Under the pieces are notes generated by a model, which did no database searches, was not told the DNA's origin, and was given only the letters and a program-made list of their open reading frames with translations. DNA of 64,000 nucleotides from Clostridiales bacterium (GTDB lineage: Bacteria > Bacillota > Clostridia > Christensenellales > Borkfalkiaceae): assembly GCA_015055655.1 (NCBI GenBank), contig SVHW01000003.1, positions 1 to 64,000 on the forward strand, written 5' to 3'. How positions within the stretch are numbered: position 1 is the first letter of the stretch; every line of letters begins with the position of its first letter. The position numbers and the translations under genes are program-made. Shown here piece by piece: positions 1-64,000 of the stretch.

Positions 1-351
1 GTTGCCGTAACCGGTGATTGCCTGCTTGATCTGCATAGGCGTGTATTCGTATAACTTCCCGCAACGCTTTACACAAGTGAGCAACGCCACCCCCCTTGCG
101 TGCGCAACGGCAATACCCGTCGTAATGTTTTTGGAAAAGAATAACTCTTCCATAGCCACTTCGCTGGGCTTATACTCGTCCAAAATCTTTTGCAATCCTT
201 CTTCCAGCTGCGCCAAACGCACGGGCAGCCCCTCTTCTTTGGGCGTAGTGACGACGCCGCACGCTATCGCGCGGCAATTCCCTCTATCGTCCTTTTCAAT
301 TACCCCATAGCCAAGCGTTGCAAGGCCGGGGTCTATGCCCAAAATAATCAT
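1..351 (-). CDS. ruvC: Holliday junction resolvase RuvC (partial, C-terminus outside window)
   Basis: RuvC is the endonuclease that cuts four-way recombination junctions after RuvAB branch migration. The 117 visible residues start MIILGIDPGLATLGYG, which is the family N-terminus with catalytic Asp7. The second acidic site lies in AMEELFF (Glu68/69). The frame runs open to base 1, so roughly the last third is missing. The ATG is preceded by GGAGAAAGG. A consensus promoter lies just upstream, so ruvC is probably the first gene of its unit, with ruvA/ruvB expected to the left. Identity is very likely. Confidence 0.96.
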   Translation of the reverse strand, partial: MIILGIDPGLATLGYGVIEKDDRGNCRAIACGVVTTPKEEGLPVRLAQLEEGLQKILDEYKPSEVAMEELFFSKNITTGIAVAHARGVALLTCVKRCGKLYEYTPMQIKQAITGYGN

Positions 352-371
352 ACCTTTCTCCGTTATTTTTA

Positions 372-400
372 ATTATAGCTTATCAAGAGGAAAAAGTCAA
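372..400 (-). promoter_or_regulatory. Sigma-A promoter of ruvC
   Basis: On the minus strand, TTGACT (395-400) and TATAAT (372-377) are separated by exactly 17 nt. They lie about 20 nt upstream of the ruvC start codon. Confidence 0.75.
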
Positions 401-472
401 GTTAGTTTTCCGTTTCGATTGCCCTGAATAAAAATTTTTCGCTTTTTTATTAAAAAAAGTGAAAGTGTGCCG

Positions 473-500
473 TTGACAAGTCTGTTTCTTGTGGTATAAT
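473..500 (+). promoter_or_regulatory. Consensus promoter of the 67-residue peptide gene
   Basis: Both boxes are perfect: TTGACA (473-478) and TATAAT (495-500), with a 16-nt spacer and a TG one base before the -10 (extended -10). A leader of about 95 nt follows before the start codon. This is among the strongest promoters in the window, yet it serves a tiny gene. Confidence 0.8.
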
Positions 501-602
501 ACCTCCGCAACGGACGAGGCGCGGAAAATCTCTCCCCGTGTTCTTCCCTGCGACGCAAACGCTTTTCTCGGCAAAAATCATTTCGGATAAGGAGATTTGT
601 TT

Positions 603-806
603 ATGAAAGCCAAATTGTTAAAGTTGTTGCGTCTTGTCGGCTACGTCGTTCCGCTTTTGGCGGAATTGATAAAAAAGCTGGCGCTCGGTTTGATGAAAAA
701 GTTGACGGGTATAGCAAATTGGACTCGTGGCTGTCTCAACCGAGTACAACAAGTATGCGATACTTCCCACGCGTTAACGGAAGACGTTGAAGAAAAGGAA
801 GTGTAA
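603..806 (+). CDS. 67-residue amphipathic/basic peptide of unknown function
   Basis: I do not recognise this gene. The ATG at 603 has AAGGAG 8 nt upstream, which decides the start over an in-frame TTG two codons earlier. Residues 1-45 are Leu/Val/Lys rich with repeated leucine-lysine spacing (KLLKLLRLVGYVVPLL, then KKLALGLMKKL), suggesting a membrane-binding amphipathic helix or one short membrane segment. The last 20 residues are hydrophilic and end in an acidic patch. It is monocistronic, with its own consensus promoter and a terminator directly after it, between divergent ruvC and convergent ferredoxin. A membrane-active small protein is possible, but no partner gene is adjacent. Confidence 0.7.
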   Translation: MKAKLLKLLRLVGYVVPLLAELIKKLALGLMKKLTGIANWTRGCLNRVQQVCDTSHALTEDVEEKEV

Positions 807-856
807 TCGCGTACGTTCCCCAAGCGGGCTTTTCCGTTTGGGGAAAATTCTGCACG

Positions 857-885
857 AAAAAACGCCGACTGACGTCGGCGTTTTT
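857..885 (+). terminator. Rho-independent terminator after the 67-residue peptide
   Basis: AACGCCGAC and GTCGGCGTT form a stem around a short loop, with an A-run before and TTTTT after, so it can work in both directions (ferredoxin ends 18 nt to the right). A second stem, CCCCAAGCGG/CCGTTTGGGG, sits at 818-843 without a T-run. Confidence 0.85.
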
Positions 886-902
886 CTGTTGTTTAATCGG
901 GA

Positions 903-1073
903 TTATTCCGCTTTGATTGCGCCAACGGGGCATCCGTCTTCGCAAGCGCCGCAATCAACGCATTCGTCATTGATTACGTAAATACCGTTACCGCCCAAAG
1001 AAATCGCGCCAACAGGGCAGGTTTCTTCGCAAGCGCCGCAAGCCAAACATTCGTCCGTGATAACGTGTGCCAT
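903..1073 (-). CDS. 2[4Fe-4S] ferredoxin
   Basis: This is a 56-residue bacterial-type ferredoxin, a small cytoplasmic electron carrier. It has two CxxCxxCxxxCP cluster motifs, CLACGACEETCP and CVDCGACEDGCP, which is the clostridial two-cluster pattern at the usual length. The start MAHVITDE is chosen because GGAGG lies 8 nt upstream. It follows nifS on the same strand after a 97-nt gap but has its own promoter. Its redox partner cannot be deduced. Confidence 0.96.
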   Translation of the reverse strand: MAHVITDECLACGACEETCPVGAISLGGNGIYVINDECVDCGACEDGCPVGAIKAE

Positions 1074-1103
1074 AATTTTACCTCCGATTTTTATCCTATT
1101 CGT

Positions 1104-1132
1104 ATTATAACATATTCTACGCAATTAGTAAA
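1104..1132 (-). promoter_or_regulatory. Promoter of the ferredoxin gene
   Basis: On the minus strand, TTTACT (1127-1132) and TATAAT (1104-1109) have a 17-nt spacer and lie about 30 nt before the ferredoxin start. Confidence 0.65.
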
Positions 1133-1170
1133 CAATTTCGCAGAAGATTTTTTTGCTTTTTTTGCGTTTT

Positions 1171-2319
1171 TCAATCCGCTTTTCGCAATTTTTCTATCGT
1201 TTGTATCGCCAACTCTGCCCCGCGCGCTATCTCCGCTTCCGTATTATTTTTCCCAAAGCTGAAACGAACGCTCTCTTTTGCCTGTTTTTCCGTTAAGCCC
1301 ATTGCCGTCAAAACGTGGCTGGGTTTCACCGACGCGCTGGCGCAAGCGCTGCCTGCAGCAAGACATACCCCCTGCAAATCCATATTGAATAGGAAGGACG
1401 TATTCTCCACCCCGTCAAAACGCAAATTGATGACGCTCGGCAAAGCGTTTTCCCCTACGCCGTTACGGTTCAACCCGTACACGGTATCAAGTTTTTCCAT
1501 AAACAACCGCGACAACGCCGTTATTTTTTCGTTATTTTTCTCCATTTCCCGTCGAGCGATATCGTACGCCGTTGCCAGCCCTACGATAGCCGCCACGTTT
1601 AACGTACCGCCGCGAAGTCCACGTTCCTGTTCGCCGCCGCCGATAAGTTTTTCTATCCGCACGCCGTTTTTGATATACAACACACCCACGCCTTTCGGCC
1701 CGTAAAATTTATGCGCGGAAAACGCAAGCATATCGGCGTTGATTTTCTTGACGTCAATCGGCATATACGGCGCGTATTGTACGGCGTCGGTGAAAAACAG
1801 CGCGCCGTTGCGGTGCGCAACCTTTTCCGCCACGTCGATGGGTTGTAATACGCCCGTTTCATTGTTTGCCGCCATCAGCGCGACGATTGCCGTCTTATCG
1901 TTTACCGCTTTTTCTATCTCTTCCGCCTCTACCGCCCCAGCGGCGTTCACGGGTAAATAGCGTACGGCGAAACCTTCTTTCCCCAAACGCTCCGCTGCGG
2001 AAAGGACGGCGTGGTGTTCGATAGCGGACACGACGATTTCGTTTCTCCCTTCCTTACGTTTTGCGTACGCGCCACCGATAAGCGCCCAGTTATCCGCTTC
2101 CGTACCGCCCGAAGTGAAATACACCTCGTTTTTATTGGCGTTGATAAGCCTTGCCACCGTATCGCGCGCGTCGTCGACCGCGCCCATCGCTTTTCTGCCA
2201 AGCGCGTGCGGAGAATCGGCGTTGCCAAAACACTCGATATAATACGGCGTCATCTTTTCAAAAACGCGTTTATCCAGCGGCGTCGTTGCCGCGTGGTCAA
2301 AATAAATTCTTTCTTCCAT
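1171..2319 (-). CDS. Cysteine desulfurase (NifS/IscS family)
   Basis: This PLP enzyme takes sulfur from cysteine for Fe-S cluster and tRNA thiolation pathways. The 382-residue product starts MEERIYFDHAATTPLD. The PLP lysine lies in AFSAHKFYGPKG, and the catalytic cysteine loop is GSACASASVKPSHVL, near the expected place for group I NifS. No IscU or thiI partner lies next to it, and the nearest Fe-S gene is the ferredoxin downstream. The start codon is 7 nt from a perfect -10 box and has no Shine-Dalgarno, so the mRNA is probably leaderless. An in-frame TTG further upstream overlaps the -35 box and cannot be used from this promoter. Confidence 0.95.
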   Translation of the reverse strand: MEERIYFDHAATTPLDKRVFEKMTPYYIECFGNADSPHALGRKAMGAVDDARDTVARLINANKNEVYFTSGGTEADNWALIGGAYAKRKEGRNEIVVSAIEHHAVLSAAERLGKEGFAVRYLPVNAAGAVEAEEIEKAVNDKTAIVALMAANNETGVLQPIDVAEKVAHRNGALFFTDAVQYAPYMPIDVKKINADMLAFSAHKFYGPKGVGVLYIKNGVRIEKLIGGGEQERGLRGGTLNVAAIVGLATAYDIARREMEKNNEKITALSRLFMEKLDTVYGLNRNGVGENALPSVINLRFDGVENTSFLFNMDLQGVCLAAGSACASASVKPSHVLTAMGLTEKQAKESVRFSFGKNNTEAEIARGAELAIQTIEKLRKAD

Positions 2320-2326
2320 ATCTGTT

Positions 2327-2355
2327 ATTATACGACTTTCTTCCACGGTTGTCAA
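2327..2355 (-). promoter_or_regulatory. Perfect sigma-A promoter of nifS, leaderless geometry
   Basis: On the minus strand, TTGACA (2350-2355), a 17-nt spacer and TATAAT (2327-2332) are followed by only 7 nt before the ATG at 2319. Transcription should start at or next to the A of the start codon. Confidence 0.85.
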
Positions 2356-2432
2356 CCCAAAACGTTTTCGTGTGAAAAAAAACGCCTTTTTATATCAAGG
2401 AACTCTGTTTTTTTATCATAATAAAATTATTC

Positions 2433-2480
2433 TCCACAATAATGTGGAATTTAACACAAAGGACCTTTTTTTGCTATAAT
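2433..2480 (+). promoter_or_regulatory. Inverted repeat and promoter ahead of a gene remnant
   Basis: The inverted repeat TCCACA-ATAA-TGTGGA (2433-2448) sits just upstream of TTAACA (2451-2456) and TATAAT (2475-2480, 18-nt spacer). It looks like an operator. The repressor is not identifiable. Confidence 0.45.
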
Positions 2481-2512
2481 CCAAGTAATATAACACGATA
2501 TTGGAGAGATGT

Positions 2513-2647
2513 ATGTTGGAAAAGCAAATATTAAAAAATTTATTTTATGGAAACATTAACGAAGCTGACCGTTCTATTAAAGAATTCCAAATTGGCTCGC
2601 TTTTGAGCTCTTGGATTTTCAGCCGTGAGTTTTTTGTCGCGCCATAA
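2513..2647 (+). pseudogene. Short 44-residue ORF, likely truncated DUF6809-like gene
   Basis: An ATG at 2513 with TTGGAGAG upstream opens a 44-residue frame. Its first part (LFYGNINEADRSIKEF) resembles the start of the small clostridial family I know as DUF6809, whose members run to roughly 90-110 residues. After that, similarity stops and the frame ends at 2645-2647. It still has a promoter and ribosome site, so a truncated peptide may be made. The family assignment is from memory. The remaining stretch to 2667 shows nothing else. Confidence 0.45.
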
Positions 2648-2667
2648 AACTTTTTTTCCAAAACCCC

Positions 2668-2696
2668 TTGAATTTTGTTACGTTTTATATTATAAT
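2668..2696 (+). promoter_or_regulatory. Promoter of the EF-G-like gene
   Basis: TTGAAT (2668-2673), a 17-nt spacer and TATAAT (2691-2696), about 75 nt before the start codon. Confidence 0.75.
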
Positions 2697-2771
2697 AGTA
2701 AAAACTTTTCAGCGAAATAACCCTTTTTCGTTGCAAAGAAACATTTAGACCAAATTTTGGGGGTATCATTT

Positions 2772-4829
2772 ATGAAATTTCAAGGCGAAAATATCCGTAA
2801 TATTGCCATCGTAGGACACAGCGGCGAAGGGAAAACTACCCTTTGCGAAGCAATGCTGTTCAACGGCGGCGTTATCGACCGTATGGGGAAAGTGCTCGAC
2901 GGAACAACCGTATCCGATTACGACGATTTGGAAAAAGCCAAAAAAATGTCTATATACACGTCCGTTTCCAACCTCGTTTGGAAGGACGTAAAAGTCAATT
3001 TGCTCGATTTGCCCGGTTATTACGATTTTGAGGGCGAACGCAGCGAAGGCTTGCGCGCGGCAGGCGGCGCGCTTCTCGTTATCGGCGCAAACGGCGTCCT
3101 CCCTATCGGCGCGGAATCTATCGTCGATTATTGCTTAAAACTGGGCAAACCGCTGATTATCTTCATTAACGGTATGGATAAAGAAAACGCCGATTATCTC
3201 GGCACGGTGGCGGCTATCCGCGCGAAATACGCAGGGAAAATTGCGCCTATCCAAATCCCTATTATGGAAAACGGCAAAATGCAGGGCTGTATCAACGCTT
3301 TGCAAGAACGCGCGTATTTATTTAAGGAAGGCGGACCGCAAGAAATCGCTATCCCCGACGATATGAAAGACGCCGTGGAAGAAATGAAACAAAGCTTGAT
3401 GGAAACGGCGGCGGAAAACGATGAAATTCTGCTGGATAAATATTTCGAAACGGGCGATTTGACGAGAGAAGAAACGATACGCGGCATCCGTATGGGTATT
3501 GCGGCGGTGAATACGATTCCCGTAATGGCGGGCTCTGCCTTGCAAAACCGCGGCGTTATCAACCTCTTAAACGAAATCGTTACCTATATGCCGCAAGCGC
3601 GCGAACGCTTGAATACGATGGCGGAAGATTTGCAAACGGATAAGATGATGTCCCTTCGCACTTTGGAAGAAGCGCCTTTCGCCGCGCAGGTATTTAAGAC
3701 GGTTATCGACCCCTTCTCGGGTAAACTTTCCTATATCAAGAGTTTCCGCGGCACGCTTAAAAGCGGCTCTACCGTGTGGAATTCGAATACCGAGTGCGAG
3801 GAACGTATCGGGCAAGTGTACGTCCTCCGCGGCAAGAAAATGGAACCTGTGGACGAACTGGGCGCAGGTGATATCGGCGCGGTAAATAAACTGGGCAATA
3901 CCAATACGGGCGATACCCTTTGCGATATCAACGCCAAAGTGCGTTTCACCCCTATCCATTTCCCTAAACCCACTCTCTTTATGGCGGTGAGCGCAGAAAA
4001 GAAAGGCGAAGAAGACAAAGTGTTTGCAGGGCTTGCAAAACTGCGTGAAGAAGATTACACCTTCTCCGTAGAAAAGAACACGGAAACGGGCGAAATCTTG
4101 CTTGGTGGACAAGGCGATATACAACTGGAAACGCTGGTAAAGAAAGTGAAAGCGCGTTACGGCGTAGATATGAAGCTCTCTTCCCCTCGCGTAGCGTATC
4201 GCGAAACAATTCGCGGCAGCGCGGAAGCGGAAGGCAAACACAAGAAACAATCGGGCGGGCACGGACAATACGGACACGTTAAAATCCGTTTCTCCCCCTG
4301 CGAAGAAGATTTCCTTTTCGACGAAGCCGTATTCGGTGGGGCTGTGCCTAAAAACTATTTCCCTGCCGTGGAAAAAGGCTTACGCGAGTGTTTGGTGGCA
4401 GGGCCTTTGGCAGGCTATCCCGTCGTCGGCGTAAAAGCCGTGCTGTACGACGGCAGCTATCACGACGTCGATTCTAACGAACTCTCTTTCAAAATGGCGG
4501 CGGCAATTGCCTACAAAGAAGGCTTAAAGAACGCCAAACCCGTGTTGTTAGAACCGATTCAACGTTTGAAGATTGCTATCCCCTCCGATTACCTCGGCGA
4601 CGTTATGGGCGACATCAATAAGCGCAGAGGCCGCATTATGGGTACGGACGCGGAAGGCAAAAACTCGATTATCACCGCGGAAGTGCCGCTTGCGGAAATT
4701 TTGGAATACACAATGGAATTGCGCTCGATTACGCGTGGCAGCGGTAAGTTTGTTTCCGAATTTTTAGGCTATGAAGAAGTGCCTTTCAACCTCGTGGATA
4801 AGATTGTTGCCGAGGCGCAAAACGCATAA
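2772..4829 (+). CDS. EF-G-like translational GTPase (EF-G-2 type)
   Basis: The 685-residue product has the full five-domain EF-G layout: G domain, domain II, and domains III-V with the C-terminal EF-G fold. The P-loop is GHSGEGKTT. The switch II motif is DLPGYYDF, where true EF-G has DTPGH, so the catalytic histidine is replaced by tyrosine. The base-recognition motif reads NGMDKEN rather than NKMD. These changes are typical of the EF-G-2 group rather than the essential FusA or TetM. The role is unclear; slow ribosome-dependent GTPase or stress roles have been proposed for relatives. ATG 2772 is preferred over a TTG five codons earlier because GGGGG lies upstream at the right distance. It is monocistronic, with its own terminator. 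Confidence 0.9.
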   Translation: MKFQGENIRNIAIVGHSGEGKTTLCEAMLFNGGVIDRMGKVLDGTTVSDYDDLEKAKKMSIYTSVSNLVWKDVKVNLLDLPGYYDFEGERSEGLRAAGGALLVIGANGVLPIGAESIVDYCLKLGKPLIIFINGMDKENADYLGTVAAIRAKYAGKIAPIQIPIMENGKMQGCINALQERAYLFKEGGPQEIAIPDDMKDAVEEMKQSLMETAAENDEILLDKYFETGDLTREETIRGIRMGIAAVNTIPVMAGSALQNRGVINLLNEIVTYMPQARERLNTMAEDLQTDKMMSLRTLEEAPFAAQVFKTVIDPFSGKLSYIKSFRGTLKSGSTVWNSNTECEERIGQVYVLRGKKMEPVDELGAGDIGAVNKLGNTNTGDTLCDINAKVRFTPIHFPKPTLFMAVSAEKKGEEDKVFAGLAKLREEDYTFSVEKNTETGEILLGGQGDIQLETLVKKVKARYGVDMKLSSPRVAYRETIRGSAEAEGKHKKQSGGHGQYGHVKIRFSPCEEDFLFDEAVFGGAVPKNYFPAVEKGLRECLVAGPLAGYPVVGVKAVLYDGSYHDVDSNELSFKMAAAIAYKEGLKNAKPVLLEPIQRLKIAIPSDYLGDVMGDINKRRGRIMGTDAEGKNSIITAEVPLAEILEYTMELRSITRGSGKFVSEFLGYEEVPFNLVDKIVAEAQNA

Positions 4830-4846
4830 CGAATTGCAAACTTTCA

Positions 4847-4882
4847 CGAAGCCTTTTGGGTTTTCCCAAAAGGCTTCGTTTT
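4847..4882 (+). terminator. Terminator after the EF-G-like gene
   Basis: A 14-bp stem (CGAAGCCTTTTGGG with its complement) around TTTT, followed by TTTT. The PAP2 promoter starts directly behind it. Confidence 0.9.
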
Positions 4883-4884
4883 GA

Positions 4885-4913
4885 TTGATATTCTCCTCGT
4901 TTTATGATATACT
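4885..4913 (+). promoter_or_regulatory. Promoter of the PAP2 gene, leaderless geometry
   Basis: TTGATA (4885-4890), a 17-nt spacer and TATACT (4908-4913), then only 6 nt before the ATG at 4920. No Shine-Dalgarno is possible in between. Confidence 0.75.
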
Positions 4914-4919
4914 ATTATT

Positions 4920-5423
4920 ATGAATTACAAAACTGCCTATGAAAAAACCGCGGCGTTTTTCCACGCGCGGCCTACGTTAAAAAAATGTTTATTCGTCTTA
5001 AACCACGCGGTTACGGCAATGTTTTTTCTTGCCTACGCGGCGCTGTGCACGATTGCGATTGTCCTGTTTTCCAAAAAGGATATCGCCAACGTATTCGCCG
5101 TGCCTGCGCTTTGCCTACTTTTCGTAACGCTGTTGCGCGTGATTATCAATAGACCGCGCCCGTACAGCGAAGACGGCGCAAACATCCGTCCACTCTTTCA
5201 CGAAAAAAGCAAGGAAAAGAAATCTTTTCCCAGCCGTCACGTGGCGTGCGCCTTTGTCATCGCCACCGTGTTTTTTCCCTTTTTCCCGTGGGCAGGTATC
5301 GCTTTACTGCCTTTGGGCGTGGTGATGTGCTGTATCCGTTTCGCCCTTGGCTTACATTACCCTACCGACCTTTTGGCAGGCGCGCTTATCGGCGTTTTTT
5401 GCGGTTCTTTTCTATTGATTTGA
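4920..5423 (+). CDS. PAP2-family membrane phosphatase
   Basis: This 167-residue membrane protein of the PAP2 superfamily probably removes a phosphate from a lipid such as phosphatidic acid, PGP or undecaprenyl pyrophosphate at the membrane surface. The three phosphatase motifs are visible: RVIINRPRPY (motif 1), FPSRH (motif 2), and IRFALGLHYPTD (motif 3, with catalytic His and Asp). Four to five hydrophobic segments are present, including FVLNHAVTAMFFLAYAAL and VMCCIRFALG. The substrate cannot be told from sequence. The gene stands alone between two terminators. Confidence 0.9.
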   Translation: MNYKTAYEKTAAFFHARPTLKKCLFVLNHAVTAMFFLAYAALCTIAIVLFSKKDIANVFAVPALCLLFVTLLRVIINRPRPYSEDGANIRPLFHEKSKEKKSFPSRHVACAFVIATVFFPFFPWAGIALLPLGVVMCCIRFALGLHYPTDLLAGALIGVFCGSFLLI

Positions 5424-5440
5424 TTGTTTATCATAAGTTA

Positions 5441-5474
5441 ACGGCGTACGCAATCTTGCGTACGCCGTTTTTTG
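5441..5474. terminator. Bidirectional terminator between PAP2 and rsmA
   Basis: ACGGCGTACGCAA and its complement form a 13-bp stem with a 2-nt loop, followed by TTTTTT on the plus strand. The two flanking genes converge on it. Confidence 0.85.
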
Positions 5475-5493
5475 CCTTTTTATTTTTCTTCGT

Positions 5494-6336
5494 TTATTCC
5501 GCCAACAATCCCTTTTCTATCAAGACGTCGGTGAGCAACGCAAGCCGCTCGGGCGATAACGTTTCCCCACGGGCTTTCTCATCCACGCCCGCTTTTGCCA
5601 GCGCATCTTTCGCCGTTTCCCTATCCGTTTTGAAAAAGTTTACGATATTGTTTTCCAGCGTCTTTCTTCGATTGAGAAAGGCGCATTTCACCGTTTGACG
5701 ATACGCCTTTTCGCTTTTCACCGATATACGTCCACGCTCAAACGTAATCTTTACCACCGCCGAATCAACGTTGGGACGGGGGTAAAAGAGATTTCTCGAT
5801 ACTCTTTTGACGATTTTCGCGCTACCTTTTAAGGCAATACCTGCGGTGATTGCGCCGTATTCGGGCGTGTCTTCCTTCGCGCAAAAACGCTCCGCCACTT
5901 CCTCTTGCACCATAATCGATAAGCCTTGCACTTTTTCTCCCTCTTCCAACAATTTGGTGACAAGCGGCGTCGTGATGTAATAGGGCAAGTTGGCAACGAC
6001 GGTATATTCCCCGATTTCCGCCTCGAATTCCTTTAAGTTGATTTTGTTAAAATCGCGGAAAATCACCTCGACGTTATCGAGCCCTGACAGCGTTTCCGCC
6101 AAGACGGGTTGCAAATCTCTATCCACGTCGAAGGCGTACACCTTTTTTGCCTGCTCGGCAATCGCGCGCGTAAGCGTACCCGCGCCGCAACCGATTTCCA
6201 CCACCGTCGTGTCCTTGTCTATCCCCGACGCGGTGACGATAGACGAAAGCAAGTTGACGTCCGATATAAAGTTCTGCCCGAACTGCTTTTTAAATTGAAA
6301 ACCGTGTTTTTGCAGCACGGAACGTAAATCTTGCAT
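5494..6336 (-). CDS. rsmA: 16S rRNA dimethyladenosine transferase RsmA/KsgA
   Basis: RsmA methylates two adjacent adenines in helix 45 of 16S rRNA during small-subunit assembly. The 280-residue product has the SAM-binding motif VVEIGCGAGTLTRA, the acidic motif FDVDRDL and the catalytic NLPYYITTPL. The start MQDLRSVLQKHGF matches the family N-terminus; AGGA lies about 8 nt upstream. It lies downstream of metG, tatD and the radical SAM gene on the same strand, the usual Firmicutes neighbourhood, but a repeat element separates it from them. Confidence 0.97.
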   Translation of the reverse strand: MQDLRSVLQKHGFQFKKQFGQNFISDVNLLSSIVTASGIDKDTTVVEIGCGAGTLTRAIAEQAKKVYAFDVDRDLQPVLAETLSGLDNVEVIFRDFNKINLKEFEAEIGEYTVVANLPYYITTPLVTKLLEEGEKVQGLSIMVQEEVAERFCAKEDTPEYGAITAGIALKGSAKIVKRVSRNLFYPRPNVDSAVVKITFERGRISVKSEKAYRQTVKCAFLNRRKTLENNIVNFFKTDRETAKDALAKAGVDEKARGETLSPERLALLTDVLIEKGLLAE

Positions 6337-6404
6337 AGATGATTTCCTATTGTTTGAAATAATTACTCTATCGGCAATAACGTTATAGCTTAACGATACC
6401 AAAA

Positions 6405-6436
6405 GATAGAAAGTCTTGCCTGCGGTGGCTCACCGC
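6405..6436. repeat. Dispersed hairpin repeat, copy 1
   Basis: This copy reads GATAGAAAGTCTTGCCT followed by GCGGTG-GCT-CACCGC, a 6-bp stem with a 3-nt loop. It abuts the stop codon of the radical SAM gene, so on the minus strand the hairpin directly follows the stop. Other copies are at 22415, 28617, 28836 and 28980. The shared part extends left to about 6375 (AATAACGTTA...TAACGA). Confidence 0.75.
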
Positions 6437-7435
6437 TTAGGAATCGGTGATATAATCGCGAATATACAAAGGCACGCCTACGCTTTGGGAAAGCTTTTTA
6501 CACGCTTCCACTTCCTCTTCCCCGATACAATCGACGATAGAAAAGCGGCAGGGTACGCCGTTGCGTTTGCAAACCCTCGCAAATTCGAGAATTGCGTCAA
6601 ACGCCATTTCTCTAAACTGCGAACGACAAATTTTTTGATACTTTTCCGCGCAAGACGCGTTGAGGGAAATATTCACCAAATCGATTTTCCCCTTCAAATC
6701 GGGCACGATGTCGCGCTTGTTGATAAGGTTGCCTTGTCCGTTCGTGTTTAACCGCGTTTTTAAGCCCTTGCCGTGGAAATAATCGCACAACGCCACCATT
6801 TCCGCCACTTTGTACGTCGGCTCGCCAAAGCCGCAAAATACCGCTTCTTTGAAACGCGTGATATCTCCCATACCGTTCAGCGAAGCAATCACCTTTTCCG
6901 CGCTCGGTTCGCCGTGGCGAAGCCATAAATAGTTGCCGTAATAGCTGGTACGCTCGTTCCGCACACAAAAATCGCAGCCGTTGGAGCATTTGTTCGTCAA
7001 ATTGATATACAAGTTGCCGTCCAAAATATACGCGTACGTATCCTTGCGGTTCTCGTCCTTGTTTTGCGGTTGGTTTTGTTGCTTGTTCTTATTTTGGTTT
7101 TGCTGTTGCTGTTTATTTTTATTGCCACCGTTTTGATTGTTGGGGTTGCCCTGTTTTTGCGCGTTTTGCGGCTGTTTTTGCGCGTTATTTGCCTGCGCTT
7201 GCTTCGTCGGCTGGGCTTGGTGTTGCCCTTGTTGCGCATTTTGGCTATTTTGATTGTTTTGGCTATTTTGATTGTTTTGGTGGTTTTGATTGTTTTGGTG
7301 GTTTTGGTTATTCCCGTTGCCGCCTTTATGTTTCTTCTTTCTTCTGCGACGTCCACCGCCGTTGCCGCCGTGGCTTCCGTTTGCGTTGCCGTCGTTGGCA
7401 GGATTTTTAGGGGGAATATTTTTATTCTCTTCCAT
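6437..7435 (-). CDS. TatD-linked radical SAM protein with an Asn/Gln-rich N-terminal extension
   Basis: Residues ~135-332 form a radical SAM domain. The 4Fe-4S motif is C150-x3-C154-x2-C157 in NKCSNGCDFC, followed by a GFGEPTY glycine motif. Position directly after tatD fits the 'TatD-associated radical SAM' family, whose reaction is unknown. Residues 1-134 are unusual: a basic patch (RRRRKKKHK, ~29-37) and then ~90 residues made almost only of Asn, Gln, Lys and Gly, a prion-like disordered segment. The coding DNA there is an imperfect short tandem repeat. The start has AAAGGAAA upstream and lies 15 nt after tatD. Confidence 0.9.
   Translation of the reverse strand: MEENKNIPPKNPANDGNANGSHGGNGGGRRRRKKKHKGGNGNNQNHQNNQNHQNNQNSQNNQNSQNAQQGQHQAQPTKQAQANNAQKQPQNAQKQGNPNNQNGGNKNKQQQQNQNKNKQQNQPQNKDENRKDTYAYILDGNLYINLTNKCSNGCDFCVRNERTSYYGNYLWLRHGEPSAEKVIASLNGMGDITRFKEAVFCGFGEPTYKVAEMVALCDYFHGKGLKTRLNTNGQGNLINKRDIVPDLKGKIDLVNISLNASCAEKYQKICRSQFREMAFDAILEFARVCKRNGVPCRFSIVDCIGEEEVEACKKLSQSVGVPLYIRDYITDS
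7238..7311. repeat. Short tandem repeat coding for the Asn/Gln tract
   Basis: Imperfect 9- and 18-nt units (attgttttggtggttttg and variants with ggctattttg) repeat through this stretch of the radical SAM gene. Length may vary between strains by slippage. Confidence 0.7.
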
Positions 7436-7450
7436 GGTTCGTTTCCTTTA

Positions 7451-8239
7451 TCAATTTTCTATCTTAAAAAAGAGTTCTTTCACGTTTTTTTCTATGCGTT
7501 TAGCAAGTTCTTCTACCGTATTTCCTTTCAATTCCGCCAAACGTTCCACCACGTACTTGACGTTCTTCGGCTCGTTGGGGAATTCCCCTCTAAAAGGCGC
7601 AGGCGTGAGGTACGGACAGTCCGTTTCCGACAAAATCCTATCGGCAGGTATGCGTTGAATACTCTCCCACACCTTTTTCGCGTTCTTGAACGTGGACGGG
7701 CCACCAAAGGAAAAATACAGCCCTAACGCCAAAAAACGCTCCGCCATTTCCGGGGAATAGGAATAGCAATGCATCAAGCCGCTATTTTGCAAAAGCGACG
7801 TATGCGCCTCCAAAATTTCCAGCGTTTCCCCCGCTGCGTCGCGGCTATGCAAAACGACGGGCAAACCCAACTCGTTAGCAAGCCTCAACTGACGAACAAA
7901 CAACTCCCTTTGCGTTTCTTTGGGGGGATTGTCCTCGAAATGGTAATCCAGCCCGATTTCCCCTACCGCTACGCATTTTTCGCGTTTACAAAGCGCCGCT
8001 ATCTCGTCCAAATCCCCCTCGCGGTATTTAGCCAACTCGCTGGGGTGAAAGCCCGCGCAAAAATACACTTCTTCGTATCTCTCCGCAAGTTCCGCCGCCT
8101 TTTTCGACGAGGCGATGTCGATCCCCGAACACACGATTTTCGTGACGCCGTGCGCACGCGCGCGTTGGAGTACGCCGTCTATGCCGCCCTTTTCGTCGAA
8201 TTCGTCGCCGGTAATATGACAATGCGCGTCGATAAACAT
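7451..8239 (-). CDS. TatD-family metal-dependent DNase
   Basis: TatD-family hydrolases are metal-dependent 3'-5' nucleases (YcfH/TatD type). The 262-residue product starts MFIDAHCHI with the HxH metal motif, and has the metal glutamate in GEIGLDYHF, VLHSRDA, and the aspartate in SETDCPYLTP. Length is typical. Its ATG is separated from the metG stop by one base, so the two are translationally coupled. This metG-tatD pair is common in Firmicutes. Confidence 0.95.
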   Translation of the reverse strand: MFIDAHCHITGDEFDEKGGIDGVLQRARAHGVTKIVCSGIDIASSKKAAELAERYEEVYFCAGFHPSELAKYREGDLDEIAALCKREKCVAVGEIGLDYHFEDNPPKETQRELFVRQLRLANELGLPVVLHSRDAAGETLEILEAHTSLLQNSGLMHCYSYSPEMAERFLALGLYFSFGGPSTFKNAKKVWESIQRIPADRILSETDCPYLTPAPFRGEFPNEPKNVKYVVERLAELKGNTVEELAKRIEKNVKELFFKIEN

Positions 8240-8240
8240 A

Positions 8241-10229
8241 TCAGCCTAAATTAGCGCCGCTTTTCAATTCGGCTTTATCGGGCACGACGAGCGAGAGCGT
8301 GCCGTCTTCGTCTTCCGCCGCCAAAATCATACCTTCCGAAAGCACGCCGCATACCGTTCTCGGCGCGAGGTTGGTGACGAACACCACCTTTTTGCCCACC
8401 ATTTCTTCAGGCGTGTAGTGCTTGGCAATCCCCGACACTACCGAACGGATTTCGTCGCCGAATTTTACCGTTTCGTGTAAGAGTTTGGAAGATTTAGGCA
8501 CTTTTTCGCAGGCGATAATTTCGCCTACGCGCAATTGCACTTTTGCAAAATCGTCAATGGTAATCGTTTCCATTTTTTCTTCGTCCTTTGCGTCTTCTTT
8601 CTTTTCCGTTTTATCTTCTTGCTTGGGTTGCGCCGCTTGCAAAGACGCAATTTGCGCGGCGCGGATTTTTTCAATTTCAGGAACGAGCGTCTTAAAATCA
8701 ATGCGCGCAAACAAAGGCGGAATCGCCGTTACCGTTACGCTGTCTTTGCCGCCAAACGTTTCGCACGCTTCCAACGTCCTGCTTTCACCGCCAAACGCCG
8801 TGAAGATTTTCGCACTCGTTTCCGGCATAAAGCTATCGAGCAAGGACGCGCCGATTTGAATCGCTTCCGCAAGGTTGTAAAGCACGTCGTTAAGACGGGC
8901 TTTTTTGCTTTCGTCTTTGGCAAGCGCCCAAGGCATCGTTTCGTCGATGTATTTATTCGCGCGTCTAAACAGCGTGAAAATTTCCGTGATGGCGTCGGCA
9001 ATACGAAGTTCGTCCGCTTTTGCGCGTACTTTTGCAGATACGCCCGATACCGTCGCTTTGAATTCTTCGTCGGGCGTTTCCTCGTTCGCCTTTTCGCTTC
9101 TTACCACCGTGCCGCCGAAATATTTGTCAATCATCGCCACCGTACGGCTGACGAGATTGCCAAGCACGTTGGCAAGGTCGGTATTAAAACGTTCTGCAAC
9201 GAGTTCCCACGTGATTTGTCCGTCGTTGTCAAAGGGCATTTCGTGGAGCACGAAATAGCGCACGGCATCCACGCCAAAAAGGCGCGCCAAATCGTCCGCG
9301 TAAATGACGTTGCCCTTTGATTTGCTCATTTTGCCGTCCCCTTGTAAAAGCCAAGGGTGCCCGAAAACTTGTTTGGGAAGCGGTTCGCCCAACGCCATAA
9401 GGAAGATAGGCCAGTAAATCGTGTGGAAACGCAAGATGTCCTTGCCGATAAGATGCAAATCGGCAGGCCAGTATTTTTTATAGTTCTCGCCGTGATTGCC
9501 GTCCGCGTCAAACCCGATACCCGTGATATAGTTGGTGAGCGCGTCCAGCCATACGTATACGACGTGACGGTTATCAAAATCCACGGGCACGCCCCACGTA
9601 AACGAAGTACGGGATACGCACAAATCTTGCAAGCCTTTCAAAAGGAAATTGTTCATCATCTCGTTTTTACGGGATACGGGCTGAATAAATTCGGGATGGG
9701 TATTGATATGCTCGATAAGTCTATCCGCGTATTTGCCCATCTTGAAGAAATACGCCTCTTCCTTGGCAGGCTTTACTTCTCTGCCGCAATCGGGGCATTT
9801 GCCGTCCACAAGTTGGCTTTCCGTCCAAAAGCTTTCGCAAGGCGTGCAGTACATACCTTCGTAATAGCCCTTGTAAATATCCCCTTGGTCGTAGAATTTT
9901 TTGAAGATTTTAGACACTTGTTTTACGTGGTCGTCATCCGTCGTACGCATAAACTTGTCGTAAGACGTGCCCACTAAATCCCAAATGCCTTTGATTTCGC
10001 CTGCGACGTCGTCCACGAAAGCTTGCGGCGTAACCCCTGCCGCCGCCGCTTTTTCTTGAATTTTTTGACCGTGTTCGTCCGTGCCCGTTTGGAAAAAGAC
10101 GTCGTAGCCTTCCTTGCGCTTGAAACGCGCAATCGCGTCCGCAAGCACCGCTTCGTACGTGTTTCCAATATGCGGTTTGCCCGACGTATAGGCAATTGCC
10201 GTCGTAATGTAATAAGGTTTTTTCGCCAT
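8241..10229 (-). CDS. metG: Methionyl-tRNA synthetase
   Basis: This enzyme charges tRNA-Met. The 662-residue class I synthetase has the signature GKPHIGNTYE (HIGH), a zinc knuckle with CTPCE and CPDCG, and KMSKSKGN. After the anticodon-binding helices comes a Lys/Glu-rich linker (~residues 540-560) and a C-terminal tRNA-binding OB fold (QLRVGEI...) like that of B. subtilis MetG. AAAGAGGTG precedes the ATG. No T-box leader is visible in the ~120 nt upstream. Confidence 0.98.
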   Translation of the reverse strand: MAKKPYYITTAIAYTSGKPHIGNTYEAVLADAIARFKRKEGYDVFFQTGTDEHGQKIQEKAAAAGVTPQAFVDDVAGEIKGIWDLVGTSYDKFMRTTDDDHVKQVSKIFKKFYDQGDIYKGYYEGMYCTPCESFWTESQLVDGKCPDCGREVKPAKEEAYFFKMGKYADRLIEHINTHPEFIQPVSRKNEMMNNFLLKGLQDLCVSRTSFTWGVPVDFDNRHVVYVWLDALTNYITGIGFDADGNHGENYKKYWPADLHLIGKDILRFHTIYWPIFLMALGEPLPKQVFGHPWLLQGDGKMSKSKGNVIYADDLARLFGVDAVRYFVLHEMPFDNDGQITWELVAERFNTDLANVLGNLVSRTVAMIDKYFGGTVVRSEKANEETPDEEFKATVSGVSAKVRAKADELRIADAITEIFTLFRRANKYIDETMPWALAKDESKKARLNDVLYNLAEAIQIGASLLDSFMPETSAKIFTAFGGESRTLEACETFGGKDSVTVTAIPPLFARIDFKTLVPEIEKIRAAQIASLQAAQPKQEDKTEKKEDAKDEEKMETITIDDFAKVQLRVGEIIACEKVPKSSKLLHETVKFGDEIRSVVSGIAKHYTPEEMVGKKVVFVTNLAPRTVCGVLSEGMILAAEDEDGTLSLVVPDKAELKSGANLG

Positions 10230-10318
10230 TGCTTTGCACCTCTTTGCTTTGTTCCACCTTATTATACTACTTTTCTATTGAAAAGTAAAACGTTTTTCGC
10301 GTATTGTTGCCCCATTTT

Positions 10319-10348
10319 GCATATTGCGCCGCCACCTCCGCATATATT
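10319..10348 (+). promoter_or_regulatory. Candidate sigma-E type sporulation promoter of spmA
   Basis: GCATATT (10319-10325) fits the B. subtilis sigma-E -35 consensus KMATATT. It is followed after 15 nt by CATATATT (10341-10348), which matches 6 of 8 positions of CATACAMT. The ATG follows 6 nt later without a Shine-Dalgarno. No good sigma-A -35 is present. Confidence 0.5.
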
Positions 10349-10354
10349 TACTTT

Positions 10355-10960
10355 ATGAATATTCTTTTTAGCTGTATCTTTTTGTTAGCCACCTTGTTTC
10401 TCCTCTTTCTCAATCCCGAAGGCTTTCTCTCCGCTTTGCTGGACGGCGCAAGCAAAAGCGGCGCTATCTGTTTGTCCTTGCTTGCCACCTACTCCGTTTG
10501 GTTGGGATTGATGAAGGTATGGGAAGACAGCGGCGTTTCACGCGGCGTTTCGCGCCTCTTAAAACCGTTGGTAAAAAGAGTATTCAAAACGGACGACGCA
10601 GAAACGTTGGACGCCGTGTCTATGAACTTATCCGTCAACCTTTTGGGCATTTCAGGCGCCGCCACCCCGTACGGCATCAAGGCGGCGCGGCTTTTGGATA
10701 CGTCGCCGCACCCAGAATACGCCTCGTCTATGTTTTTCGTGCTCAACGCCACGTCCATACAACTTATCCCCACGTCGATTATCGGCGTACGCGTAGCTAT
10801 GCACAGCGCCGCCCCTACCGATATCGTTATCCCCACCTTAATTACTACGCTCTTTTCCACCCTTTTCGCCGTCTTGCTGACAAGACTATGTATTCCGCCT
10901 AAAAAAACGAGCAAAACGGACTTTATCCCCCACGGTAAGGGGGTAACGCACAACGCATGA
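10355..10960 (+). CDS. spmA: Spore maturation protein A
   Basis: SpmA and SpmB are membrane proteins needed for spore-core dehydration in Bacillus and Clostridium. This 201-residue protein starts MNILFSCIFLLATLF and has four to five membrane segments. The conserved block NLSVNLLGISGAATPYGIKA is the gate/nucleoside-recognition-like motif of SpmA. The ATG at 10355 is the first methionine after the promoter-like sequence; upstream in-frame TTG codons give no homologous residues. It overlaps spmB by 4 nt. Confidence 0.93.
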   Translation: MNILFSCIFLLATLFLLFLNPEGFLSALLDGASKSGAICLSLLATYSVWLGLMKVWEDSGVSRGVSRLLKPLVKRVFKTDDAETLDAVSMNLSVNLLGISGAATPYGIKAARLLDTSPHPEYASSMFFVLNATSIQLIPTSIIGVRVAMHSAAPTDIVIPTLITTLFSTLFAVLLTRLCIPPKKTSKTDFIPHGKGVTHNA

Positions 10961-11469
10961 AAGTCCTTTCCCTGATAATTCCGCTGATTTTTCTATCTTC
11001 TTTTCTCTTCGCCCTCGTTAGAAAAGTAAAAGTTTACGACAGTTTCACCGAGGGCGTGAAAGGCGCAATTCCGTTAATCGTTTCCCTCTTTCCCTATATC
11101 GCCGCCGTCACTATGCTGACGAAACTGCTGGACGTAAGCGGGCTCTCTGCAAAAATAACCGCGTGGTTATCCCCCGTTTTTCAGCGTTTGGGTATCCCCG
11201 GCGAAATTGCGCCACTCGTGTTTATGAAACCGCTTTCAGGCAGCGGTTCTATTGCCGTTTTGACGGATATTTTGGAAAACTACGGCGTGGACAGTTACGC
11301 CGCACGTTGCGCCTGCGTAGCGTACGGCTCGTCCGAAACGATTTTTTATATCGGCGCAGTATATTTCGCGTCTTTGCAACGAAAAAAATTAACAACCGCG
11401 CTTATCATTTCCCTGCTTTCTTATCTACTGTCCGTCGTTTTATGCTGTTTCCTTTGTCGTATTATGTGA
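10957..11469 (+). CDS. spmB: Spore maturation protein B
   Basis: This 170-residue integral membrane partner of SpmA has the family features VSLFPYIAAVTML, FMKPLSGSGS and a final membrane segment. The ATGA overlap with spmA implies translational coupling. The dacB gene that accompanies spmAB in B. subtilis is absent here. Confidence 0.93.
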   Translation: MKVLSLIIPLIFLSSFLFALVRKVKVYDSFTEGVKGAIPLIVSLFPYIAAVTMLTKLLDVSGLSAKITAWLSPVFQRLGIPGEIAPLVFMKPLSGSGSIAVLTDILENYGVDSYAARCACVAYGSSETIFYIGAVYFASLQRKKLTTALIISLLSYLLSVVLCCFLCRIM

Positions 11470-11574
11470 TTTTTTTGCAAAATAACATTATTCGCGCTGA
11501 AAAATGCAACAAATTATCAAATTATGCGAGGTAGGATTACTTTTTTATTTATAAAAAATTATCGACTTTTTTCC

Positions 11575-11603
11575 TTTACTTTTTTGCCGCCGCGTGATAG
11601 AAT
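11575..11603 (+). promoter_or_regulatory. Promoter of a candidate small RNA
   Basis: TTTACT (11575-11580), a 17-nt spacer and TAGAAT (11598-11603), facing a terminator about 90 nt downstream with no coding frame between. Confidence 0.5.
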
Positions 11604-11609
11604 ATATTT

Positions 11610-11711
11610 GTAAATCGGTCCTATAAACCGACGTAAAAAAGCTCATCATTTTCCCCCTTATCATATAGGTAACGGCCTTGATATCGCAAGATACCAAGGC
11701 CGTTATCTTTT
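11610..11711 (+). ncRNA. Candidate ~100-nt small RNA
   Basis: Between the promoter above and a strong terminator is about 60 nt without a ribosome site or credible frame. It contains a small stem TCGGT-CCTATAA-ACCGA, a single-stranded pyrimidine-rich stretch (TTTTCCCCCTTAT), and then the terminator stem AACGGCCTTG/CAAGGCCGTT (11671-11704) followed by ATCTTTTT. That layout suits a base-pairing regulatory RNA. It could instead be only the read-through end of spmAB. Confidence 0.4.
11671..11711 (+). terminator. Terminator between spmB/sRNA and glmM
   Basis: A 10-bp stem AACGGCCTTG/CAAGGCCGTT with a ~14-nt loop, then ATCTTTTT on the plus strand. The opposite strand has no T-run, so it serves plus-strand transcription. 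Confidence 0.8.
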
Positions 11712-11743
11712 TATCCTTTTCGTTGGCATTTTTATTGGAATTT

Positions 11744-13114
11744 TTATCCGTCGCCCCTTTCTTTATCGGCAATCACTTTGGCGATTTCCTTCACCCACTT
11801 TTGACAAATTTCCGCGCTCTCCGCTTCCACCATTATGCGAATCACCGATTCCGTACCCGATTCCCGCACCAATACTCTGCCACTATCTCCCAGCGCTGTT
11901 GCCGCCCCTTCCACCACCGCGCGGACGTCTTTATCCGCGCGGATTTTTTCTTTGTCTGCAACGCGAACGTTTTGCAATACCTGCGGATATACTTGCATCG
12001 GCGCAACCAACTGCGATAACGCGCTCTTTTTCTCTATCATTGCTTGCATAACCTTTAAACTGGTCAAAATCCCGTCGCCCGTCGTGGCGTATTTGGAAAA
12101 AATAATATGCCCCGATTGTTCTCCCCCAATAGAAAAGCCGCCGCTTGACATACGCTCGTACACGTATTTATCCCCTACGGGCGTTTTTTCATAGCGTATC
12201 CCTAACTCGTCAAAAGCTTTATACAACCCGAAATTCGACATTACCGTCGTCACCACGGTGTTGTGCAATAATTTTCCACGCTCGTATAAATATCTCCCGT
12301 ACAAATACAAAATTTGGTCGCCGTCCACAAGCCGACCGGTTTCGTCCACGCAAAGACATCTATCCGCATCCCCGTCGTAGGCAAACCCGATATCTAAACC
12401 CCGTTCCTTAACGAAATTTTGTAAATGCTCGATATGCGTAGAACCAACGCCTGCGTTGACGTTCGTTCCGTTGGGGCTTGCGCCCGTCAAATACGTCGTT
12501 GCTCCCAGCGCGTCAAACACCGTTTTCGCAATATGCCAAGCGCTGCCGTTGGCGCAGTCCAACCCGACTTTTATCCCCTTAAAACTATGCGCGCCAAGCG
12601 AAATTAAATACCCCACGTATCTGTTTCGCCCTGCCACGTAATCTACCGCCACGCCTATCTTATCCCCCGTAACGTACGGCGTTTGGGGCGTTTTCCCCTC
12701 CCTTTCCGCCATTTCGTCAAGGTATTTTTCCAGCGTTGCAATCGTCGTTTCATCCATTTTTTCGCCGTTGCCGTTGAAGAGTTTTATCCCGTTATCTTGA
12801 AAGGAATTATGGCTGGCGGAAATCATTATCCCTGCGTCAAAACCGTCCGTCTTCGTCACGTACGCCACCGACGGCGTCGTCGTTACGTGCAACAAATACG
12901 CGTCCGCGCCCGACGCCGTTAATCCGCCCACCAACGCGTATTCTAACATATATCCTGAAAGGCGCGTGTCTTTCCCGATAACCACTCTTGCGTGCTCGCC
13001 TTTTTCCCTCCGCAAATAACAGCCCAAAAAACGACCGATATGAAATGCGTGCTCCGCCGTCAAATCCACGTTCGCCTCGCCGCGAAACCCGTCCGTACCG
13101 AAATATTTCCCCAT
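11744..13114 (-). CDS. glmM: Phosphoglucosamine mutase
   Basis: GlmM converts glucosamine-6-phosphate to glucosamine-1-phosphate for UDP-GlcNAc and peptidoglycan synthesis. The 456-residue product starts MGKYFGTDGFRG. It carries the phospho-serine loop ISASHNS (~residue 101), the metal loop DGDADR and the substrate loop GGEQSGH. The start is fixed by family alignment. It lies 7 nt after the stop of the acyltransferase gene, so the two are co-transcribed. Confidence 0.97.
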   Translation of the reverse strand: MGKYFGTDGFRGEANVDLTAEHAFHIGRFLGCYLRREKGEHARVVIGKDTRLSGYMLEYALVGGLTASGADAYLLHVTTTPSVAYVTKTDGFDAGIMISASHNSFQDNGIKLFNGNGEKMDETTIATLEKYLDEMAEREGKTPQTPYVTGDKIGVAVDYVAGRNRYVGYLISLGAHSFKGIKVGLDCANGSAWHIAKTVFDALGATTYLTGASPNGTNVNAGVGSTHIEHLQNFVKERGLDIGFAYDGDADRCLCVDETGRLVDGDQILYLYGRYLYERGKLLHNTVVTTVMSNFGLYKAFDELGIRYEKTPVGDKYVYERMSSGGFSIGGEQSGHIIFSKYATTGDGILTSLKVMQAMIEKKSALSQLVAPMQVYPQVLQNVRVADKEKIRADKDVRAVVEGAATALGDSGRVLVRESGTESVIRIMVEAESAEICQKWVKEIAKVIADKERGDG

Positions 13115-13121
13115 CTCTACC

Positions 13122-13781
13122 CTACCTTTTATCAACGATTACGTTTTGCTTTTTATAAATACTGTCGGGCGGCACTACGCCACGCACGCAAGACAACGGA
13201 TATACGTTGCTGTTTTTGCCTATCACGGCGCCGGGGTTTAACACGCTGTTACAACCCACTTCCGCAAAATCCCCCAAAAACGCGCCCACCTTCTTTAAGC
13301 CCGTTGCTATGCTTTTGTCGCCGCCTTGCACGTATACACAGCTTTTTTCCGCCTTTACGTTGGACGTTATCGCCCCTGCCCCCATATGCGCTTTATATCC
13401 CAAAACGCTGTCCCCGACGTAATTGTAATGCGGCGCTTGCGCGCCGTCAAAAAGTATCGCGTTTTTTATTTCCGTGGAATTTCCAACGACGCACCCCTCT
13501 CCCACCAGCGCGCTTCCACGTATCAACGCTCCGTGTCGAATCTCCGTTTCTGCGCCAATAACGCACGGCGCGTTGATTTGCGCCGTAGGCGCAATTCTCG
13601 CGCTTTTATGCGCCCATACGCCGTCTCGTAAACGAACGTATTCCGTTCCTTCCAAACGTTCTCCCAAAGCGATAATAAACTCTTTCAACGTAGGCAACGC
13701 CTGCCAAGGATAAACGTACTGTGCAAGATATTCCTTTGCCTGTGTATGTGATAAATCGAATAAATCGGTTATTCCGTACAT
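13122..13781 (-). CDS. GlmU-like left-handed beta-helix acyltransferase without the uridylyltransferase domain
   Basis: This 219-residue protein has hexapeptide repeats (about residues 60-205) like the acetyltransferase half of GlmU. The motif PHYNYVGDSVLGYKAHMGAG resembles the GlmU active site, with a His in the catalytic position. There is no N-terminal nucleotidyltransferase motif; the first 50 residues are a helical cap. Being coupled to glmM, it plausibly acetylates GlcN-1-P in the same pathway, with a separate uridylyltransferase elsewhere. That is inference; similar proteins are often annotated loosely as nucleotidyltransferase or acyltransferase. GGAGGTG fixes the start MYGITDLF. Confidence 0.75.
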   Translation of the reverse strand: MYGITDLFDLSHTQAKEYLAQYVYPWQALPTLKEFIIALGERLEGTEYVRLRDGVWAHKSARIAPTAQINAPCVIGAETEIRHGALIRGSALVGEGCVVGNSTEIKNAILFDGAQAPHYNYVGDSVLGYKAHMGAGAITSNVKAEKSCVYVQGGDKSIATGLKKVGAFLGDFAEVGCNSVLNPGAVIGKNSNVYPLSCVRGVVPPDSIYKKQNVIVDKR

Positions 13782-13863
13782 ACGCACCTCCGCACTTTCA
13801 TTATATTCAACATTGTCGGCGTTTGCACAAGCGTTTATACCCACCCACGCATTTTATCAATAG

Positions 13864-13920
13864 AAAAAACGGCGACATCCCTTTGGGATATCGCCGTTTT
13901 TGGTACGGTCGACAGGAATT
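13864..13920. repeat. Direct repeat, copy 1: terminator hairpin plus tRNA 3'-end
   Basis: These 57 nt recur exactly 200 nt away at 14064-14120 with one mismatch (A13905 versus G14105). Each copy has the hairpin GGCGACATCCC-TTT-GGGATATCGCC flanked by A- and T-runs, then the 3' end of tRNA-Leu (acceptor strand and part of the T arm). Copy 1 has no tRNA body, so it is a detached tRNA end. Confidence 0.85.
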
Positions 13921-14063
13921 TCACCTTTGGCGGTGCGCCCCACTCCGCCATTATTAACGGCGGACTTTGCCGTCAAGTTTCGCGGTTTACGTTCGCTTCA
14001 TCGGCAAAGCGTTTTGCTCCCGCAAAACGGCTCCACCCTCAATTCCCGTCGAGTTTTCTGCAT
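13921..14063. other. Spacer between the two terminator/tRNA-end repeats
   Basis: No gene is seen. The stretch contains small hairpins, such as GTTTTGC-TCCC-GCAAAAC at 14011-14028 and CCGCCATTATTAACGGCGG near 13945. Near 14040-14055 there is a sequence similar to the T arm in the opposite orientation. It looks like rearranged tRNA-flanking DNA. Confidence 0.5.
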
Positions 14064-14120
14064 AAAAAACGGCGACATCCCTTTGGGATATCGCCGTTTT
14101 TGGTGCGGTCGACAGGAATT
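14064..14120. repeat. Direct repeat, copy 2: terminator of tRNA-Leu plus the genuine tRNA 3'-end
   Basis: This is the functional copy. The hairpin (14066-14100) is the rho-independent terminator of the minus-strand tRNA gene, and the rest is the tRNA's own 3' part. Confidence 0.85.
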
Positions 14121-14185
14121 GAACCTGCATGGAGTTACCCACAAGATCCTTAGTCTTGCGCGTCTGCCAGTTCCGCCACGACCGC
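14101..14185 (-). tRNA. tRNA-Leu, anticodon AAG
   Basis: This is an 85-nt class II tRNA with encoded CCA (14101-14103). The acceptor stem GCGGTCG pairs with CGACCGC, the D arm has TGGCGGAACTGGCAGA, the anticodon stem-loop is AAGA-CTAAGGA-TCTT (anticodon AAG), a long variable arm typical of leucine follows, and the T arm is GGTTCAATTCC. It has a perfect promoter and a terminator, so it is an independent unit. Confidence 0.95.
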
Positions 14186-14198
14186 ATTAACGTCCTTA

Positions 14199-14227
14199 AT
14201 TATATCTTAACCAATGACGTTTGTCAA
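14199..14227 (-). promoter_or_regulatory. Consensus promoter of tRNA-Leu
   Basis: On the minus strand, TTGACA (14222-14227), a 17-nt spacer and TATAAT (14199-14204), ending 13 nt before the tRNA 5' end. Confidence 0.85.
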
Positions 14228-14364
14228 CTCATTTTATCGTTGTTTTTCAAAAAAATTAAATTATTTTTTCTTTTGTCTGCCATTATCAATTTTTTCTACT
14301 TTTTTCACTTTTTTCGTATATTTTCCTTATCCCGTCGCAAATTATTTGTAATTGGAGGATTTTT

Positions 14365-14910
14365 ATGAAAGCAACCGGTATTGTTAGAAGAATTGACGAA
14401 CTCGGTAGAGTGGTTATTCCCAAAGAAATTAGACGCACGTTACGCATCAAAGAAGGCGACCCTTTGGAAATTTTTACCGAACGCGACGAATTGATGTTAA
14501 AAAAGTATTCCCCTATCGCTACGTTAGAACGGTTTAGCAAAGCCACCGCGCGGTCTTTAAACGATTTAAGCGGTAAACTTGCCGTAATTTGCGATACGGA
14601 CGGCGTTTTACACGCCTTTGGCGAAGGTAAAAAGGATTTTGACGGAAAGGGCCTTTCTGCGGATATGGATAAAATTTTGAAAGAACGGCGCAGTTATATC
14701 GCCAACGTCGCTGACGGCGGTGACGTAATTCCGCTGACGAATACCCGCGAAGAAGGTATCACCGCGCAGGTTATCGTGCCTATCGTATCCGGCGGGGATT
14801 GTCTTGGCGCCGTCGCCGTACTCTCTAAGGAAAGCGGCGCGAAAATGGACGGGGCAGATATGAATTTAGCCCGTTTAACCGCGGATATTTTGGCAAATCA
14901 GTTTGAATAA
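14365..14910 (+). CDS. spoVT: Stage V sporulation transcription factor SpoVT
   Basis: SpoVT is an AbrB-like regulator that controls forespore genes. The 181-residue product starts MKATGIVRRIDELGRVVIPKE, the swapped-hairpin AbrB DNA-binding domain (1-50). A linker and a C-terminal GAF-like domain (55-178, with VIVPIVSGGDCLGAVAV) follow. That two-domain length separates SpoVT from short AbrB proteins. TTGGAGG gives a clear start. It is monocistronic, with a terminator right after. A forespore sigma-G promoter was looked for but not convincingly seen. Confidence 0.93.
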   Translation: MKATGIVRRIDELGRVVIPKEIRRTLRIKEGDPLEIFTERDELMLKKYSPIATLERFSKATARSLNDLSGKLAVICDTDGVLHAFGEGKKDFDGKGLSADMDKILKERRSYIANVADGGDVIPLTNTREEGITAQVIVPIVSGGDCLGAVAVLSKESGAKMDGADMNLARLTADILANQFE

Positions 14911-14930
14911 ATATCGTTATCAAAAAAAAG

Positions 14931-14957
14931 AAAAAGCGGACGTTTCGTCCGCTTTTT
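14931..14957. terminator. Bidirectional terminator between spoVT and the CvpA-like gene
   Basis: AAAAAGCGGACG-TTT-CGTCCGCTTTTT is a perfect stem with A- and T-runs on both sides, between convergent genes. Confidence 0.9.
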
Positions 14958-14976
14958 TATCTTTTTCGTGAGCGCG

Positions 14977-16284
14977 TTACGCCACGCCCATAACTTTGTC
15001 AAATTCGTCCAAAAGCGGTTCGATAAACCCTTTGAACGTTTGGAACAAACCGCTGGATATCGGCGATTTTTCCGTGAACAGTTCTTGTACGTTGAATATG
15101 CCGTACCGCGAGAGCAGATACCATACCGCCCATACCGCAAGGCACACCAAGACGCCTACCACGAAATAGAGCACGAAAGCGAAAATGCCGTCCACAATCC
15201 GCGTGAATTTGTGTTTTTCCGTCCACTCGGCAAGCAAGCGCAACACCCAGTTCAACGTAACGAACGCCGCCACCATAAACGCCGCCAAAAGCAGCCCTGC
15301 CAAAATCTTCCCAATGATATTTGCCACACCTGCCAAAGAGGAACTGAACACCCCTTTCATTGCGCCTACGCAACGGGTAGTAAGCCCGTATAAAAGCACT
15401 CTGTCGGGGTTGGCAGCGTTGGCGGAGAAGGGCAGATAGAAGGAATACAGCGTTAAAAACAGCCCAACGAATTTTAACAGACCGCGCACCGTTTCCGTGC
15501 AGCCGTTTCTTCGGCCCTTGCAAGCAAACGCAATCAGTATCCCGACGAAGAATACGTCCATTGCGTAATTTAACACGAACGTTTCTATCGTGGTGACAAT
15601 CGCGTTTTCATACAACGCGGCAAACGCGCCCTCTCGCAAAGACGTCGCGCCCGTCAAGAATAAACCAAGCGCAATCACGGTGAACAGCACCGCTACCGCA
15701 TTGATAAGCGACAACAATCCGCCTATCAGCCTCGTCCCAAACCCAGGCGTTTCGTAATTGATACGCATAGGCATTTTACGGGACGTAAAACACTCGTAAT
15801 CGTCGTAATCCTCGTAATCCTCGTCGTATTCCACGCCGTCCTCGTCCAACACGTACACGTCGGCGTTTTTAGGAATCATCTTAATTTTAGGACGGAATTT
15901 AAGGCTTAAAATACCGTAGACAAGCGTAACCACCAAAATACAACCGCACGCAACGATAAACGCAGGCATAAACGTCATTAACCCGTTAATAACGTTCGTC
16001 CTATCGTCACCCACCGCACCGAAATTGGACGCGACACGCTTGAAATAAGCGCGCATCGATTCTCCTATGCCGCCGCCCAAAAGCCCTTGCAGCAGGAAGA
16101 ATATCAACGCCGTTGCCAACCACACAATCCCTGCCCAGCTGACACGTTTTGCTCCTTTCTTAAAGCCTACGATAAAGGAGAGTAGCAGCGTGATAATGCT
16201 TACTACCAAGACAAAGACGGGCAACAACGATACGAAACCGCTGCCCGCATCCGCTTCTGTTGACAGAATCGAATAAAATTGCAT
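14977..16284 (-). CDS. Polytopic membrane protein, CvpA-like
   Basis: The 435-residue protein has about eight membrane segments in two blocks (residues ~17-125 and ~180-390), separated by a very acidic Tyr/Asp-rich cytoplasmic-type loop (YDEDYEDYDDYECF, ~150-165). The blocks resemble CvpA/colicin V production family segments (FIVGFKKGAKRVSW near the start; DGIFAFVLYFVVGVLVCL near the end). The function of that family is poorly defined. It starts 29 nt after glnS on the same strand with AAAGGAG, so it is probably the second gene of that operon. Confidence 0.6.
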   Translation of the reverse strand: MQFYSILSTEADAGSGFVSLLPVFVLVVSIITLLLSFIVGFKKGAKRVSWAGIVWLATALIFFLLQGLLGGGIGESMRAYFKRVASNFGAVGDDRTNVINGLMTFMPAFIVACGCILVVTLVYGILSLKFRPKIKMIPKNADVYVLDEDGVEYDEDYEDYDDYECFTSRKMPMRINYETPGFGTRLIGGLLSLINAVAVLFTVIALGLFLTGATSLREGAFAALYENAIVTTIETFVLNYAMDVFFVGILIAFACKGRRNGCTETVRGLLKFVGLFLTLYSFYLPFSANAANPDRVLLYGLTTRCVGAMKGVFSSSLAGVANIIGKILAGLLLAAFMVAAFVTLNWVLRLLAEWTEKHKFTRIVDGIFAFVLYFVVGVLVCLAVWAVWYLLSRYGIFNVQELFTEKSPISSGLFQTFKGFIEPLLDEFDKVMGVA

Positions 16285-16313
16285 TACTTTTCTCCTTTAT
16301 TTCTTACTTCTCA

Positions 16314-17948
16314 TTATTTATTGAAATTATCTTTCAGCGATACGATTTCGGAAAGCACTAAACCACCCTTTTCGTCCGTGCATTTCTTATAATAGCCCAC
16401 GCGCATAAGTTGGAACGCTTTGTTTTCTTCGCTCTCCGCAAGATACGGCTCGGCTTTGCCGTAATAAATATGTTCGCTGTCCAAATTCATACGTTCGCCA
16501 AAATCTTGCCCGGGGTATTCCGCGTCCTTCAAAAGATACGAATAGCGACGAATTTCCGCGTCCACACCTGTCTTGCCGTCTACCCATTGTATCGTGCCTT
16601 TTACCTTAATACCGCTGGTGTCGTTTGCCGAACGGCTTTCGGGTACGTACGAACATTTCAGTTCTACCACTTCCCCGTTTTCGTCTTGCACCACTTCGTC
16701 GCAATGAATAATGTACGCGCCTTTTAAACGTACGTATCCGTCTTGTTTCAAACGCTGGTATTTAGGTGGAGGATTCAGCGAGAAATCTGCTTTGTCAATG
16801 TATACCGTGTTGGAGAAAGCTACCTTTCTTACACCCAACTCCGGTTTTAAAGGATGAATTGCAGAATCAAGGAGTTCTTCTCCTTCGTAGTTGGTTATCG
16901 TCACCTTCAACGGCTCTAACACGGCCATAGCGCGCTCTGCATTTTCGTTTAAGTTATCGCGGATACACGCTTCGAGATAGGAAAGCTGACACTCGGAATT
17001 GGCTTTTACGATACCGATTTTCGTACAGAAATCCAATAACGCTTCGGGCGGTACGCCGCGGTTACGCAACCCTGCCACCGTCGGCATACGCGGGTCGTCC
17101 CAGCCGTGTACGTGCCCTTCTTCCACCAGCTTTTTCAAATACCGCTTACTCATTACCGTATTCGTCACCGCAAGACGAGCGAATTCGATTTGTCTGGGCT
17201 TCGGCGCAAAACCAAGGTTGATGCCCACCCAATCGTAAAGCGGCCTATGGTCTTCAAATTCGAGCGTACAAAGCGAGTGCGTTACGCCCTGCAAATAATC
17301 GCAAATGGGGTGCGCGTAATCGTACATAGGATAGATACACCACTTATCCCCCGTACGGTGATGCGTCGCGCGCAAGATACGGTAGATAACGGGGTCACGC
17401 ATATTCATATTCGGCGACGCCATATCGATTTTTGCGCGTAAACATTTGCTTCCGTCAGGATATTTGCCTGCGCGCATTTCTCTAAACAAACGTAAATTCT
17501 CGTCCACGCTGCGGTTTCTGTACGGGCTTTCCGTACCCGCTTCGGTGAGCGTGCCACGCGTCGCGCTGATTTCTTCGGGCGATAAATCGCACACGAACGC
17601 TTTGCCTTCGCAAATCAAACGTTCTGCGTAGTTATAAATAATCTCAAAGAAATCGGAAGCGTATTTTTCTTCCGCCCATTGATAGCCTACCCACTCGATA
17701 TCCTTACGGATAGCGTCGACGAATTCCGTCTTTTCTTTGGAGGGGTTGGTGTCGTCGAAAAAGAGGTTGCACTTCCCCTCGTATTTTTTCGCCGTACCGA
17801 AATTGACGAGCATACTTTTGATGTGTCCAATATGCAAATACCCATTCGGTTCGGGGGGGAAACGCGTTTGTACCGCGCTGATTTTCCCGCTTTCAATATC
17901 GTCGTTGATGATTTGTTCTATAAAGTTCGTTGCATCAATCGTTTTCAT
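16314..17948 (-). CDS. glnS: Glutaminyl-tRNA synthetase
   Basis: GlnRS directly charges tRNA-Gln. The 544-residue class I enzyme has RFPPEPNGYLHIGH (HIGH motif, ~39-42), VMSKRYLKKLVEEG (KMSKS equivalent) and the C-terminal beta-barrel anticodon domain. It is a GlnRS, not a GluRS, by the full-length beta-barrel C-terminus and the PPEPNGYLHIGH context. Most Bacillota use GluRS plus GatCAB, so this is a transferred gene in the broad sense. The Shine-Dalgarno is weak (GAGAAC). Confidence 0.96.
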   Translation of the reverse strand: MKTIDATNFIEQIINDDIESGKISAVQTRFPPEPNGYLHIGHIKSMLVNFGTAKKYEGKCNLFFDDTNPSKEKTEFVDAIRKDIEWVGYQWAEEKYASDFFEIIYNYAERLICEGKAFVCDLSPEEISATRGTLTEAGTESPYRNRSVDENLRLFREMRAGKYPDGSKCLRAKIDMASPNMNMRDPVIYRILRATHHRTGDKWCIYPMYDYAHPICDYLQGVTHSLCTLEFEDHRPLYDWVGINLGFAPKPRQIEFARLAVTNTVMSKRYLKKLVEEGHVHGWDDPRMPTVAGLRNRGVPPEALLDFCTKIGIVKANSECQLSYLEACIRDNLNENAERAMAVLEPLKVTITNYEGEELLDSAIHPLKPELGVRKVAFSNTVYIDKADFSLNPPPKYQRLKQDGYVRLKGAYIIHCDEVVQDENGEVVELKCSYVPESRSANDTSGIKVKGTIQWVDGKTGVDAEIRRYSYLLKDAEYPGQDFGERMNLDSEHIYYGKAEPYLAESEENKAFQLMRVGYYKKCTDEKGGLVLSEIVSLKDNFNK

Positions 17949-18053
17949 ATTCGTTCTCTATTTCACAATATTTTTAGGTATAATTTTCTCTACGATAGCG
18001 TTATTTATCAACGCCAACGCAAGATAGAAAGAGTTAGCGCAAAGCCTCTCTAC

Positions 18054-19709
18054 TTACGACAAGCCTACGATAGTGCCGTCGGAAAGCAAATCGATTTTTT
18101 CCGCCGCAGGACGCGCGCCAAGCCCGGGCATCAGCATTATTTTTCCTGCAATCGCCACGATAAAGCCTGCGCCGCCTTTCAACATAATGTCGCGTACGGT
18201 AATTCTAAATCCCGTCGGTCTGCCAATCAGTTCCGCGTTATCGGAAAGCGAATACTGCGTTTTTGCCATAATAATCGGTTTATCGCCGTATCCCTTTTCT
18301 TCTATCGTCTTAATCTTCGCCAACGCTTCTTCCGAGAAATCTACGCCGTCCGCGCCGTATATCTTCTGCGCGAGTTTTTCTATCTTCGTGCAAACGTCTT
18401 CATTAAGTTCGTACGGGAAACAAAGTTTGGAGGGGATTTCGCACGCCTTTACCACTTCTTGCGCCAGCTCTTTACCGCCCTCGCCGCCTTTTAAGAATAC
18501 GTCGGTGAACACCGCCGTAGAACCTGCTTTTCTAACCGTTTCGATAACGTAATCCGTTTCCGCTTGCGTGTCGGTGAAAAATCTGTTCATCGCCACGACG
18601 ACGGGCTTTTTGTATACGTTTTGGATATTTTCGATATGTTTCAAAAGATTGGGCATACCCTTTGCCAACGCGTCGAGGTTTTCCTCGGCAAGCGTCGCTT
18701 TGTCTGCACCGCCGTGCAGTTTTAACGCCTTCACCGTCGCTACGATAACCACGCAATCGGGTTCGATGCCTGCCTTACGGCATTTCGCGTCGAGGAATTT
18801 CTCTGCGCCAAGGTCTGCGCCAAAGCCCGCCTCGGTAATCGCGTAATCGGCAAGGCTCATTGCCGCGTACGTCGCCTGTACGCTGTTGCAACCGTGCGCG
18901 ATATTCGCAAACGGTCCGCCGTGGATAATCGCAGGCGTATGTTCCAACGTTTGTACGAGGTTGGGTTTCATCGCCTCTTTAAGCAGCACCGCCATCGAAC
19001 CTACCGCGCCGGGGATTTCTCTTGCAAAAACGTAATCCCCGTCCGTGTTCAAGCCGATGATAATATTGCCCAAACGGCGTTTCAAATCGTCCAAATTGGT
19101 GGCAAGACAGAGCACCGCCATCACTTCGCTTGCCGCCGTGATGTCAAAATGGTCCTCTCTTTCCACGCCGCGCCCGTTTTTACCAACCGTCACGTTGATA
19201 AGCTGGCGTTCGTTCATATCCATACAGCGATGGAAATAAATGTTATCCAAATCAATTTTCAGCGCGTTGCCACGGAAAATATGGTTATCTACAAGCGCGC
19301 AAAGCAGGTTGTTTGCCGCGGTAATCGCGTGCAAATCGCCCGTGAAATGCAAATTGATGTCGCTCATTGGCACAACTTGCGCATAGCCGCCGCCCGCCGC
19401 GCCGCCTTTCATACCGAATACGGGGCCAAGGGAAGGCTCTCTTAAAGCAAGGCAAACCGATTTCCCAATTTTGGAAAGTCCGTCGCCAAGACCGATGGAA
19501 ACGGTGGTTTTGCCCTCGCCCGAAGCGGTGGGGTTAATCGCCGTCACCAAAACGAGTTTCGCTTTGCGTTTCGCTTTTTTCGGCAACGTAATTTTTGCCT
19601 TATACTTGCCGTATAATTCCAAATCCCCTTCTTTCAGCCCGATTTTTTTCGCCACTTTGCGAATATCAATCAGCTTGGCGGATTCTGCAATTTCAATATC
19701 TGAAAGCAT
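18054..19709 (-). CDS. fhs: Formate-tetrahydrofolate ligase
   Basis: Fhs makes 10-formyl-THF from formate, THF and ATP, feeding purine synthesis and, in acetogens, the methyl branch of the Wood-Ljungdahl pathway. The 551-residue product has the ATP motif NPTASGEGKTT and the family block EAGFGADLGAEKF. The start MLSDIEIAESAKL follows AAGGAG. No other one-carbon genes are adjacent, so acetogenesis is not implied. Confidence 0.97.
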   Translation of the reverse strand: MLSDIEIAESAKLIDIRKVAKKIGLKEGDLELYGKYKAKITLPKKAKRKAKLVLVTAINPTASGEGKTTVSIGLGDGLSKIGKSVCLALREPSLGPVFGMKGGAAGGGYAQVVPMSDINLHFTGDLHAITAANNLLCALVDNHIFRGNALKIDLDNIYFHRCMDMNERQLINVTVGKNGRGVEREDHFDITAASEVMAVLCLATNLDDLKRRLGNIIIGLNTDGDYVFAREIPGAVGSMAVLLKEAMKPNLVQTLEHTPAIIHGGPFANIAHGCNSVQATYAAMSLADYAITEAGFGADLGAEKFLDAKCRKAGIEPDCVVIVATVKALKLHGGADKATLAEENLDALAKGMPNLLKHIENIQNVYKKPVVVAMNRFFTDTQAETDYVIETVRKAGSTAVFTDVFLKGGEGGKELAQEVVKACEIPSKLCFPYELNEDVCTKIEKLAQKIYGADGVDFSEEALAKIKTIEEKGYGDKPIIMAKTQYSLSDNAELIGRPTGFRITVRDIMLKGGAGFIVAIAGKIMLMPGLGARPAAEKIDLLSDGTIVGLS

Positions 19710-19810
19710 TTTATTTCTCCTTCGTGCCTGTTGCCATCGTCCCTTGTTGGCGTACGCATTACGCGCGAAAACGTGCAAACGACTATACTAACGCTATTTT
19801 ATCATCTAAC

Positions 19811-19839
19811 ATTATAACATATCTTTTCAAAAAATGGAA
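19811..19839 (-). promoter_or_regulatory. Probable promoter of fhs
   Basis: On the minus strand, TTCCAT (19834-19839), a 17-nt spacer and TATAAT (19811-19816), giving a leader of about 95 nt. Apart from this and the glyQS promoter, the 316-nt divergent gap (19710-20025) is AT-rich with no gene and no riboswitch I recognise. Confidence 0.5.
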
Positions 19840-19952
19840 TAGTTATCTCGGCGTTTTTTTGATTTTTTTTAATAATTTTTCGCAAATTTTGTAAACGCGC
19901 GGAAAAAACACCCACAATTTAGATTTTTTCATCAATTTCACGCGCCTTTCGT

Positions 19953-19981
19953 TTGACTTTACTTTGTAAAAACCGTATAAT
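19953..19981 (+). promoter_or_regulatory. Promoter of glyQS
   Basis: TTGACT (19953-19958), a 17-nt spacer and TATAAT (19976-19981). The leader is about 38 nt, too short for a T-box. Confidence 0.8.
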
Positions 19982-20025
19982 TAAATCGATAATGAAGTTT
20001 TATCGTAAAAAAGGAGAACTGTATT

Positions 20026-21426
20026 ATGGCTGAAAAAAGAGCTGTTACGATGGACAAACTCGTTTCCCTTTGCAAAACGCGCGGCTTTATTTTCCCCGGC
20101 AGCGAAATTTACGGCGGCCTTGCCAACACGTGGGACTACGGTCCTTTGGGCGTAGAGCTGAAAAATAACGTAAAGAAAGCTTGGTGGAAAAAATTCGTGC
20201 AAGAAAACCCGTACAACACGGGCGTAGATTGCGCTATCCTTATGAACACCCGTACGTGGAAAGCGTCGGGACACCTTGGCGGATTTTCCGACCCGCTTAT
20301 GGACTGCAAGTCCTGTAAAGCGCGTCACAGAGCCGACCAATTGGTGGAAGCGTACGTGGCGAAAAAGGGCTTGGACGTGAAAGTAGAAAGTATGGATAAC
20401 GACGCCCTCGAAGCGTTTATCACCGAGCACAAAATCGTTTGCCCTATTTGCGGCAACAGCGATTTCACGTCGATTAGAAAATTCAACTTGATGTTCAAAA
20501 CTTTCCAAGGCGTTACGGAAGATTCGACAAACACCGTATACCTTCGTCCGGAAACGGCGCAAGGTATCTTCGTCAACTTTGCCAACGTACAACGCGCTAC
20601 CCGTATGCGCGTGCCTTTCGGTATCGCGCAGGTAGGTAAATCCTTCCGTAACGAAATCACCCCCGGCAACTTTACCTTCCGTACCCGTGAATTCGAACAA
20701 ATGGAACTGGAATTCTTCTGCAAACCCGGCACCGATTTAGAGTGGTTTGCCTATTGGAAAGATTTCTGCCGCGATTGGCTGTTATCCCTTGGTATGAAAG
20801 CGGAAAACTTGCACCTTCGCGACCACTCCCCTGAAGAACTTTGCTTCTATTCCAAAGCGACGACGGACTTTGAATACCGTTTTGCGTTCGGTTGGGGGGA
20901 ACTTTGGGGCGTTGCGGATAGAACGGACTACGACTTATCGCAACACGCAAAAGAGTGCGGCAAACCCATTGATTACGTAGACCCTGTGACGGGCGAAAGA
21001 TACGTGCCTTACGTCGTTGAGCCTTCTTTGGGCGCAGACCGCGTAGTGCTTGCCTTCCTTACGGACGCGTACGACGAAGAAGTGGTGGACGCGGAAAAGA
21101 ACGACGTACGCACCGTGCTTCGTTTGCACCCCTTCCTTGCGCCGTACAAATGCGCGGTATTGCCCTTGCAAAAGAACCTTGCGGAAAAGGCAGACGAAGT
21201 GTACGCGAAGATGATGAAGAAATTCCCCACCACGTACGATATCACGGGCTCTATCGGCAAACGTTATCGCCGTCAAGACGAAATCGGCACGCCTTTCTGC
21301 GTAACGATTGACTTCCAAACGTTGGAAGACAACACGGTGACGGTGCGTGACAGAGATACGATGGACCAAATCCGCGTATCCATTGACGAAGCAATTAAGT
21401 ATATCGAAGAAAAAATCGAATTTTAA
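20026..21426 (+). CDS. Glycyl-tRNA synthetase, single-chain (alpha2) type
   Basis: This class II enzyme charges tRNA-Gly. The 466-residue protein has CPICGN and [15 protein letters not shown] in the insertion and the motif 2 region [12 protein letters not shown]...FRNEITP, and it ends in the anticodon-binding domain. The single-chain homodimeric type (eukaryote/archaea-like, also in B. burgdorferi and many gut Clostridia) differs from the GlyQ/GlyS pair of B. subtilis. AAGGAGAA precedes the ATG. Confidence 0.96.
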
Positions 21427-21449
21427 TTGAAAAAATCTAAAAATAACGG

Positions 21450-21486
21450 GGGCAGGGATGCGTTGAACGCATCCCTGCCCTTTTTT
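21450..21486 (+). terminator. Terminator of glyQS
   Basis: GGGCAGGGATGC and its complement around a short loop, then TTTTTT. Confidence 0.92.
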
Positions 21487-21535
21487 GTTACGTACGTATC
21501 CAACAAAAATAATTTCGCCGCCGTTGAATATTTAG

Positions 21536-21772
21536 TCAATCTTTATCGATTCTATCAAAAAAAGGAGAACGGAAAAATTCTGCTGCCGTCATTTCAAACG
21601 CCCAAAATATCTCCAAAAGTTTTTCCGTTATCAATTCGCTTTTCTCCCCTCGCGTAACGCGCAATATCGTTTCATACGACACCCCAATCTTGTCAGCCAA
21701 ACGCATTTTTGATATTCCCTTATCCTTGCACAACGCATTGATACGAAAACCTATCGCTTCATATTTATTCAT
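21536..21772 (-). CDS. Small HTH (XRE-like) regulator
   Basis: The 78-residue protein has a helix-turn-helix of the Cro/CI type (LCKDKGISKMRLADKIGVSYETILRVTRG, residues ~14-42) and little else. ATG 21772 is chosen because AAAGAGGT lies 8 nt upstream. It is divergent from a second small HTH gene, and their shared 83-nt intergenic region holds two operator-like palindromes overlapping its promoter. A genetic switch or mutual repression is likely. The remainder of an integrated element is not present. Confidence 0.8.
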   Translation of the reverse strand: MNKYEAIGFRINALCKDKGISKMRLADKIGVSYETILRVTRGEKSELITEKLLEIFWAFEMTAAEFFRSPFFDRIDKD

Positions 21773-21793
21773 AAACAAGCACCTCTTTCTCAT

Positions 21794-21822
21794 ATTATAA
21801 TATACCTATTTAGGTATGTCAA
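21794..21822 (-). promoter_or_regulatory. Perfect promoter of the left HTH gene, overlapped by an operator
   Basis: On the minus strand, TTGACA (21817-21822), 17 nt and TATAAT (21794-21799). The palindrome at 21802-21817 lies inside the spacer. Confidence 0.8.
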
Positions 21823-21836
21823 ACCTTTTTAGGTAT
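21802..21836. promoter_or_regulatory. Operator pair for the divergent HTH genes
   Basis: Site 1 is ATACCTA-TT-TAGGTAT. Site 2, about 20 nt to the right, is AAACCT-TTTT-AGGTAT. The common half-site is ACCTA/TAGGT. Site 1 overlaps the left promoter, and site 2 sits just upstream of the right gene's -10. Confidence 0.7.
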
Positions 21837-21843
21837 ATTTTGT

Positions 21844-21849
21844 TACAAT
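21844..21849 (+). promoter_or_regulatory. -10 box of the right HTH gene
   Basis: TACAAT ends 6 nt before the ATG at 21856, with no Shine-Dalgarno in between. The -35 is poor, which suits a promoter needing help or repressed by default. Confidence 0.5.
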
Positions 21850-21855
21850 AGAATT

Positions 21856-22053
21856 ATGTTTAGCGAAATTTTATTAGATTTAATGAGAGAAAAGCAAATA
21901 AACCAAAGGCAACTCGCCTTACAGGCGGATATTCCCCCCACGACAATTAGCGGTTGGATAAACGCAGGAAGGTTGCCCGATTATAACGCGCTGATTAAGC
22001 TTAGCAAATTTTTCGACGTAAGCGCAGACTATCTACTTGGATTAACCGATTGA
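21856..22053 (+). CDS. Small HTH (XRE-family) regulator
   Basis: The 65-residue Cro/CI-type protein is essentially a single HTH_3 domain: REKQINQRQLALQADIPPTT (helices 1-3), then ISGWINAGRLPDYNALIKLSKFF and the common ending VSADYLLGLTD. It probably binds the ACCTA/TAGGT sites next to it. The mRNA appears leaderless. A terminator hairpin follows within 14 nt. Confidence 0.85.
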   Translation: MFSEILLDLMREKQINQRQLALQADIPPTTISGWINAGRLPDYNALIKLSKFFDVSADYLLGLTD

Positions 22054-22066
22054 CAACAAGCAAACC

Positions 22067-22369
22067 AAAAAGCAAGGCGTATCGCCTTGCTTTTTTCGTT
22101 TATGGATACCGTTTCGGGGTTATCCCCGCATACGTGGCGGTTTTACGACGCCTTGAACGCCTTTCGGCGTTGAGAACGCAAAACTGCGTTTTGCTTTTGG
22201 AAGGGCTATACTCCGTCTTACGACGGCTCTTGACAGAGTGTCGTAAAGGCTCTGCCTTTACAATCCGCAAGGGACTATGCCCCTTGACCTCACGTAATGC
22301 ACATAACTAAAAAGCAAGGCAAATCGCCTTGCTTTTTTTCGTTTATTGATACTGCTTCGGGGGTTATCG
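22067..22369. repeat. Terminator duplicated around a mini-hairpin array
   Basis: The hairpin AAGCAAGGCG-TAT-CGCCTTGCTT with T-run plus ~30 nt of flank (22067-22127) recurs at 22309-22369. Copy 1 terminates the HTH gene; copy 2 can terminate gyrA. The ~180 nt between is a row of tiny stems: ACGCC-TTTC-GGCGT, GCAAAAC-TGC-GTTTTGC, CCGTC-TTAC-GACGG, GACA-GAG-TGTC, GTAAAGGC-TCT-GCCTTTAC, AAGGG-ACTATG-CCCCTT. No gene is seen. Confidence 0.8.
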
Positions 22370-22414
22370 CTATCTTTCCGTCCACGATAACCTTTTTTCT
22401 ATGCTTTCAAGAAA

Positions 22415-22447
22415 GATAGAAAGACTTGCCAGCAGTGGCTCACTGTC
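22415..22447. repeat. Dispersed hairpin repeat, copy 2 (next to gyrA stop)
   Basis: GATAGAAAGACTTGCCA is followed by GCAGTG-GCT-CACTGT. Relative to copy 1, both sides of the stem changed (G to A and C to T), so pairing is kept. It ends 2 nt from the gyrA stop codon. Confidence 0.75.
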
Positions 22448-22449
22448 TT

Positions 22450-25065
22450 CTAATCGGCGGGCGTTTCGTCTACCACTTCGTCGTCCAAAACAACCGCTTC
22501 TTCTACTTCTTCCGCTTCCACTTCGCCAACCAAATCTTCAGGGCTTAAATCCGCCGCCGTTTCTTCGGGCGCTTGCGTTTCCGCTTCGTCGTCGCGTTCG
22601 GTGATGTCCACCGTAGCCACTTCGCTGTCTTTTACGTTCATTACTCTAACGCCGCGCGTGCTTCTGCCGATATGGCTAATCGTGTCTGCGTGCATACGGA
22701 TAATGATGCCGCCCGTCGTGATAATCATAACGTCGTTTTCGTCCGTGACAAGACGCATATTCACCACTTCGCCCGTCTTTTCGTTGTAGATGCCCGATTT
22801 GATACCCTTGCCGCCACGGCTTTGCAAACGGTATTCGTCAAACGACGTACGTTTGCCGTAACCCAAAGACGTCAGCGTAAACAAATCTTGCGTTTCGTCC
22901 ACAATCAACATATCCACGACGATGTCGCCCTTGCCAAGCGTAATCGCTTTTACGCCCTGCGTGCCACGCCCCGTAGGACGTACGTCCGTTTCCGCAAAGC
23001 GGATGCACTTGCCTTGACGCGACGCCACGAAGATTTCGTTTTCGCCCGTCGTGAACTGCACGGAGATAAGTCTATCGTCTTCTTGCAACTTAATGGCAAT
23101 TTTACCGTTTTTGGGAATACGCTTGAATTCGTCCGTCGACGTCTTCTTAATTAAGCCGTTTTCCGTCGCCATAACGAGGAAGCCCGTTCCGTCTTCTTTG
23201 ACGGGCAACACCGCCTCGATGCGCTCCCCTTGGTCAAGCTGTACGATATTGACAATCGCTCTGCCTCTTGCCGTTCTGTTCGCTTCGGGAATTTCGTATC
23301 CTTTAATCGAATATACTTTGCCCTTGGACGAGAAGAGCAAGATAGGGTCGTGCGTGCACGTTACGAACATCTTCTCCACGTAATCCTCGTCTTTCGGTCT
23401 ATGCGCCGTAATCCCCTTGCCGCCGCGGCCTTGCGCCTTGTATTCGGCAACGGGCAAACGCTTGATATAACCCGAGTGCGTAATCGAAATAACGACGTCT
23501 TCTCTGTCGATAAGGTCTTCGTCGTCAATATTGCCGTAGTCCACGGAAATTTCCGATTTTCTGGGCGAAGGGTATTTCGCCTTGATTTCCGTCAAGTCGT
23601 TACGGATAATATCCATCACACGCCACTCGTTCGCCAAAATATCCTTCAAATCGGCAATCGTGTTATACAACGCAGTCAACTCGTCATTGAGTTTTTCCAC
23701 TTCCAAAGACGTCAATCTTTGCAAGCGCATTTCCAAAATAGCGTTGGCTTGTTTTTCGTCCAATTCGAACGCTTCCGTCAAACCCACAATCGCGCTGTTT
23801 TTATCCGCGCTGGCTTTGATGATACGGATAACTTCGTCCACGTTGGCAAGCGCAAGCACCAAGCCTGCAATGATATGCGCGCGTTCTTCCGTTTTATTTA
23901 AATCGTACTTCGTTCTGCGCGTAATCACTTCTTTTTGGTGGTCGAGATAGTATTTAAGCACTTCTTGCAAATTGAGCGTTTTCGGCTCGGTTCCGTTTTC
24001 CACGAGAGCGAGCAAGATAATGCCGTCGGAAGATTGCAATTTCGTCTTCTTATACAACGTATTTAACACGACTTGCGCGTTGGCATCCTTCTTGACTTCG
24101 ATAACGATACGCATACCGTCTCTGCCCGATTCGTCACGGATATCGGAAATGCCTTCAAGGCGTTTATCCTTAACCATATCCGCAATCGTTTTCACCAAAA
24201 CCGCTTTGTTTACCTGATAGGGAATTTCCGTCACGATAATACGGGAACGGATTTGCCCACCCGACGTATATTCCTCAATTTCGCATCTCGAACGGATAAC
24301 GATTTTGCCTTGTCCCGTTCTATACGCCTGACGGATGCCGCTTCTGCCCATAATCAAACCGCCCGTAGGGAAATCGGGGGCAGGGATATATTCCATCAAT
24401 TCGTCAATCGTGATTTCGGGGTTATCAATCATTGCAATCGTGCCGTCGATAACTTCCGCAAGGTTATGCGGCGGAATATTCGTCGCCATACCTACGGCGA
24501 TACCGTCCGAACCGTTGACAAGCAGGTTGGGATATCTTGCAGGAAGCACCGTCGGTTCTTCTTCGCTGCCGTCGAAGTTGGGGATAAAATCCACCGTTTC
24601 TTTATCCAAATCACGCAGCATTTCCGCCGCCAACTTGGTAAGCCTTGCTTCCGTATAACGCATAGCTGCCGCGCTGTCGCCGTCCACGCTACCGAAGTTG
24701 CCGTGGCCGTCTACGAGAGGGAAGCTGATGGTAAATTCTTGCGCCAATCTTACGAGCGCGTCGTATACCGAACTGTCGCCGTGAGGGTGATATTTACCCA
24801 TACAGTCACCGACGATACGGGCGCATTTTCTATACGCCTTATCGTTATACAACCCCATATCGTGCATTGCGTACAAAATTCTTCTATGCACGGGCTTCAA
24901 GCCGTCGCGCACGTCGGGGATAGCTCTCGATTTATTTACTGCCATCGCGTATGCGATAAACGAACGCTTTAACTCGTCGTCTACCTCTACGTCCAGCATT
25001 TTCGTCATTTCAAGTGTTTTCTTAAACGCCTCGGTTAATTCAGGACTGGTTTCTTTCTTTGCCAT
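22450..25065 (-). CDS. gyrA: DNA gyrase subunit A
   Basis: GyrA cuts and rejoins DNA for negative supercoiling. The 871-residue product has the catalytic Tyr137 in RYTEARL, and Ser98/Asp102 at the positions that mutate in quinolone resistance are wild type (HGDSSVYD). The GyrA box appears as QGRGGKG, confirming gyrase rather than topoisomerase IV. The C-terminal 65 residues are a strongly acidic tail. It begins 20 nt after gyrB with AGGAG. Confidence 0.98.
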
Positions 25066-25085
25066 TGTTCTTTTCTCCTACTGTC

Positions 25086-27041
<1,956 letters not shown>

Positions 27042-27138
27042 TTATATTAAAAAAAGAAAATCGTTATTTTACTCCCCTATTATACCACCTTTTTTTTGAA
27101 ATGTACAGCAAATCACCGCACTTTTTTCAAAAAAAGTT

Positions 27139-27147
27139 TTATCCACA
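27139..27147 (+). other. Single DnaA-box sequence upstream of gyrB
   Basis: TTATCCACA, the exact consensus DnaA box, about 128 nt upstream of gyrB. It is a single copy, so it may be regulatory or chance. Confidence 0.3.
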
Positions 27148-27218
27148 ATCAATTTAAGGGCTTTTTTGCCGTCAAAATCGTGTTTTAGCTTTTTCTTCGA
27201 GAAAGAATACGGCAAAAC

Positions 27219-27247
27219 GAAAAACGAGCGTTTTTACGCCCGTTTTT
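27219..27247 (-). terminator. Terminator of the lipoprotein gene
   Basis: On the minus strand, AACGGGCGT-AAAA-ACGCTCGTT (one G-U pair) followed by TTTTCG. Confidence 0.7.
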
Positions 27248-27265
27248 ATTACGTTATGTATTTTC

Positions 27266-28003
27266 TTATTGATTTTGCGCAATCAATGCGTTTAAGCCCT
27301 CTTCGTCGGGCAACGCAGGAATTTCTTCCTTTTTGAAGGTGTATATTTCGTACTCTTCTCCCTTTCCTTCCTCATCACTCCACGAACAAGACCATTTTAC
27401 GGAATACAGTTTGCCGTCCAAGAAAAGTATTTCTATTTTTTCCGTTTCCTCCTCATCCGTCGTCGTTTGATAATACACGCCTTTCTCTTCGTCAAACGTG
27501 AAATCCGCCATATCGAATTCTGCCCATTCTTCTTCTATTACGTCTTCTTTGTCGAAATAAAAATGCTTACTTAAATATTCGTCCAACGTTTCGTAATGGT
27601 TTGTCCAGTCGAACTCTTTCCAAGGCCCAGCCTCGGCTTCTTCACCTTCTTCACACTTGCTATACCAATAAACCTTTCCGTTTCGAACGATTTCCCAATC
27701 CCAGGATTTAGAAATATAAACGTCTTCATTGTCTTTCTCATACTCGTAAAACATATCCCCGTTCCATATACATTTTTCCTCGTATTCCTCAGACCAACCG
27801 TCTCCTTCTAATTTTTCCCAATAATCCACTACGACGTATTTATAATCTACACTGTTGGGAGCAGCCGCCCATTGCTGCTCCGTTACCTTTTCGCCTTTGA
27901 TAACACCGCTATCACCGCCTTTGTCGTCACCGTCACCGCACGCAAACAAGCAACCAAGGCTCATCATTGCAGCCATGCCTAATACCAACCATTGTTTTTT
28001 CAT
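27266..28003 (-). CDS. Acidic lipoprotein of unknown function
   Basis: I do not recognise this 245-residue protein. It has a lipoprotein signal ending in LFAC (Cys22), followed by a mature part very rich in Glu, Asp, Trp and Tyr. No known motif is visible. It should be anchored on the outer face of the membrane. AAGGAG precedes the ATG. Its promoter lies entirely within palindromes that the adjacent divergent HTH protein probably binds, so it is likely a single-target regulated lipoprotein. Confidence 0.75.
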   Translation of the reverse strand: MKKQWLVLGMAAMMSLGCLFACGDGDDKGGDSGVIKGEKVTEQQWAAAPNSVDYKYVVVDYWEKLEGDGWSEEYEEKCIWNGDMFYEYEKDNEDVYISKSWDWEIVRNGKVYWYSKCEEGEEAEAGPWKEFDWTNHYETLDEYLSKHFYFDKEDVIEEEWAEFDMADFTFDEEKGVYYQTTTDEEETEKIEILFLDGKLYSVKWSCSWSDEEGKGEEYEIYTFKKEEIPALPDEEGLNALIAQNQ

Positions 28004-28027
28004 AAAAAATCTCCTTTTTGTATGTTT

Positions 28028-28079
28028 TGTAACAAATTGTTACATTTTATATTGTAACATTATGTTACAATTATGTCAA
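28028..28079. promoter_or_regulatory. Operators and promoter between the lipoprotein and the HTH gene
   Basis: Two palindromes with the half-site TGTAACA are present: TGTAACA-AAT-TGTTACA (28028-28044) and TTGTAACA-TTA-TGTTACAA (28052-28070). The lipoprotein promoter on the minus strand is TTGACA (28074-28079), 17 nt and TACAAT (28051-28056), so operator 2 occupies its spacer and operator 1 sits just downstream. Confidence 0.8.
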
Positions 28080-28098
28080 GAGGTTTTGATATAAATTT

Positions 28099-28308
28099 AT
28101 GGAATTAAAGGGATTAAAAACAATTCGAAAGGAAAAGGGGTACAGTCAATTAAAGGTAGCAATGGATTTATCCATCAGCCGAGAAGCGTTATCCTATTAT
28201 GAAACAGGGAAACGCAGCCCCGACGTAAATATGTTGGTTGCTTTATCCAACTATTTCAACGTTTCCGTTGATTTTTTAATCCACGGCAAAGAATTTCAAG
28301 CAAAATAA
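28099..28308 (+). CDS. Small HTH (XRE-family) regulator
   Basis: The 69-residue single-domain regulator has the HTH YSQLKVAMDLSISREALSYY and ends VSVDFLIHGKEFQAK. It is divergent from the lipoprotein and separated from it by the two TGTAACA palindromes, its probable binding sites. The Shine-Dalgarno is remote (AAGAGG ~15 nt away), so initiation may be weak. A terminator overlaps its stop codon. Confidence 0.85.
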   Translation: MELKGLKTIRKEKGYSQLKVAMDLSISREALSYYETGKRSPDVNMLVALSNYFNVSVDFLIHGKEFQAK

Positions 28309-28343
28309 CGCCGCAACGTTTCCAAAGCGTTACGGTGTTTTTA
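28307..28343 (+). terminator. Terminator of the HTH gene
   Basis: A 12-position stem AACGCCGCAACG against CGTTACGGTGTT (one mismatch, one G-U), then TTTT. Confidence 0.7.
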
Positions 28344-28369
28344 TTTACTAAAAAATAGAAAAAGCTTAC

Positions 28370-28448
28370 CGCTTGAACGCCTGACGGCGTTGGTAACGCA
28401 AAACTTTGTTTTGCTTTGGATGGACTTTATTTTGCCCTTCGGGCAGAA
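28370..28448. repeat. Mini-hairpin DNA leading into the tandem repeats
   Basis: There is no gene. Stems in a row are ACGCC-TGAC-GGCGT, GCAAAAC-TTT-GTTTTGC and GCCC-TTC-GGGC. It is the same kind of array as at 22.1-22.3 kb. Confidence 0.65.
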
Positions 28449-28652
28449 ACGCCTGCGGCGTTGGGCGCAACCTACGGTTGCTTTTGGGAAGGCTTTATTT
28501 TGCCCTTTGGACAACTCTTGACAGAGTGTCGCAAGGGTTTCACCCCTGCACCCCATAAGGGACTATGCCCCTTAACCCCTCATTGACGATAACGTTACAC
28601 TCAAACATTAACGAAAGATAGAAAAATTTGCCAGCGGTGGCTCACCGTGCGG
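28449..28652. repeat. Tandem mini-hairpin unit 1
   Basis: A 204-nt unit that recurs at a 219-nt offset. Stems in order: ACGCC-TGC-GGCGT, GCAACC-TAC-GGTTGC, TTTGCCC-TTTGG region, GACA-GAG-TGTC, GGG-TTTCA-CCC, AAGGG-ACTATG-CCCCTT, then the dispersed element GATAGAAA...CGGTG-GCT-CACCG. No reading frame has a ribosome site. Confidence 0.8.
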
Positions 28653-28667
28653 AGGCTCGCCACTTGA

Positions 28668-28871
28668 ACGCCTGCGGCGTTGGGCGCAACCTACGGTTGC
28701 TTTTGAGAAGGCTTTATTTTGCCCTTTGGGCAACTCTTGACAGAGTGTCGCAAGGGTTTCACCCCTGCACCCCATAAGGGACTATGCCCCTTAACCCCTC
28801 GCCTACGATAACGTTACACCCAAGCACTAACGAAAGATAGAAAAATTTGCCAGCGGTGGCTCACCGTGCGG
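28668..28871. repeat. Tandem mini-hairpin unit 2
   Basis: Same layout as unit 1. Here the third stem is perfect (TTGCCC-TTT-GGGCAA), while unit 1 has a mismatch. It ends with the dispersed hairpin element. Confidence 0.8.
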
Positions 28872-29015
28872 CGGCGATTGCCATCGGGGCGTAAAGGCTC
28901 CGCCTTTACAATCCGCAAGGGACTATATCCCTTACCCCCATGTCGGCAACGACAACGTTACACCCAAGCGTTAACGAAAGATAGAAAAATTTGCCAGCGG
29001 TGGCTCACCGTGCGG
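28872..29015. repeat. Tandem mini-hairpin unit 3 (shorter variant)
   Basis: The front part is replaced by GTAAAGGC-TCC-GCCTTTAC, as in the array near gyrA. The tail (AACGTTACACCCAAG...GATAGAAA...CACCGTGCGG) matches units 1 and 2. Confidence 0.75.
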
Positions 29016-29093
29016 TGGCTCACCGATAGACGTACGTAACCGCGGGTTGCCACAGCGCAACGCAGTATTTCGATGCGCTATAATCCCAAACGC

Positions 29094-29124
29094 AAAAAAA
29101 GAAACCCCTGCGCATCGGCAGGGG
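29094..29124 (-). terminator. Terminator of the micro-ORF transcript
   Basis: On the minus strand, CCCCTGC and GCAGGGG form a stem, followed by TTTCTTTTTTT. Confidence 0.85.
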
Positions 29125-29252
29125 ATATTTTTCAAATTCATATATATTCAGTTGTAGAGCGTTCGTCTTTTGCTATCCGCCTCTTCTCTGAACTTAATTT
29201 CACCGTGTGCGATGCTTCGCGCCGCCTCGCACTCACTTATTTCGCGGATATT

Positions 29253-29282
29253 CTATTTGCGCTCCTCGATTTCGCTGTTCAT
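29253..29282 (-). CDS. Micro-ORF 3: 9-residue peptide, with possible amber read-through to 29148
   Basis: ATG with GAGAGGAT about 8 nt upstream encodes MNSEIEERK and then TAG. The same frame continues for 34 more sense codons to TGA (29148), giving a hydrophilic Glu/Arg-rich sequence in keeping with the first nine residues. Either the amber codon is read through or the frame is a truncated small gene. I do not recognise it. Confidence 0.4.
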   Translation of the reverse strand: MNSEIEERK

Positions 29283-29300
29283 TGGACCATCCTCTCTTTT

Positions 29301-29345
29301 TTATTTCTTGACGAAGTACCTACCTGCTTTTACTACTACGGTCAT
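29301..29345 (-). CDS. Micro-ORF 2: 14-residue basic peptide
   Basis: ATG with AAAGGAGG 8 nt upstream encodes MTVVVKAGRYFVKK. It has an ideal ribosome site and ends 18 nt before micro-ORF 3. It is unrecognised; a leader or signalling peptide is possible. Confidence 0.5.
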   Translation of the reverse strand: MTVVVKAGRYFVKK

Positions 29346-29363
29346 CTCCGTGCCCTCCTTTCG

Positions 29364-29396
29364 TTAAAGTTTACGTCCTCCTTTGTACGTCGGCAT
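29364..29396 (-). CDS. Micro-ORF 1: 10-residue basic peptide
   Basis: ATG with AAAGGAGGT about 10 nt upstream encodes MPTYKGGRKL. It is the first of three micro-ORFs in series. Upstream in the leader are GCCGTA-GGGA-TACGGC and a two-codon frame (ATG CAC TAA, 29478-29486) with AAGGAAAG before it. Confidence 0.5.
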   Translation of the reverse strand: MPTYKGGRKL

Positions 29397-29560
29397 CCCT
29401 TTTAATACCTCCTTTAACCGTTGGATTTTTTCGCCGTATCCCTACGGCACTTCCGTTAACCCTTGTTAACTTCTTTCTTAGTGCATTGGTCTTTCCTTCT
29501 CCACGTGGATTTTGAGAATTTCAAACACTTTTTGTTGCTTTCTTTCTCTTTTGTACCTTT

Positions 29561-29588
29561 ATTATAGCACGAAATTTTCATTTGTCAA
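29561..29588 (-). promoter_or_regulatory. Promoter of the micro-ORF transcript
   Basis: On the minus strand, TTGACA (29583-29588), 16 nt and TATAAT (29561-29566), both perfect. The predicted RNA runs to the terminator at 29094, about 460 nt. Confidence 0.8.
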
Positions 29589-29632
29589 TAGGTTTTTGAA
29601 AATTTTTTTACTTTTTTTATAATTTTTTTTAC

Positions 29633-29673
29633 GAAAAAGCCGCAATCCCTTGAAAAACCTGAGATTGCGGCTT
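29633..29673 (-). terminator. Terminator of the ppx-maf-mreB operon
   Basis: On the minus strand, AAGCCGCAATC pairs with GATTGCGGCTT, followed by TTTCG. Confidence 0.85.
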
Positions 29674-29691
29674 CGTTATTTTCTTGTTTTT

Positions 29692-30699
29692 TTATTCGAC
29701 GGGCAGCGAAAACGCCTTCAAAAGGTCTTTTTCTCGCAAAATCGCGCCGCCGCCGATAACGGTTGCAAACTGCGGTTCTTCACAGACGTGATAGCGCATT
29801 TCAAGTTTTGCGCCTATATATTGCGGCAACTGCGCAATTTTCATTACGCCACCCGACAAGTACACGCCTTTTCTATTGACGATTGCCGCCACTTCCGCAG
29901 GCAATTTACGAAGCACCGCCAACGCATATTCTAATATCTTATCCACGTACACGCGTATGCAATCGGTTAAATCCGCCGCCTGTACGCTTGCCGCGGCAGG
30001 CCGACAGGCGTCTATCGAACTCCCTTCCGCCACCATTGCGCCACGCGCCACCGTCGACATAGAACCAAGTTCGTTTTTCAACCTTTCCGCCGTCAACGCG
30101 CCAATACGCAATCCGTTCACCCTCGCCACTTTTGCCAAGACGTTGGCGTCCATATTATTCCCGCCTACGTTCATCGATACGCCAGAAATAATCCCGTCGG
30201 CGGATACGACGGCTATATTCGTTACGCCGCCGCCGATATCCAAACAAAATACCGGGTCGCTATCACTAATTACCGCGCCTGCGCCTACCGCCGCCAAATA
30301 CGGCTGTTCGACGAAATGTACCTTTCTCAAGCCACACTCTTCTGCGAGCGCGATATACTGCGACAAAACGCTCGCCGAAACGCCGCAAGGCACGCAAAAC
30401 AGCGCTTGAATTCTATGCAATACGCCCGTCTTTACGCCTATGCGCGCAAAAAACTCTTTTAACATCGCCACGGCAAGGCGCATATCGATAATCTCCCCTT
30501 CGTATACGGGATATACGATGCTGGTGTATTCCGCCGTTTTTCCGATAAGATTTTTCGCCTCTTTCCCCACCGCTTTTATCGCTCTGTCCTCTCCGTACAC
30601 AGCCACGCAAGACGGCTCGGCAAGCACGACGCCGCTGCTGGTATCCGCGCGGTAAATTTTCGTCATAGACGAACCTAAGTCTATCGCTAATTTCCACAT
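29692..30699 (-). CDS. Actin-like rod-shape protein MreB/Mbl
   Basis: MreB filaments guide lateral cell-wall synthesis. The 335-residue protein starts MWKLAIDLGSSMTKIY (phosphate 1 motif), with LDIGGGVTNIAVV (phosphate 2) and the adenosine-type end GVYLSGGVMKIAQLP. The start is set by the family N-terminus. It follows maf after 11 nt, recalling the maf-mreBCD cluster, but mreC/mreD are absent. Several positions differ from classical MreB, so it may be a paralogue. Confidence 0.88.
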   Translation of the reverse strand: MWKLAIDLGSSMTKIYRADTSSGVVLAEPSCVAVYGEDRAIKAVGKEAKNLIGKTAEYTSIVYPVYEGEIIDMRLAVAMLKEFFARIGVKTGVLHRIQALFCVPCGVSASVLSQYIALAEECGLRKVHFVEQPYLAAVGAGAVISDSDPVFCLDIGGGVTNIAVVSADGIISGVSMNVGGNNMDANVLAKVARVNGLRIGALTAERLKNELGSMSTVARGAMVAEGSSIDACRPAAASVQAADLTDCIRVYVDKILEYALAVLRKLPAEVAAIVNRKGVYLSGGVMKIAQLPQYIGAKLEMRYHVCEEPQFATVIGGGAILREKDLLKAFSLPVE

Positions 30700-30710
30700 A
30701 TCCGTTCCCT

Positions 30711-31292
30711 TTATCCTTTTTTCAACGCCTTTATCGATTGTACCATCTCTTGACAAAGTTCGACGGGTAAACCCACTACGTTGGTAAAGCTCCCCTCAAT
30801 CCTTGCCACCAAGCCGCCGTCCTGAATCCCGTACGCTCCCGCCTTATCCATTGGCGAGCCGCCTTGTACGTACGCGTCGATAAACGCGTCGCTCAGTTCG
30901 TTAAATTGCACCCTCGTACAATCGGCGCGCAATAGCTCTTTTCTCCCTTCTTTACCGTCGGGATAAACGATACATACGCCCGTATATACTTCGTGCGTTT
31001 TCCCCGACAGCATTTTCAGCATCCGTTTTGCGTCCGCTTCGTCCTTGGGCTTCCCTAAAATTTCACCCTCGTACGCCACCACCGTGTCCGCGCCAAGCAC
31101 GCATTTGCCTTGCGCCCGTTCGCACGAAGCCACTTCTTCCGCTTTTTGCTTTGCAAGCAGCTGCACCAACGCTTTGGGCGACGTTTCCAATACGCGTTCT
31201 TCCCCGTTTGCCACGATGATTTCAAACGCGTCCACCACTTCTTTAAACAGCTGTTTTCTCCGCGGCGAAGCGCTTGCCAAAATCCAATCCAT
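30711..31292 (-). CDS. maf: Maf-type nucleoside triphosphate pyrophosphatase
   Basis: Maf proteins hydrolyse dTTP/UTP or modified nucleotides as a house-cleaning step and affect septation. The 193-residue product starts MDWILASASPRRKQL (family signature) and has VLGADTVVAYEG and GAYGIQDGG. The start is chosen by homology; GGGGAG lies very close upstream, and an upstream TTG would add an unrelated extension. Confidence 0.93.
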   Translation of the reverse strand: MDWILASASPRRKQLFKEVVDAFEIIVANGEERVLETSPKALVQLLAKQKAEEVASCERAQGKCVLGADTVVAYEGEILGKPKDEADAKRMLKMLSGKTHEVYTGVCIVYPDGKEGRKELLRADCTRVQFNELSDAFIDAYVQGGSPMDKAGAYGIQDGGLVARIEGSFTNVVGLPVELCQEMVQSIKALKKG

Positions 31293-31337
31293 ATCTCCCC
31301 TTGCCGTCCGTGTCTTCTCTTTCCATCCACTATAAGA

Positions 31338-31363
31338 CAAGCCGCCCCGAAAGGCGGCTTGTT
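31338..31363. other. Hairpin between ppx and maf
   Basis: ACAAGCCGCC and GGCGGCTTGT form a 10-bp stem without a T-run. It may attenuate or stabilise the ppx-maf-mreB mRNA. Confidence 0.5.
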
Positions 31364-31373
31364 CGTGCCTTAA

Positions 31374-32885
31374 TTACAAAATTTCCAACGTCTTTTTGAA
31401 CGCGCGTTTGAATTCCGGATTTGCCGCCGCCGCGTCGCGTATTTCCAACGCCGCGTCGCCGTTGATTTCCGTTTTCATAATCACAGAATCCCCTAAAACG
31501 TCACAGTTCAAGCCCGTCACTACGCCGCAATGCGTCCTATCCAAGCTCTCCGCGATACGAAGCAGCACGCCCAATTTTTTCACGGCGTCCAAATCCTCTT
31601 CCGTTACGAGGTCTTTATACTTCATCCAATCGACAAGCGGCACTTCCTCACGGTTGTGACAGCCCGCCACGAACGCCGCCAACACGATTTCGCGGTGCGT
31701 CGCCCCGTAGATGGACGATTGCAAAATCGTATAACAGCTATGGCGCGCGTGTTGATAATATTTCAATCTCTCGCCACAATCGTGCAAACTCGCCGCGATT
31801 TTTAATACTTTCAAGTATTGACGGGAGAATTTGTGCAATACGCGAAGCTGTTTAAACAGCTGAATTGCCAAATGCATCACGTGTTCTACGTGCTTTTCGT
31901 CGCAACCGTAATATTTTACCAGCGTTTCCAAGCTGTATCCAAGCACGTCGGAAATGGGTTTTTCCAACGTTATGGGCAACGCTTGGTTAAGCATCAACCC
32001 TTCGCGAAGTCCACAGCCGGAAATGGCAAATTCTTCCACGTTCATATAATTGATAAACGATTTTACGATAGCCATTGCCGCAGGCATAATGTCTGCGCGT
32101 TTGGGCGACAGCCCTTTTATCTTCTTGCGCTTGTCTACGTCTAATACGCGGAGCATATCGTACACCGAATTGAAATCTTCCGTCGGCATATGATAATTGT
32201 GCGGCGTATCCAAAGGATACTTTCTAACGAGTTTTGCTATCTTGAACAAATTGCGGAACGAACCGCCCACCCCAATCACTTGCGTTTCAGGGTCTACTTC
32301 GGCAAGCCAAGGCAATTTCTTTAACTGTTCGGTAAAGAATTCTTCTACGTGCAACGCGGCTTCCTCGGGCGTGGCGTCGCTTGCGAATAAATCGGTGAGC
32401 GTCACCGCCCCAAAAGGCAAGCTTGCGTAATTGAGCAAATTCCTTCTATTATAGTAAATGATTTTCGTGCTGCCGCCGCCAATTTCCAAAATCAAGCCCT
32501 TGGGTACTTCCATCGAGTTGATAACGCCGCGATATACGAGCACCGCCTCTTCTTCTTCCGAAAGCACGCGGATGGAAATGTTGCAGGAAACCTGAATTTC
32601 GTCTAAGAAAGAACGTTGATTTTTCGCGCGTCTTACCGCCGCCGTGCCCACCGCAATAATTCTGTCTACCTTTCTCGCGTCGCACAGTCTTTTAAACATT
32701 TTCAGCGTACGAATCGTTTCCGCAATCCGTTGCGGCTTTAAAAATCCGTCCCTGTCCATATCTTGGCCAAGACGAACGCTCTCTTTCAATTCGTCCACAA
32801 CCATATAATGCCCGTCCGTGAACATATCCACGATGACCAGCCTTGCCGTGTTCGAACCCAAATCAATGATGCCTATTCTTTCCAC
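31374..32885 (-). CDS. Ppx/GppA family phosphatase (exopolyphosphatase type)
   Basis: Members release phosphate from polyphosphate or hydrolyse pppGpp. Residues 1-300 form the actin-like domain (IGIIDLGSNTARL, EIGGGSTKI), and ~310-500 an HD-like helical domain with LHDCGERLKYYQHARHSCY. The 503-residue two-domain layout matches clostridial Ppx/GppA. Which substrate is used cannot be told. It is the first gene of the operon with maf and mreB. Confidence 0.92.
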   Translation of the reverse strand: MERIGIIDLGSNTARLVIVDMFTDGHYMVVDELKESVRLGQDMDRDGFLKPQRIAETIRTLKMFKRLCDARKVDRIIAVGTAAVRRAKNQRSFLDEIQVSCNISIRVLSEEEEAVLVYRGVINSMEVPKGLILEIGGGSTKIIYYNRRNLLNYASLPFGAVTLTDLFASDATPEEAALHVEEFFTEQLKKLPWLAEVDPETQVIGVGGSFRNLFKIAKLVRKYPLDTPHNYHMPTEDFNSVYDMLRVLDVDKRKKIKGLSPKRADIMPAAMAIVKSFINYMNVEEFAISGCGLREGLMLNQALPITLEKPISDVLGYSLETLVKYYGCDEKHVEHVMHLAIQLFKQLRVLHKFSRQYLKVLKIAASLHDCGERLKYYQHARHSCYTILQSSIYGATHREIVLAAFVAGCHNREEVPLVDWMKYKDLVTEEDLDAVKKLGVLLRIAESLDRTHCGVVTGLNCDVLGDSVIMKTEINGDAALEIRDAAAANPEFKRAFKKTLEIL

Positions 32886-33148
32886 TTCTTACCTCTCTTC
32901 TTTTCAACGTCCTACGGACGCTGCGTGTTTACAATAGTGTCTTTGGGGCATTGCGTTGCAATTTTTAATACTTCCCCATTTTGATTTTTCCCATAGTTTA
33001 CCATAGAAAAAACTATTTGTAAATACCATTTTTAAAATTTTTTTTGATTTTTTTGCTATTTTTTTCATTTTCGACAAAAACCGCGGCATTTTTTGTGCGT
33101 TTTGCCTTGCCGTTTTTTATAAAAACGGACGCATCGTCCCAACGCCTA

Positions 33149-33511
33149 TCAACCGCGCAAAGCGGAAAGAAAACTGAAAAAAGAGAGCCCTATTAAAAAC
33201 GCGCCGAACGCCTTGGCAAGAACGGCGGAAGGCAACGCGGCAGCCGCCGTCGCGCCTGCCACCGACAAAAGCAGGGCAGGCAGAATTATCCACCCTATCC
33301 CCCTCGTTTTTAACAGCCCGTTCTCCGCGTGCGTCTTCAACGCGCCGATACTCATCGGCAAAAAGGCAAATAGGTTGGCGCATTGCGCAATTTTTTGTTC
33401 TACGCCGCCCACCAACGTCAAAAGCGGTATCGTCACCGTGCCGCCGCCCATCCCCATCCCTGCGGGGATTCCGCCTATAAATCCAAGCAATAAATACAGG
33501 TAAAAAGTCAT
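33149..33511 (-). CDS. Half-size TSUP (TauE/SafE) transporter subunit 2
   Basis: This 120-residue membrane protein resembles one half of a TauE/SafE transporter. The N-terminal glycine motif GFIGGIPAGMGMGGGTVTIPLL is followed by about three more membrane segments. Full TSUP proteins are ~250 residues with two such halves. The first gene of the pair lies 113 nt upstream. The start MTFYLYLLLG has no clear Shine-Dalgarno. The two products probably form a heterodimer that exports an organic or sulfur anion. Confidence 0.8.
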   Translation of the reverse strand: MTFYLYLLLGFIGGIPAGMGMGGGTVTIPLLTLVGGVEQKIAQCANLFAFLPMSIGALKTHAENGLLKTRGIGWIILPALLLSVAGATAAAALPSAVLAKAFGAFLIGLSFFSFLSALRG

Positions 33512-33534
33512 ATGTAGCAGGTGGAAAACTGCCC

Positions 33535-33610
33535 GCAGAGAGCCTCTGCACTCCCCATTTTTTTTCGCTTTATCTTCGGGATTCTTCGGGCTATCGCCCT
33601 CAAAATAACA
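33535..33610. repeat. Small-repeat DNA between the two TSUP genes
   Basis: It contains GCAGAG-AGC-CTCTGC (33535-33549), a 6-bp stem with a 3-nt loop, and on the minus strand a GTTATTTTGAGGGCGATAGC...CGAAGAATCCC sequence resembling the widespread 'TTCTGAG...CGAAGAATC' intergenic repeat. No gene is seen. Confidence 0.5.
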
Positions 33611-33624
33611 AGAGAGAAAAAACT

Positions 33625-33990
33625 TCACCTGAAAAATAAAAACGCCCCTGCTATCGCTTGCAAAATGGAAAAGAGAATCGCCACCGTTTTTTCCGGCAGT
33701 TTCCCTAAAAACTGCGCGCCGAGCGCACCGCCCACGCTCACCCCAAGCGCCGTGGGGATAAGCACGGAAAAATCGTAAAAACCACGCAAAAAATAGAATA
33801 AAAACGACAAAAACGATACGGGCAAAATCACCAAAATTGCCGTGGCGTGCGCGCTTTTTCCATCGTAACCGTTCTTTTGCAATAACGGCACGGCAAGCAT
33901 ACCGCCGCCTCCGCCGAATAAGCTGTTGGCAATCCCGACGGCGCTGCCGCAAAATACTCTACCGCCAACGCTCGCTTTTTTTTCTTCCAT
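33625..33990 (-). CDS. Half-size TSUP (TauE/SafE) transporter subunit 1
   Basis: The 121-residue protein has the TSUP half-signature GIANSLFGGGGGMLAVPLL, four hydrophobic segments and an end VAILFSILQAIAGAFLFFR. It is a complete frame with its own stop, so the pair is split rather than frameshifted. The ribosome site GGAGGGGG is excellent but can be hidden in a hairpin with CCCTCC just upstream. Confidence 0.82.
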   Translation of the reverse strand: MEEKKASVGGRVFCGSAVGIANSLFGGGGGMLAVPLLQKNGYDGKSAHATAILVILPVSFLSFLFYFLRGFYDFSVLIPTALGVSVGGALGAQFLGKLPEKTVAILFSILQAIAGAFLFFR

Positions 33991-33995
33991 TTTCC

Positions 33996-34010
33996 CCCTC
34001 CTTTGGAGGG
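33996..34010 (-). promoter_or_regulatory. Shine-Dalgarno-sequestering hairpin
   Basis: On the mRNA, CCCTCC-AAA-GGAGGG is a 6-bp stem with a 3-nt loop covering the entire ribosome site of TSUP subunit 1. Confidence 0.55.
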
Positions 34011-34101
34011 ATTTTCTTTTCCCACCACTCGTCCATAGTCGTATTTTGCGTATTTTTTTTGATTTTATAAAACTTTTTCCCGCTTTTCACGCCAGAAACG
34101 C

Positions 34102-34130
34102 TTGCTTATAAATCGATTTTGTATTAAAAT
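34102..34130 (+). promoter_or_regulatory. Promoter of the large surface lipoprotein
   Basis: TTGCTT (34102-34107), 17 nt and TAAAAT (34125-34130). The ~80-nt leader ends in AAGGTGG before the ATG. Confidence 0.55.
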
Positions 34131-34215
34131 AATATAGCGTGGGCTGTTAGGCTCTCGTCGGCGTGGTTAAAACACGCGAAAAAAGGTAAAAACAAATACC
34201 AAAAAAGGTGGTTGT

Positions 34216-37200
34216 ATGAAAAGACACGAAAAAAACAGCAAGAAGTTTCTTGCATTGCTCTTATCGTTGCTGATGGCAACGTCCGTAACGACGGCGTTCG
34301 CCGCTTGCGATAAAACGGAAGACCCGACGACGGACACGGAAACGGTAGAGCCTGAAAAAGACGAAGAAGTCGTTGTCGAGGAAAAAGAACTGATTACCAA
34401 TATGAAGTTCGATTCCGACACCGACGATAAGACGAAACCCATCATCACGAGCGTTACCGGTTGGACGCGCTCTAACAACTCGCCCAGCAGCGGCTCTGCC
34501 CCCTCTTCGGAATCGGCAAGCGGCGTCGTAGATACGGCAAAATGGGCAGATTTGACTACGTCGGGCATTGACGTTGCCCCCAAGGATTTGACGGAAGCGC
34601 AAGCCAAAGAAAAATGGGGCTCGATGACGACGAAGGACAAGCTGGAATATTACGAGGCTTGGAAAAAGGACGACGCAAACGACGATAGAAAAATTACCGA
34701 TTTGGAATTTTACGAATCGTTTAATATCGACGTGAACGATTTGCCCACGGTGGAAGACAAGGAAGGAAAGAAAACCCCTGCCCCTAACCCCGGCAAACCC
34801 GAAACGGCAGACGATACGAACGTCCTTATGATTAACAACGCCAGAATTATGGATACCTATATCGGTACGGCGCAAAAATTCACGTCCAACTCTACCGTAA
34901 CGGTAAAAGCGGGCGAAACGGCAACCTTCTCCGTTTGGGTGAAAACCAGCAATTTGCTCGGCTCTTCCTCGAACAACGACGGTTTCGATTTCTCGGCGTA
35001 CGATAAAGGCGCGTATATCCGCGTAGAACATTCCGTCGGCGGCAAAAAATTAGACCCGTTGGAAATTAAAAATATTCAAGCGGACGATTGGACGCAATAC
35101 TCCTTTGCCCTTTGCGGCTCGGCGTTTGCAGACTCCACCTTCTCGATTGTGCTCGGCCTTGGCCAAAGCGGCGGCACGAACAAAGAAGAATACGTCAACG
35201 GCTACGCTTTCTTCGACGAAATTTCTTGCGAAGTATCCAGCGAAGAAATTAACGTAGCTGACTACGACGAAACGTTTAATTTCGACAGCACAGACAAGAC
35301 GGTGCCTGCCAATAAAACGGACGATACAAGCTTCGTTTTGGATTTCTCCCAAGTGGGCGACGCAGCAAACTTTGAAACGCTCTCCGTCAGCGGTTTACAA
35401 GGCGAAGCTACCACCGAAAAGAACGTCAGCGGCGTAGAGTACAGCACGGTGGAAGGCGAAGGTACTACGCTTATCCCTGCCTTGAACGCTCCTTTGAATA
35501 CGACGAGCGATATTAAAGATTTCTATAACCTTGCCGATTTGGAAAAAGGCGACGACACGCAAAAATCCGTTTACACCAAGTATTTTGAAAACAAACTCCT
35601 CGACGCAAACGACGCATTCCTCTTCCTTTCGAAGAACGGCGCGGCGTATAAAGCGAAAACGGATATTTCCATTGCAAAAGGCTATTCCGCCATTTCCTTC
35701 TATGTGAAAACGTCCGAAATGAAAGGCTATACGGGCGCAGGCGTTAAATTAGAATTTGCCAACGAAGATTTTGCCACGACGCAAGAAATTGCCAAAATCG
35801 ACACGACAGCGTTGAACGAAGAAGATACCGTCAACGGTTGGCAAAGAATTATGTTCTTCTTCAACAACAAGACGGATAAGGCGCAAGACGCAACGCTTAC
35901 CCTTTCCTTCGGCCCTACCACCGGTTTGATTACGTCGAACAAAGCCGCTTTCTACGAAGGTTTCGCTGCATTTGCTAAATTTGAAAAGACGAAAACTCTT
36001 AGCAAAGCGGAATTTGATTGCGCAGTAGGCGCAACGTACACGAAGACCGTAGTGGTGGAAGAACCGGAAGAAGAATCGCAAACGGACGGCGGATTTGACG
36101 CGGCGGCAACGTTGGAACAATACAGCCTTGAAAAAGCGAGCCTTACGAACGGTTTTGCCAAAGCGAAAAACTACACGGGCTTATACAGCGACAACCCGAT
36201 TGTCGGCGGCAGCAATTTAGACAACGCGGCCACCCTTTTGACGGCAGGCTTGCTTAACAAACAATACGAAACGAAAGATACGTCGAAAGACAATTACAAG
36301 GCTATCCTTGAAAAACTCGGCGGCAGCGGCGCAACGTGGAACAGCGTCATCGGCGAAAACGTTACGCAACCTCTTATCATCTACAACGAAACGGCATCCG
36401 CGCAATCTTACGGCTTTGTAGGGACGTCCAACAGCATTTCCGCAAACGCTTATAAAACGGTGTCTATGCGTGTGAAAGTTTCCAACGCCACGGCAAATAT
36501 TTATCTTATCGATACCAGCGAAGATAATTATAACAATCCCCTCTCCATCACAAGAAACGTAACCTATTGGTACGATAGAGACGGCAACGTTTGCGCGAAA
36601 GACCCTACCGACAGCAAGTTCTACGCTAAGGAAGACATCGCGTTCAAATTGCAACCGAACGGATTGTATAAGGTAAACCCGAACTGGAACGGCTCCGTTA
36701 ACGTAGACCAGAACGCGTACTTTGCAAACCTCGCCGCATATAAATACGACGAAGAAAGCAAAAACCTTATCCTCGACGATTTGGCAACCGATTACGCGTA
36801 CAGCGAAAAATGGATTCACGAAGGCAACGACAGAATCGCTTTCTATAACTATAATAAGACGGAAAAATCGGCGTATGCGTACCGTGACAACACGACGAAA
36901 GTGTATGATTTCTCGCTCGCTACCGAGCTTACTCCCAGATACGAAGCGTTGAGCAATGCAAAAGAAATGCACGTTTCCGTCGCGGATACGGCTGGCGAAT
37001 GGGTAACCGTTACCTTCTATATTCACGCAGGCGAAAGCGCGAAGAACTACCGTTTGGAAGTTTGGAACGGCGCGCGCAGCGGCAACGTCGGTATGAACGC
37101 AGACTCCTACGTTATGGTAGATTCTTGGAACCGTCCTAATTTGGACGCAACCACGTGGGAAGAAATGTTGGAAGAAAAGGAAGAAGGCGCAACGAAAGAA

Positions 37201-37578
37201 GAAGGCGTATTCTCCTTCTACGACAGCGCAAAATATTTCCGTTATGACGAAACGTTGGACGAATTGATGGTTGGCGACGTATACACCAGCTATGACGCAA
37301 CGGTTGCAAAAGATACGGTTATCTACCTGCAAAGCGCAGATAAATATACCTTATTTGCAGACTACGCCGCAGCGGAAACGGCTGTTGAAAAAGACGTGGT
37401 GGAAGAAGAACCCGAAGTGGAAGAAGAGGAAGAAGAATCCAATTCCGCTAACGCTTGGCTCTTGGGTGGTTCGATTGCCATCGCGGCAGTCCTTATCCTT
37501 GCCGTAGTAAGCATCGTCGTCCGTAAATTGGTGGCGGCACGTCGTAAAAAACGCGGCGTTTATCCCAAAAAGAAATAA
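34216..37578 (+). CDS. Large cell-surface lipoprotein with a C-terminal membrane anchor
   Basis: The 1120-residue protein is not assigned to a family. It has a lipoprotein-like signal ending FAAC (Cys31), an acidic linker (to ~60), and then several beta-rich modules resembling carbohydrate-binding or 'jelly-roll' domains (repeated FSVWVKTSN, ISFYVKTSE, VSMRVKVSN and VTFYIHAGE strands). A Glu-rich stretch precedes a C-terminal membrane helix (AWLLGGSIAIAAVLILAVVSI) and basic tail. There is no LPxTG motif. The four similar strand motifs suggest four copies of one binding module. It is probably an adhesin or glycan-binding surface protein, double-anchored if both ends are used. It is monocistronic. 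Confidence 0.75.
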   Translation: MKRHEKNSKKFLALLLSLLMATSVTTAFAACDKTEDPTTDTETVEPEKDEEVVVEEKELITNMKFDSDTDDKTKPIITSVTGWTRSNNSPSSGSAPSSESASGVVDTAKWADLTTSGIDVAPKDLTEAQAKEKWGSMTTKDKLEYYEAWKKDDANDDRKITDLEFYESFNIDVNDLPTVEDKEGKKTPAPNPGKPETADDTNVLMINNARIMDTYIGTAQKFTSNSTVTVKAGETATFSVWVKTSNLLGSSSNNDGFDFSAYDKGAYIRVEHSVGGKKLDPLEIKNIQADDWTQYSFALCGSAFADSTFSIVLGLGQSGGTNKEEYVNGYAFFDEISCEVSSEEINVADYDETFNFDSTDKTVPANKTDDTSFVLDFSQVGDAANFETLSVSGLQGEATTEKNVSGVEYSTVEGEGTTLIPALNAPLNTTSDIKDFYNLADLEKGDDTQKSVYTKYFENKLLDANDAFLFLSKNGAAYKAKTDISIAKGYSAISFYVKTSEMKGYTGAGVKLEFANEDFATTQEIAKIDTTALNEEDTVNGWQRIMFFFNNKTDKAQDATLTLSFGPTTGLITSNKAAFYEGFAAFAKFEKTKTLSKAEFDCAVGATYTKTVVVEEPEEESQTDGGFDAAATLEQYSLEKASLTNGFAKAKNYTGLYSDNPIVGGSNLDNAATLLTAGLLNKQYETKDTSKDNYKAILEKLGGSGATWNSVIGENVTQPLIIYNETASAQSYGFVGTSNSISANAYKTVSMRVKVSNATANIYLIDTSEDNYNNPLSITRNVTYWYDRDGNVCAKDPTDSKFYAKEDIAFKLQPNGLYKVNPNWNGSVNVDQNAYFANLAAYKYDEESKNLILDDLATDYAYSEKWIHEGNDRIAFYNYNKTEKSAYAYRDNTTKVYDFSLATELTPRYEALSNAKEMHVSVADTAGEWVTVTFYIHAGESAKNYRLEVWNGARSGNVGMNADSYVMVDSWNRPNLDATTWEEMLEEKEEGATKEEGVFSFYDSAKYFRYDETLDELMVGDVYTSYDATVAKDTVIYLQSADKYTLFADYAAAETAVEKDVVEEEPEVEEEEEESNSANAWLLGGSIAIAAVLILAVVSIVVRKLVAARRKKRGVYPKKK

Positions 37579-37596
37579 ATAAGTATCTAACGTAAA

Positions 37597-37637
37597 AACA
37601 CAGCTCTTGCGCGCTTGCAAGAGCTGTGTTTATTTTT
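37597..37637 (+). terminator. Terminator of the large lipoprotein
   Basis: AACACAGCTCTTGC and its complement around a 6-nt loop, then TTTATTTTT. Confidence 0.92.
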
Positions 37638-37668
37638 ATGTTTCTATTTGTATCCTATTGCGACGCTT

Positions 37669-38967
37669 TTATCTTCGCAACCCTTTGGGTAGGTGATTTT
37701 TCACCACGCCGTTCACCGCCTTTCCAAGCCCTAACGGGTAACCCTCTACGCACACGATACACCACCCGTTTTCTACGTCTGCCTCTATCGTTTCACCGCG
37801 CAAATATTTTTCCACCCTGCCGTCCGTTTGAGAGAGGTCCACCACGCGTTTACAATCGGCTTTTCGCGCCGCCATCGCAAGCGAGTGATTTGGCTCGAAC
37901 CTGCCGTTTTTCACTTCGCCCAGCCGCAAGCCCACACGCAGAACTTGCACCCCTTTCCAATCGAAAACGTTATCGGGCAATGCGTATAATACGCCGTTTG
38001 CTTCGTGCAAGTTTTTCGCAAAAGGCGTATGGAAAAATCCCTTCTCAAAGTCTGCGTATATCCTCTCATTGGCTTTTGAAACGAAAGGTTTGCTCTCTTT
38101 AACAAGACGCACGTCCGTGGTATCTTCGCGCGAAAATACCGCCAAAAAATGCCCCTCGCCCTTTATTTTATGCGGATATAATTTCTCCGCTTTCACCAGC
38201 TTCATAAACGGATATTCCCGTAAATACGCCGCCACCTGTTCTTCGTCTTCCGCCGTCGCAAACGTGCAGGTGGAATACGCCAACAAGCCGCCGCCTTTCA
38301 GCATCTTCGTCGCCGCCGCCAAAATATTCTTTTGTCGGCGCGCGCAAAGGGCTACGTTTTCTTCACTCCACTCCGCAAACGCTTCTTCTGCGTTTTTGCG
38401 AAACATCCCTTCCCCAGAGCAGGGCGCGTCGACGAGAATTTTATCAAAGTATCCCTCGAATTTTTCCGCCAATTTTTCCGGCGTTTCGCAAGTAACGACG
38501 GCGTTTTTTATCCCTAACCGTTCTACGTTTTGCGATAAAATTTTCGCGCGGCTTTCTACGGGTTCGTTTAAGACGATGCATCCTTCTCCCTGCATTTGAC
38601 AAGCCATCTGCGTGCCTTTCCCCCCGGGCGCAGAACATAAATCAAGTACCCTTTCCCCTGCCTTTACCCGCAAAAGCGGCGCAACGGACATTGCGGAAGG
38701 TTCTTGCGAATAAAACACGCCTGCGGCGTGAAACGGGTTCGCCCCCAGTTTCTCCGCGTCCGTGTAAAAGCCGTTTTCTTCCCAAGGCACGCTCTCCCCT
38801 AAAAAGGGCAATAACGCGCGCAATTCTTCCTTTGTCCCTTTTAAGGGATTCAGCCGCGCGCCTTTATACGGTTTGTTTTCGTACGTGGCAAAAAATGCTT
38901 CCCACTCGGATTCGGGAAGCTGTTTTTGCATATTTTTAATGAATTGTTCAGGCAATTTGTACGCCAC
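37669..38967 (-). CDS. RsmF/RsmB-type rRNA cytosine-C5 methyltransferase
   Basis: The 432-residue NOL1/NOP2/Sun methyltransferase probably makes m5C in 16S rRNA. It has the SAM motif VLDLCSAPGGKGTQM, both catalytic cysteines (DAPCSGEGMF and YSTCTF) and a C-terminal RNA-binding/PUA-like part, as in RsmF of Firmicutes. The start is GTG at 38967, with TAGGAG upstream, 2 nt after the exonuclease stop. Confidence 0.92.
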   Translation of the reverse strand: MAYKLPEQFIKNMQKQLPESEWEAFFATYENKPYKGARLNPLKGTKEELRALLPFLGESVPWEENGFYTDAEKLGANPFHAAGVFYSQEPSAMSVAPLLRVKAGERVLDLCSAPGGKGTQMACQMQGEGCIVLNEPVESRAKILSQNVERLGIKNAVVTCETPEKLAEKFEGYFDKILVDAPCSGEGMFRKNAEEAFAEWSEENVALCARRQKNILAAATKMLKGGGLLAYSTCTFATAEDEEQVAAYLREYPFMKLVKAEKLYPHKIKGEGHFLAVFSREDTTDVRLVKESKPFVSKANERIYADFEKGFFHTPFAKNLHEANGVLYALPDNVFDWKGVQVLRVGLRLGEVKNGRFEPNHSLAMAARKADCKRVVDLSQTDGRVEKYLRGETIEADVENGWCIVCVEGYPLGLGKAVNGVVKNHLPKGLRR

Positions 38968-38969
38968 GG

Positions 38970-39926
38970 TTATACTCCTAATAACGCCGCAAAGCTTTCG
39001 GGGGTGAACACGGGGATGTTCTTCGCCTGCACCGATTGTCTACGCGGACAATTTTCCGTTTCAAAACATACGTATAAGTCGCACTCTTCCGCGCGATAGG
39101 TTATCCCTGCCGCGTTATCAAAAGCCGCCTTTAACAGCTTTTTCGCCAACGGCGTCTGCAATTCCAACGCGTGCGAAAAACACACCGTCTTTCCTTTCAG
39201 TTTTCCCTCTTTCGCGCGTTTACGCCTTTCTTTATCGGCAAAAATATGAAACTGCGCGCGGGCGCGTTCTCTTTCTTCTCTCGCCTTGTCTTTTTCTTCT
39301 TTATATTTCTGCGCGGCAATCGACGTCGTTTGCACAATCTCGTAATCGTCTATTTTTCCTGCCGTGACGTCGTATTTTTTCATCAACTCTGTCAAGCTGC
39401 AATTCTCGCTTTTACAAAGCGCTTGCGCCACCTTCATCGTCGCGTACGCATCGTCCACCGCGCGATGGGGAGTAAATTCTACGCCCAAACGCTCGGCAAT
39501 GACGCCCAGCCCGTATTGACGGGAAAAATCGCCAATCACGTTCATATACAAAAATTGCGTATCGACGAAACGGAAGGAAAAGGAAGGTAACTGAAAGCGG
39601 CGGCTTTCCAAATTCAGGTATTTGACGTCGTTTTGTACGGCGTGCCCTACCACCAGCGTATTCTCGTCCTGCAATAGCCCGTAAATGCGTTCCGCTTGCG
39701 CCTCGAACGTGGGATATTTTTTGAATTCCTCGTACTTATAAGGAAGGACGATGCCTTGTTCTCCCCTTCTATCCGTTAAATGAAAACCGCCTTGCGGATT
39801 GATGAGGATATCTTCCTTTTCGAGTATATGAAATTGTTCGTCCGTAAGACAATACCCAAACGCGCAAATTTTCGCTACGTTTTTAAAAACGCCTGCGCAC
39901 TCGATATCGAAAAATAAATAATTCAT
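38970..39926 (-). CDS. DEDDh exonuclease with C-terminal BRCT-like domain
   Basis: Residues 1-170 are a DnaQ/epsilon-like 3'-5' exonuclease: FDIECAG (DxE), VGHAVQNDVKYL (second Asp) and HRAVDDAYAT (His and last Asp). A charged coiled-coil linker (EEKDKAREERERARAQ) leads to a ~75-residue BRCT-like domain (GKTVCFSHALELQ...). The order resembles the exonuclease-BRCT proteins of Clostridia, used in repair rather than replication. It lies between serS and the methyltransferase in one operon. Confidence 0.82.
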   Translation of the reverse strand: MNYLFFDIECAGVFKNVAKICAFGYCLTDEQFHILEKEDILINPQGGFHLTDRRGEQGIVLPYKYEEFKKYPTFEAQAERIYGLLQDENTLVVGHAVQNDVKYLNLESRRFQLPSFSFRFVDTQFLYMNVIGDFSRQYGLGVIAERLGVEFTPHRAVDDAYATMKVAQALCKSENCSLTELMKKYDVTAGKIDDYEIVQTTSIAAQKYKEEKDKAREERERARAQFHIFADKERRKRAKEGKLKGKTVCFSHALELQTPLAKKLLKAAFDNAAGITYRAEECDLYVCFETENCPRRQSVQAKNIPVFTPESFAALLGV

Positions 39927-39947
39927 AGCAATCCGTTAACAGTATTA

Positions 39948-39969
39948 GGGAACGGCGTTTGCCGTTCCC
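39948..39969. other. Hairpin between serS and the exonuclease gene
   Basis: GGGAACGGC-GTTT-GCCGTTCCC is a 9-bp stem without a T-run. It is possibly an RNA stability element in the operon. Confidence 0.5.
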
Positions 39970-39979
39970 GTCGTCTATA

Positions 39980-41269
39980 TTAGTTGTTGGGGGTAATCAC
40001 GCTCTTGCCACCCATATACGGGCGAAGCGCTTCGGGAATCGTTACGCTGCCGTCTGCTTGCAAATGATTTTCCACAAAAGCAATCAGCATACGCGGCGGC
40101 GCAACAACCGTGTTATTGAGCGTGTGCGCCAATTTTACCTTTCCGTCGCTGTCTTTATATCGAATTGCCAAACGGCGCGCTTGCGCGTCCGTTAAGTTGG
40201 AACAAGAACCTACCTCGAAATATTTTTGTTGACGAGGGCTCCACGCTTCCACGTCACAGCTCTTGTATTTCAAATCCGCCAAGTCGCCCGAACAGCAACC
40301 AAGCTGTCTTACGGGAATATCGAGCGAACGGAACAACTCTACGGTATACGACCAAAGTTTTTCATACCAACTATCGCTCTCTTCCGGACGGCAAACGACA
40401 ATCATTTCTTGTTTTTCGAATTGGTGGATACGGTAAATACCACGTTCTTCAATGCCGTGCGCCCCTTTCTCTTTACGGAAGCAGGGAGAATAACTCGTCA
40501 TCGTCAACGGCAATTTTGCCCCGTCGATAATCTGCCCCATAAAACGGCCTATCATCGAGTGTTCGGACGTACCGATAAGATACAAATCTTCCCCCTCGAT
40601 TTTGTACATCATATTTTCCATTTCGTCAAAGCTCATTACGCCCGAAACGACGTCGCCGTGAATCATATACGGCGGAATTACGTACGTAAAGCCTTTATCA
40701 ATCATAAAATCGCGCGCGTACGAGAGCACGGCAGAGTGCAAACGCGCAATATCCCCCGTCAGGTAATAGAAACCTTGCCCGGACGTTCTACGCGCCGCGT
40801 CAACGTCAATGCCGTCCAATTTTTCCAAAATGTCCAAATGGTACGGGATTTCAAAATCGGGGGTTACCGCCTCGCCAAAGCGTTGCAACTCTACGTTTTC
40901 GTTATCGTCTTTCCCGATAGGCACGTCGTCGGCGATAATGTTGGGAATCGCCATCATCGTCTTTTTCAGCGCCGCTTCCACTTCTTCGTTTTCCGTTTCA
41001 ATGGCGGCAAGACGGTCTGCGTCAGCCTTTACCTGCGCTTTGATTTTCTCCGCTTCCTCTCTTTGTCCTGCTTTCATCAGCGCGCCCACTTGTTTCGAGA
41101 GCGTGTTACGGGCAGAACGAAGCGCGTCCCCTTCCGCAATCAACGCGCGGCGACGGGCGTCCAAAGCAAGCGCTTCGTCCACAAGCGGCAACTTGTGGTC
41201 TTGAAATTTCTTTTTAATATTTTCTTTTACGAGTTCGGGATTATTTCTAATAAGGTTAATGTCAATCAT
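39980..41269 (-). CDS. serS: Seryl-tRNA synthetase
   Basis: SerRS charges tRNA-Ser. The 429-residue class II enzyme has the N-terminal antiparallel coiled-coil arm (residues ~30-105), the serine/ATP pocket (TSEHSMIGRF, SPCFRKEKGAHG) and motif 3 (NNTVVAPPRMLIAFVE). It is the first gene of a three-gene operon. No T-box leader is visible. Confidence 0.98.
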   Translation of the reverse strand: MIDINLIRNNPELVKENIKKKFQDHKLPLVDEALALDARRRALIAEGDALRSARNTLSKQVGALMKAGQREEAEKIKAQVKADADRLAAIETENEEVEAALKKTMMAIPNIIADDVPIGKDDNENVELQRFGEAVTPDFEIPYHLDILEKLDGIDVDAARRTSGQGFYYLTGDIARLHSAVLSYARDFMIDKGFTYVIPPYMIHGDVVSGVMSFDEMENMMYKIEGEDLYLIGTSEHSMIGRFMGQIIDGAKLPLTMTSYSPCFRKEKGAHGIEERGIYRIHQFEKQEMIVVCRPEESDSWYEKLWSYTVELFRSLDIPVRQLGCCSGDLADLKYKSCDVEAWSPRQQKYFEVGSCSNLTDAQARRLAIRYKDSDGKVKLAHTLNNTVVAPPRMLIAFVENHLQADGSVTIPEALRPYMGGKSVITPNN

Positions 41270-41373
41270 AGGAAACCTCTATTTTTATTTCTTTCATTAT
41301 ACAACTTTTTCATTGTAATTGCAATTAAATGCTATCTATCCTTATCAAATTCCCGTAAAATTCCCGAAAAAAC

Positions 41374-41402
41374 TTGTATTTTTTCAATCGGTGTGCTATA
41401 AT
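41374..41402 (+). promoter_or_regulatory. Promoter of the P-type ATPase gene
   Basis: TTGTAT (41374-41379), 17 nt and TATAAT (41397-41402). Confidence 0.75.
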
Positions 41403-41433
41403 AAAAACACTATACTGCTTAACGGAGGCATCT

Positions 41434-44103
41434 ATGGCAGAGAAAAAAGGAGCAACCGCCCCTACGCAAAAAGCAAAAGCGGCGACGACGAAAAATGCTC
41501 CTACCCAACCCGCAGCGCAACCACCTATAACGGTTGCCCCTGCGCCTGAAAAGAAAAAACCAAAAATCCCGTTTACGCTGCCGAAAAAGAAGGCGAAAAC
41601 GACGACAACGGTTGACGTACAGCGCTTCCGCGCGGACCCTGATATCGGGCTCTCCACCAAACAGGTAGAAGAGCGCGTTTCACAAGGGCTTGTCAATAAG
41701 GCAAAGAAGAAATATTCGAAGAGTTATCGCAGCATCTTCTTTGGCAATATTTGCACGTTTTTCAACCTGTTGTGTTTGCTTGCTGCCGTCGCGCTTATCC
41801 TTGCGCGCGCGCCTATTTCTCAATACTTATTCGTGCTGATTTTCTTTGCGAATATCGTATTTAGTATCTTCTTGGAAATTCGGGCAAAACTGAAATTGGA
41901 TAAACTGTCTATCCTATCTTCCCCGATTACCAAGGCGGTGCGGAACGGTGAAAAAATTGATTTACCCGTCGAACAAATCGTCGTCGACGACGTACTCATT
42001 CTCGTTGCAGGACAACAAGTGCCTGCCGACTGTATCGCTATCGACGGCAATGCGGAACTCAACGAATCGCTGTTAACGGGTGAATCCGTCCCTATTAAAA
42101 AGGAAGAAGGCGATTTCGTGTATGCGGGTTCTTTCGTCGCCAGCGGACGCCTTGCCGTGCGCGTGGATAAAATCGGCGACGATACGTATATCAGTAAACT
42201 GACGGCAAGGGCGAAAAAGTATAAGAAACCGAATTCGGAAATTATGAACTCGATAACGTTGTTCATCAAGATTATCGGTTTGGCCATCGTCCCTATTGCC
42301 ATATTGATGTTCTTCAACAACTTCCGCGCGGACGCCGCCGCAAACGGTGTTTCCGACGCGTGGGCAGACTTGGCTGCAAGAGGCGGTTTTTGGCAAAACT
42401 TGTTCTCAGGCGATAGCGCCATCAGCGAAGCGATTCAAACCACCGCTTCCGTCGTTATCGGTATGATTCCTTCGGGATTACTGCTCCTTACCACCGTCGC
42501 TCTCTCCACAGGTATGATACGGCTTGCCAAATACAACACGTTGGTGCAAGATATGTATTCGCTGGAAATGCTGGCGCGCGTAAACGTACTGTGCTTAGAT
42601 AAGACGGGTACGATTACCGACGGACGTATGAAAGTAAGCGATTGTATCCTACTGAATAACCCTACCGAACTGGGCATTGACGAAATTATCGGTTCGATGC
42701 TTGCTTCCTTGGACGACAACAACCAGACTTCTATCGCTTTATACGAACGGTTTGGCCACTCCACAGCGCTTACCCCTATCGCAACCCTGCCTTTCTCGTC
42801 GGCGAGAAAACTGTCGGCGGTGACGTTTGAAGGCGTGGGTACGTTCGTGCTCGGCGCGCCGGAATTCGTCTTAAAACCTATGCCCTCGCGTGTGGATAAA
42901 ATTGTAAAACAATACGCGCAAATGGGGTTACGCGTTATGGTTATCGCGCACTCCGTAGGGCAATTACAGGGCGAGAAAGTTCCCGTAGGCTTAAAGGCGG
43001 CTGCCATTATTACGTTATCCGACAATATCCGCCCCGACGCCGTCGATACGATACGCTGGTTTAAGGAAAACGACGTTGCCGTAAAAGTTATCTCGGGCGA
43101 TAACCCCGTTACCGTTGCCGAAGTGGCAAGAAGAGCCGGGATAAAAAATGCGTCTTTGTTCGTTTCGTTAGAAGGCTTGTCCGATATCGAAGTGGAAAAC
43201 GCAGCCAATCAATATACCGTCTTTGGACGAGTAACCCCTGAACAAAAGGCTATTTTGATACGTTCTATCAAGCAAGCGGGCAACACCGTTGCTATGACGG
43301 GCGACGGCGTAAACGATATCCTTGCTATGAAGGAAGCCGACTGCGCCGTATCCGTTGCTTCGGGTAGCGAAGCGGCAAGAAACGTTTCTAACCTCGTCTT
43401 GCAAGACAGCAATTTTGGCTCGATGCCAAAAATCGTAAACGAAGGAAGACGCGTTATCAATAACGTAAAAAATTCCGCTTCCTTATATATTATGAAGACG
43501 CTGCTCATCCTCACCCTTTCCATTGTTTGTTTGGCGATTCAAAGCAAGTACTTCTTTAAAACGAACAATATGTTGTTGTACGAGTTCTGCGTCAGCGCAA
43601 TCCCCTCGATGGTGCTTTCCTTACAACCGAACAACGAACGGGTGAAAGGGAAATTTATCCCCTACGTACTAAGCCGCGCTATACCGGGCGCTATCACTAT
43701 GGCAATCGGCATTATGTCTATCTACGCAATCCGCGCGTTGCCCATCGGCGAAGCTTTCGGGTTTGTGCAAGGCGGTGACGCCACGATAGAATACAACGCG
43801 TTGATGATGATTGCGCTTACCTTCTGCGGGCTGGTAATGTTGTATCGTATCTGTCAACCTTTCAACGTTATCCGCGCTACGCTCTTCCTTTTAACGGCTG
43901 GGCTTTGCATCCTCGTCGTATGCGTACCCGTCCTGGGGAACGTCGTATTTGACGATTGGTCTACCGTAGCGTTTACGTTGCCGCAGGTGCTGCTGATTAT
44001 GATTATTATCCTTATCAGTTTCCCTATCTCCGCAACGCTTATCAAGCTGTTCGATTTGGTGAACCCTGCAGAAGAACAACTACCGTTAGAAAAGAAAAAT
44101 TAA
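41434..44103 (+). CDS. Cation-translocating P-type ATPase (CtpE-like)
   Basis: The 889-residue membrane pump has the phosphorylation site DKTGTITDG, the TGES actuator loop and the hinge GDGVNDILAMKEADCAV, with about ten membrane segments. The M4 motif reads GMIPSGL, and the N-terminus carries ~60 residues rich in Lys, Ala, Pro and Thr with no metal-binding domain. The overall layout is closest to CtpE-like ATPases (implicated in calcium uptake in mycobacteria). The ion is not provable. GGAGG fixes the start MAEKKGAT. Confidence 0.88.
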   Translation: MAEKKGATAPTQKAKAATTKNAPTQPAAQPPITVAPAPEKKKPKIPFTLPKKKAKTTTTVDVQRFRADPDIGLSTKQVEERVSQGLVNKAKKKYSKSYRSIFFGNICTFFNLLCLLAAVALILARAPISQYLFVLIFFANIVFSIFLEIRAKLKLDKLSILSSPITKAVRNGEKIDLPVEQIVVDDVLILVAGQQVPADCIAIDGNAELNESLLTGESVPIKKEEGDFVYAGSFVASGRLAVRVDKIGDDTYISKLTARAKKYKKPNSEIMNSITLFIKIIGLAIVPIAILMFFNNFRADAAANGVSDAWADLAARGGFWQNLFSGDSAISEAIQTTASVVIGMIPSGLLLLTTVALSTGMIRLAKYNTLVQDMYSLEMLARVNVLCLDKTGTITDGRMKVSDCILLNNPTELGIDEIIGSMLASLDDNNQTSIALYERFGHSTALTPIATLPFSSARKLSAVTFEGVGTFVLGAPEFVLKPMPSRVDKIVKQYAQMGLRVMVIAHSVGQLQGEKVPVGLKAAAIITLSDNIRPDAVDTIRWFKENDVAVKVISGDNPVTVAEVARRAGIKNASLFVSLEGLSDIEVENAANQYTVFGRVTPEQKAILIRSIKQAGNTVAMTGDGVNDILAMKEADCAVSVASGSEAARNVSNLVLQDSNFGSMPKIVNEGRRVINNVKNSASLYIMKTLLILTLSIVCLAIQSKYFFKTNNMLLYEFCVSAIPSMVLSLQPNNERVKGKFIPYVLSRAIPGAITMAIGIMSIYAIRALPIGEAFGFVQGGDATIEYNALMMIALTFCGLVMLYRICQPFNVIRATLFLLTAGLCILVVCVPVLGNVVFDDWSTVAFTLPQVLLIMIIILISFPISATLIKLFDLVNPAEEQLPLEKKN

Positions 44104-44106
44104 CGT

Positions 44107-44142
44107 AAAACAGGCTTCGGTTTTCTCCGAAGCCTGTTTTTT
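44107..44142. terminator. Bidirectional terminator after the P-type ATPase
   Basis: ACAGGCTTCGG-TTTTCT-CCGAAGCCTGT with A- and T-runs on both sides, between convergent genes. Confidence 0.9.
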
Positions 44143-44153
44143 ATTGACCGTAT

Positions 44154-44885
44154 TTATTTTTTAAATAATCTTGCGAATTTGGCGCGTTCTTCGCGGCTTG
44201 ACAAACGTTCCAATCCAACACATACCTGCATCCCTACCGTCAGCACTAAAATTATGCCCAAATAATACGCAGCCAGCGTCGCGCCAAACGTATCGAAAAT
44301 ATCTATCATATATATCGAATATTGTCCATAAGGGTCCATACCAAAATAACTCTTATGGAATACGTAATTCAAAAATACGCCAAAGGAAACGATAGCCAAC
44401 AAGAATAAAATCGATTTTACCCAGCGCTCAAAATCCGCCTTTACCTGCCCCGTTAACACCAGATATATCCCAAACAACGAGCAAAGCATATGGCATACCA
44501 TTTCCCCCGTGTACACGAACGTAGCGTCGTATTCGTAATTGACAAGATATTCGTATTGTGGGCTGACGTACAGCGCAACAAGCATACCAAAATTCAAAAA
44601 CGCCAAAACGGCATAGCTATATTCCTTCGTCTTATCGTTCATTAAACACGTCAACGGTATCAACGTAAAACAAAGTGGGCTGATATTCTCTAACGTGTGA
44701 AATCCGTTATCAAGCCAGCCTTTTTGCCACATACCGACGTTCCAGCATAAATAAAACAGTAGGTCGGCGCAAATGAATATCCCATTGAACAGCTTGATAT
44801 TGATTTGATATCGGTATTCGCAAAGAAGTACTAAACTGAAAAAATACAGCACGGTTAAAATCGCCAACACCGTTAACATATTCAT
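44154..44885 (-). CDS. Polytopic membrane protein, YwaF/TMEM164-like
   Basis: The 243-residue protein has about seven membrane helices and conserved-looking HTLENISPLCFTLIPL and GEMVCHMLCSLFGIYL segments with a helix-buried His. This fits the YwaF (TP0381) integral membrane family of unknown role. AAAGGAGG fixes the start. It follows the LRR gene by 18 nt and is probably co-transcribed. Confidence 0.6.
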   Translation of the reverse strand: MNMLTVLAILTVLYFFSLVLLCEYRYQINIKLFNGIFICADLLFYLCWNVGMWQKGWLDNGFHTLENISPLCFTLIPLTCLMNDKTKEYSYAVLAFLNFGMLVALYVSPQYEYLVNYEYDATFVYTGEMVCHMLCSLFGIYLVLTGQVKADFERWVKSILFLLAIVSFGVFLNYVFHKSYFGMDPYGQYSIYMIDIFDTFGATLAAYYLGIILVLTVGMQVCVGLERLSSREERAKFARLFKK

Positions 44886-44903
44886 AACCGTTTTCCTCCT
44901 TTA

Positions 44904-45854
44904 CTAGTTTTCGTCCTTTTTCTCTTCCTTATCTTCACCGTATCCCCAAACGACGTTTTCAACGTCCGCGTACCAATCCTCTTGCCAAGTAATCGGTGGT
45001 TCCGTTAACGTATAAACGTATATTGTACGCTGTTTCTCGTCCGTTTGGTCGCCTTCGCCCCCGTCCGTATTTTCTATAACGTCAAATACGTTGCTCCCCA
45101 TCATTACGACGGTTTCCGGGATAAAAATCTTTTCAAAGCTCGTACAGCCACCAAACGCATTGTCCTCTATCCGTTCCAATCCGTCCGGCAAAACTGCGGC
45201 AGATTTTTCAAAATAGTCTGCCATGTCTTCCTTCGTCATCCCTTCCAACATATCGGTATACAACACGTTTTTCAAATTCACGCAATCCTTAAAGGCGTTT
45301 TCACCGATATGAATTATCGTAGACGGCAACACAATCGTTTCCAAATTCGTACAACCTGCAAACGCATTATCCCCTATGGATAAAATACCGTCCAAAAGAT
45401 ATACGCCCGTAATACGCGTACGGTTCTCAAACGCACCGTTTTGTATCCCCAATACTTTTTTATTCGCTTGATACGCGCCGATATACACCGTGCCCCCTAT
45501 TTCGGGATACGAGCCTGAAATTTCACAGTAATTACTGTTGGAAGAGTTTGTATACGTAATACCTTCCGTCGTTTCGTATTCCCATACGGCTTCTATAACG
45601 AGGTCTTTCGTTATTTCCTTATACGAGGTGCTCCATTTCAAGAAATAGCACCCGTCTCTCGTCACCGTGGGCGGCGAAGCGTCTTTGCCACGCGTTACGC
45701 GCTGCTCGACGTTACCGCTAATCAGCGTACCGCCGTTCAACTCGAAACGAACGGTGTACGATTTCTTGCCCGCCAAAAAAATCAATAGTAAAATAGCGAG
45801 AATCACGATAAATTCCACGCTTAAAATGATGATTAGTTTTAACTTTTTTTTCAT
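44904..45854 (-). CDS. Membrane-anchored leucine-rich repeat (BspA-like) surface protein
   Basis: The 316-residue protein has an N-terminal membrane helix (residues ~7-28). An InlB/Flg_new-type repeat (VRFELNGGTLISG...FLKWS, ~35-85) follows, then LRR_5 repeats of the BspA kind (SIGDNAFAGCTNLETIVLP and similar, ~130-285) and an acidic tail. Such proteins mediate surface binding. The ATG at 45854 is chosen because AGGAGG sits 6 nt before it; an ATG two codons earlier touches the ribosome site directly. Confidence 0.87.
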   Translation of the reverse strand: MKKKLKLIIILSVEFIVILAILLLIFLAGKKSYTVRFELNGGTLISGNVEQRVTRGKDASPPTVTRDGCYFLKWSTSYKEITKDLVIEAVWEYETTEGITYTNSSNSNYCEISGSYPEIGGTVYIGAYQANKKVLGIQNGAFENRTRITGVYLLDGILSIGDNAFAGCTNLETIVLPSTIIHIGENAFKDCVNLKNVLYTDMLEGMTKEDMADYFEKSAAVLPDGLERIEDNAFGGCTSFEKIFIPETVVMMGSNVFDVIENTDGGEGDQTDEKQRTIYVYTLTEPPITWQEDWYADVENVVWGYGEDKEEKKDEN

Positions 45855-45959
45855 AATCATCCTCCTGCATACGTTTATTATATCATACGCAAAAATAAAT
45901 GTCTTTTATTTTTATATACTTTTCTCTATTTATCCATTGGTTTTTTTTGGATAAAATAA

Positions 45960-45993
45960 CGCGCCGCAGATGAAATCCGCGGCGCGACGTTTT
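45960..45993. terminator. Terminator downstream of the GH20 gene
   Basis: CGCGCCGC and GCGGCGCG stem with an internal GAT/ATC pair. It is followed by TTTTTT on the plus strand and TTATTTT on the minus strand. Confidence 0.75.
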
Positions 45994-45996
45994 TTA

Positions 45997-47610
45997 TTAA
46001 GTTACGTTCGTCGTATAAATTTGGTTGTGGATATTCAGCAAAATGCCTTTGATATGCTTAAAGCCAAGCGGCGGCAACAATTCTTCCTCCAATTCGGGGA
46101 TGTTTTCCACCTTGCCGTCGGCGTAATCAATCAAACGCTTTTGACAATGCGCCACACGTTGCATTAAGCCACCCAAACGCTCTGCCTGCACGTCAAACCC
46201 TTGCGGTTTCTTCTCGCGCATCCAACAAATTTCGTACGCGTCGTAGAAAAGCTGCACTCTCTTGATAACTTCCGCGTAATCGGTTTCCGCCAAAGCGCGT
46301 ATCGCTTCCTTGTCGCCTTCCTTGTAAATTCGTCTGGTTTTTACCCCTAACTCGAATTTCACTTCCAATACGTCGGAAAGACAACGAATAGCCTTGAACA
46401 GATAACCCCACTCGGGATGCGATTCGCCTTTTTTCAACGTTTTAGATACTTTGCGGTAGAATTTTTCTGCTTTGCCTTCTTGCACAATCGCGTCAAATAC
46501 GCCTGCAAACGGCGCGCTATACAGCTGCGTTTTAGACGCCGTGTACGTATCCGATTTCCGCTTGGAGTGATATTTATCGGGCATTTGCAACGCTGTAAAC
46601 AGGTGATAATCTATCCCTACGTATTCTTTGAACATCTGTTTGACCAACGGCTCGTTAAAGTTACCTTTGGCAAACTGCGCCACCGCAAAAATGGTAGGCA
46701 GGATACCAAACGGCGAACACTCGCCCCCGTTATCCCCCCAAACGGTGATACAATATTCTTGAATACCTTTTTTACGACACGCCGCAACGGACGCCTCGCA
46801 CGCTTCTATGCTGTAACGGTTATTCGGGCAGAAGCCGAGCCACGCCCAAGCGCCACCGGCAAATACCACGTTGTCCGATAATTTATAGTAATTATCAATT
46901 AACGTTTCGTAAAAAGCAGAGTCGGTATGATAATAATCCCAAGCAATCAAATGCAGATTTTTCGGCACTTGTTTTTTAACCTTTTCCGATTCGTCTTTCG
47001 TGAACTGTGCCGTGCCGCCAAACGCCGCGCGAAGGAACATATCCCCCCACATTTCACACGTGAAACCGTATTTCTCGGCGATTTTTAACACTCTGTTCAA
47101 ATGACGGCGCATAATCTTTTCAGACGGATGCGAGCCGTGTTTGTCTTGATATTTTCCGCGCCCTAATTTGAAAGCCTCGTCCATACCGATGTTTACGGTG
47201 CGGGACGTAAAGCTTTCCGCAAGCGAACGGAACATATTGTCAATCAATTCGTACGTGCGTTTTTCTCCAACGAGCAAAATATCGTCTGCGTCGTTGATTT
47301 TATAATATTCCGCATAACGGAAAATGGAATTCAAATGCGCAAGCGTTTGAATACAGGGAATCAGTTCCACCCCTTTCGATTGCGCATAAGCGTCCATTTC
47401 ACGTAATTCTTCACGCGTATAACGGCCACGCATATATCCAAAATACGGTTCGCCGTCTACCTCGTACGTATCTTCCGTGTATAAACGGATAAAGTTGTAC
47501 CCCAATGCCGACAGGATATCCACCATACGGCAAAAGGAAGCTTTGTTAAGCACTGCGTTGCGTGAACAGTCAATCATCACGCCAAGTTTCTTAAAGGCAT
47601 TGTCCGACAT
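45997..47610 (-). CDS. Intracellular GH20 beta-N-acetylhexosaminidase
   Basis: The 537-residue enzyme has a GH20 TIM barrel starting near residue 8. The catalytic pair Asp144-Glu145 lies in VNIGMDEAF, and the substrate Trp/Asp residues in CEMWGDMF follow. It lacks a signal peptide and the usual N-terminal GH20b domain, like the GH20C group, so it should act in the cytoplasm on imported oligosaccharides ending in GlcNAc or GalNAc. It is the last gene of the sugar-transport operon. The start MSDNAFKKLG follows GGAAAAGG. Confidence 0.88.
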   Translation of the reverse strand: MSDNAFKKLGVMIDCSRNAVLNKASFCRMVDILSALGYNFIRLYTEDTYEVDGEPYFGYMRGRYTREELREMDAYAQSKGVELIPCIQTLAHLNSIFRYAEYYKINDADDILLVGEKRTYELIDNMFRSLAESFTSRTVNIGMDEAFKLGRGKYQDKHGSHPSEKIMRRHLNRVLKIAEKYGFTCEMWGDMFLRAAFGGTAQFTKDESEKVKKQVPKNLHLIAWDYYHTDSAFYETLIDNYYKLSDNVVFAGGAWAWLGFCPNNRYSIEACEASVAACRKKGIQEYCITVWGDNGGECSPFGILPTIFAVAQFAKGNFNEPLVKQMFKEYVGIDYHLFTALQMPDKYHSKRKSDTYTASKTQLYSAPFAGVFDAIVQEGKAEKFYRKVSKTLKKGESHPEWGYLFKAIRCLSDVLEVKFELGVKTRRIYKEGDKEAIRALAETDYAEVIKRVQLFYDAYEICWMREKKPQGFDVQAERLGGLMQRVAHCQKRLIDYADGKVENIPELEEELLPPLGFKHIKGILLNIHNQIYTTNVT

Positions 47611-47690
47611 AATAAAACCTTTTCCTTTCTTAATAACGCAAGAAAAACCGAAAGACAACGAATGTGGCGTTCGGTTTTTCTTCTTAATTT

Positions 47691-48704
47691 TTATACTTCT
47701 ACTACGGGGTACACTTTTTCAAGTGCTTTACGTATAAGGAGCGTAGTGGGCAACGAGATGCACGCCGACATAATACTGAGCGCCGCGCCGTAATATACAC
47801 CACCGCTAGTAATGACGTTCATCATGTTCAAGCCCCAAGTCGTCGTTCCGTGCAAGCCTGTGAAGTCTAACATCAAGGGCTGGTTAACAACGCTGAAAGG
47901 AACCATCCACGTCAATACGATTACCATCGACAACGTCGACCAAGTAACGGGTACTGTAATGTTAAAGAATTCCTGTCTTAAGTTTGCACCGTCCAAGCTT
48001 GCCGCTTCCACCAATTCTTCGGGGATACGCGACATTGCGCCCCAAATCAAGATGGCGTTATAACCAAAGCCGAAATATACGGTGTATATAAACAAACGCA
48101 AGTTCGAACCTTCGTTAATCATCCAACCGTACGTTTCTTCAAAGCCAAGCAACCAGTTGAGCGCTTTTGCCAAAACACCGCTTTGTTGAATATCCATAAT
48201 GGATTCCCAATAAACGGCAAGGATAGACGCCGGCAAAATGTTGGGCATATACAAAAGAACAACCGCAAGTTTGCTTCCGGGTACTTTCTTGTAGATGAAG
48301 AAAGATACGAAGATGGAAATAGGCACGGAGATGAACATTACGAGGAACAAATAGGAAATGGAGTTCAATAACACCCCTTTCATCGTAATGCCGCGCGATA
48401 CGTTGTTAAAGTCGCGGAAAAACGTCTTAAAGTTGTCAAATTTAACAAATTTCAACGACGGTATTTGCGTTACCGGGTCCAACTTCATATCCATAAAGGC
48501 ATAGACGATACCACCAAAGTTACCGTAAACAACGAAAATTGCAAACGTTACCAAAGGAAGGAACAACAGGCAAATGATAAATATTTTTACCCCTAAAGGA
48601 TTTCCGTATTTACCACGCGGTTTCTTTTTCTTCGGCGGTTCTTCTACAACCGCCTCCGTCGACTCTGCCACGTTTACGTTTTCCAAAAATTCATTATTTT
48701 CCAT
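47691..48704 (-). CDS. ABC sugar transporter permease (MalF/UgpA type)
   Basis: The 337-residue permease has six membrane helices and the EAA loop (EELVEAASLDGANLRQEFFNIT), which contacts an ATPase. The N-terminal 35 residues are cytoplasmic and basic. It pairs with the MalG-type permease upstream. The order in the operon is malG-type, lipoprotein, binding protein, malF-type, GH20. Confidence 0.93.
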   Translation of the reverse strand: MENNEFLENVNVAESTEAVVEEPPKKKKPRGKYGNPLGVKIFIICLLFLPLVTFAIFVVYGNFGGIVYAFMDMKLDPVTQIPSLKFVKFDNFKTFFRDFNNVSRGITMKGVLLNSISYLFLVMFISVPISIFVSFFIYKKVPGSKLAVVLLYMPNILPASILAVYWESIMDIQQSGVLAKALNWLLGFEETYGWMINEGSNLRLFIYTVYFGFGYNAILIWGAMSRIPEELVEAASLDGANLRQEFFNITVPVTWSTLSMVIVLTWMVPFSVVNQPLMLDFTGLHGTTTWGLNMMNVITSGGVYYGAALSIMSACISLPTTLLIRKALEKVYPVVEV

Positions 48705-48761
48705 AATAATTTTTCCTTATTTTTTTTCTTACTCTTAATTGGTTGTGATACGTAGCTTTTA

Positions 48762-50303
48762 TTAGTTAAGGTACGTCGCCTTCCAGTTATTTGCGCTGAA
48801 ATCCCAATAACCTTTTACTTTTTCCGTTTCACGTGCTGCAGCGCCGTTTACCGATTGTCTTGCTTTTGCAAGCGAACCTGCGTTGATGATGTTCGTTACG
48901 ATATGTTCGCCTGCGCCACCAAACATCGTGGGAGCTAAAATACCAGCCATCTTCGCCGTCGAAATTTCGTATACCATCTTCGTAGGTTTATCTTCCGTTC
49001 CCTTATAGTAATCGTATACTTGTTTGGAGAACGCGCCCTTGTTCGTCGTCGTGTCAATTTCCAATTCCGGCGTGAACGTCATAGGACGGCTGATACCGGT
49101 GTTTTCTTGTACGAACGCTTCCAAGCTGCTCAAGGAATACAATTCCTTCAAGAAGAGTTTTGCGCCTTCTTGTTCGTCGCTGCGCGAAGGCACTACCAAA
49201 GAGTTAGAACCAAGCGAATAACGTACGTTAGAGGAATCGTTACCCTTATTATCTTTCTTGTTGTTGTTGATGTGAGGCATACCGAAGAAACCGTATTGGA
49301 ACTTATCGCCCAAGCCGTCCAATCTCGAAGCTTCTTCCGTGGGCAACCAAGAACCGCAGATATACATCGCTGCTTTCGGGTTTGCCGCGATAAATCTTTG
49401 TTGCGCTACTTTCGCCGTCATTGCGTTACTGCCGCTTAATGCGTAAGATTTGCCGTTCTTTGCGCCCCAAAGCAATCTTGCAAGCGTATCGTACGCCTTT
49501 TGTCTGCCCGTTTCCGTATTCTTGTGGTTTTCCCACGTATCGTATTTATGGAAGGTATTTACCATATAATCGTAACCGTAGTATTCGATAAACCATTGGT
49601 TACACGTATTCATAACGTAACCGTCGTTTGCACCGCAATATACAAGGGGAGCAACGTCGTTTGACGTCGAGGCGTCCGTATTCATAGAAAGCCCCAAGAT
49701 TTGGTCGCAAAGCGCAAAGAATTCCGTCATCGTTTCAGGGATTTCTAAATTATGTTCGTCGAAGAATTTCTTATTGTAAACCACACCGTTTGCGCAGTTA
49801 TCTTGCCAAGGAATACCGTACCATTTTGCGCTATCGCCAGCGCCCAATCTTCTAAATTCGATATGCGCTTCGGGAATAGCGTCCTTAATCTTCATATCGT
49901 GGTCGGGCATATCTTCGTTCATCAAACCGGTTAAATCTGCCAATTTGCCGTTTGCCGCAAGTACGCGATAATCGGTGTCGCTGATAAGCGCAACGTCTGC
50001 TTCACAGGTATCGTTGTTAAGTTCTTGTTTCAATTTTTCGAACATACCTGCGTCCGAATAAATGTTAACCTTATAATCGGTATATTTTTCGCAGAACGTA
50101 TCCGCCGCCTTTTGAATCCAACCGTCGCCGTAACCTGCTGCGTAGCTGTAAATATTCAATTCGTGCGAAGCATTTGCGTTACCTGCACCGCCGCTGGGTT
50201 TTTGACCACCCGTAGGGTCGTCACCGCAAGAAGCAAACATAGGGACCGTCAGGGCGCTTGCAAGAGCAAGCGCACCGATTTTCAATAAGATATTTTTCTT
50301 CAT
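48762..50303 (-). CDS. Extracellular sugar-binding lipoprotein of an ABC transporter
   Basis: The 513-residue family-1-like solute-binding protein has a lipobox ending FASC (Cys26), followed by a Gly/Ser-rich linker and two lobes (LNIYSYAAGYGDGWIQ...; GIPWQDNCANGVVYNKKFF). It is longer than usual maltose-binding proteins, as for those binding larger oligosaccharides. It lies between the two permease genes with the same orientation. AAGGAG precedes the ATG. Confidence 0.93.
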   Translation of the reverse strand: MKKNILLKIGALALASALTVPMFASCGDDPTGGQKPSGGAGNANASHELNIYSYAAGYGDGWIQKAADTFCEKYTDYKVNIYSDAGMFEKLKQELNNDTCEADVALISDTDYRVLAANGKLADLTGLMNEDMPDHDMKIKDAIPEAHIEFRRLGAGDSAKWYGIPWQDNCANGVVYNKKFFDEHNLEIPETMTEFFALCDQILGLSMNTDASTSNDVAPLVYCGANDGYVMNTCNQWFIEYYGYDYMVNTFHKYDTWENHKNTETGRQKAYDTLARLLWGAKNGKSYALSGSNAMTAKVAQQRFIAANPKAAMYICGSWLPTEEASRLDGLGDKFQYGFFGMPHINNNKKDNKGNDSSNVRYSLGSNSLVVPSRSDEQEGAKLFLKELYSLSSLEAFVQENTGISRPMTFTPELEIDTTTNKGAFSKQVYDYYKGTEDKPTKMVYEISTAKMAGILAPTMFGGAGEHIVTNIINAGSLAKARQSVNGAAARETEKVKGYWDFSANNWKATYLN

Positions 50304-50330
50304 ACAATTTTTCTCCTTCTATCTTAATTT

Positions 50331-51935
50331 TTAAGCTTTGTTTGCAACGATAAAGAAACCGTCGCCAACAGGGATTTCAAACGTCGTCGCACCGTTCGTC
50401 AAGTTCACCGTTTCGGGTTGACAACCTTTTGCGGGTTTGTAGATGGTAAGCGAAGTTACGTCAGATGCAAACTTAAGCGTTACCGTTGCGTTTACTTCCG
50501 CTGCGATGGAAGGGTCGTCTAACGCGTCTAAGATATAACCACTCATTGCCGCGCCGTTTACGTCGCTTGCGTTAGCAACCATATACGCGTGCTTAGTCGC
50601 GTCTTCGTCGCCTACGAATTGACCGATAAGGATTTCTTGCGTCGTTGTAATTTCTGCAATATCCATATAGCTTCTCGTTTCATAGCCGTCTAATTCGCTC
50701 AACAAACCGCTTCTGCTCTTGCCGTTGGGCGTCCAGCCAGCAGCGTGTTCCCAATTGTAAGAAAGATATACGTCTTCCATTGCCTTGATGTCAGCAATCG
50801 TATCTTGTACCCAGTAGTACAAATCCATCTTATTGCCGGCTCTATCTACGATAGCGTCGGTGATTGCCGCGTTACCGCCGCCAGTCGTCGCCATGTGCGG
50901 CCAGTAGTTGAACGTTTGTACACCCATAATACCGAACGCCATAGAGGTATATACCTGCCACGACCATTGTTGCGAATAGAGCATTTGCGACTTATGTTCG
51001 AAGCCCATCGTTTGCAAATAGATATAGAAAGGAACGTCCCAACCATACTTATCTTCCAACGCCTTTGCGTTTTGCGCGCCTACGGCAAGGTTGTAGAAGA
51101 AGCCGTCCAAATACGAGCCGTCTTCCATCAAGCAGTAATGGTCGTAACTTACAACGTAAGGGTTAACGATTTCGCAGAAACGAGCCACGTAATCGTCGTA
51201 CGTTTGATAGCCGGGTTGACCTGCCAAGCTGCCGAAAAGTTGTTCGTCGGAAGCGTATTCAGGCAACAAGTTTACGTAGAATTCGTATTCGGGATAGTTA
51301 TCTTCAAACCAGTCTTGCGCGGCAGCAATTGCGGGGAATTTCGTCGCGTCAGGTTCGTCGCAACCGAAGATACCTGCAAACGAATCGTACGACGTGAATT
51401 TCGCATAGTGCGCTTTGATATTTTCTTGGTTGTTAAGAATTTTATTTCTGGCTTCTTGATACGTACCGCCTTGGCTGCTTAAATAGCCCAAGGAATCGGA
51501 ATCTTGGTTGTCGGTGTTACCAAGCAAAATCTTAACCCCTGCCTTTTCTGCGTTGGCAAGCGAAGTTTGCTTGTCTTCGTCCGTGATATCGTAGTGGATA
51601 GGTTGCGCGTAACCGAACCCGCACTCTGCCATCGTTTGCCAGTTGGCTTCCGTGTTATAATCGGGGTTGTCAAAATACGGCGTATTTTCCATACCCACGC
51701 CTTCATTGGGGGGCGTGCTGTACGCAACCCAACGGAATTCGTCGGGAATTTGGAAATACGAAGGACGAGTAATTTCGTTGCCCTCTACGTCCGTTGCGTC
51801 GTTAACGTTGCCACCGCCTACTTGTAAAGCGTCTTTGTCTTTGCCTTTATCTGCGCTATCGCCGCAAGCTGCCAAAGGTGCAACCATAAACAACGAACAG
51901 AGCAAAAGTGATAAACTCTTCTTTAATACTTTCAT
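50331..51935 (-). CDS. Lipoprotein with a putative TIM-barrel glycosidase domain (uncharacterised)
   Basis: The 534-residue protein has a lipobox LAAC (Cys24) and residues ~60-440 that look like a (beta/alpha)8 barrel. Asp193-Glu194 in FGCDEPDA and VSYDHYCLM, FYIYLQTMGF and MAFGIMGVQTFNYWP are arranged as in clan GH-A. A small beta-domain closes the C-terminus. The same motif order occurs in the last ~480 residues of the 1894-residue protein at 53961. I cannot match either to a named GH family. ATG 51935 is preferred over one three codons earlier, which abuts AAGGAGG. Confidence 0.7.
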   Translation of the reverse strand: MKVLKKSLSLLLCSLFMVAPLAACGDSADKGKDKDALQVGGGNVNDATDVEGNEITRPSYFQIPDEFRWVAYSTPPNEGVGMENTPYFDNPDYNTEANWQTMAECGFGYAQPIHYDITDEDKQTSLANAEKAGVKILLGNTDNQDSDSLGYLSSQGGTYQEARNKILNNQENIKAHYAKFTSYDSFAGIFGCDEPDATKFPAIAAAQDWFEDNYPEYEFYVNLLPEYASDEQLFGSLAGQPGYQTYDDYVARFCEIVNPYVVSYDHYCLMEDGSYLDGFFYNLAVGAQNAKALEDKYGWDVPFYIYLQTMGFEHKSQMLYSQQWSWQVYTSMAFGIMGVQTFNYWPHMATTGGGNAAITDAIVDRAGNKMDLYYWVQDTIADIKAMEDVYLSYNWEHAAGWTPNGKSRSGLLSELDGYETRSYMDIAEITTTQEILIGQFVGDEDATKHAYMVANASDVNGAAMSGYILDALDDPSIAAEVNATVTLKFASDVTSLTIYKPAKGCQPETVNLTNGATTFEIPVGDGFFIVANKA

Positions 51936-51955
51936 TTTTTTCATCCTCCTTATTT

Positions 51956-52828
51956 TTAGCCTTTTAAGCCGCCTGCTGCCGTATTAGATATAATCGTATC
52001 TCTCATCGTAATGAATAGCACGACGAGAGGTATGATACAAAGTACCATGATGGCGCACATCGTAGGCATAATTCTTCCCTCAGGTTCGTTGTTCAGCTTA
52101 TACATACCGAACGCAATCGTAGGCTTGGAAGGCAAGTACATGAACGTCGTATAGTAGTTGTTCCAAGAACCGATTGCCGACATAACGACCATCATACCGA
52201 TAACGCCCTTAATCATGGGCACCATAATCTGCACCATAATACGCAGTTCGCTTGCGCCGTCAATCTTTGCCGCTTCCGCATACGTGCCGGAAATCGATTT
52301 GAATTGACCGTACACGATAAGGAACATCAGCCCGAAGGGGTTCAACCCTGGCCACATAACGCCCCACGTATTCCATAAATGGGTTTTTTGGAAAAATCTA
52401 TAAACCGTCGCCGCCGAACCAAAGTCGGGGAAAACAAGCGCGCCAACGCCGATGCTGACGATAAGCTCTTTCCCACGGAACTGGAATCTCGCGCAAGCGT
52501 ACGCCGTACATACCGTTGCAAATACGCCAAGTGCCGTACCGATACCCGTCATAAGAATAGAGTTCCAGTATAATTGCCAAATGGGGGCCGTCTTTTCTGC
52601 GGCAACCGAAGAGGCTTTGACGTAGTTTTCAAACGTCCATTTTCGGGGTATCCCGAAAACGTTGCCGTTTACCCAAAGTTCTTCACCACCGCTATAATCC
52701 ATTTCCGTCTTAAACGAGTTGATTAGCAAGTACCAGCAAGGTATCAGCATTGATAACGCGTAAATCGTCAATACTATACCAATACTCCAGTACAAGATTT
52801 TTCGCTTGTTTACCTTTGATTTAGCCAT
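51956..52828 (-). CDS. ABC sugar transporter permease (MalG type)
   Basis: The 290-residue permease has six membrane segments and the EAA loop (TYAEAAKIDGASELRIMVQI). It is the first gene of the five-gene operon, divergent from the AraC regulator. No ATPase gene lies in the window, so a shared MsmX-like ATPase elsewhere is needed. Confidence 0.93.
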   Translation of the reverse strand: MAKSKVNKRKILYWSIGIVLTIYALSMLIPCWYLLINSFKTEMDYSGGEELWVNGNVFGIPRKWTFENYVKASSVAAEKTAPIWQLYWNSILMTGIGTALGVFATVCTAYACARFQFRGKELIVSIGVGALVFPDFGSAATVYRFFQKTHLWNTWGVMWPGLNPFGLMFLIVYGQFKSISGTYAEAAKIDGASELRIMVQIMVPMIKGVIGMMVVMSAIGSWNNYYTTFMYLPSKPTIAFGMYKLNNEPEGRIMPTMCAIMVLCIIPLVVLFITMRDTIISNTAAGGLKG

Positions 52829-52863
52829 ATTTTTAAATCTCCATAGATTTTTTTTGTCGAATT

Positions 52864-52892
52864 TTTGTATTTTCGTTGCTTTTTTTTGTAAA
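52864..52892 (-). promoter_or_regulatory. Candidate promoter of the sugar operon
   Basis: On the minus strand, TTTACA (52887-52892), 17 nt and TACAAA (52864-52869). Its -35 lies inside the spacer of the AraC promoter on the other strand, so the two promoters overlap and probably exclude each other. Confidence 0.5.
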
Positions 52893-52904
52893 ATGTGTTA
52901 TAAT
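52876..52904 (+). promoter_or_regulatory. Promoter of the AraC-type regulator
   Basis: TTGCTT (52876-52881), 17 nt and TATAAT (52899-52904), about 40 nt before the start codon. Confidence 0.65.
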
Positions 52905-52943
52905 CGGTCTATTCGAAAAAACACAAAACAAAGGAAGAGCCAT

Positions 52944-53900
52944 ATGAACAACTTTTTAGAAGTAGAACATAGCGTTTCGGTATATCATTTTCAAGACGTA
53001 CTGCGAAACCGATTCCACATCCACGCGGATTTGTATAAGCAAATCCAAGCCATTGCATATTTTCACGAAAACGATTTTCCGTTACATATGCACTCCCACT
53101 CCTTTTACGAAATCAATATCGTAACGGCAGGTGAAGGAACGCACTATTTAGGGGAGAACAGCTTTCCCGTCAAGACGGGGGACGTGTTCATTATCCCACC
53201 TGATTTTAAGCACGGATATGAAGAAACGAAGAAACTCACCGTATTCCATGTCGCGCTTAGTGGCGAATTTTTCAAAAAATATACGCCGCTGCTGAAAGAA
53301 ACGTACGGGTTCTCTTTGTTATTCCAAATCGAACCTAACCTTCGCGCAGAAAATAATTTCAAACTTTTCCCCACCATCCCACAAAACGATTTTGTCTATC
53401 TGTTGTATGAGATGAACCAGCTTGCCCAACTTAGCCTTTTGGCAGAATCAGGTACGCTGTACGAAACGAATAAACATTTCAAAATACTGAATATGATTGC
53501 CGATTTTGCTAAAATCATGGCCGCGAACGAGTTAAAAACTGCCAAAAACGTTTTTATCGATACGCCCAGCCTTTTGAAAGCAATCACCTTTATCGAACAG
53601 AACTATAACGGAAGCTTTACCATTACCGACCTTTGCAAAATTGCAAACATGTCCCGTTCTTCTTTGTTGAAACAATTTTCAATGCTGTGTAAATGCTCTC
53701 CTGCGAACTACCTTATGCGTATCCGCATCGAAAAGTCTTGCGAGCTGCTTCGCTCCACCACCCACTCGATTGCGCGTATCGCGCAAGATTGCGGATTTTA
53801 CGATAGTTCCCATTTCACCAAGAGTTTTTTCCAAGTGATGAAAGAGCTTCCTAAGGATTACCGTAACCGTTTTAAACACGTATTACTTGCAACCCGTTAA
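52944..53900 (+). CDS. AraC-family transcriptional regulator
   Basis: The 318-residue protein has an N-terminal cupin-like sensor domain (HMHSHSFYEINIVTAGEGTH, ~residues 50-120) and a C-terminal double HTH (TITDLCKIANMSRSSLLKQF and IARIAQDCGFYDSSHFTKSF). Adjacent and divergent placement makes it the likely activator of the sugar operon, responding to an imported sugar. AAGGAAGA precedes the ATG at 52944. Confidence 0.92.
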   Translation: MNNFLEVEHSVSVYHFQDVLRNRFHIHADLYKQIQAIAYFHENDFPLHMHSHSFYEINIVTAGEGTHYLGENSFPVKTGDVFIIPPDFKHGYEETKKLTVFHVALSGEFFKKYTPLLKETYGFSLLFQIEPNLRAENNFKLFPTIPQNDFVYLLYEMNQLAQLSLLAESGTLYETNKHFKILNMIADFAKIMAANELKTAKNVFIDTPSLLKAITFIEQNYNGSFTITDLCKIANMSRSSLLKQFSMLCKCSPANYLMRIRIEKSCELLRSTTHSIARIAQDCGFYDSSHFTKSFFQVMKELPKDYRNRFKHVLLATR

Positions 53901-53916
53901 GTTTTCGGGTTTCCCC

Positions 53917-53948
53917 ACGCCGCGGCGGATAACGCCGCGGCGTTTTTT
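53917..53948 (+). terminator. Terminator of the AraC gene
   Basis: ACGCCGCGGCG-GATAA-CGCCGCGGCGT followed by TTTTTT. Confidence 0.92.
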
Positions 53949-53960
53949 TATGTTTTTTTA

Positions 53961-56900
53961 TTAGTCCATTACGATAAGCACTGCTTCGCCGGGAGCCATA
54001 TTCGCAATGTAGAAACCGTCCCAAGCGTTAGAAGTTACTCTTACACCGTTCGTTGCACTCGCCAAGCTTTGCATATTTATCGAAGGCGTGCTTTGTGCAT
54101 CCCCATCTGCAAGATATGCACTCGAACCTTTCATCGCGTAAACCGTCGCGGTACGTCCATAAGATACCTTGCCGATGCTCAAGTTCACTGCGTTCGTGTC
54201 TATCGTCGAGTTGTTTACAACGTAGTACGCGTCTTTGCCTTGATAATCGAAGCAACCTACCAATGCGTTACCGCCTACCGTATTAACTTCACCGTAAGAG
54301 GTAAGCGTACCAAGCGTAGGAGCTACTTCCGTCACAGGCGACCAAGCGTCCACTCCGACAGGTTCGTAGAACTGAGGAAGCGCGCCGCTGAAGATAACGC
54401 CTCTGCTGGATGCGTTCATCAAAACGTGGTCGATAGACTGGATGTACATATTCGCTCTCTTTGCGTAGTTGTAAACGTCGTTACGGTTACCTTGTGCGTC
54501 GAAGAGCGAGAAGCTGAACACTTCTGCGCCGTCCACACCATCGCTGGATACGGGAAGTACACCGCAGAAATATTCGATACCCTTTGCGCCGTAAGCAAGC
54601 GTCGTGTTTACGTTCCAAAGAAGTTCTGATTCCGTCGGGCAACGAACACCTTCCGCCCAAGCGCACGTTTGGATATACGACCAGAAAGGAATATGATGTC
54701 TTACCGCTGCGTCACGGATAAGAGCAAGGTTTTCATAATACCCAGTTCTTAAATACGTGTCGTCCACGCCCGTGCCGTTCGCTGCGCCCGTTTGTCCTAC
54801 GATAGGATAGAAGTCGAAGGAAAGCACTTGCGGATTATATACTCTTACGTATTCTTCGATATAGTCTGCGTACGTGTATTTACCGCCTACTGCCGCTTCG
54901 TTATCCCACCAGCCGTCTAACGGGTCACCTCTGTACGTCATCATCGCGCCCTTGGTAACGTAGCTGCCGAAGAGGTTGGCATGGTACAATTGGTCTTTGC
55001 CCCAATATTGTTCCATCGTCTCACGCGATTCTACTGCTATCTTGAACGCGTTTGCACCGGGTTCGTCAAGAACCATAACGCCTGCCAACGCATTGTATTT
55101 CGCGAGTTCCATCATCCAGTTACGCATCGTCGCATACGATTCTTTGGAATAGTTTTCTTTCGTCACGTCGCCGCTGTCGGTGCCTGCCCATCTAATAATG
55201 TATGCCAAATCGTTTGCCGCGCATTTTTCCAACATATCGGTTACGTGTTCGTATAAGCCACCCGTGAAGTTTGCGTAATCGTACAAGCCCATCATCGTGT
55301 TGATGCCGCATTCTACGTAGTCTGCAATCAACTTATCGTAATCGAGCCCTTCGTAGATATCTACCATATTCGCCCAAACTTCGTTGCCGTCGAAATCTTC
55401 CGGTTGAGGAGGCAACGAGTTGTACGCGGAGATAGGCATCGTATCGTAATCGTGTTGCGTGAACCAATACGAAGCGTTGGTTGCCGACGTATTTTGGTCT
55501 TCATAAACCAATCTTGCGCTGTCAACAATCCAATAATCGCCGTCGCTTGCGTTCGTTACTTGCATCATAGCGTAACCGCTAAGACGGCTGTCACCAGTAC
55601 CGTTAGAGTAAGGAGGCAATTTGTTCATCGCGTCCCCATCCGCCACCATCGTACCTGCTTTGAAGGCAAGAATCGTGTCGTAGATGCCCTTCGTGGGGAT
55701 ACGCAACGCGTTCCACGTGCCGGGAATCAATCTTGCGCCGCCAGCCGACGCGGGAAGTTCCGTATCGGGAGGAATCGTACCGTTAAAGCTTATGTAGCCG
55801 TCCGTACGGTTTTGAGGACCTGCATATACCAATACTTCGATATATTTTGCTGAAAGCAACTGTTGATTTGTCAAAGGTTGGCTGCCGATGGTGAGAGGGA
55901 ATAAGAAGATACCACTCGTTTGATAGCCGCCCATTACGTATTTCCACGCGTAGCTATCATCGATAGTACTCTTTACACGGGAAACGTCTTTGAATACTTT
56001 ACCTTGCGCGGAAGCAATTTCGTAAACCGTTTCACCCGTTTCAATGTATACGGTGTCGATAACGTTGCCGTCCGTGTCTTTAATAATTTTTTCTTTTAAT
56101 ATCAGGTTCGCCCATTTTTCCACTTCGAAAACAACGGGTTTCGACCAAACGCTGCCTGCCACAACTGCTGCCGTCGACGTATCGGGCACTTTATTGCCGT
56201 TTGCGTCTAAATAGCTGTGCGTACCAGCCACGAACGTAATGCCGGGCGCGTCGTTCTTATGCGCTGCCATAACGCGTACCGAAATGCTGTCGCCGTCGTT
56301 CAATAAGAACGTACGCTTGCGATAGTATTGAATTTCTTCGCCGCCGTTGATTCTTATGCCGTAACCGTTTACCGCACCGGGAATCGATTCAATCGTCGCC
56401 ACGCCGTTTTCCGAAATCGTTATTTCAGGCGTCTTGAAGATGCCGCCGCTGTTCGGGCCTATTTGGGCAAGGTATTGATTCCACCAGCCGTTCGTTGCGT
56501 CGCCCCACTCCAACAATACCCAATCGCTGTAAATCTTTCTAATCGAGCCGCTTTCGTTGATGTTCTTCACCGCGCGTACGTGCCACGTATCCATAATCGT
56601 ACCACCCGTCGAAGGGCAATAGGTGTGCGCGCTTGCGTTGAACACTTCATAGCCGATAAATTGATTGTTCTTCTTCACCTCGTACGTATAGGTAACGTTC
56701 GGGTCGGTATTCGTTAATTCTTCGGGAATCGCCGTCCACATAGGATGGCTTAAAATATTGTTCGTATCGTACAACGGCAAAGGTACTTCTATGCTTTCCG
56801 TCTTATAGCCGCGAACGTTATCGAAATAAAGCGTTGCGCCGTCTTTAAGCGTATAGAACGTGCAGTGACCAGGCTTAAACCAAGCATTTACCTCCGCTGG

Positions 56901-59645
56901 CGTGAACGTCAACGTCGTCCAATCGTTTGCTGGCAACGTCGCTTTCAACGTAGCTTGGTCTTGGTAGTATAACGTCATCGCTTGGCCGCTTGCGTTAAAA
57001 ACATCGAACGCAATGTAATCGTACGTCGCAAGTGTAGCAACGGGGATTTCAGCATCCGCAGTATCACGCATAAATACGTTGATATAGTTCCACGCGCCTG
57101 CCTGCACCTTAATGGAATACGTGCCCTCCGTCTTCGTTACCGTGTCTAACACCGCCGTACCACCAGTTGCTACCCAATATTTAACTTGGCTATCCATGCC
57201 GTAAGCTTCACAACGATTGAGTTTCGTTTCTACCACGGTCGAGCTAGGTTGCGTTGCCCGCCAAAGGCTTTCTTGCCAAACGGGGTCGGAAACGTCGTTG
57301 CTCGTTCTGCCGGGGATAGCGATAAAATCGTCTAATTCGACAACGGCGTTAGATTTGTCTGTCCACTCCATTCGAAGATTGTCGATATAATGCACACCCG
57401 CGCTGGAAGGAACGATTGCGAAGAAAATTATCAATTCGCCCGTTTCCTCGTTGTACGCCGTGTGGTCAGACGTCATATCCGACGTCGCGCCCTCTACCAT
57501 ACGCCAACCGTTCATACGGATTTTGTTCCAAGCGTTGATTTTTACAGGGTTCGTGTCCGTCCAAACTGCACCGCAGCACCAAATAATAATGTCTTGCGTG
57601 CAGTAGAAATCAAACGTCAACTCCATATGCGCCATTTGCGCGAGGGTGATAGGCTTTCCGTCTTTAAAAAGGTAGAACGAAGTACCCAGCCACCCGCCGG
57701 CGTCAATGATTTCCTGCGTTCTCGTGTCGGCGATTCTCAAAGAGGAGGTGCCTTCCGTGATATATCTTGCGTCGGTGTTGATAGACAAATCTACGTTTGC
57801 TATCCACATACCGTCGAGGTCGGCTTCGCTTGCAAAACCGTTGTGTAAAAGAGTCGCTTCCTCACGGGGTTTTACACCGATTACGTCTTCAAAATACAAC
57901 GTCCAATCTTGCAAAGGTTTATCTTTGCCATCTATATAGAATTGCAATTTCCCGTCGGGATGATACGGCGTCGAACTGCCGGCTAACGAGCCGTTCACCG
58001 CAACGTACGCGTTGATGGTGTCTTGAATCATTTTGCCGTTAACCAGAATACGGTTCCAGCCTTCTACGATGGGATAATGTACGCCCGTCGTCGCTGCGTA
58101 GCCGTATGCGTCGGAACCTGCCAAAAGACTCATGGAAACGCCGCCGATGCTGCTGTAGAAACGAAGCAATACGTATTCGTAATCAGCGAAGTTGATACCG
58201 CCCGACCATTTTCTATTGTTGTCAAAGGTCATCGTTTCAAATTCGCCGTTTTCGTTTACGCTAACTGCGTAGAAACTGAGTACGTTTGTGCCTAATTTCG
58301 TTTCAAGTTTATGCGAAGAGTGGTTGTGCGCAGGGTCGCTACAATATACCTTGTCGCAGACGTGTTCGCAATTGCTTGCGTCGTGCCCGTCAAAGCAGTA
58401 CGTTTTAGAATACTTGTCGCCTGCAAGCGTATGCGCTTTGTCGTATTGCACTTCGCCGCTGCTTGCTACGCCGTTCGCCGAACCGTCGTCATACCAACTG
58501 GTGAAATAAGGTTCTGCTATTCTCGTATCTGCCAATACGTCGTAATCGTCGCTTACCGTGCCAGAGAATAATTCCGTTGCGTAATACAATTTGAACGTCG
58601 TTCTGTTATTCGCATACGCTTTGGAAACTTCCACGCTGTTGGGATTGTACCAATCAACTTTCGCGCCGTACGAATCGTATTTTTCCCGTATCGAAACCGA
58701 TTCGTTAAACGAAAGGATTTCGTACCACGTCATCTTGATTTGGGAATCTACCGTGTACGCGCTGGAATCCACCACGAATTTCTCTACGATAGCTCTGCCG
58801 TCCGCGTCTACGAAATGGTATTCGATATTGTATCCTACCGTGGAAGATACGATGTATTTATCCACGGCGTTTTCGCCAACGTAAACGTTGCCTTCCGCGT
58901 CGCTATCTTCGTATTTTTGCGCAACGTAAGACATGGAACGTGCGTTGTTGTCCATATCTTTACATGCGTAGTCTGCAAATTTATACGTGTACGTAGAACC
59001 GCCGTCCGTCGAGTATCTAACGTATGCGCGAGCAACCACTTCCGTGCCGTAAGCCGCTTGCGGAACGGATACCGCACCCGAAAGGATGTAGTACGCGGCG
59101 CCTGCCTTGCCTTCGATAACAAGGTTTTGGTTGATAAGGTTGCCCCACTCGTTCTTGCTCAACGCGTCAAGGTTGTCGTAACGCACGGGCGTGAACATAT
59201 TGACAGAGCCGTTTGCGTTGGTGCTGTCCGTTGCCCAACTCGCGCTCGTGTCCTTGTTCCAACGGTATTTTTGCGCGCCGCCGCTGCCGAAACAGTTTGC
59301 CGCGTTCAAATCGTTGGTTTCCACCTTGTCACGCGTTGCGAAAACGATACCCCACTCCGTCGTGTCCGTTGCTGCGCCTTCGCCGTATGCCGCTTCAAAC
59401 GCCTCGTAGTCCGCTTGCGGAACGGTTGCCAAGAAACGCAACGAACCGCCGGTATACGTCGAGCCGTTGGAATTGATTGGCAAACGGATTTGTCCGCCGT
59501 CGTACATCGAGAACGAGCTAAGTGAAATGTCGGCTGCTGCAGACGTTTCAATTACGTTTGCATTGCTTTTGCCGATGAAAGCAAAAGACATAAGAAAACA
59601 AGCCGCACTGGATAAAATTAACGGGATTAATTTCTTCTTTTTCAT
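53961..59645 (-). CDS. 1894-residue secreted multidomain glycan-active protein
   Basis: A signal peptide (KLIPLILSSAACFLMSFAF) is followed by an N-terminal beta domain (~40-260) and a Cys/His-rich insert (nt ~58300-58410: CFDGHD, CEHVCDKVYC, HNHSSH). Several carbohydrate-binding-like modules follow, one of them (nt ~56800-57230) shared with the giant protein upstream. The C-terminal ~480 residues resemble the barrel of the lipoprotein at 50331 (VLDEPGANAF, VLSFDFYPI, FWSYIQTCAWAEG, TTLAYGAKGIEYFCGVLP). There is no LPxTG motif or membrane anchor. AAAGGAGGG fixes the start. It is probably a secreted glycoside hydrolase of unknown family with binding modules. Confidence 0.75.
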   Translation of the reverse strand: MKKKKLIPLILSSAACFLMSFAFIGKSNANVIETSAAADISLSSFSMYDGGQIRLPINSNGSTYTGGSLRFLATVPQADYEAFEAAYGEGAATDTTEWGIVFATRDKVETNDLNAANCFGSGGAQKYRWNKDTSASWATDSTNANGSVNMFTPVRYDNLDALSKNEWGNLINQNLVIEGKAGAAYYILSGAVSVPQAAYGTEVVARAYVRYSTDGGSTYTYKFADYACKDMDNNARSMSYVAQKYEDSDAEGNVYVGENAVDKYIVSSTVGYNIEYHFVDADGRAIVEKFVVDSSAYTVDSQIKMTWYEILSFNESVSIREKYDSYGAKVDWYNPNSVEVSKAYANNRTTFKLYYATELFSGTVSDDYDVLADTRIAEPYFTSWYDDGSANGVASSGEVQYDKAHTLAGDKYSKTYCFDGHDASNCEHVCDKVYCSDPAHNHSSHKLETKLGTNVLSFYAVSVNENGEFETMTFDNNRKWSGGINFADYEYVLLRFYSSIGGVSMSLLAGSDAYGYAATTGVHYPIVEGWNRILVNGKMIQDTINAYVAVNGSLAGSSTPYHPDGKLQFYIDGKDKPLQDWTLYFEDVIGVKPREEATLLHNGFASEADLDGMWIANVDLSINTDARYITEGTSSLRIADTRTQEIIDAGGWLGTSFYLFKDGKPITLAQMAHMELTFDFYCTQDIIIWCCGAVWTDTNPVKINAWNKIRMNGWRMVEGATSDMTSDHTAYNEETGELIIFFAIVPSSAGVHYIDNLRMEWTDKSNAVVELDDFIAIPGRTSNDVSDPVWQESLWRATQPSSTVVETKLNRCEAYGMDSQVKYWVATGGTAVLDTVTKTEGTYSIKVQAGAWNYINVFMRDTADAEIPVATLATYDYIAFDVFNASGQAMTLYYQDQATLKATLPANDWTTLTFTPAEVNAWFKPGHCTFYTLKDGATLYFDNVRGYKTESIEVPLPLYDTNNILSHPMWTAIPEELTNTDPNVTYTYEVKKNNQFIGYEVFNASAHTYCPSTGGTIMDTWHVRAVKNINESGSIRKIYSDWVLLEWGDATNGWWNQYLAQIGPNSGGIFKTPEITISENGVATIESIPGAVNGYGIRINGGEEIQYYRKRTFLLNDGDSISVRVMAAHKNDAPGITFVAGTHSYLDANGNKVPDTSTAAVVAGSVWSKPVVFEVEKWANLILKEKIIKDTDGNVIDTVYIETGETVYEIASAQGKVFKDVSRVKSTIDDSYAWKYVMGGYQTSGIFLFPLTIGSQPLTNQQLLSAKYIEVLVYAGPQNRTDGYISFNGTIPPDTELPASAGGARLIPGTWNALRIPTKGIYDTILAFKAGTMVADGDAMNKLPPYSNGTGDSRLSGYAMMQVTNASDGDYWIVDSARLVYEDQNTSATNASYWFTQHDYDTMPISAYNSLPPQPEDFDGNEVWANMVDIYEGLDYDKLIADYVECGINTMMGLYDYANFTGGLYEHVTDMLEKCAANDLAYIIRWAGTDSGDVTKENYSKESYATMRNWMMELAKYNALAGVMVLDEPGANAFKIAVESRETMEQYWGKDQLYHANLFGSYVTKGAMMTYRGDPLDGWWDNEAAVGGKYTYADYIEEYVRVYNPQVLSFDFYPIVGQTGAANGTGVDDTYLRTGYYENLALIRDAAVRHHIPFWSYIQTCAWAEGVRCPTESELLWNVNTTLAYGAKGIEYFCGVLPVSSDGVDGAEVFSFSLFDAQGNRNDVYNYAKRANMYIQSIDHVLMNASSRGVIFSGALPQFYEPVGVDAWSPVTEVAPTLGTLTSYGEVNTVGGNALVGCFDYQGKDAYYVVNNSTIDTNAVNLSIGKVSYGRTATVYAMKGSSAYLADGDAQSTPSINMQSLASATNGVRVTSNAWDGFYIANMAPGEAVLIVMD

Positions 59646-59664
59646 CGTTTTGCCCTCCTTTCTC

Positions 59665-59808
59665 TTAAGACCAAGGGTCGAAATCGCCGCCACCGCCGGT
59701 TTCGCCTTCGTTGCCCCACTCCATACTGGGCGTTTGTTGTTCAAACCAAATTTCGCTTTCTAATTGCAAAATTTCGATTGTCGGTTCTTCATAGAATTTT
59801 CTATCCAT
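59665..59808 (-). CDS. 47-residue small peptide with glycine/acidic C-terminus
   Basis: It starts MDRKFYEEPTIEILQLESE and ends GGGGDFDPWS. Many gut bacteria carry short peptides with a basic start, a Pro-x-x-Glu-Ile/Val core and a Gly- or Asp-rich end, but no function is assigned here. GGGAATAGG precedes the ATG. Its stop lies 19 nt before the start of the 1894-residue protein, and the two are likely co-transcribed from the giant repeat gene. It has no signal peptide. It could be a precursor peptide or a co-translated regulator. Confidence 0.6.
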   Translation of the reverse strand: MDRKFYEEPTIEILQLESEIWFEQQTPSMEWGNEGETGGGGDFDPWS

Positions 59809-59936
59809 AACCTATTCCCTAACCTATATATAATTTCCTTTATATAATTTGTTATATAACTTTTCCCTTTTTCATATTCCCCTGCTATGCCGCAACCGCT
59901 TTCGATTACAGCATAGCCGAGTTTTTTGTTTTTACG

Positions 59937-62900
59937 TTATACGTTCTTTACACCTATTACGTTATCCACGTAAATCGTTACGCCGTCTTGACCGAGGAAG
60001 TAGAACATGCAGAAGCCTTCGCCAAACCAAGTGTTTATCGCCGCCGCATCGAACGTCACCGTAGTCCAAGCGCCGTCCGCAAGCGTCATCGCCAACGTAG
60101 TTTGGTCGCTGTAATACAACGTCACGGTTTGACCGCTTGCGTTGTAGATATCCATCGACACGTAATCGTACGAAGCAAGCGTTGCTTTAGGTACTTCAGG
60201 ATTACCAGCCACGTATTGACGGGCGTAAACGTTCATATAGTTCCACGCGTTTGCCGTTATTTTAACAGACGTCGTTCCTTCCTTGACGTACGCCATATCC
60301 GTATTCACCGTGCCTGTTACATTCGAATCTACCCAGAACTGCGCCGCGCTGCAGTCGTTCAGCATTCTCGTCGTCGTAACAACTACGTTGTCGATATAAA
60401 TCGTACCTGCGTTAGCGAAGAAGAACGTGCTGTATCCTCTACCATTGTCGTTAGCAAACCACGTCGCTACTTGTTCTGCCGTAAACGTCACTCTCGTCCA
60501 AGCGTTTGCCGTAAGCGTTGCCGCTGCCGTAGCGTTGTCGCTAAAATTCATCGTGATATCCGTCGCGCTTGCGTTGTAGACGTCCATGCTGATGCCGCCG
60601 ATAAACGTCGTCGCCGTTTCTTTCGTCATCCATGCCTGAACGATGTTGCTGTATTGTCCTAAGCTTGCGTTAATCGTATAATCAACCAGATAGAAGTTGA
60701 GATAGTTTCCGCCAGCCACGTCGAGTTTCAACGAAGACGAGCCTTGTACGAACGTCGTCTTATCAAAAGACTTCGCAGCGTTCGTGACTATCGTCCATTG
60801 GAAATTCTCCGCATCAACTTCCGCGTTATACACCAACTTCGCGTTGCCGCTGATTGCCGAATAACCTTCAATTTCACCGATAACGATATTGTCAACCCAA
60901 ATGCTTTGCGCACTAGCGCTTTCGCCAACTGCGATATTGAAGTTGACAACGCCCGTCGTTTCGTCGTACGCTTTCGCGCCGCCGTGCGCTTCCGTCCACG
61001 TGTTGGCAATTTGTACGAATTGCGAACCGGGGATACGGATAACGTTCTTGCCCGCAGAGATTTGCGCAACTTGCGTTCTGTACATCTGGAAGTTACCCGC
61101 GTTTTCCACGTATACCGTCACTTCGATATAGTCGAGCGCGCCAAGCTGTGCAAGCGTAGGAACTGCACCGTTGATTTTCAAAGGAATATACCATTCCGTC
61201 CAGCTACCGCCAGCCTCTATCGTACCGACAACCGACGTGCCGTCAACGCTGTTCGCCGTCGTCGTCGTAATGGAGGACATACCGTTCGTCGTGAAATCTG
61301 CGCTGTTCATTGCGTTGAGCACGTTTTCCGCCGTAGGCGTCGTGGTCGAACCACCTTCGCCAGGGTTTTCGGGCTCTTCGGGATCGGGCGTCGTGCCGCC
61401 ACCCGAAGAGTTGTTGCCAATACCCATTACGTTATCGAAATACAACGTGTATTGCGCGCCCGTTGCAAGGAAGAATTCGCCTTGAATGAATTGGCTTGTG
61501 GATAAAGCGTATTGTTCTTGAATCGTCGTCATAGGAATCAAGACTTCGTTCCAACCGTGAACAAGGTTCGTCGCCAAGACATTATACAAATACAAATTGA
61601 TGGGGTCTGCGCTTTGCGCTGTCGTTCCACCGTTCGTACTGTCGTAATAAACATTAAAGTACAACGATTCGTATTGTTGCAATTGTTCCCACGTGAGCGG
61701 TGCGTCGCCGTTGGTGTAATCACGCAATACCAAAGCGATTTGTGCATAACCAGTGCTCGTTACAACCTTGATAGACGCGCTACCTTGTTTGATATACGCA
61801 GCGTCCGTATTTAACGTTGCCGTACCGCCGACAGGATTCAACCAGTAGGTTGCCGCTACGTCACAGTTGTTAAGGAGCGTGCCTTGAACCGACGAGCTGG
61901 TGTACGATACGCTGTTGGAGAGTTCACTATCCAAATGCAATACGCCGTCACCGATTGCCATTACTTTGATATCCGCAACCGTCGTGCTGACGATATAAGA
62001 CGTCGAGGATTGTCTTGCTTGCGCAATGCCGTCCAACCATACTTCGTATGCCGTCGCGTTGGTAACTCCGCTCCAAGATACTACGTTGTCCGTAATGCTG
62101 ATTACAGGAGCCGCGATTTGCGTACCCGTAAGCGTTACTTCGTTGGAAAGGTCACTGTTGGTATAAACCGTGCCGTCACCTACCGCTTTCACTTGTACGG
62201 TGCCTTGTTGCGTCATCGTATAGCTCGTTGCCGATTGCGTTGCCACTTCTGTGCCGTCTACGTAGATAACGTATTCCGTCGCGTTTGCAACTGCCGCCCA
62301 GCTTACTACCTTGCCGCTGAGGCTAATCGAAGGAGCGCTAAGCTTCGTCGCCGTAAACGTCACTTCGTTAGATTGCGCACTTGCGTTATATTTGTCTTCG
62401 CTGTTCACCGCTTGTACGGTAATCTTGTCGCCGGCATTGGTCAACGTGAACGTTCTTTCCGTTTGCACCGCTTGCGCTGCGCCGTTCAACGTTACGATAT
62501 AGCCCGTCGCGTTGGTAACCGCATCCCAGCTTGCTACGTTGCCGCTAAGCGTTACCGTAGGCGCTGCCAACGTTTCTTTATACGAGAAGTAACCAGACCA
62601 GTCACTATCCGCATAACCCGCGTTGAGGTCACCTTTCGCACGGATGCGTACCGATTGACCGCTGGTGAGCGTCATCGTTGCGCCGTCCAATTTGAATTCC
62701 GTACCCGTTGCGTCGTTTTCAGGTTGATATACGTAGCCGCTTGCATTTGCAACTGCTTCCCACGTCAATACGCTGCCGTTTTGCGTTACGTTAGGCGTTG
62801 CCACTTTTATCAAGTTCAACGTAATGTCAGCCCAATCACTATCCGCATACAACGGATTGGTGGTGGTTGCTTTTACATAAATCGTTTGTCCGTCTGCAAT

Positions 62901-64000
62901 CGACACTTTGTTGTCGGTTACAGGTTTTTCTGCGCCGTCTGCGCCCACTTTATACGCATAACCCGTCGCATTTGCTACGTCTGCCCACGTTACGTTATAT
63001 CCGTCACGCGAAAGCGTAGGTGCGGTGAGTTTCGTCGCCGTGAACGTTACCGCTGCAGAATAGTCACTATCCTTATAGAGCAGGTCGCCGCTGCGTACTT
63101 TTACTTGAATCGATTGACCGCTGATAAGCGTTACTTCGATAGGCGCATCCACTTCCGTTTCTACGTCGCCAATCTTGTAAACGTAACCGCTTGCGTTTGC
63201 AACTGCCGTCCACGTCGCTACGTTCGCTTTATCGCCTGCGCCAAGCGTTACTACGGGCGCGCTGAGTTTCGTCGCGTTGAACGTTACCGCCGTCGACCAG
63301 TCGCTTGCGTTGTACAACGTTTCGTTGCCAATCGCTTTTACGTAAATCGTTTGTCCGTCGGTAAGCGTTACGGAAGTGCCAGCCGTCGTCTTTTCTTCGC
63401 CGTCTTCGCCAATCTTGTAGATATAGCTCGTCGCGCCGTCTACTGCCGTCCAGCTTGCCGTTCTGCCGTCAAGCGTTACTACGGGAGCCGCAAGCGTGCC
63501 TTTGGTGAACGTTACTTCGTTAGAATCGTCACTGTCTTTATAAAGTACGCTGCTGCTTACCGCCACAACTTTGAGGGTTTGACCGTCGCTAAGTACGTAG
63601 CTTCTATTGTTATTATCTTGTCTTGCAACTTCTGCGCCGTCTACGTAGATAACGTATTCCGTTGCGTTGTCAACGATTGCCCAGCTTGCTACGTTGCCGT
63701 TAAGTTCTGCTACGGGCGCGCCGAGTTTCGTCGCGTTGAACGTTACCGCGTTCGATTTCGTGCTGTCGTTGTAAAGCGCTTCGTCGCCGATTGCCACAAC
63801 TTGAATCTTGTCGCCGTCAACAAGCGTGTAGCTGTTTTCGGTAATCGTTGCTGTTTCTACGTCGTTGATATATACGATATAGCTCGTCGCGCCGTTTACC
63901 ATGCCCCAGCTTGCTACGTTGTCGTTAAGTACCACTACGGGAGCCGCAAGCGTCAATTTATCAAACGAAGCTGCCGCCGACCAATCACTTGCTTTATACA
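59937..64000 (-). CDS. Giant surface protein with FN3/Ig-like repeats and carbohydrate-binding-like modules (N-terminus outside window)
   Basis: At least 1354 residues are visible, and the frame is open at base 64000. The visible N-terminal half is nine ~75-residue repeats plus part of a tenth (core ASWxxVxNATxYxVYxDG, then xxDGQTxxVKAxG and LYxDSDxSNxVTFxATK), which look like beta-sandwich domains. Then come four modules: one with the NCDVAATYWL start, a Pro/Glu/Thr linker, and three more, the last nearly repeated in the 1894-residue neighbour. No catalytic motif or anchor is visible. It is probably a secreted glycan-binding scaffold or adhesin, first in the series giant, 47-residue peptide, 1894-residue protein. 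Confidence 0.8.
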   Translation of the reverse strand, partial: YKASDWSAAASFDKLTLAAPVVVLNDNVASWGMVNGATSYIVYINDVETATITENSYTLVDGDKIQVVAIGDEALYNDSTKSNAVTFNATKLGAPVAELNGNVASWAIVDNATEYVIYVDGAEVARQDNNNRSYVLSDGQTLKVVAVSSSVLYKDSDDSNEVTFTKGTLAAPVVTLDGRTASWTAVDGATSYIYKIGEDGEEKTTAGTSVTLTDGQTIYVKAIGNETLYNASDWSTAVTFNATKLSAPVVTLGAGDKANVATWTAVANASGYVYKIGDVETEVDAPIEVTLISGQSIQVKVRSGDLLYKDSDYSAAVTFTATKLTAPTLSRDGYNVTWADVANATGYAYKVGADGAEKPVTDNKVSIADGQTIYVKATTTNPLYADSDWADITLNLIKVATPNVTQNGSVLTWEAVANASGYVYQPENDATGTEFKLDGATMTLTSGQSVRIRAKGDLNAGYADSDWSGYFSYKETLAAPTVTLSGNVASWDAVTNATGYIVTLNGAAQAVQTERTFTLTNAGDKITVQAVNSEDKYNASAQSNEVTFTATKLSAPSISLSGKVVSWAAVANATEYVIYVDGTEVATQSATSYTMTQQGTVQVKAVGDGTVYTNSDLSNEVTLTGTQIAAPVISITDNVVSWSGVTNATAYEVWLDGIAQARQSSTSYIVSTTVADIKVMAIGDGVLHLDSELSNSVSYTSSSVQGTLLNNCDVAATYWLNPVGGTATLNTDAAYIKQGSASIKVVTSTGYAQIALVLRDYTNGDAPLTWEQLQQYESLYFNVYYDSTNGGTTAQSADPINLYLYNVLATNLVHGWNEVLIPMTTIQEQYALSTSQFIQGEFFLATGAQYTLYFDNVMGIGNNSSGGGTTPDPEEPENPGEGGSTTTPTAENVLNAMNSADFTTNGMSSITTTTANSVDGTSVVGTIEAGGSWTEWYIPLKINGAVPTLAQLGALDYIEVTVYVENAGNFQMYRTQVAQISAGKNVIRIPGSQFVQIANTWTEAHGGAKAYDETTGVVNFNIAVGESASAQSIWVDNIVIGEIEGYSAISGNAKLVYNAEVDAENFQWTIVTNAAKSFDKTTFVQGSSSLKLDVAGGNYLNFYLVDYTINASLGQYSNIVQAWMTKETATTFIGGISMDVYNASATDITMNFSDNATAAATLTANAWTRVTFTAEQVATWFANDNGRGYSTFFFANAGTIYIDNVVVTTTRMLNDCSAAQFWVDSNVTGTVNTDMAYVKEGTTSVKITANAWNYMNVYARQYVAGNPEVPKATLASYDYVSMDIYNASGQTVTLYYSDQTTLAMTLADGAWTTVTFDAAAINTWFGEGFCMFYFLGQDGVTIYVDNVIGVKNV
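61900..64000. repeat. ~225-235 nt tandem repeats coding for FN3/Ig-like domains
   Basis: Nine full units and part of a tenth, diverged in DNA but alike in protein. They start with LxAPxVxLxG and end with xxSNxVTFxATK. They continue beyond the window. Confidence 0.85.

Follow-up and report, generated by a model that had tools for sequence, protein, structure and literature searches.

Small structured repeats are common in bacteria; the question addressed here is by what means the RAYT-less ones spread, and whether they act as parasites or as parts of 3'-UTRs. Some, like the small dispersed repeats of cyanobacteria, are very small and hairpin-forming and resemble the family treated below by description only. 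Likewise by description, the closest kind on record would be the BOX elements of Streptococcus pneumoniae. According to PMC3049150, these are composites of the form boxA-boxBn-boxC, with tandem inner modules that vary in number, predicted RNA stem-loops and an intergenic spread; 58 CDSs overlap a BOX, and in 36 of them the repeat makes up the very 3' end, stop codon included. REP sequences and REPINs, which go with a RAYT, are palindromes with short loops and a short conserved foot that form tandem clusters and spread non-autonomously (PMC3733652, PMC3116915). In Volvox organelles, intergenic DNA consists of short hairpins that have inserted into each other, whose 3-5 nt loops favor a single type and which are regarded as selfish (PMC2670323); the same source cites the double-hairpin elements of Allomyces mtDNA.

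The window, that is, the whole stretch of 64,000 nt that was analyzed, contains an intergenic hairpin array that is one locus of a dispersed repeat family with two separable parts. One part, the core, is about 130 nt long and has six ordered hairpins; the other, the head, is about 68 nt long and has two hairpins around a TTTCTATC box. The array is a head plus a core, expanded in tandem. Each part has its own covariance model, R1 for the core (130 positions) and R2 for the head (68 positions), and the copies in the window are as follows.

28364..29030, element sense on the - strand: the whole hairpin array, in the order [A B C][A B C D E F G H I][A B C D E F G H I][E F G H I][I] when read on the + strand
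28376..28445, -: left partial core, hairpins A, B and C only (R1 match at 28376-28431, 35.9 bits)
28447..28574, -: core of unit 1 (R1, 127.4 bits), with hairpins A 28448-28462, B 28467-28481, C 28500-28514 (one mismatch), D 28515-28526, E 28531-28549 and F 28556-28574
28586..28653, -: head (G-H-I) of unit 1 (R2, 83.1 bits), with G stem 28588-28613, box 28614-28630 and hairpin I 28635-28647
28666..28793, -: core of unit 2 (R1, 130.0 bits), with hairpins A 28667-28681, B 28686-28700, C 28719-28733, D 28734-28745, E 28750-28768 and F 28775-28793
28805..28872, -: head of unit 2 (R2, 81.2 bits)
28891..28934, -: third core, shortened to E 28891-28909 and F 28917-28933 (R1 match at 28815-28934, 50.3 bits)
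28949..29016, -: head of unit 3 (R2, 83.9 bits)
29013..29025, -: additional copy of hairpin I (15-nt tandem at 28997-29025)
22384..22451, -: further head (R2, 68.8 bits), its hairpin starting 4 nt after the stop of the ORF at 22450-25065 (-)
22156..22286, -: further core, downstream of the head at 22384-22451 (R1, 139.2 bits)
6374..6441, -: solo head, flush with a TAA stop (R2, 73.0 bits)
17992..18058, -: weak head about 2 nt behind a stop codon, with hairpin I degraded (R2, 36.8 bits)

Across 28364-29030 there are 18 perfect hairpins (stem of at least 5, loop of 3-5), covering 256 of the 667 nt, compared with a mean of 2.3 (maximum 9) in 300 dinucleotide shuffles and of 3.2 (maximum 12) in the 93 other 667-nt tiles of the window. 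The array of tiny-loop hairpins in the preliminary description is thus real, and the stems that it named are present; one of them, GACA-GAG-TGTC, exists as sequence, but the pairing that the alignment keeps is the alternative CTCT-TGAC-AGAG (helix 3). The 219-nt tandem units likewise hold up: two 209-nt copies (28448-28656 and 28667-28875) lie exactly 219 nt apart with 95% identity, and the third unit, previously called a variant, is shorter and has 77 nt in common with them (28943-29019), 144 nt further on. Repeats of 77-209 nt that nearly adjoin one another do not have the CRISPR layout of short identical repeats and unique spacers, as had been stated. Nor is there a convincing coding frame, since the only listed ORF of at least 60 aa across the array encodes 71 aa (28341-28556, -) and has no match in Pfam.

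To the left of the array lies a 69-aa HTH gene (28099-28308, +), and further out on that side a GyrB-like gene and an 871-aa ORF (22450-25065, -), which we take to be GyrA-like; to the right of the array lies an MreB-like gene (29692-30756, -). The array does not directly follow a protein stop codon. Its 5' neighbors in the sense direction are a terminator and a third repeat family (29026-29090), which also occurs at L009, L012 and L025, in tandem at L009 and L025; by eye, its copies have the pieces GTTGCGCTGTGGCAACCC and GGTTACGTACG in common. Nearby, at 29588-29105 (-), a perfect TTGACA-16-TATAAT promoter with a TG is followed by about 460 nt and a strong terminator. This interval has no listed - strand ORF of 60 aa and no Rfam match at gathering score, and is a possible unannotated RNA or small-peptide transcript. 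In Rfam 15, the sole gathering-score match in the window is a tRNA; over 28300-29700 at E<=5 there are five matches, the best at E 0.25, all under gathering score.

Read in the element sense, the - strand of the window, the head consists of hairpin I' (e.g., CGGTG-AGC-CACCG), a linker with the TTTCTATC box, and hairpin G' (e.g., TAACG...CGTTA). The core runs F' (AAGGG..CCCTT), E', D' (CTCT-GTCA-AGAG), C', B' and A' (AACGCC-..-GGCGTT), an order that is the same in 12 aligned copies of the own genome and in the complete copies examined in relatives, with some copies lacking inner hairpins. Over 129 cores, the 5' edge is RRGT, the last two positions being 98% G and 98% T, and at the other end the signal drops immediately past A'. 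Heads occur solo or flank a core on both sides, and a core may occur with or without a head. In two relatives (G004 and G035; L182, L184, L187, L189 and L237), cores were also seen as inverted pairs or as tandem copies spaced about 165 nt apart. A second array family, with a GTGAAATG / GTGAAGT (ACTTCAC) box followed by varying tiny-loop hairpins, repeated, was observed at the same kinds of junctions: L169 (leuD-leuB in G022), L135 (pyrD-pyrE in G006) and L287 (in G061).

Going by these descriptions, the family is like BOX in being a modular composite with repeatable, tandem inner modules, an intergenic spread and stop codons supplied by the repeat. It is unlike BOX in its host and module set, in consisting nearly entirely of tiny-loop hairpins, in a head that often sits flush on stops in one orientation, and in a core that comes with or without the head. 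REP/REPIN elements share its palindromes, short loops, short foot and clusters; their foot, however, is GTAG rather than RRGT, and their unit is unlike the six hairpins in fixed order plus a two-hairpin head found here, in a genome without RAYT/Y1. The Volvox repeats, similar in loop size, are organellar and have TAAA/TTTA loops, whereas the present family has c(GNNA)g loops and docks on stop codons. These nearest candidates were compared by description, and no relation of the family to a described one was found; no account of it was found in Rfam or in a literature search that covered subscription journals thinly.

How widely is the family dispersed? In the own genome (G000, 1.38 Mb, 96.7% complete), BLAST gave 26 matches, including the array itself and several pieces of one locus; R1 found 14 cores in the 1.38 Mb and R2 found 33 heads at E<=1e-3. 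Copy counts in relatives are lower bounds. By R1, the core is present in at least 25 of 61 genomes: the own genome, at least 23 of 36 from the same genus and at least 1 of 24 from other families. Over 200 genomes of the order at E<=1e-6, R1 matched the own genome and at least four others, the latter weakly (one or two matches per genome, 37-46 bits); among 12 listed genomes from other genera of the same family, there were none among the matches listed. Heads (R2) are abundant in three genomes, namely, the own genome, G034 (at least 51) and G061 (at least 35), the latter a MAG and the sister genome, about 77-90% identical over aligned genes. Another relative (G033) has at least 5 and ten others have 1-4, so that at least 13 of 37 genomes have any head, and 24 of the 37 genus genomes have no head match.

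The copies examined lie between ordinary chromosomal genes. Phage and plasmid records had no match to the family, and a phage or plasmid origin was therefore rejected. IMG/VR had 0 exact matches to one head pattern, and one F' pattern gave four stretches, each scoring 17 bits to R1 over positions 1-44. A pattern scan of genome contigs also picked up a Deltaproteobacteria stretch (L051), which had no R1 match and was consequently counted as chance.

The stems change but stay paired. In the core alignment (A1, 12 rows), 96.5% of 288 cells pair, and 27 cells are changed on both sides, compared with 7.9 in shuffles and 1-4 in slid controls. In the head alignment (A2, 22 rows), 83.5% of 285 cells pair, with 29 two-sided changes compared with 12.9 and 5-11, respectively. 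The rows of both were chosen by eye; one chance hit and the degenerate copy at the left end of the window array were omitted. Alignment of 141 matches by R1 (A3) has 98.0% of cells paired, 23 of 24 pairs changing on both sides, and 635 two-sided cells (shuffles, 145; slid controls, no more than 149), although A3 leans toward structure because it was fitted to the structure. With no fitting, 129 cores contain 554 perfect hairpins, compared with a shuffle mean of 56 (maximum 70). This set comprises the 117 highest-scoring of the 141 R1 matches, the 24 lowest (49.0 bits or less) being omitted, and 12 of 15 own matches; 97 of 100 retrieved stretches were searched for R1 matches. Stems differ on both sides and still pair at orthologous sites, too. 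At one junction (L093/L327), which we take to be smc-ftsY, hairpin I' reads GCGGTG-AGC-CACCGC in the own genome and GTAGCG-AGC-CGCTAC in the sister genome, amounting to three double changes. The preliminary description had staked its case on copies elsewhere in the genome and compensatory changes between units; the 26 BLAST matches and the many two-sided changes provide both, and the covariation supports a structured element. It is not, on the other hand, proof of RNA function, because template switching during replication can perfect stems and yield multi-base compensatory changes, as reported in PMC8794818.

The loops bear on the nature of the structure. Among 224 unique perfect hairpins in the 129 cores, in the sense orientation, there are 70 tetraloops and 143 triloops. 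GNNA accounts for 51 of the 70 tetraloops; its reverse complement, TNNC, and UNCG account for none, and C-G closes 67. Purines and pyrimidines are equal at the third position of GNNA (26 GNRA, 25 GNYA). The triloops include 37 GNA and 4 TNC, the rest being mostly A-rich, and 124 of the 143 close with C-G. In terminator-like hairpins of the examined loci, GNNA makes up 5 of 70 tetraloops. RNA favors GNRA and UUCG loops; d(cGNNAg) and d(cGNAg) are reportedly unusually stable DNA minihairpin motifs (work attributed to Nakano and Bevilacqua and to Yoshizawa and Hirao). The loop types thus lean toward DNA hairpins, without proof. The suggestion of a structured RNA fares accordingly: the structure stands, but RNA over single-stranded DNA is not favored by the loop types or by the weak folding asymmetry across the genus.

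Heads dock on stop codons in the sense orientation. Sixty heads with loci were tested, the 30 best of 33 in the own genome and the 30 best of 35 in the sister genome, counting those whose hairpin arm starts between -25 and +10 nt from the stop of a sense open frame of at least 90 codons. In this set, which is not one of independent heads because it includes tandem copies and orthologous pairs, 33 of 60 lie near a sense stop (values -12 to +10) and 27 lie away from any detected one; in the mirror control, from the 3' edge to an antisense stop over the same range, 2 of 60 do so. At L012, L022 and L023, a TGA within hairpin I' is the gene's stop codon, and in the own genome the head supplies the TGA of pyrD, replacing the last codons seen in relatives. 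Heads are found between co-directional genes that look like operon partners, presumably ilvD-ilvB, leuD-leuB and pyrD-pyrE. Cores are placed less strictly, with 86 of the 125 that have a left neighbor following a 3' end and 39 a 5' end; by the same crude ORF calling, 22 of 30 own heads follow a 3' end and 8 a 5' end. An intrinsic terminator would have a T run within 0-2 nt of a GC stem; after hairpin I, about 8 nt precede the T-rich box, and the T run varies among copies. All three array heads were called terminators, via a different stem that contains G-T pairs. The place of the heads behind stop codons, and their orientation there, favor a transcribed 3'-UTR element.

Comparison between genomes shows presence and absence at orthologous junctions. 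Of the pyrD-pyrE junction, 30 loci were obtained from 36 matching genomes, and 21 of these have 5-33 nt between the genes. By model, there is a head in the own genome, a core in each of G022 and G023, a weak head-like match in G011 (22.2 bits), and a core (121 bits) behind an apparent decayed head in the sister genome; G006 has another hairpin array and G008 has 54 nt, while G007, G030 and G033 are not comparable. The head at 6374-6441 is common to the own and sister genomes, but only the latter has a core behind it (130.6 bits). Thus the check in a sister genome that had been proposed finds a core there where the own genome has the head alone. Both genomes have head plus core at L093/L327, and some heads are kept at orthologous stop codons in the two, with their stems preserved. 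The leuD-leuB comparison was made by eye and is left out of the counts. A relative of the array's HTH neighbor, with 82% DNA identity, was observed in the sister genome at L280, followed by a terminator-like hairpin and other sequence and no array; this is not a clean empty site, because the other neighbors differ.

Cores resemble other cores of their own genome. The nearest neighbor is from the same genome for 109 of 129 cores (label shuffles: mean 11.4, maximum 24), and, with cores of the same locus excluded, for 107 of 125, a clustering that reflects either amplification within lineages or gene conversion. The earlier notion of a mobile repeat is borne out by dispersed copies, genome-specific subfamilies, presence and absence at orthologous junctions and many empty sites, and we consider this part of the explanation likely. 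Several points pull the other way: gene conversion could account for the likeness within genomes, and a purely selfish element need not keep its heads at orthologous stops with preserved stems. No target-site duplication or terminal inverted repeat was noticed at one resolved plus/minus site or in the edge profiles.

What, then, moves or maintains these repeats? The mover was not found among the Y1 and reverse transcriptase candidates, which also counts against mobility. Y1_Tnp (PF01797) has no match in the 96.7%-complete own genome and, in 22 same-genus relatives, occurs in 3 of 13 with the core and in 4 of 9 without it (one of the four under the curated cut-off), and a RAYT/Y1 transposase was rejected on both counts. 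REP/REPIN-type elements whose tyrosine (Y1) transposase has been lost or is absent from the assembly would account for hairpins with a conserved short foot and for dispersed and tandem arrays. However, the absence of Y1 from the own genome and its lack of association with the core argue against this, as does a foot that is neither GTAG nor CGTC, and it is the least probable of the explanations considered, in agreement with the earlier view that the array is not REP. A reverse transcriptase was rejected likewise: RVT_1 is found in 8 of 37 genomes, in 6 of 24 with the core (own included) and in 2 of 13 others, and not in the head-rich G034. The own genome does encode a retron-type RT of 302 aa (L332:1246-2154, -, on G000:C15), which PADLOC calls RT_Ec107-like (414.8 bits). 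A neutral by-product of replication is improbable as well. According to this explanation, template switching creates, perfects and tandemly multiplies inverted repeats without transposition or function, which agrees with what PMC8794818 says of perfect stems and multi-base compensatory changes, with the three double changes in one orthologous hairpin pair and with the 219-nt units, but it leaves unexplained the genus-wide module order, the dispersal to many loci, the conserved unpaired boxes (TTTCTATC and the RRGT edge), the loop preference and the orientation toward stop codons.

The remaining alternative is a functional cis-acting RNA, in which the head would be a 3'-UTR or intercistronic device (an mRNA stabilizer, processing site or partial terminator) selected behind stops and the core an accessory structured RNA. 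Sense docking and the heads kept at orthologous junctions with compensatory differences (L093/L327) speak for it, and in the own genome 11 of 12 cores fold better as RNA on the sense strand. Over all 129 cores, however, the sense strand is better in only 75 with RNA parameters and in 95 with DNA parameters (mean z, -3.67 sense and -3.25 antisense). As a test of strand, RNA folding is therefore strong for the own copies and fails across the genus; a test on wobble pairs (40 G-T and 30 A-C single mismatches) was too weak. GNYA loops as common as GNRA, the absence of UNCG and the 24 of 37 genus genomes without a head also speak against an RNA function, and heads that lie between co-directional, operon-like genes must, as terminators, be weak or regulated. 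We regard this explanation as unlikely, and a cis-RNA role retained by otherwise mobile copies as equally doubtful.

We prefer to read the family as composite hairpin repeats that are non-autonomous and of the same kind as BOX elements or MITEs, and assign this reading a probability of roughly two in three. Core and head can each stand alone and, when joined, may alternate and expand in tandem. Copies might multiply in the form of single-stranded DNA hairpins, or through template switching during replication, with the help of a putative enzyme acting in trans; spread through single-stranded DNA is a tentative part of this account. Insertions would persist chiefly in the space from a stop codon to the following gene, and settled copies would presumably be transcribed as 3'-UTR or intercistronic RNA. 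Counting against the reading are also the looser placement of cores, the 27 of 60 heads away from a detected sense stop, and the array of the window, which does not abut a protein stop. In its fullest form, that of a mobile element that docks in one direction exactly on stops, spreads as single-stranded DNA by means of extra-stable c(GNNA)g minihairpins and a putative enzyme, and gives many genes of a bacterial genus a structured 3'-UTR and sometimes a new stop, the proposal is a speculative one with the odds against it.

The family is a compact test case for the spread of RAYT-less repeats: its head and core are defined, each has a covariance model, and heads follow a docking rule at stop codons. 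The sister genome adds both common and unshared sites. The family is also a warning that repeats may show strong covariation without any function as RNA.
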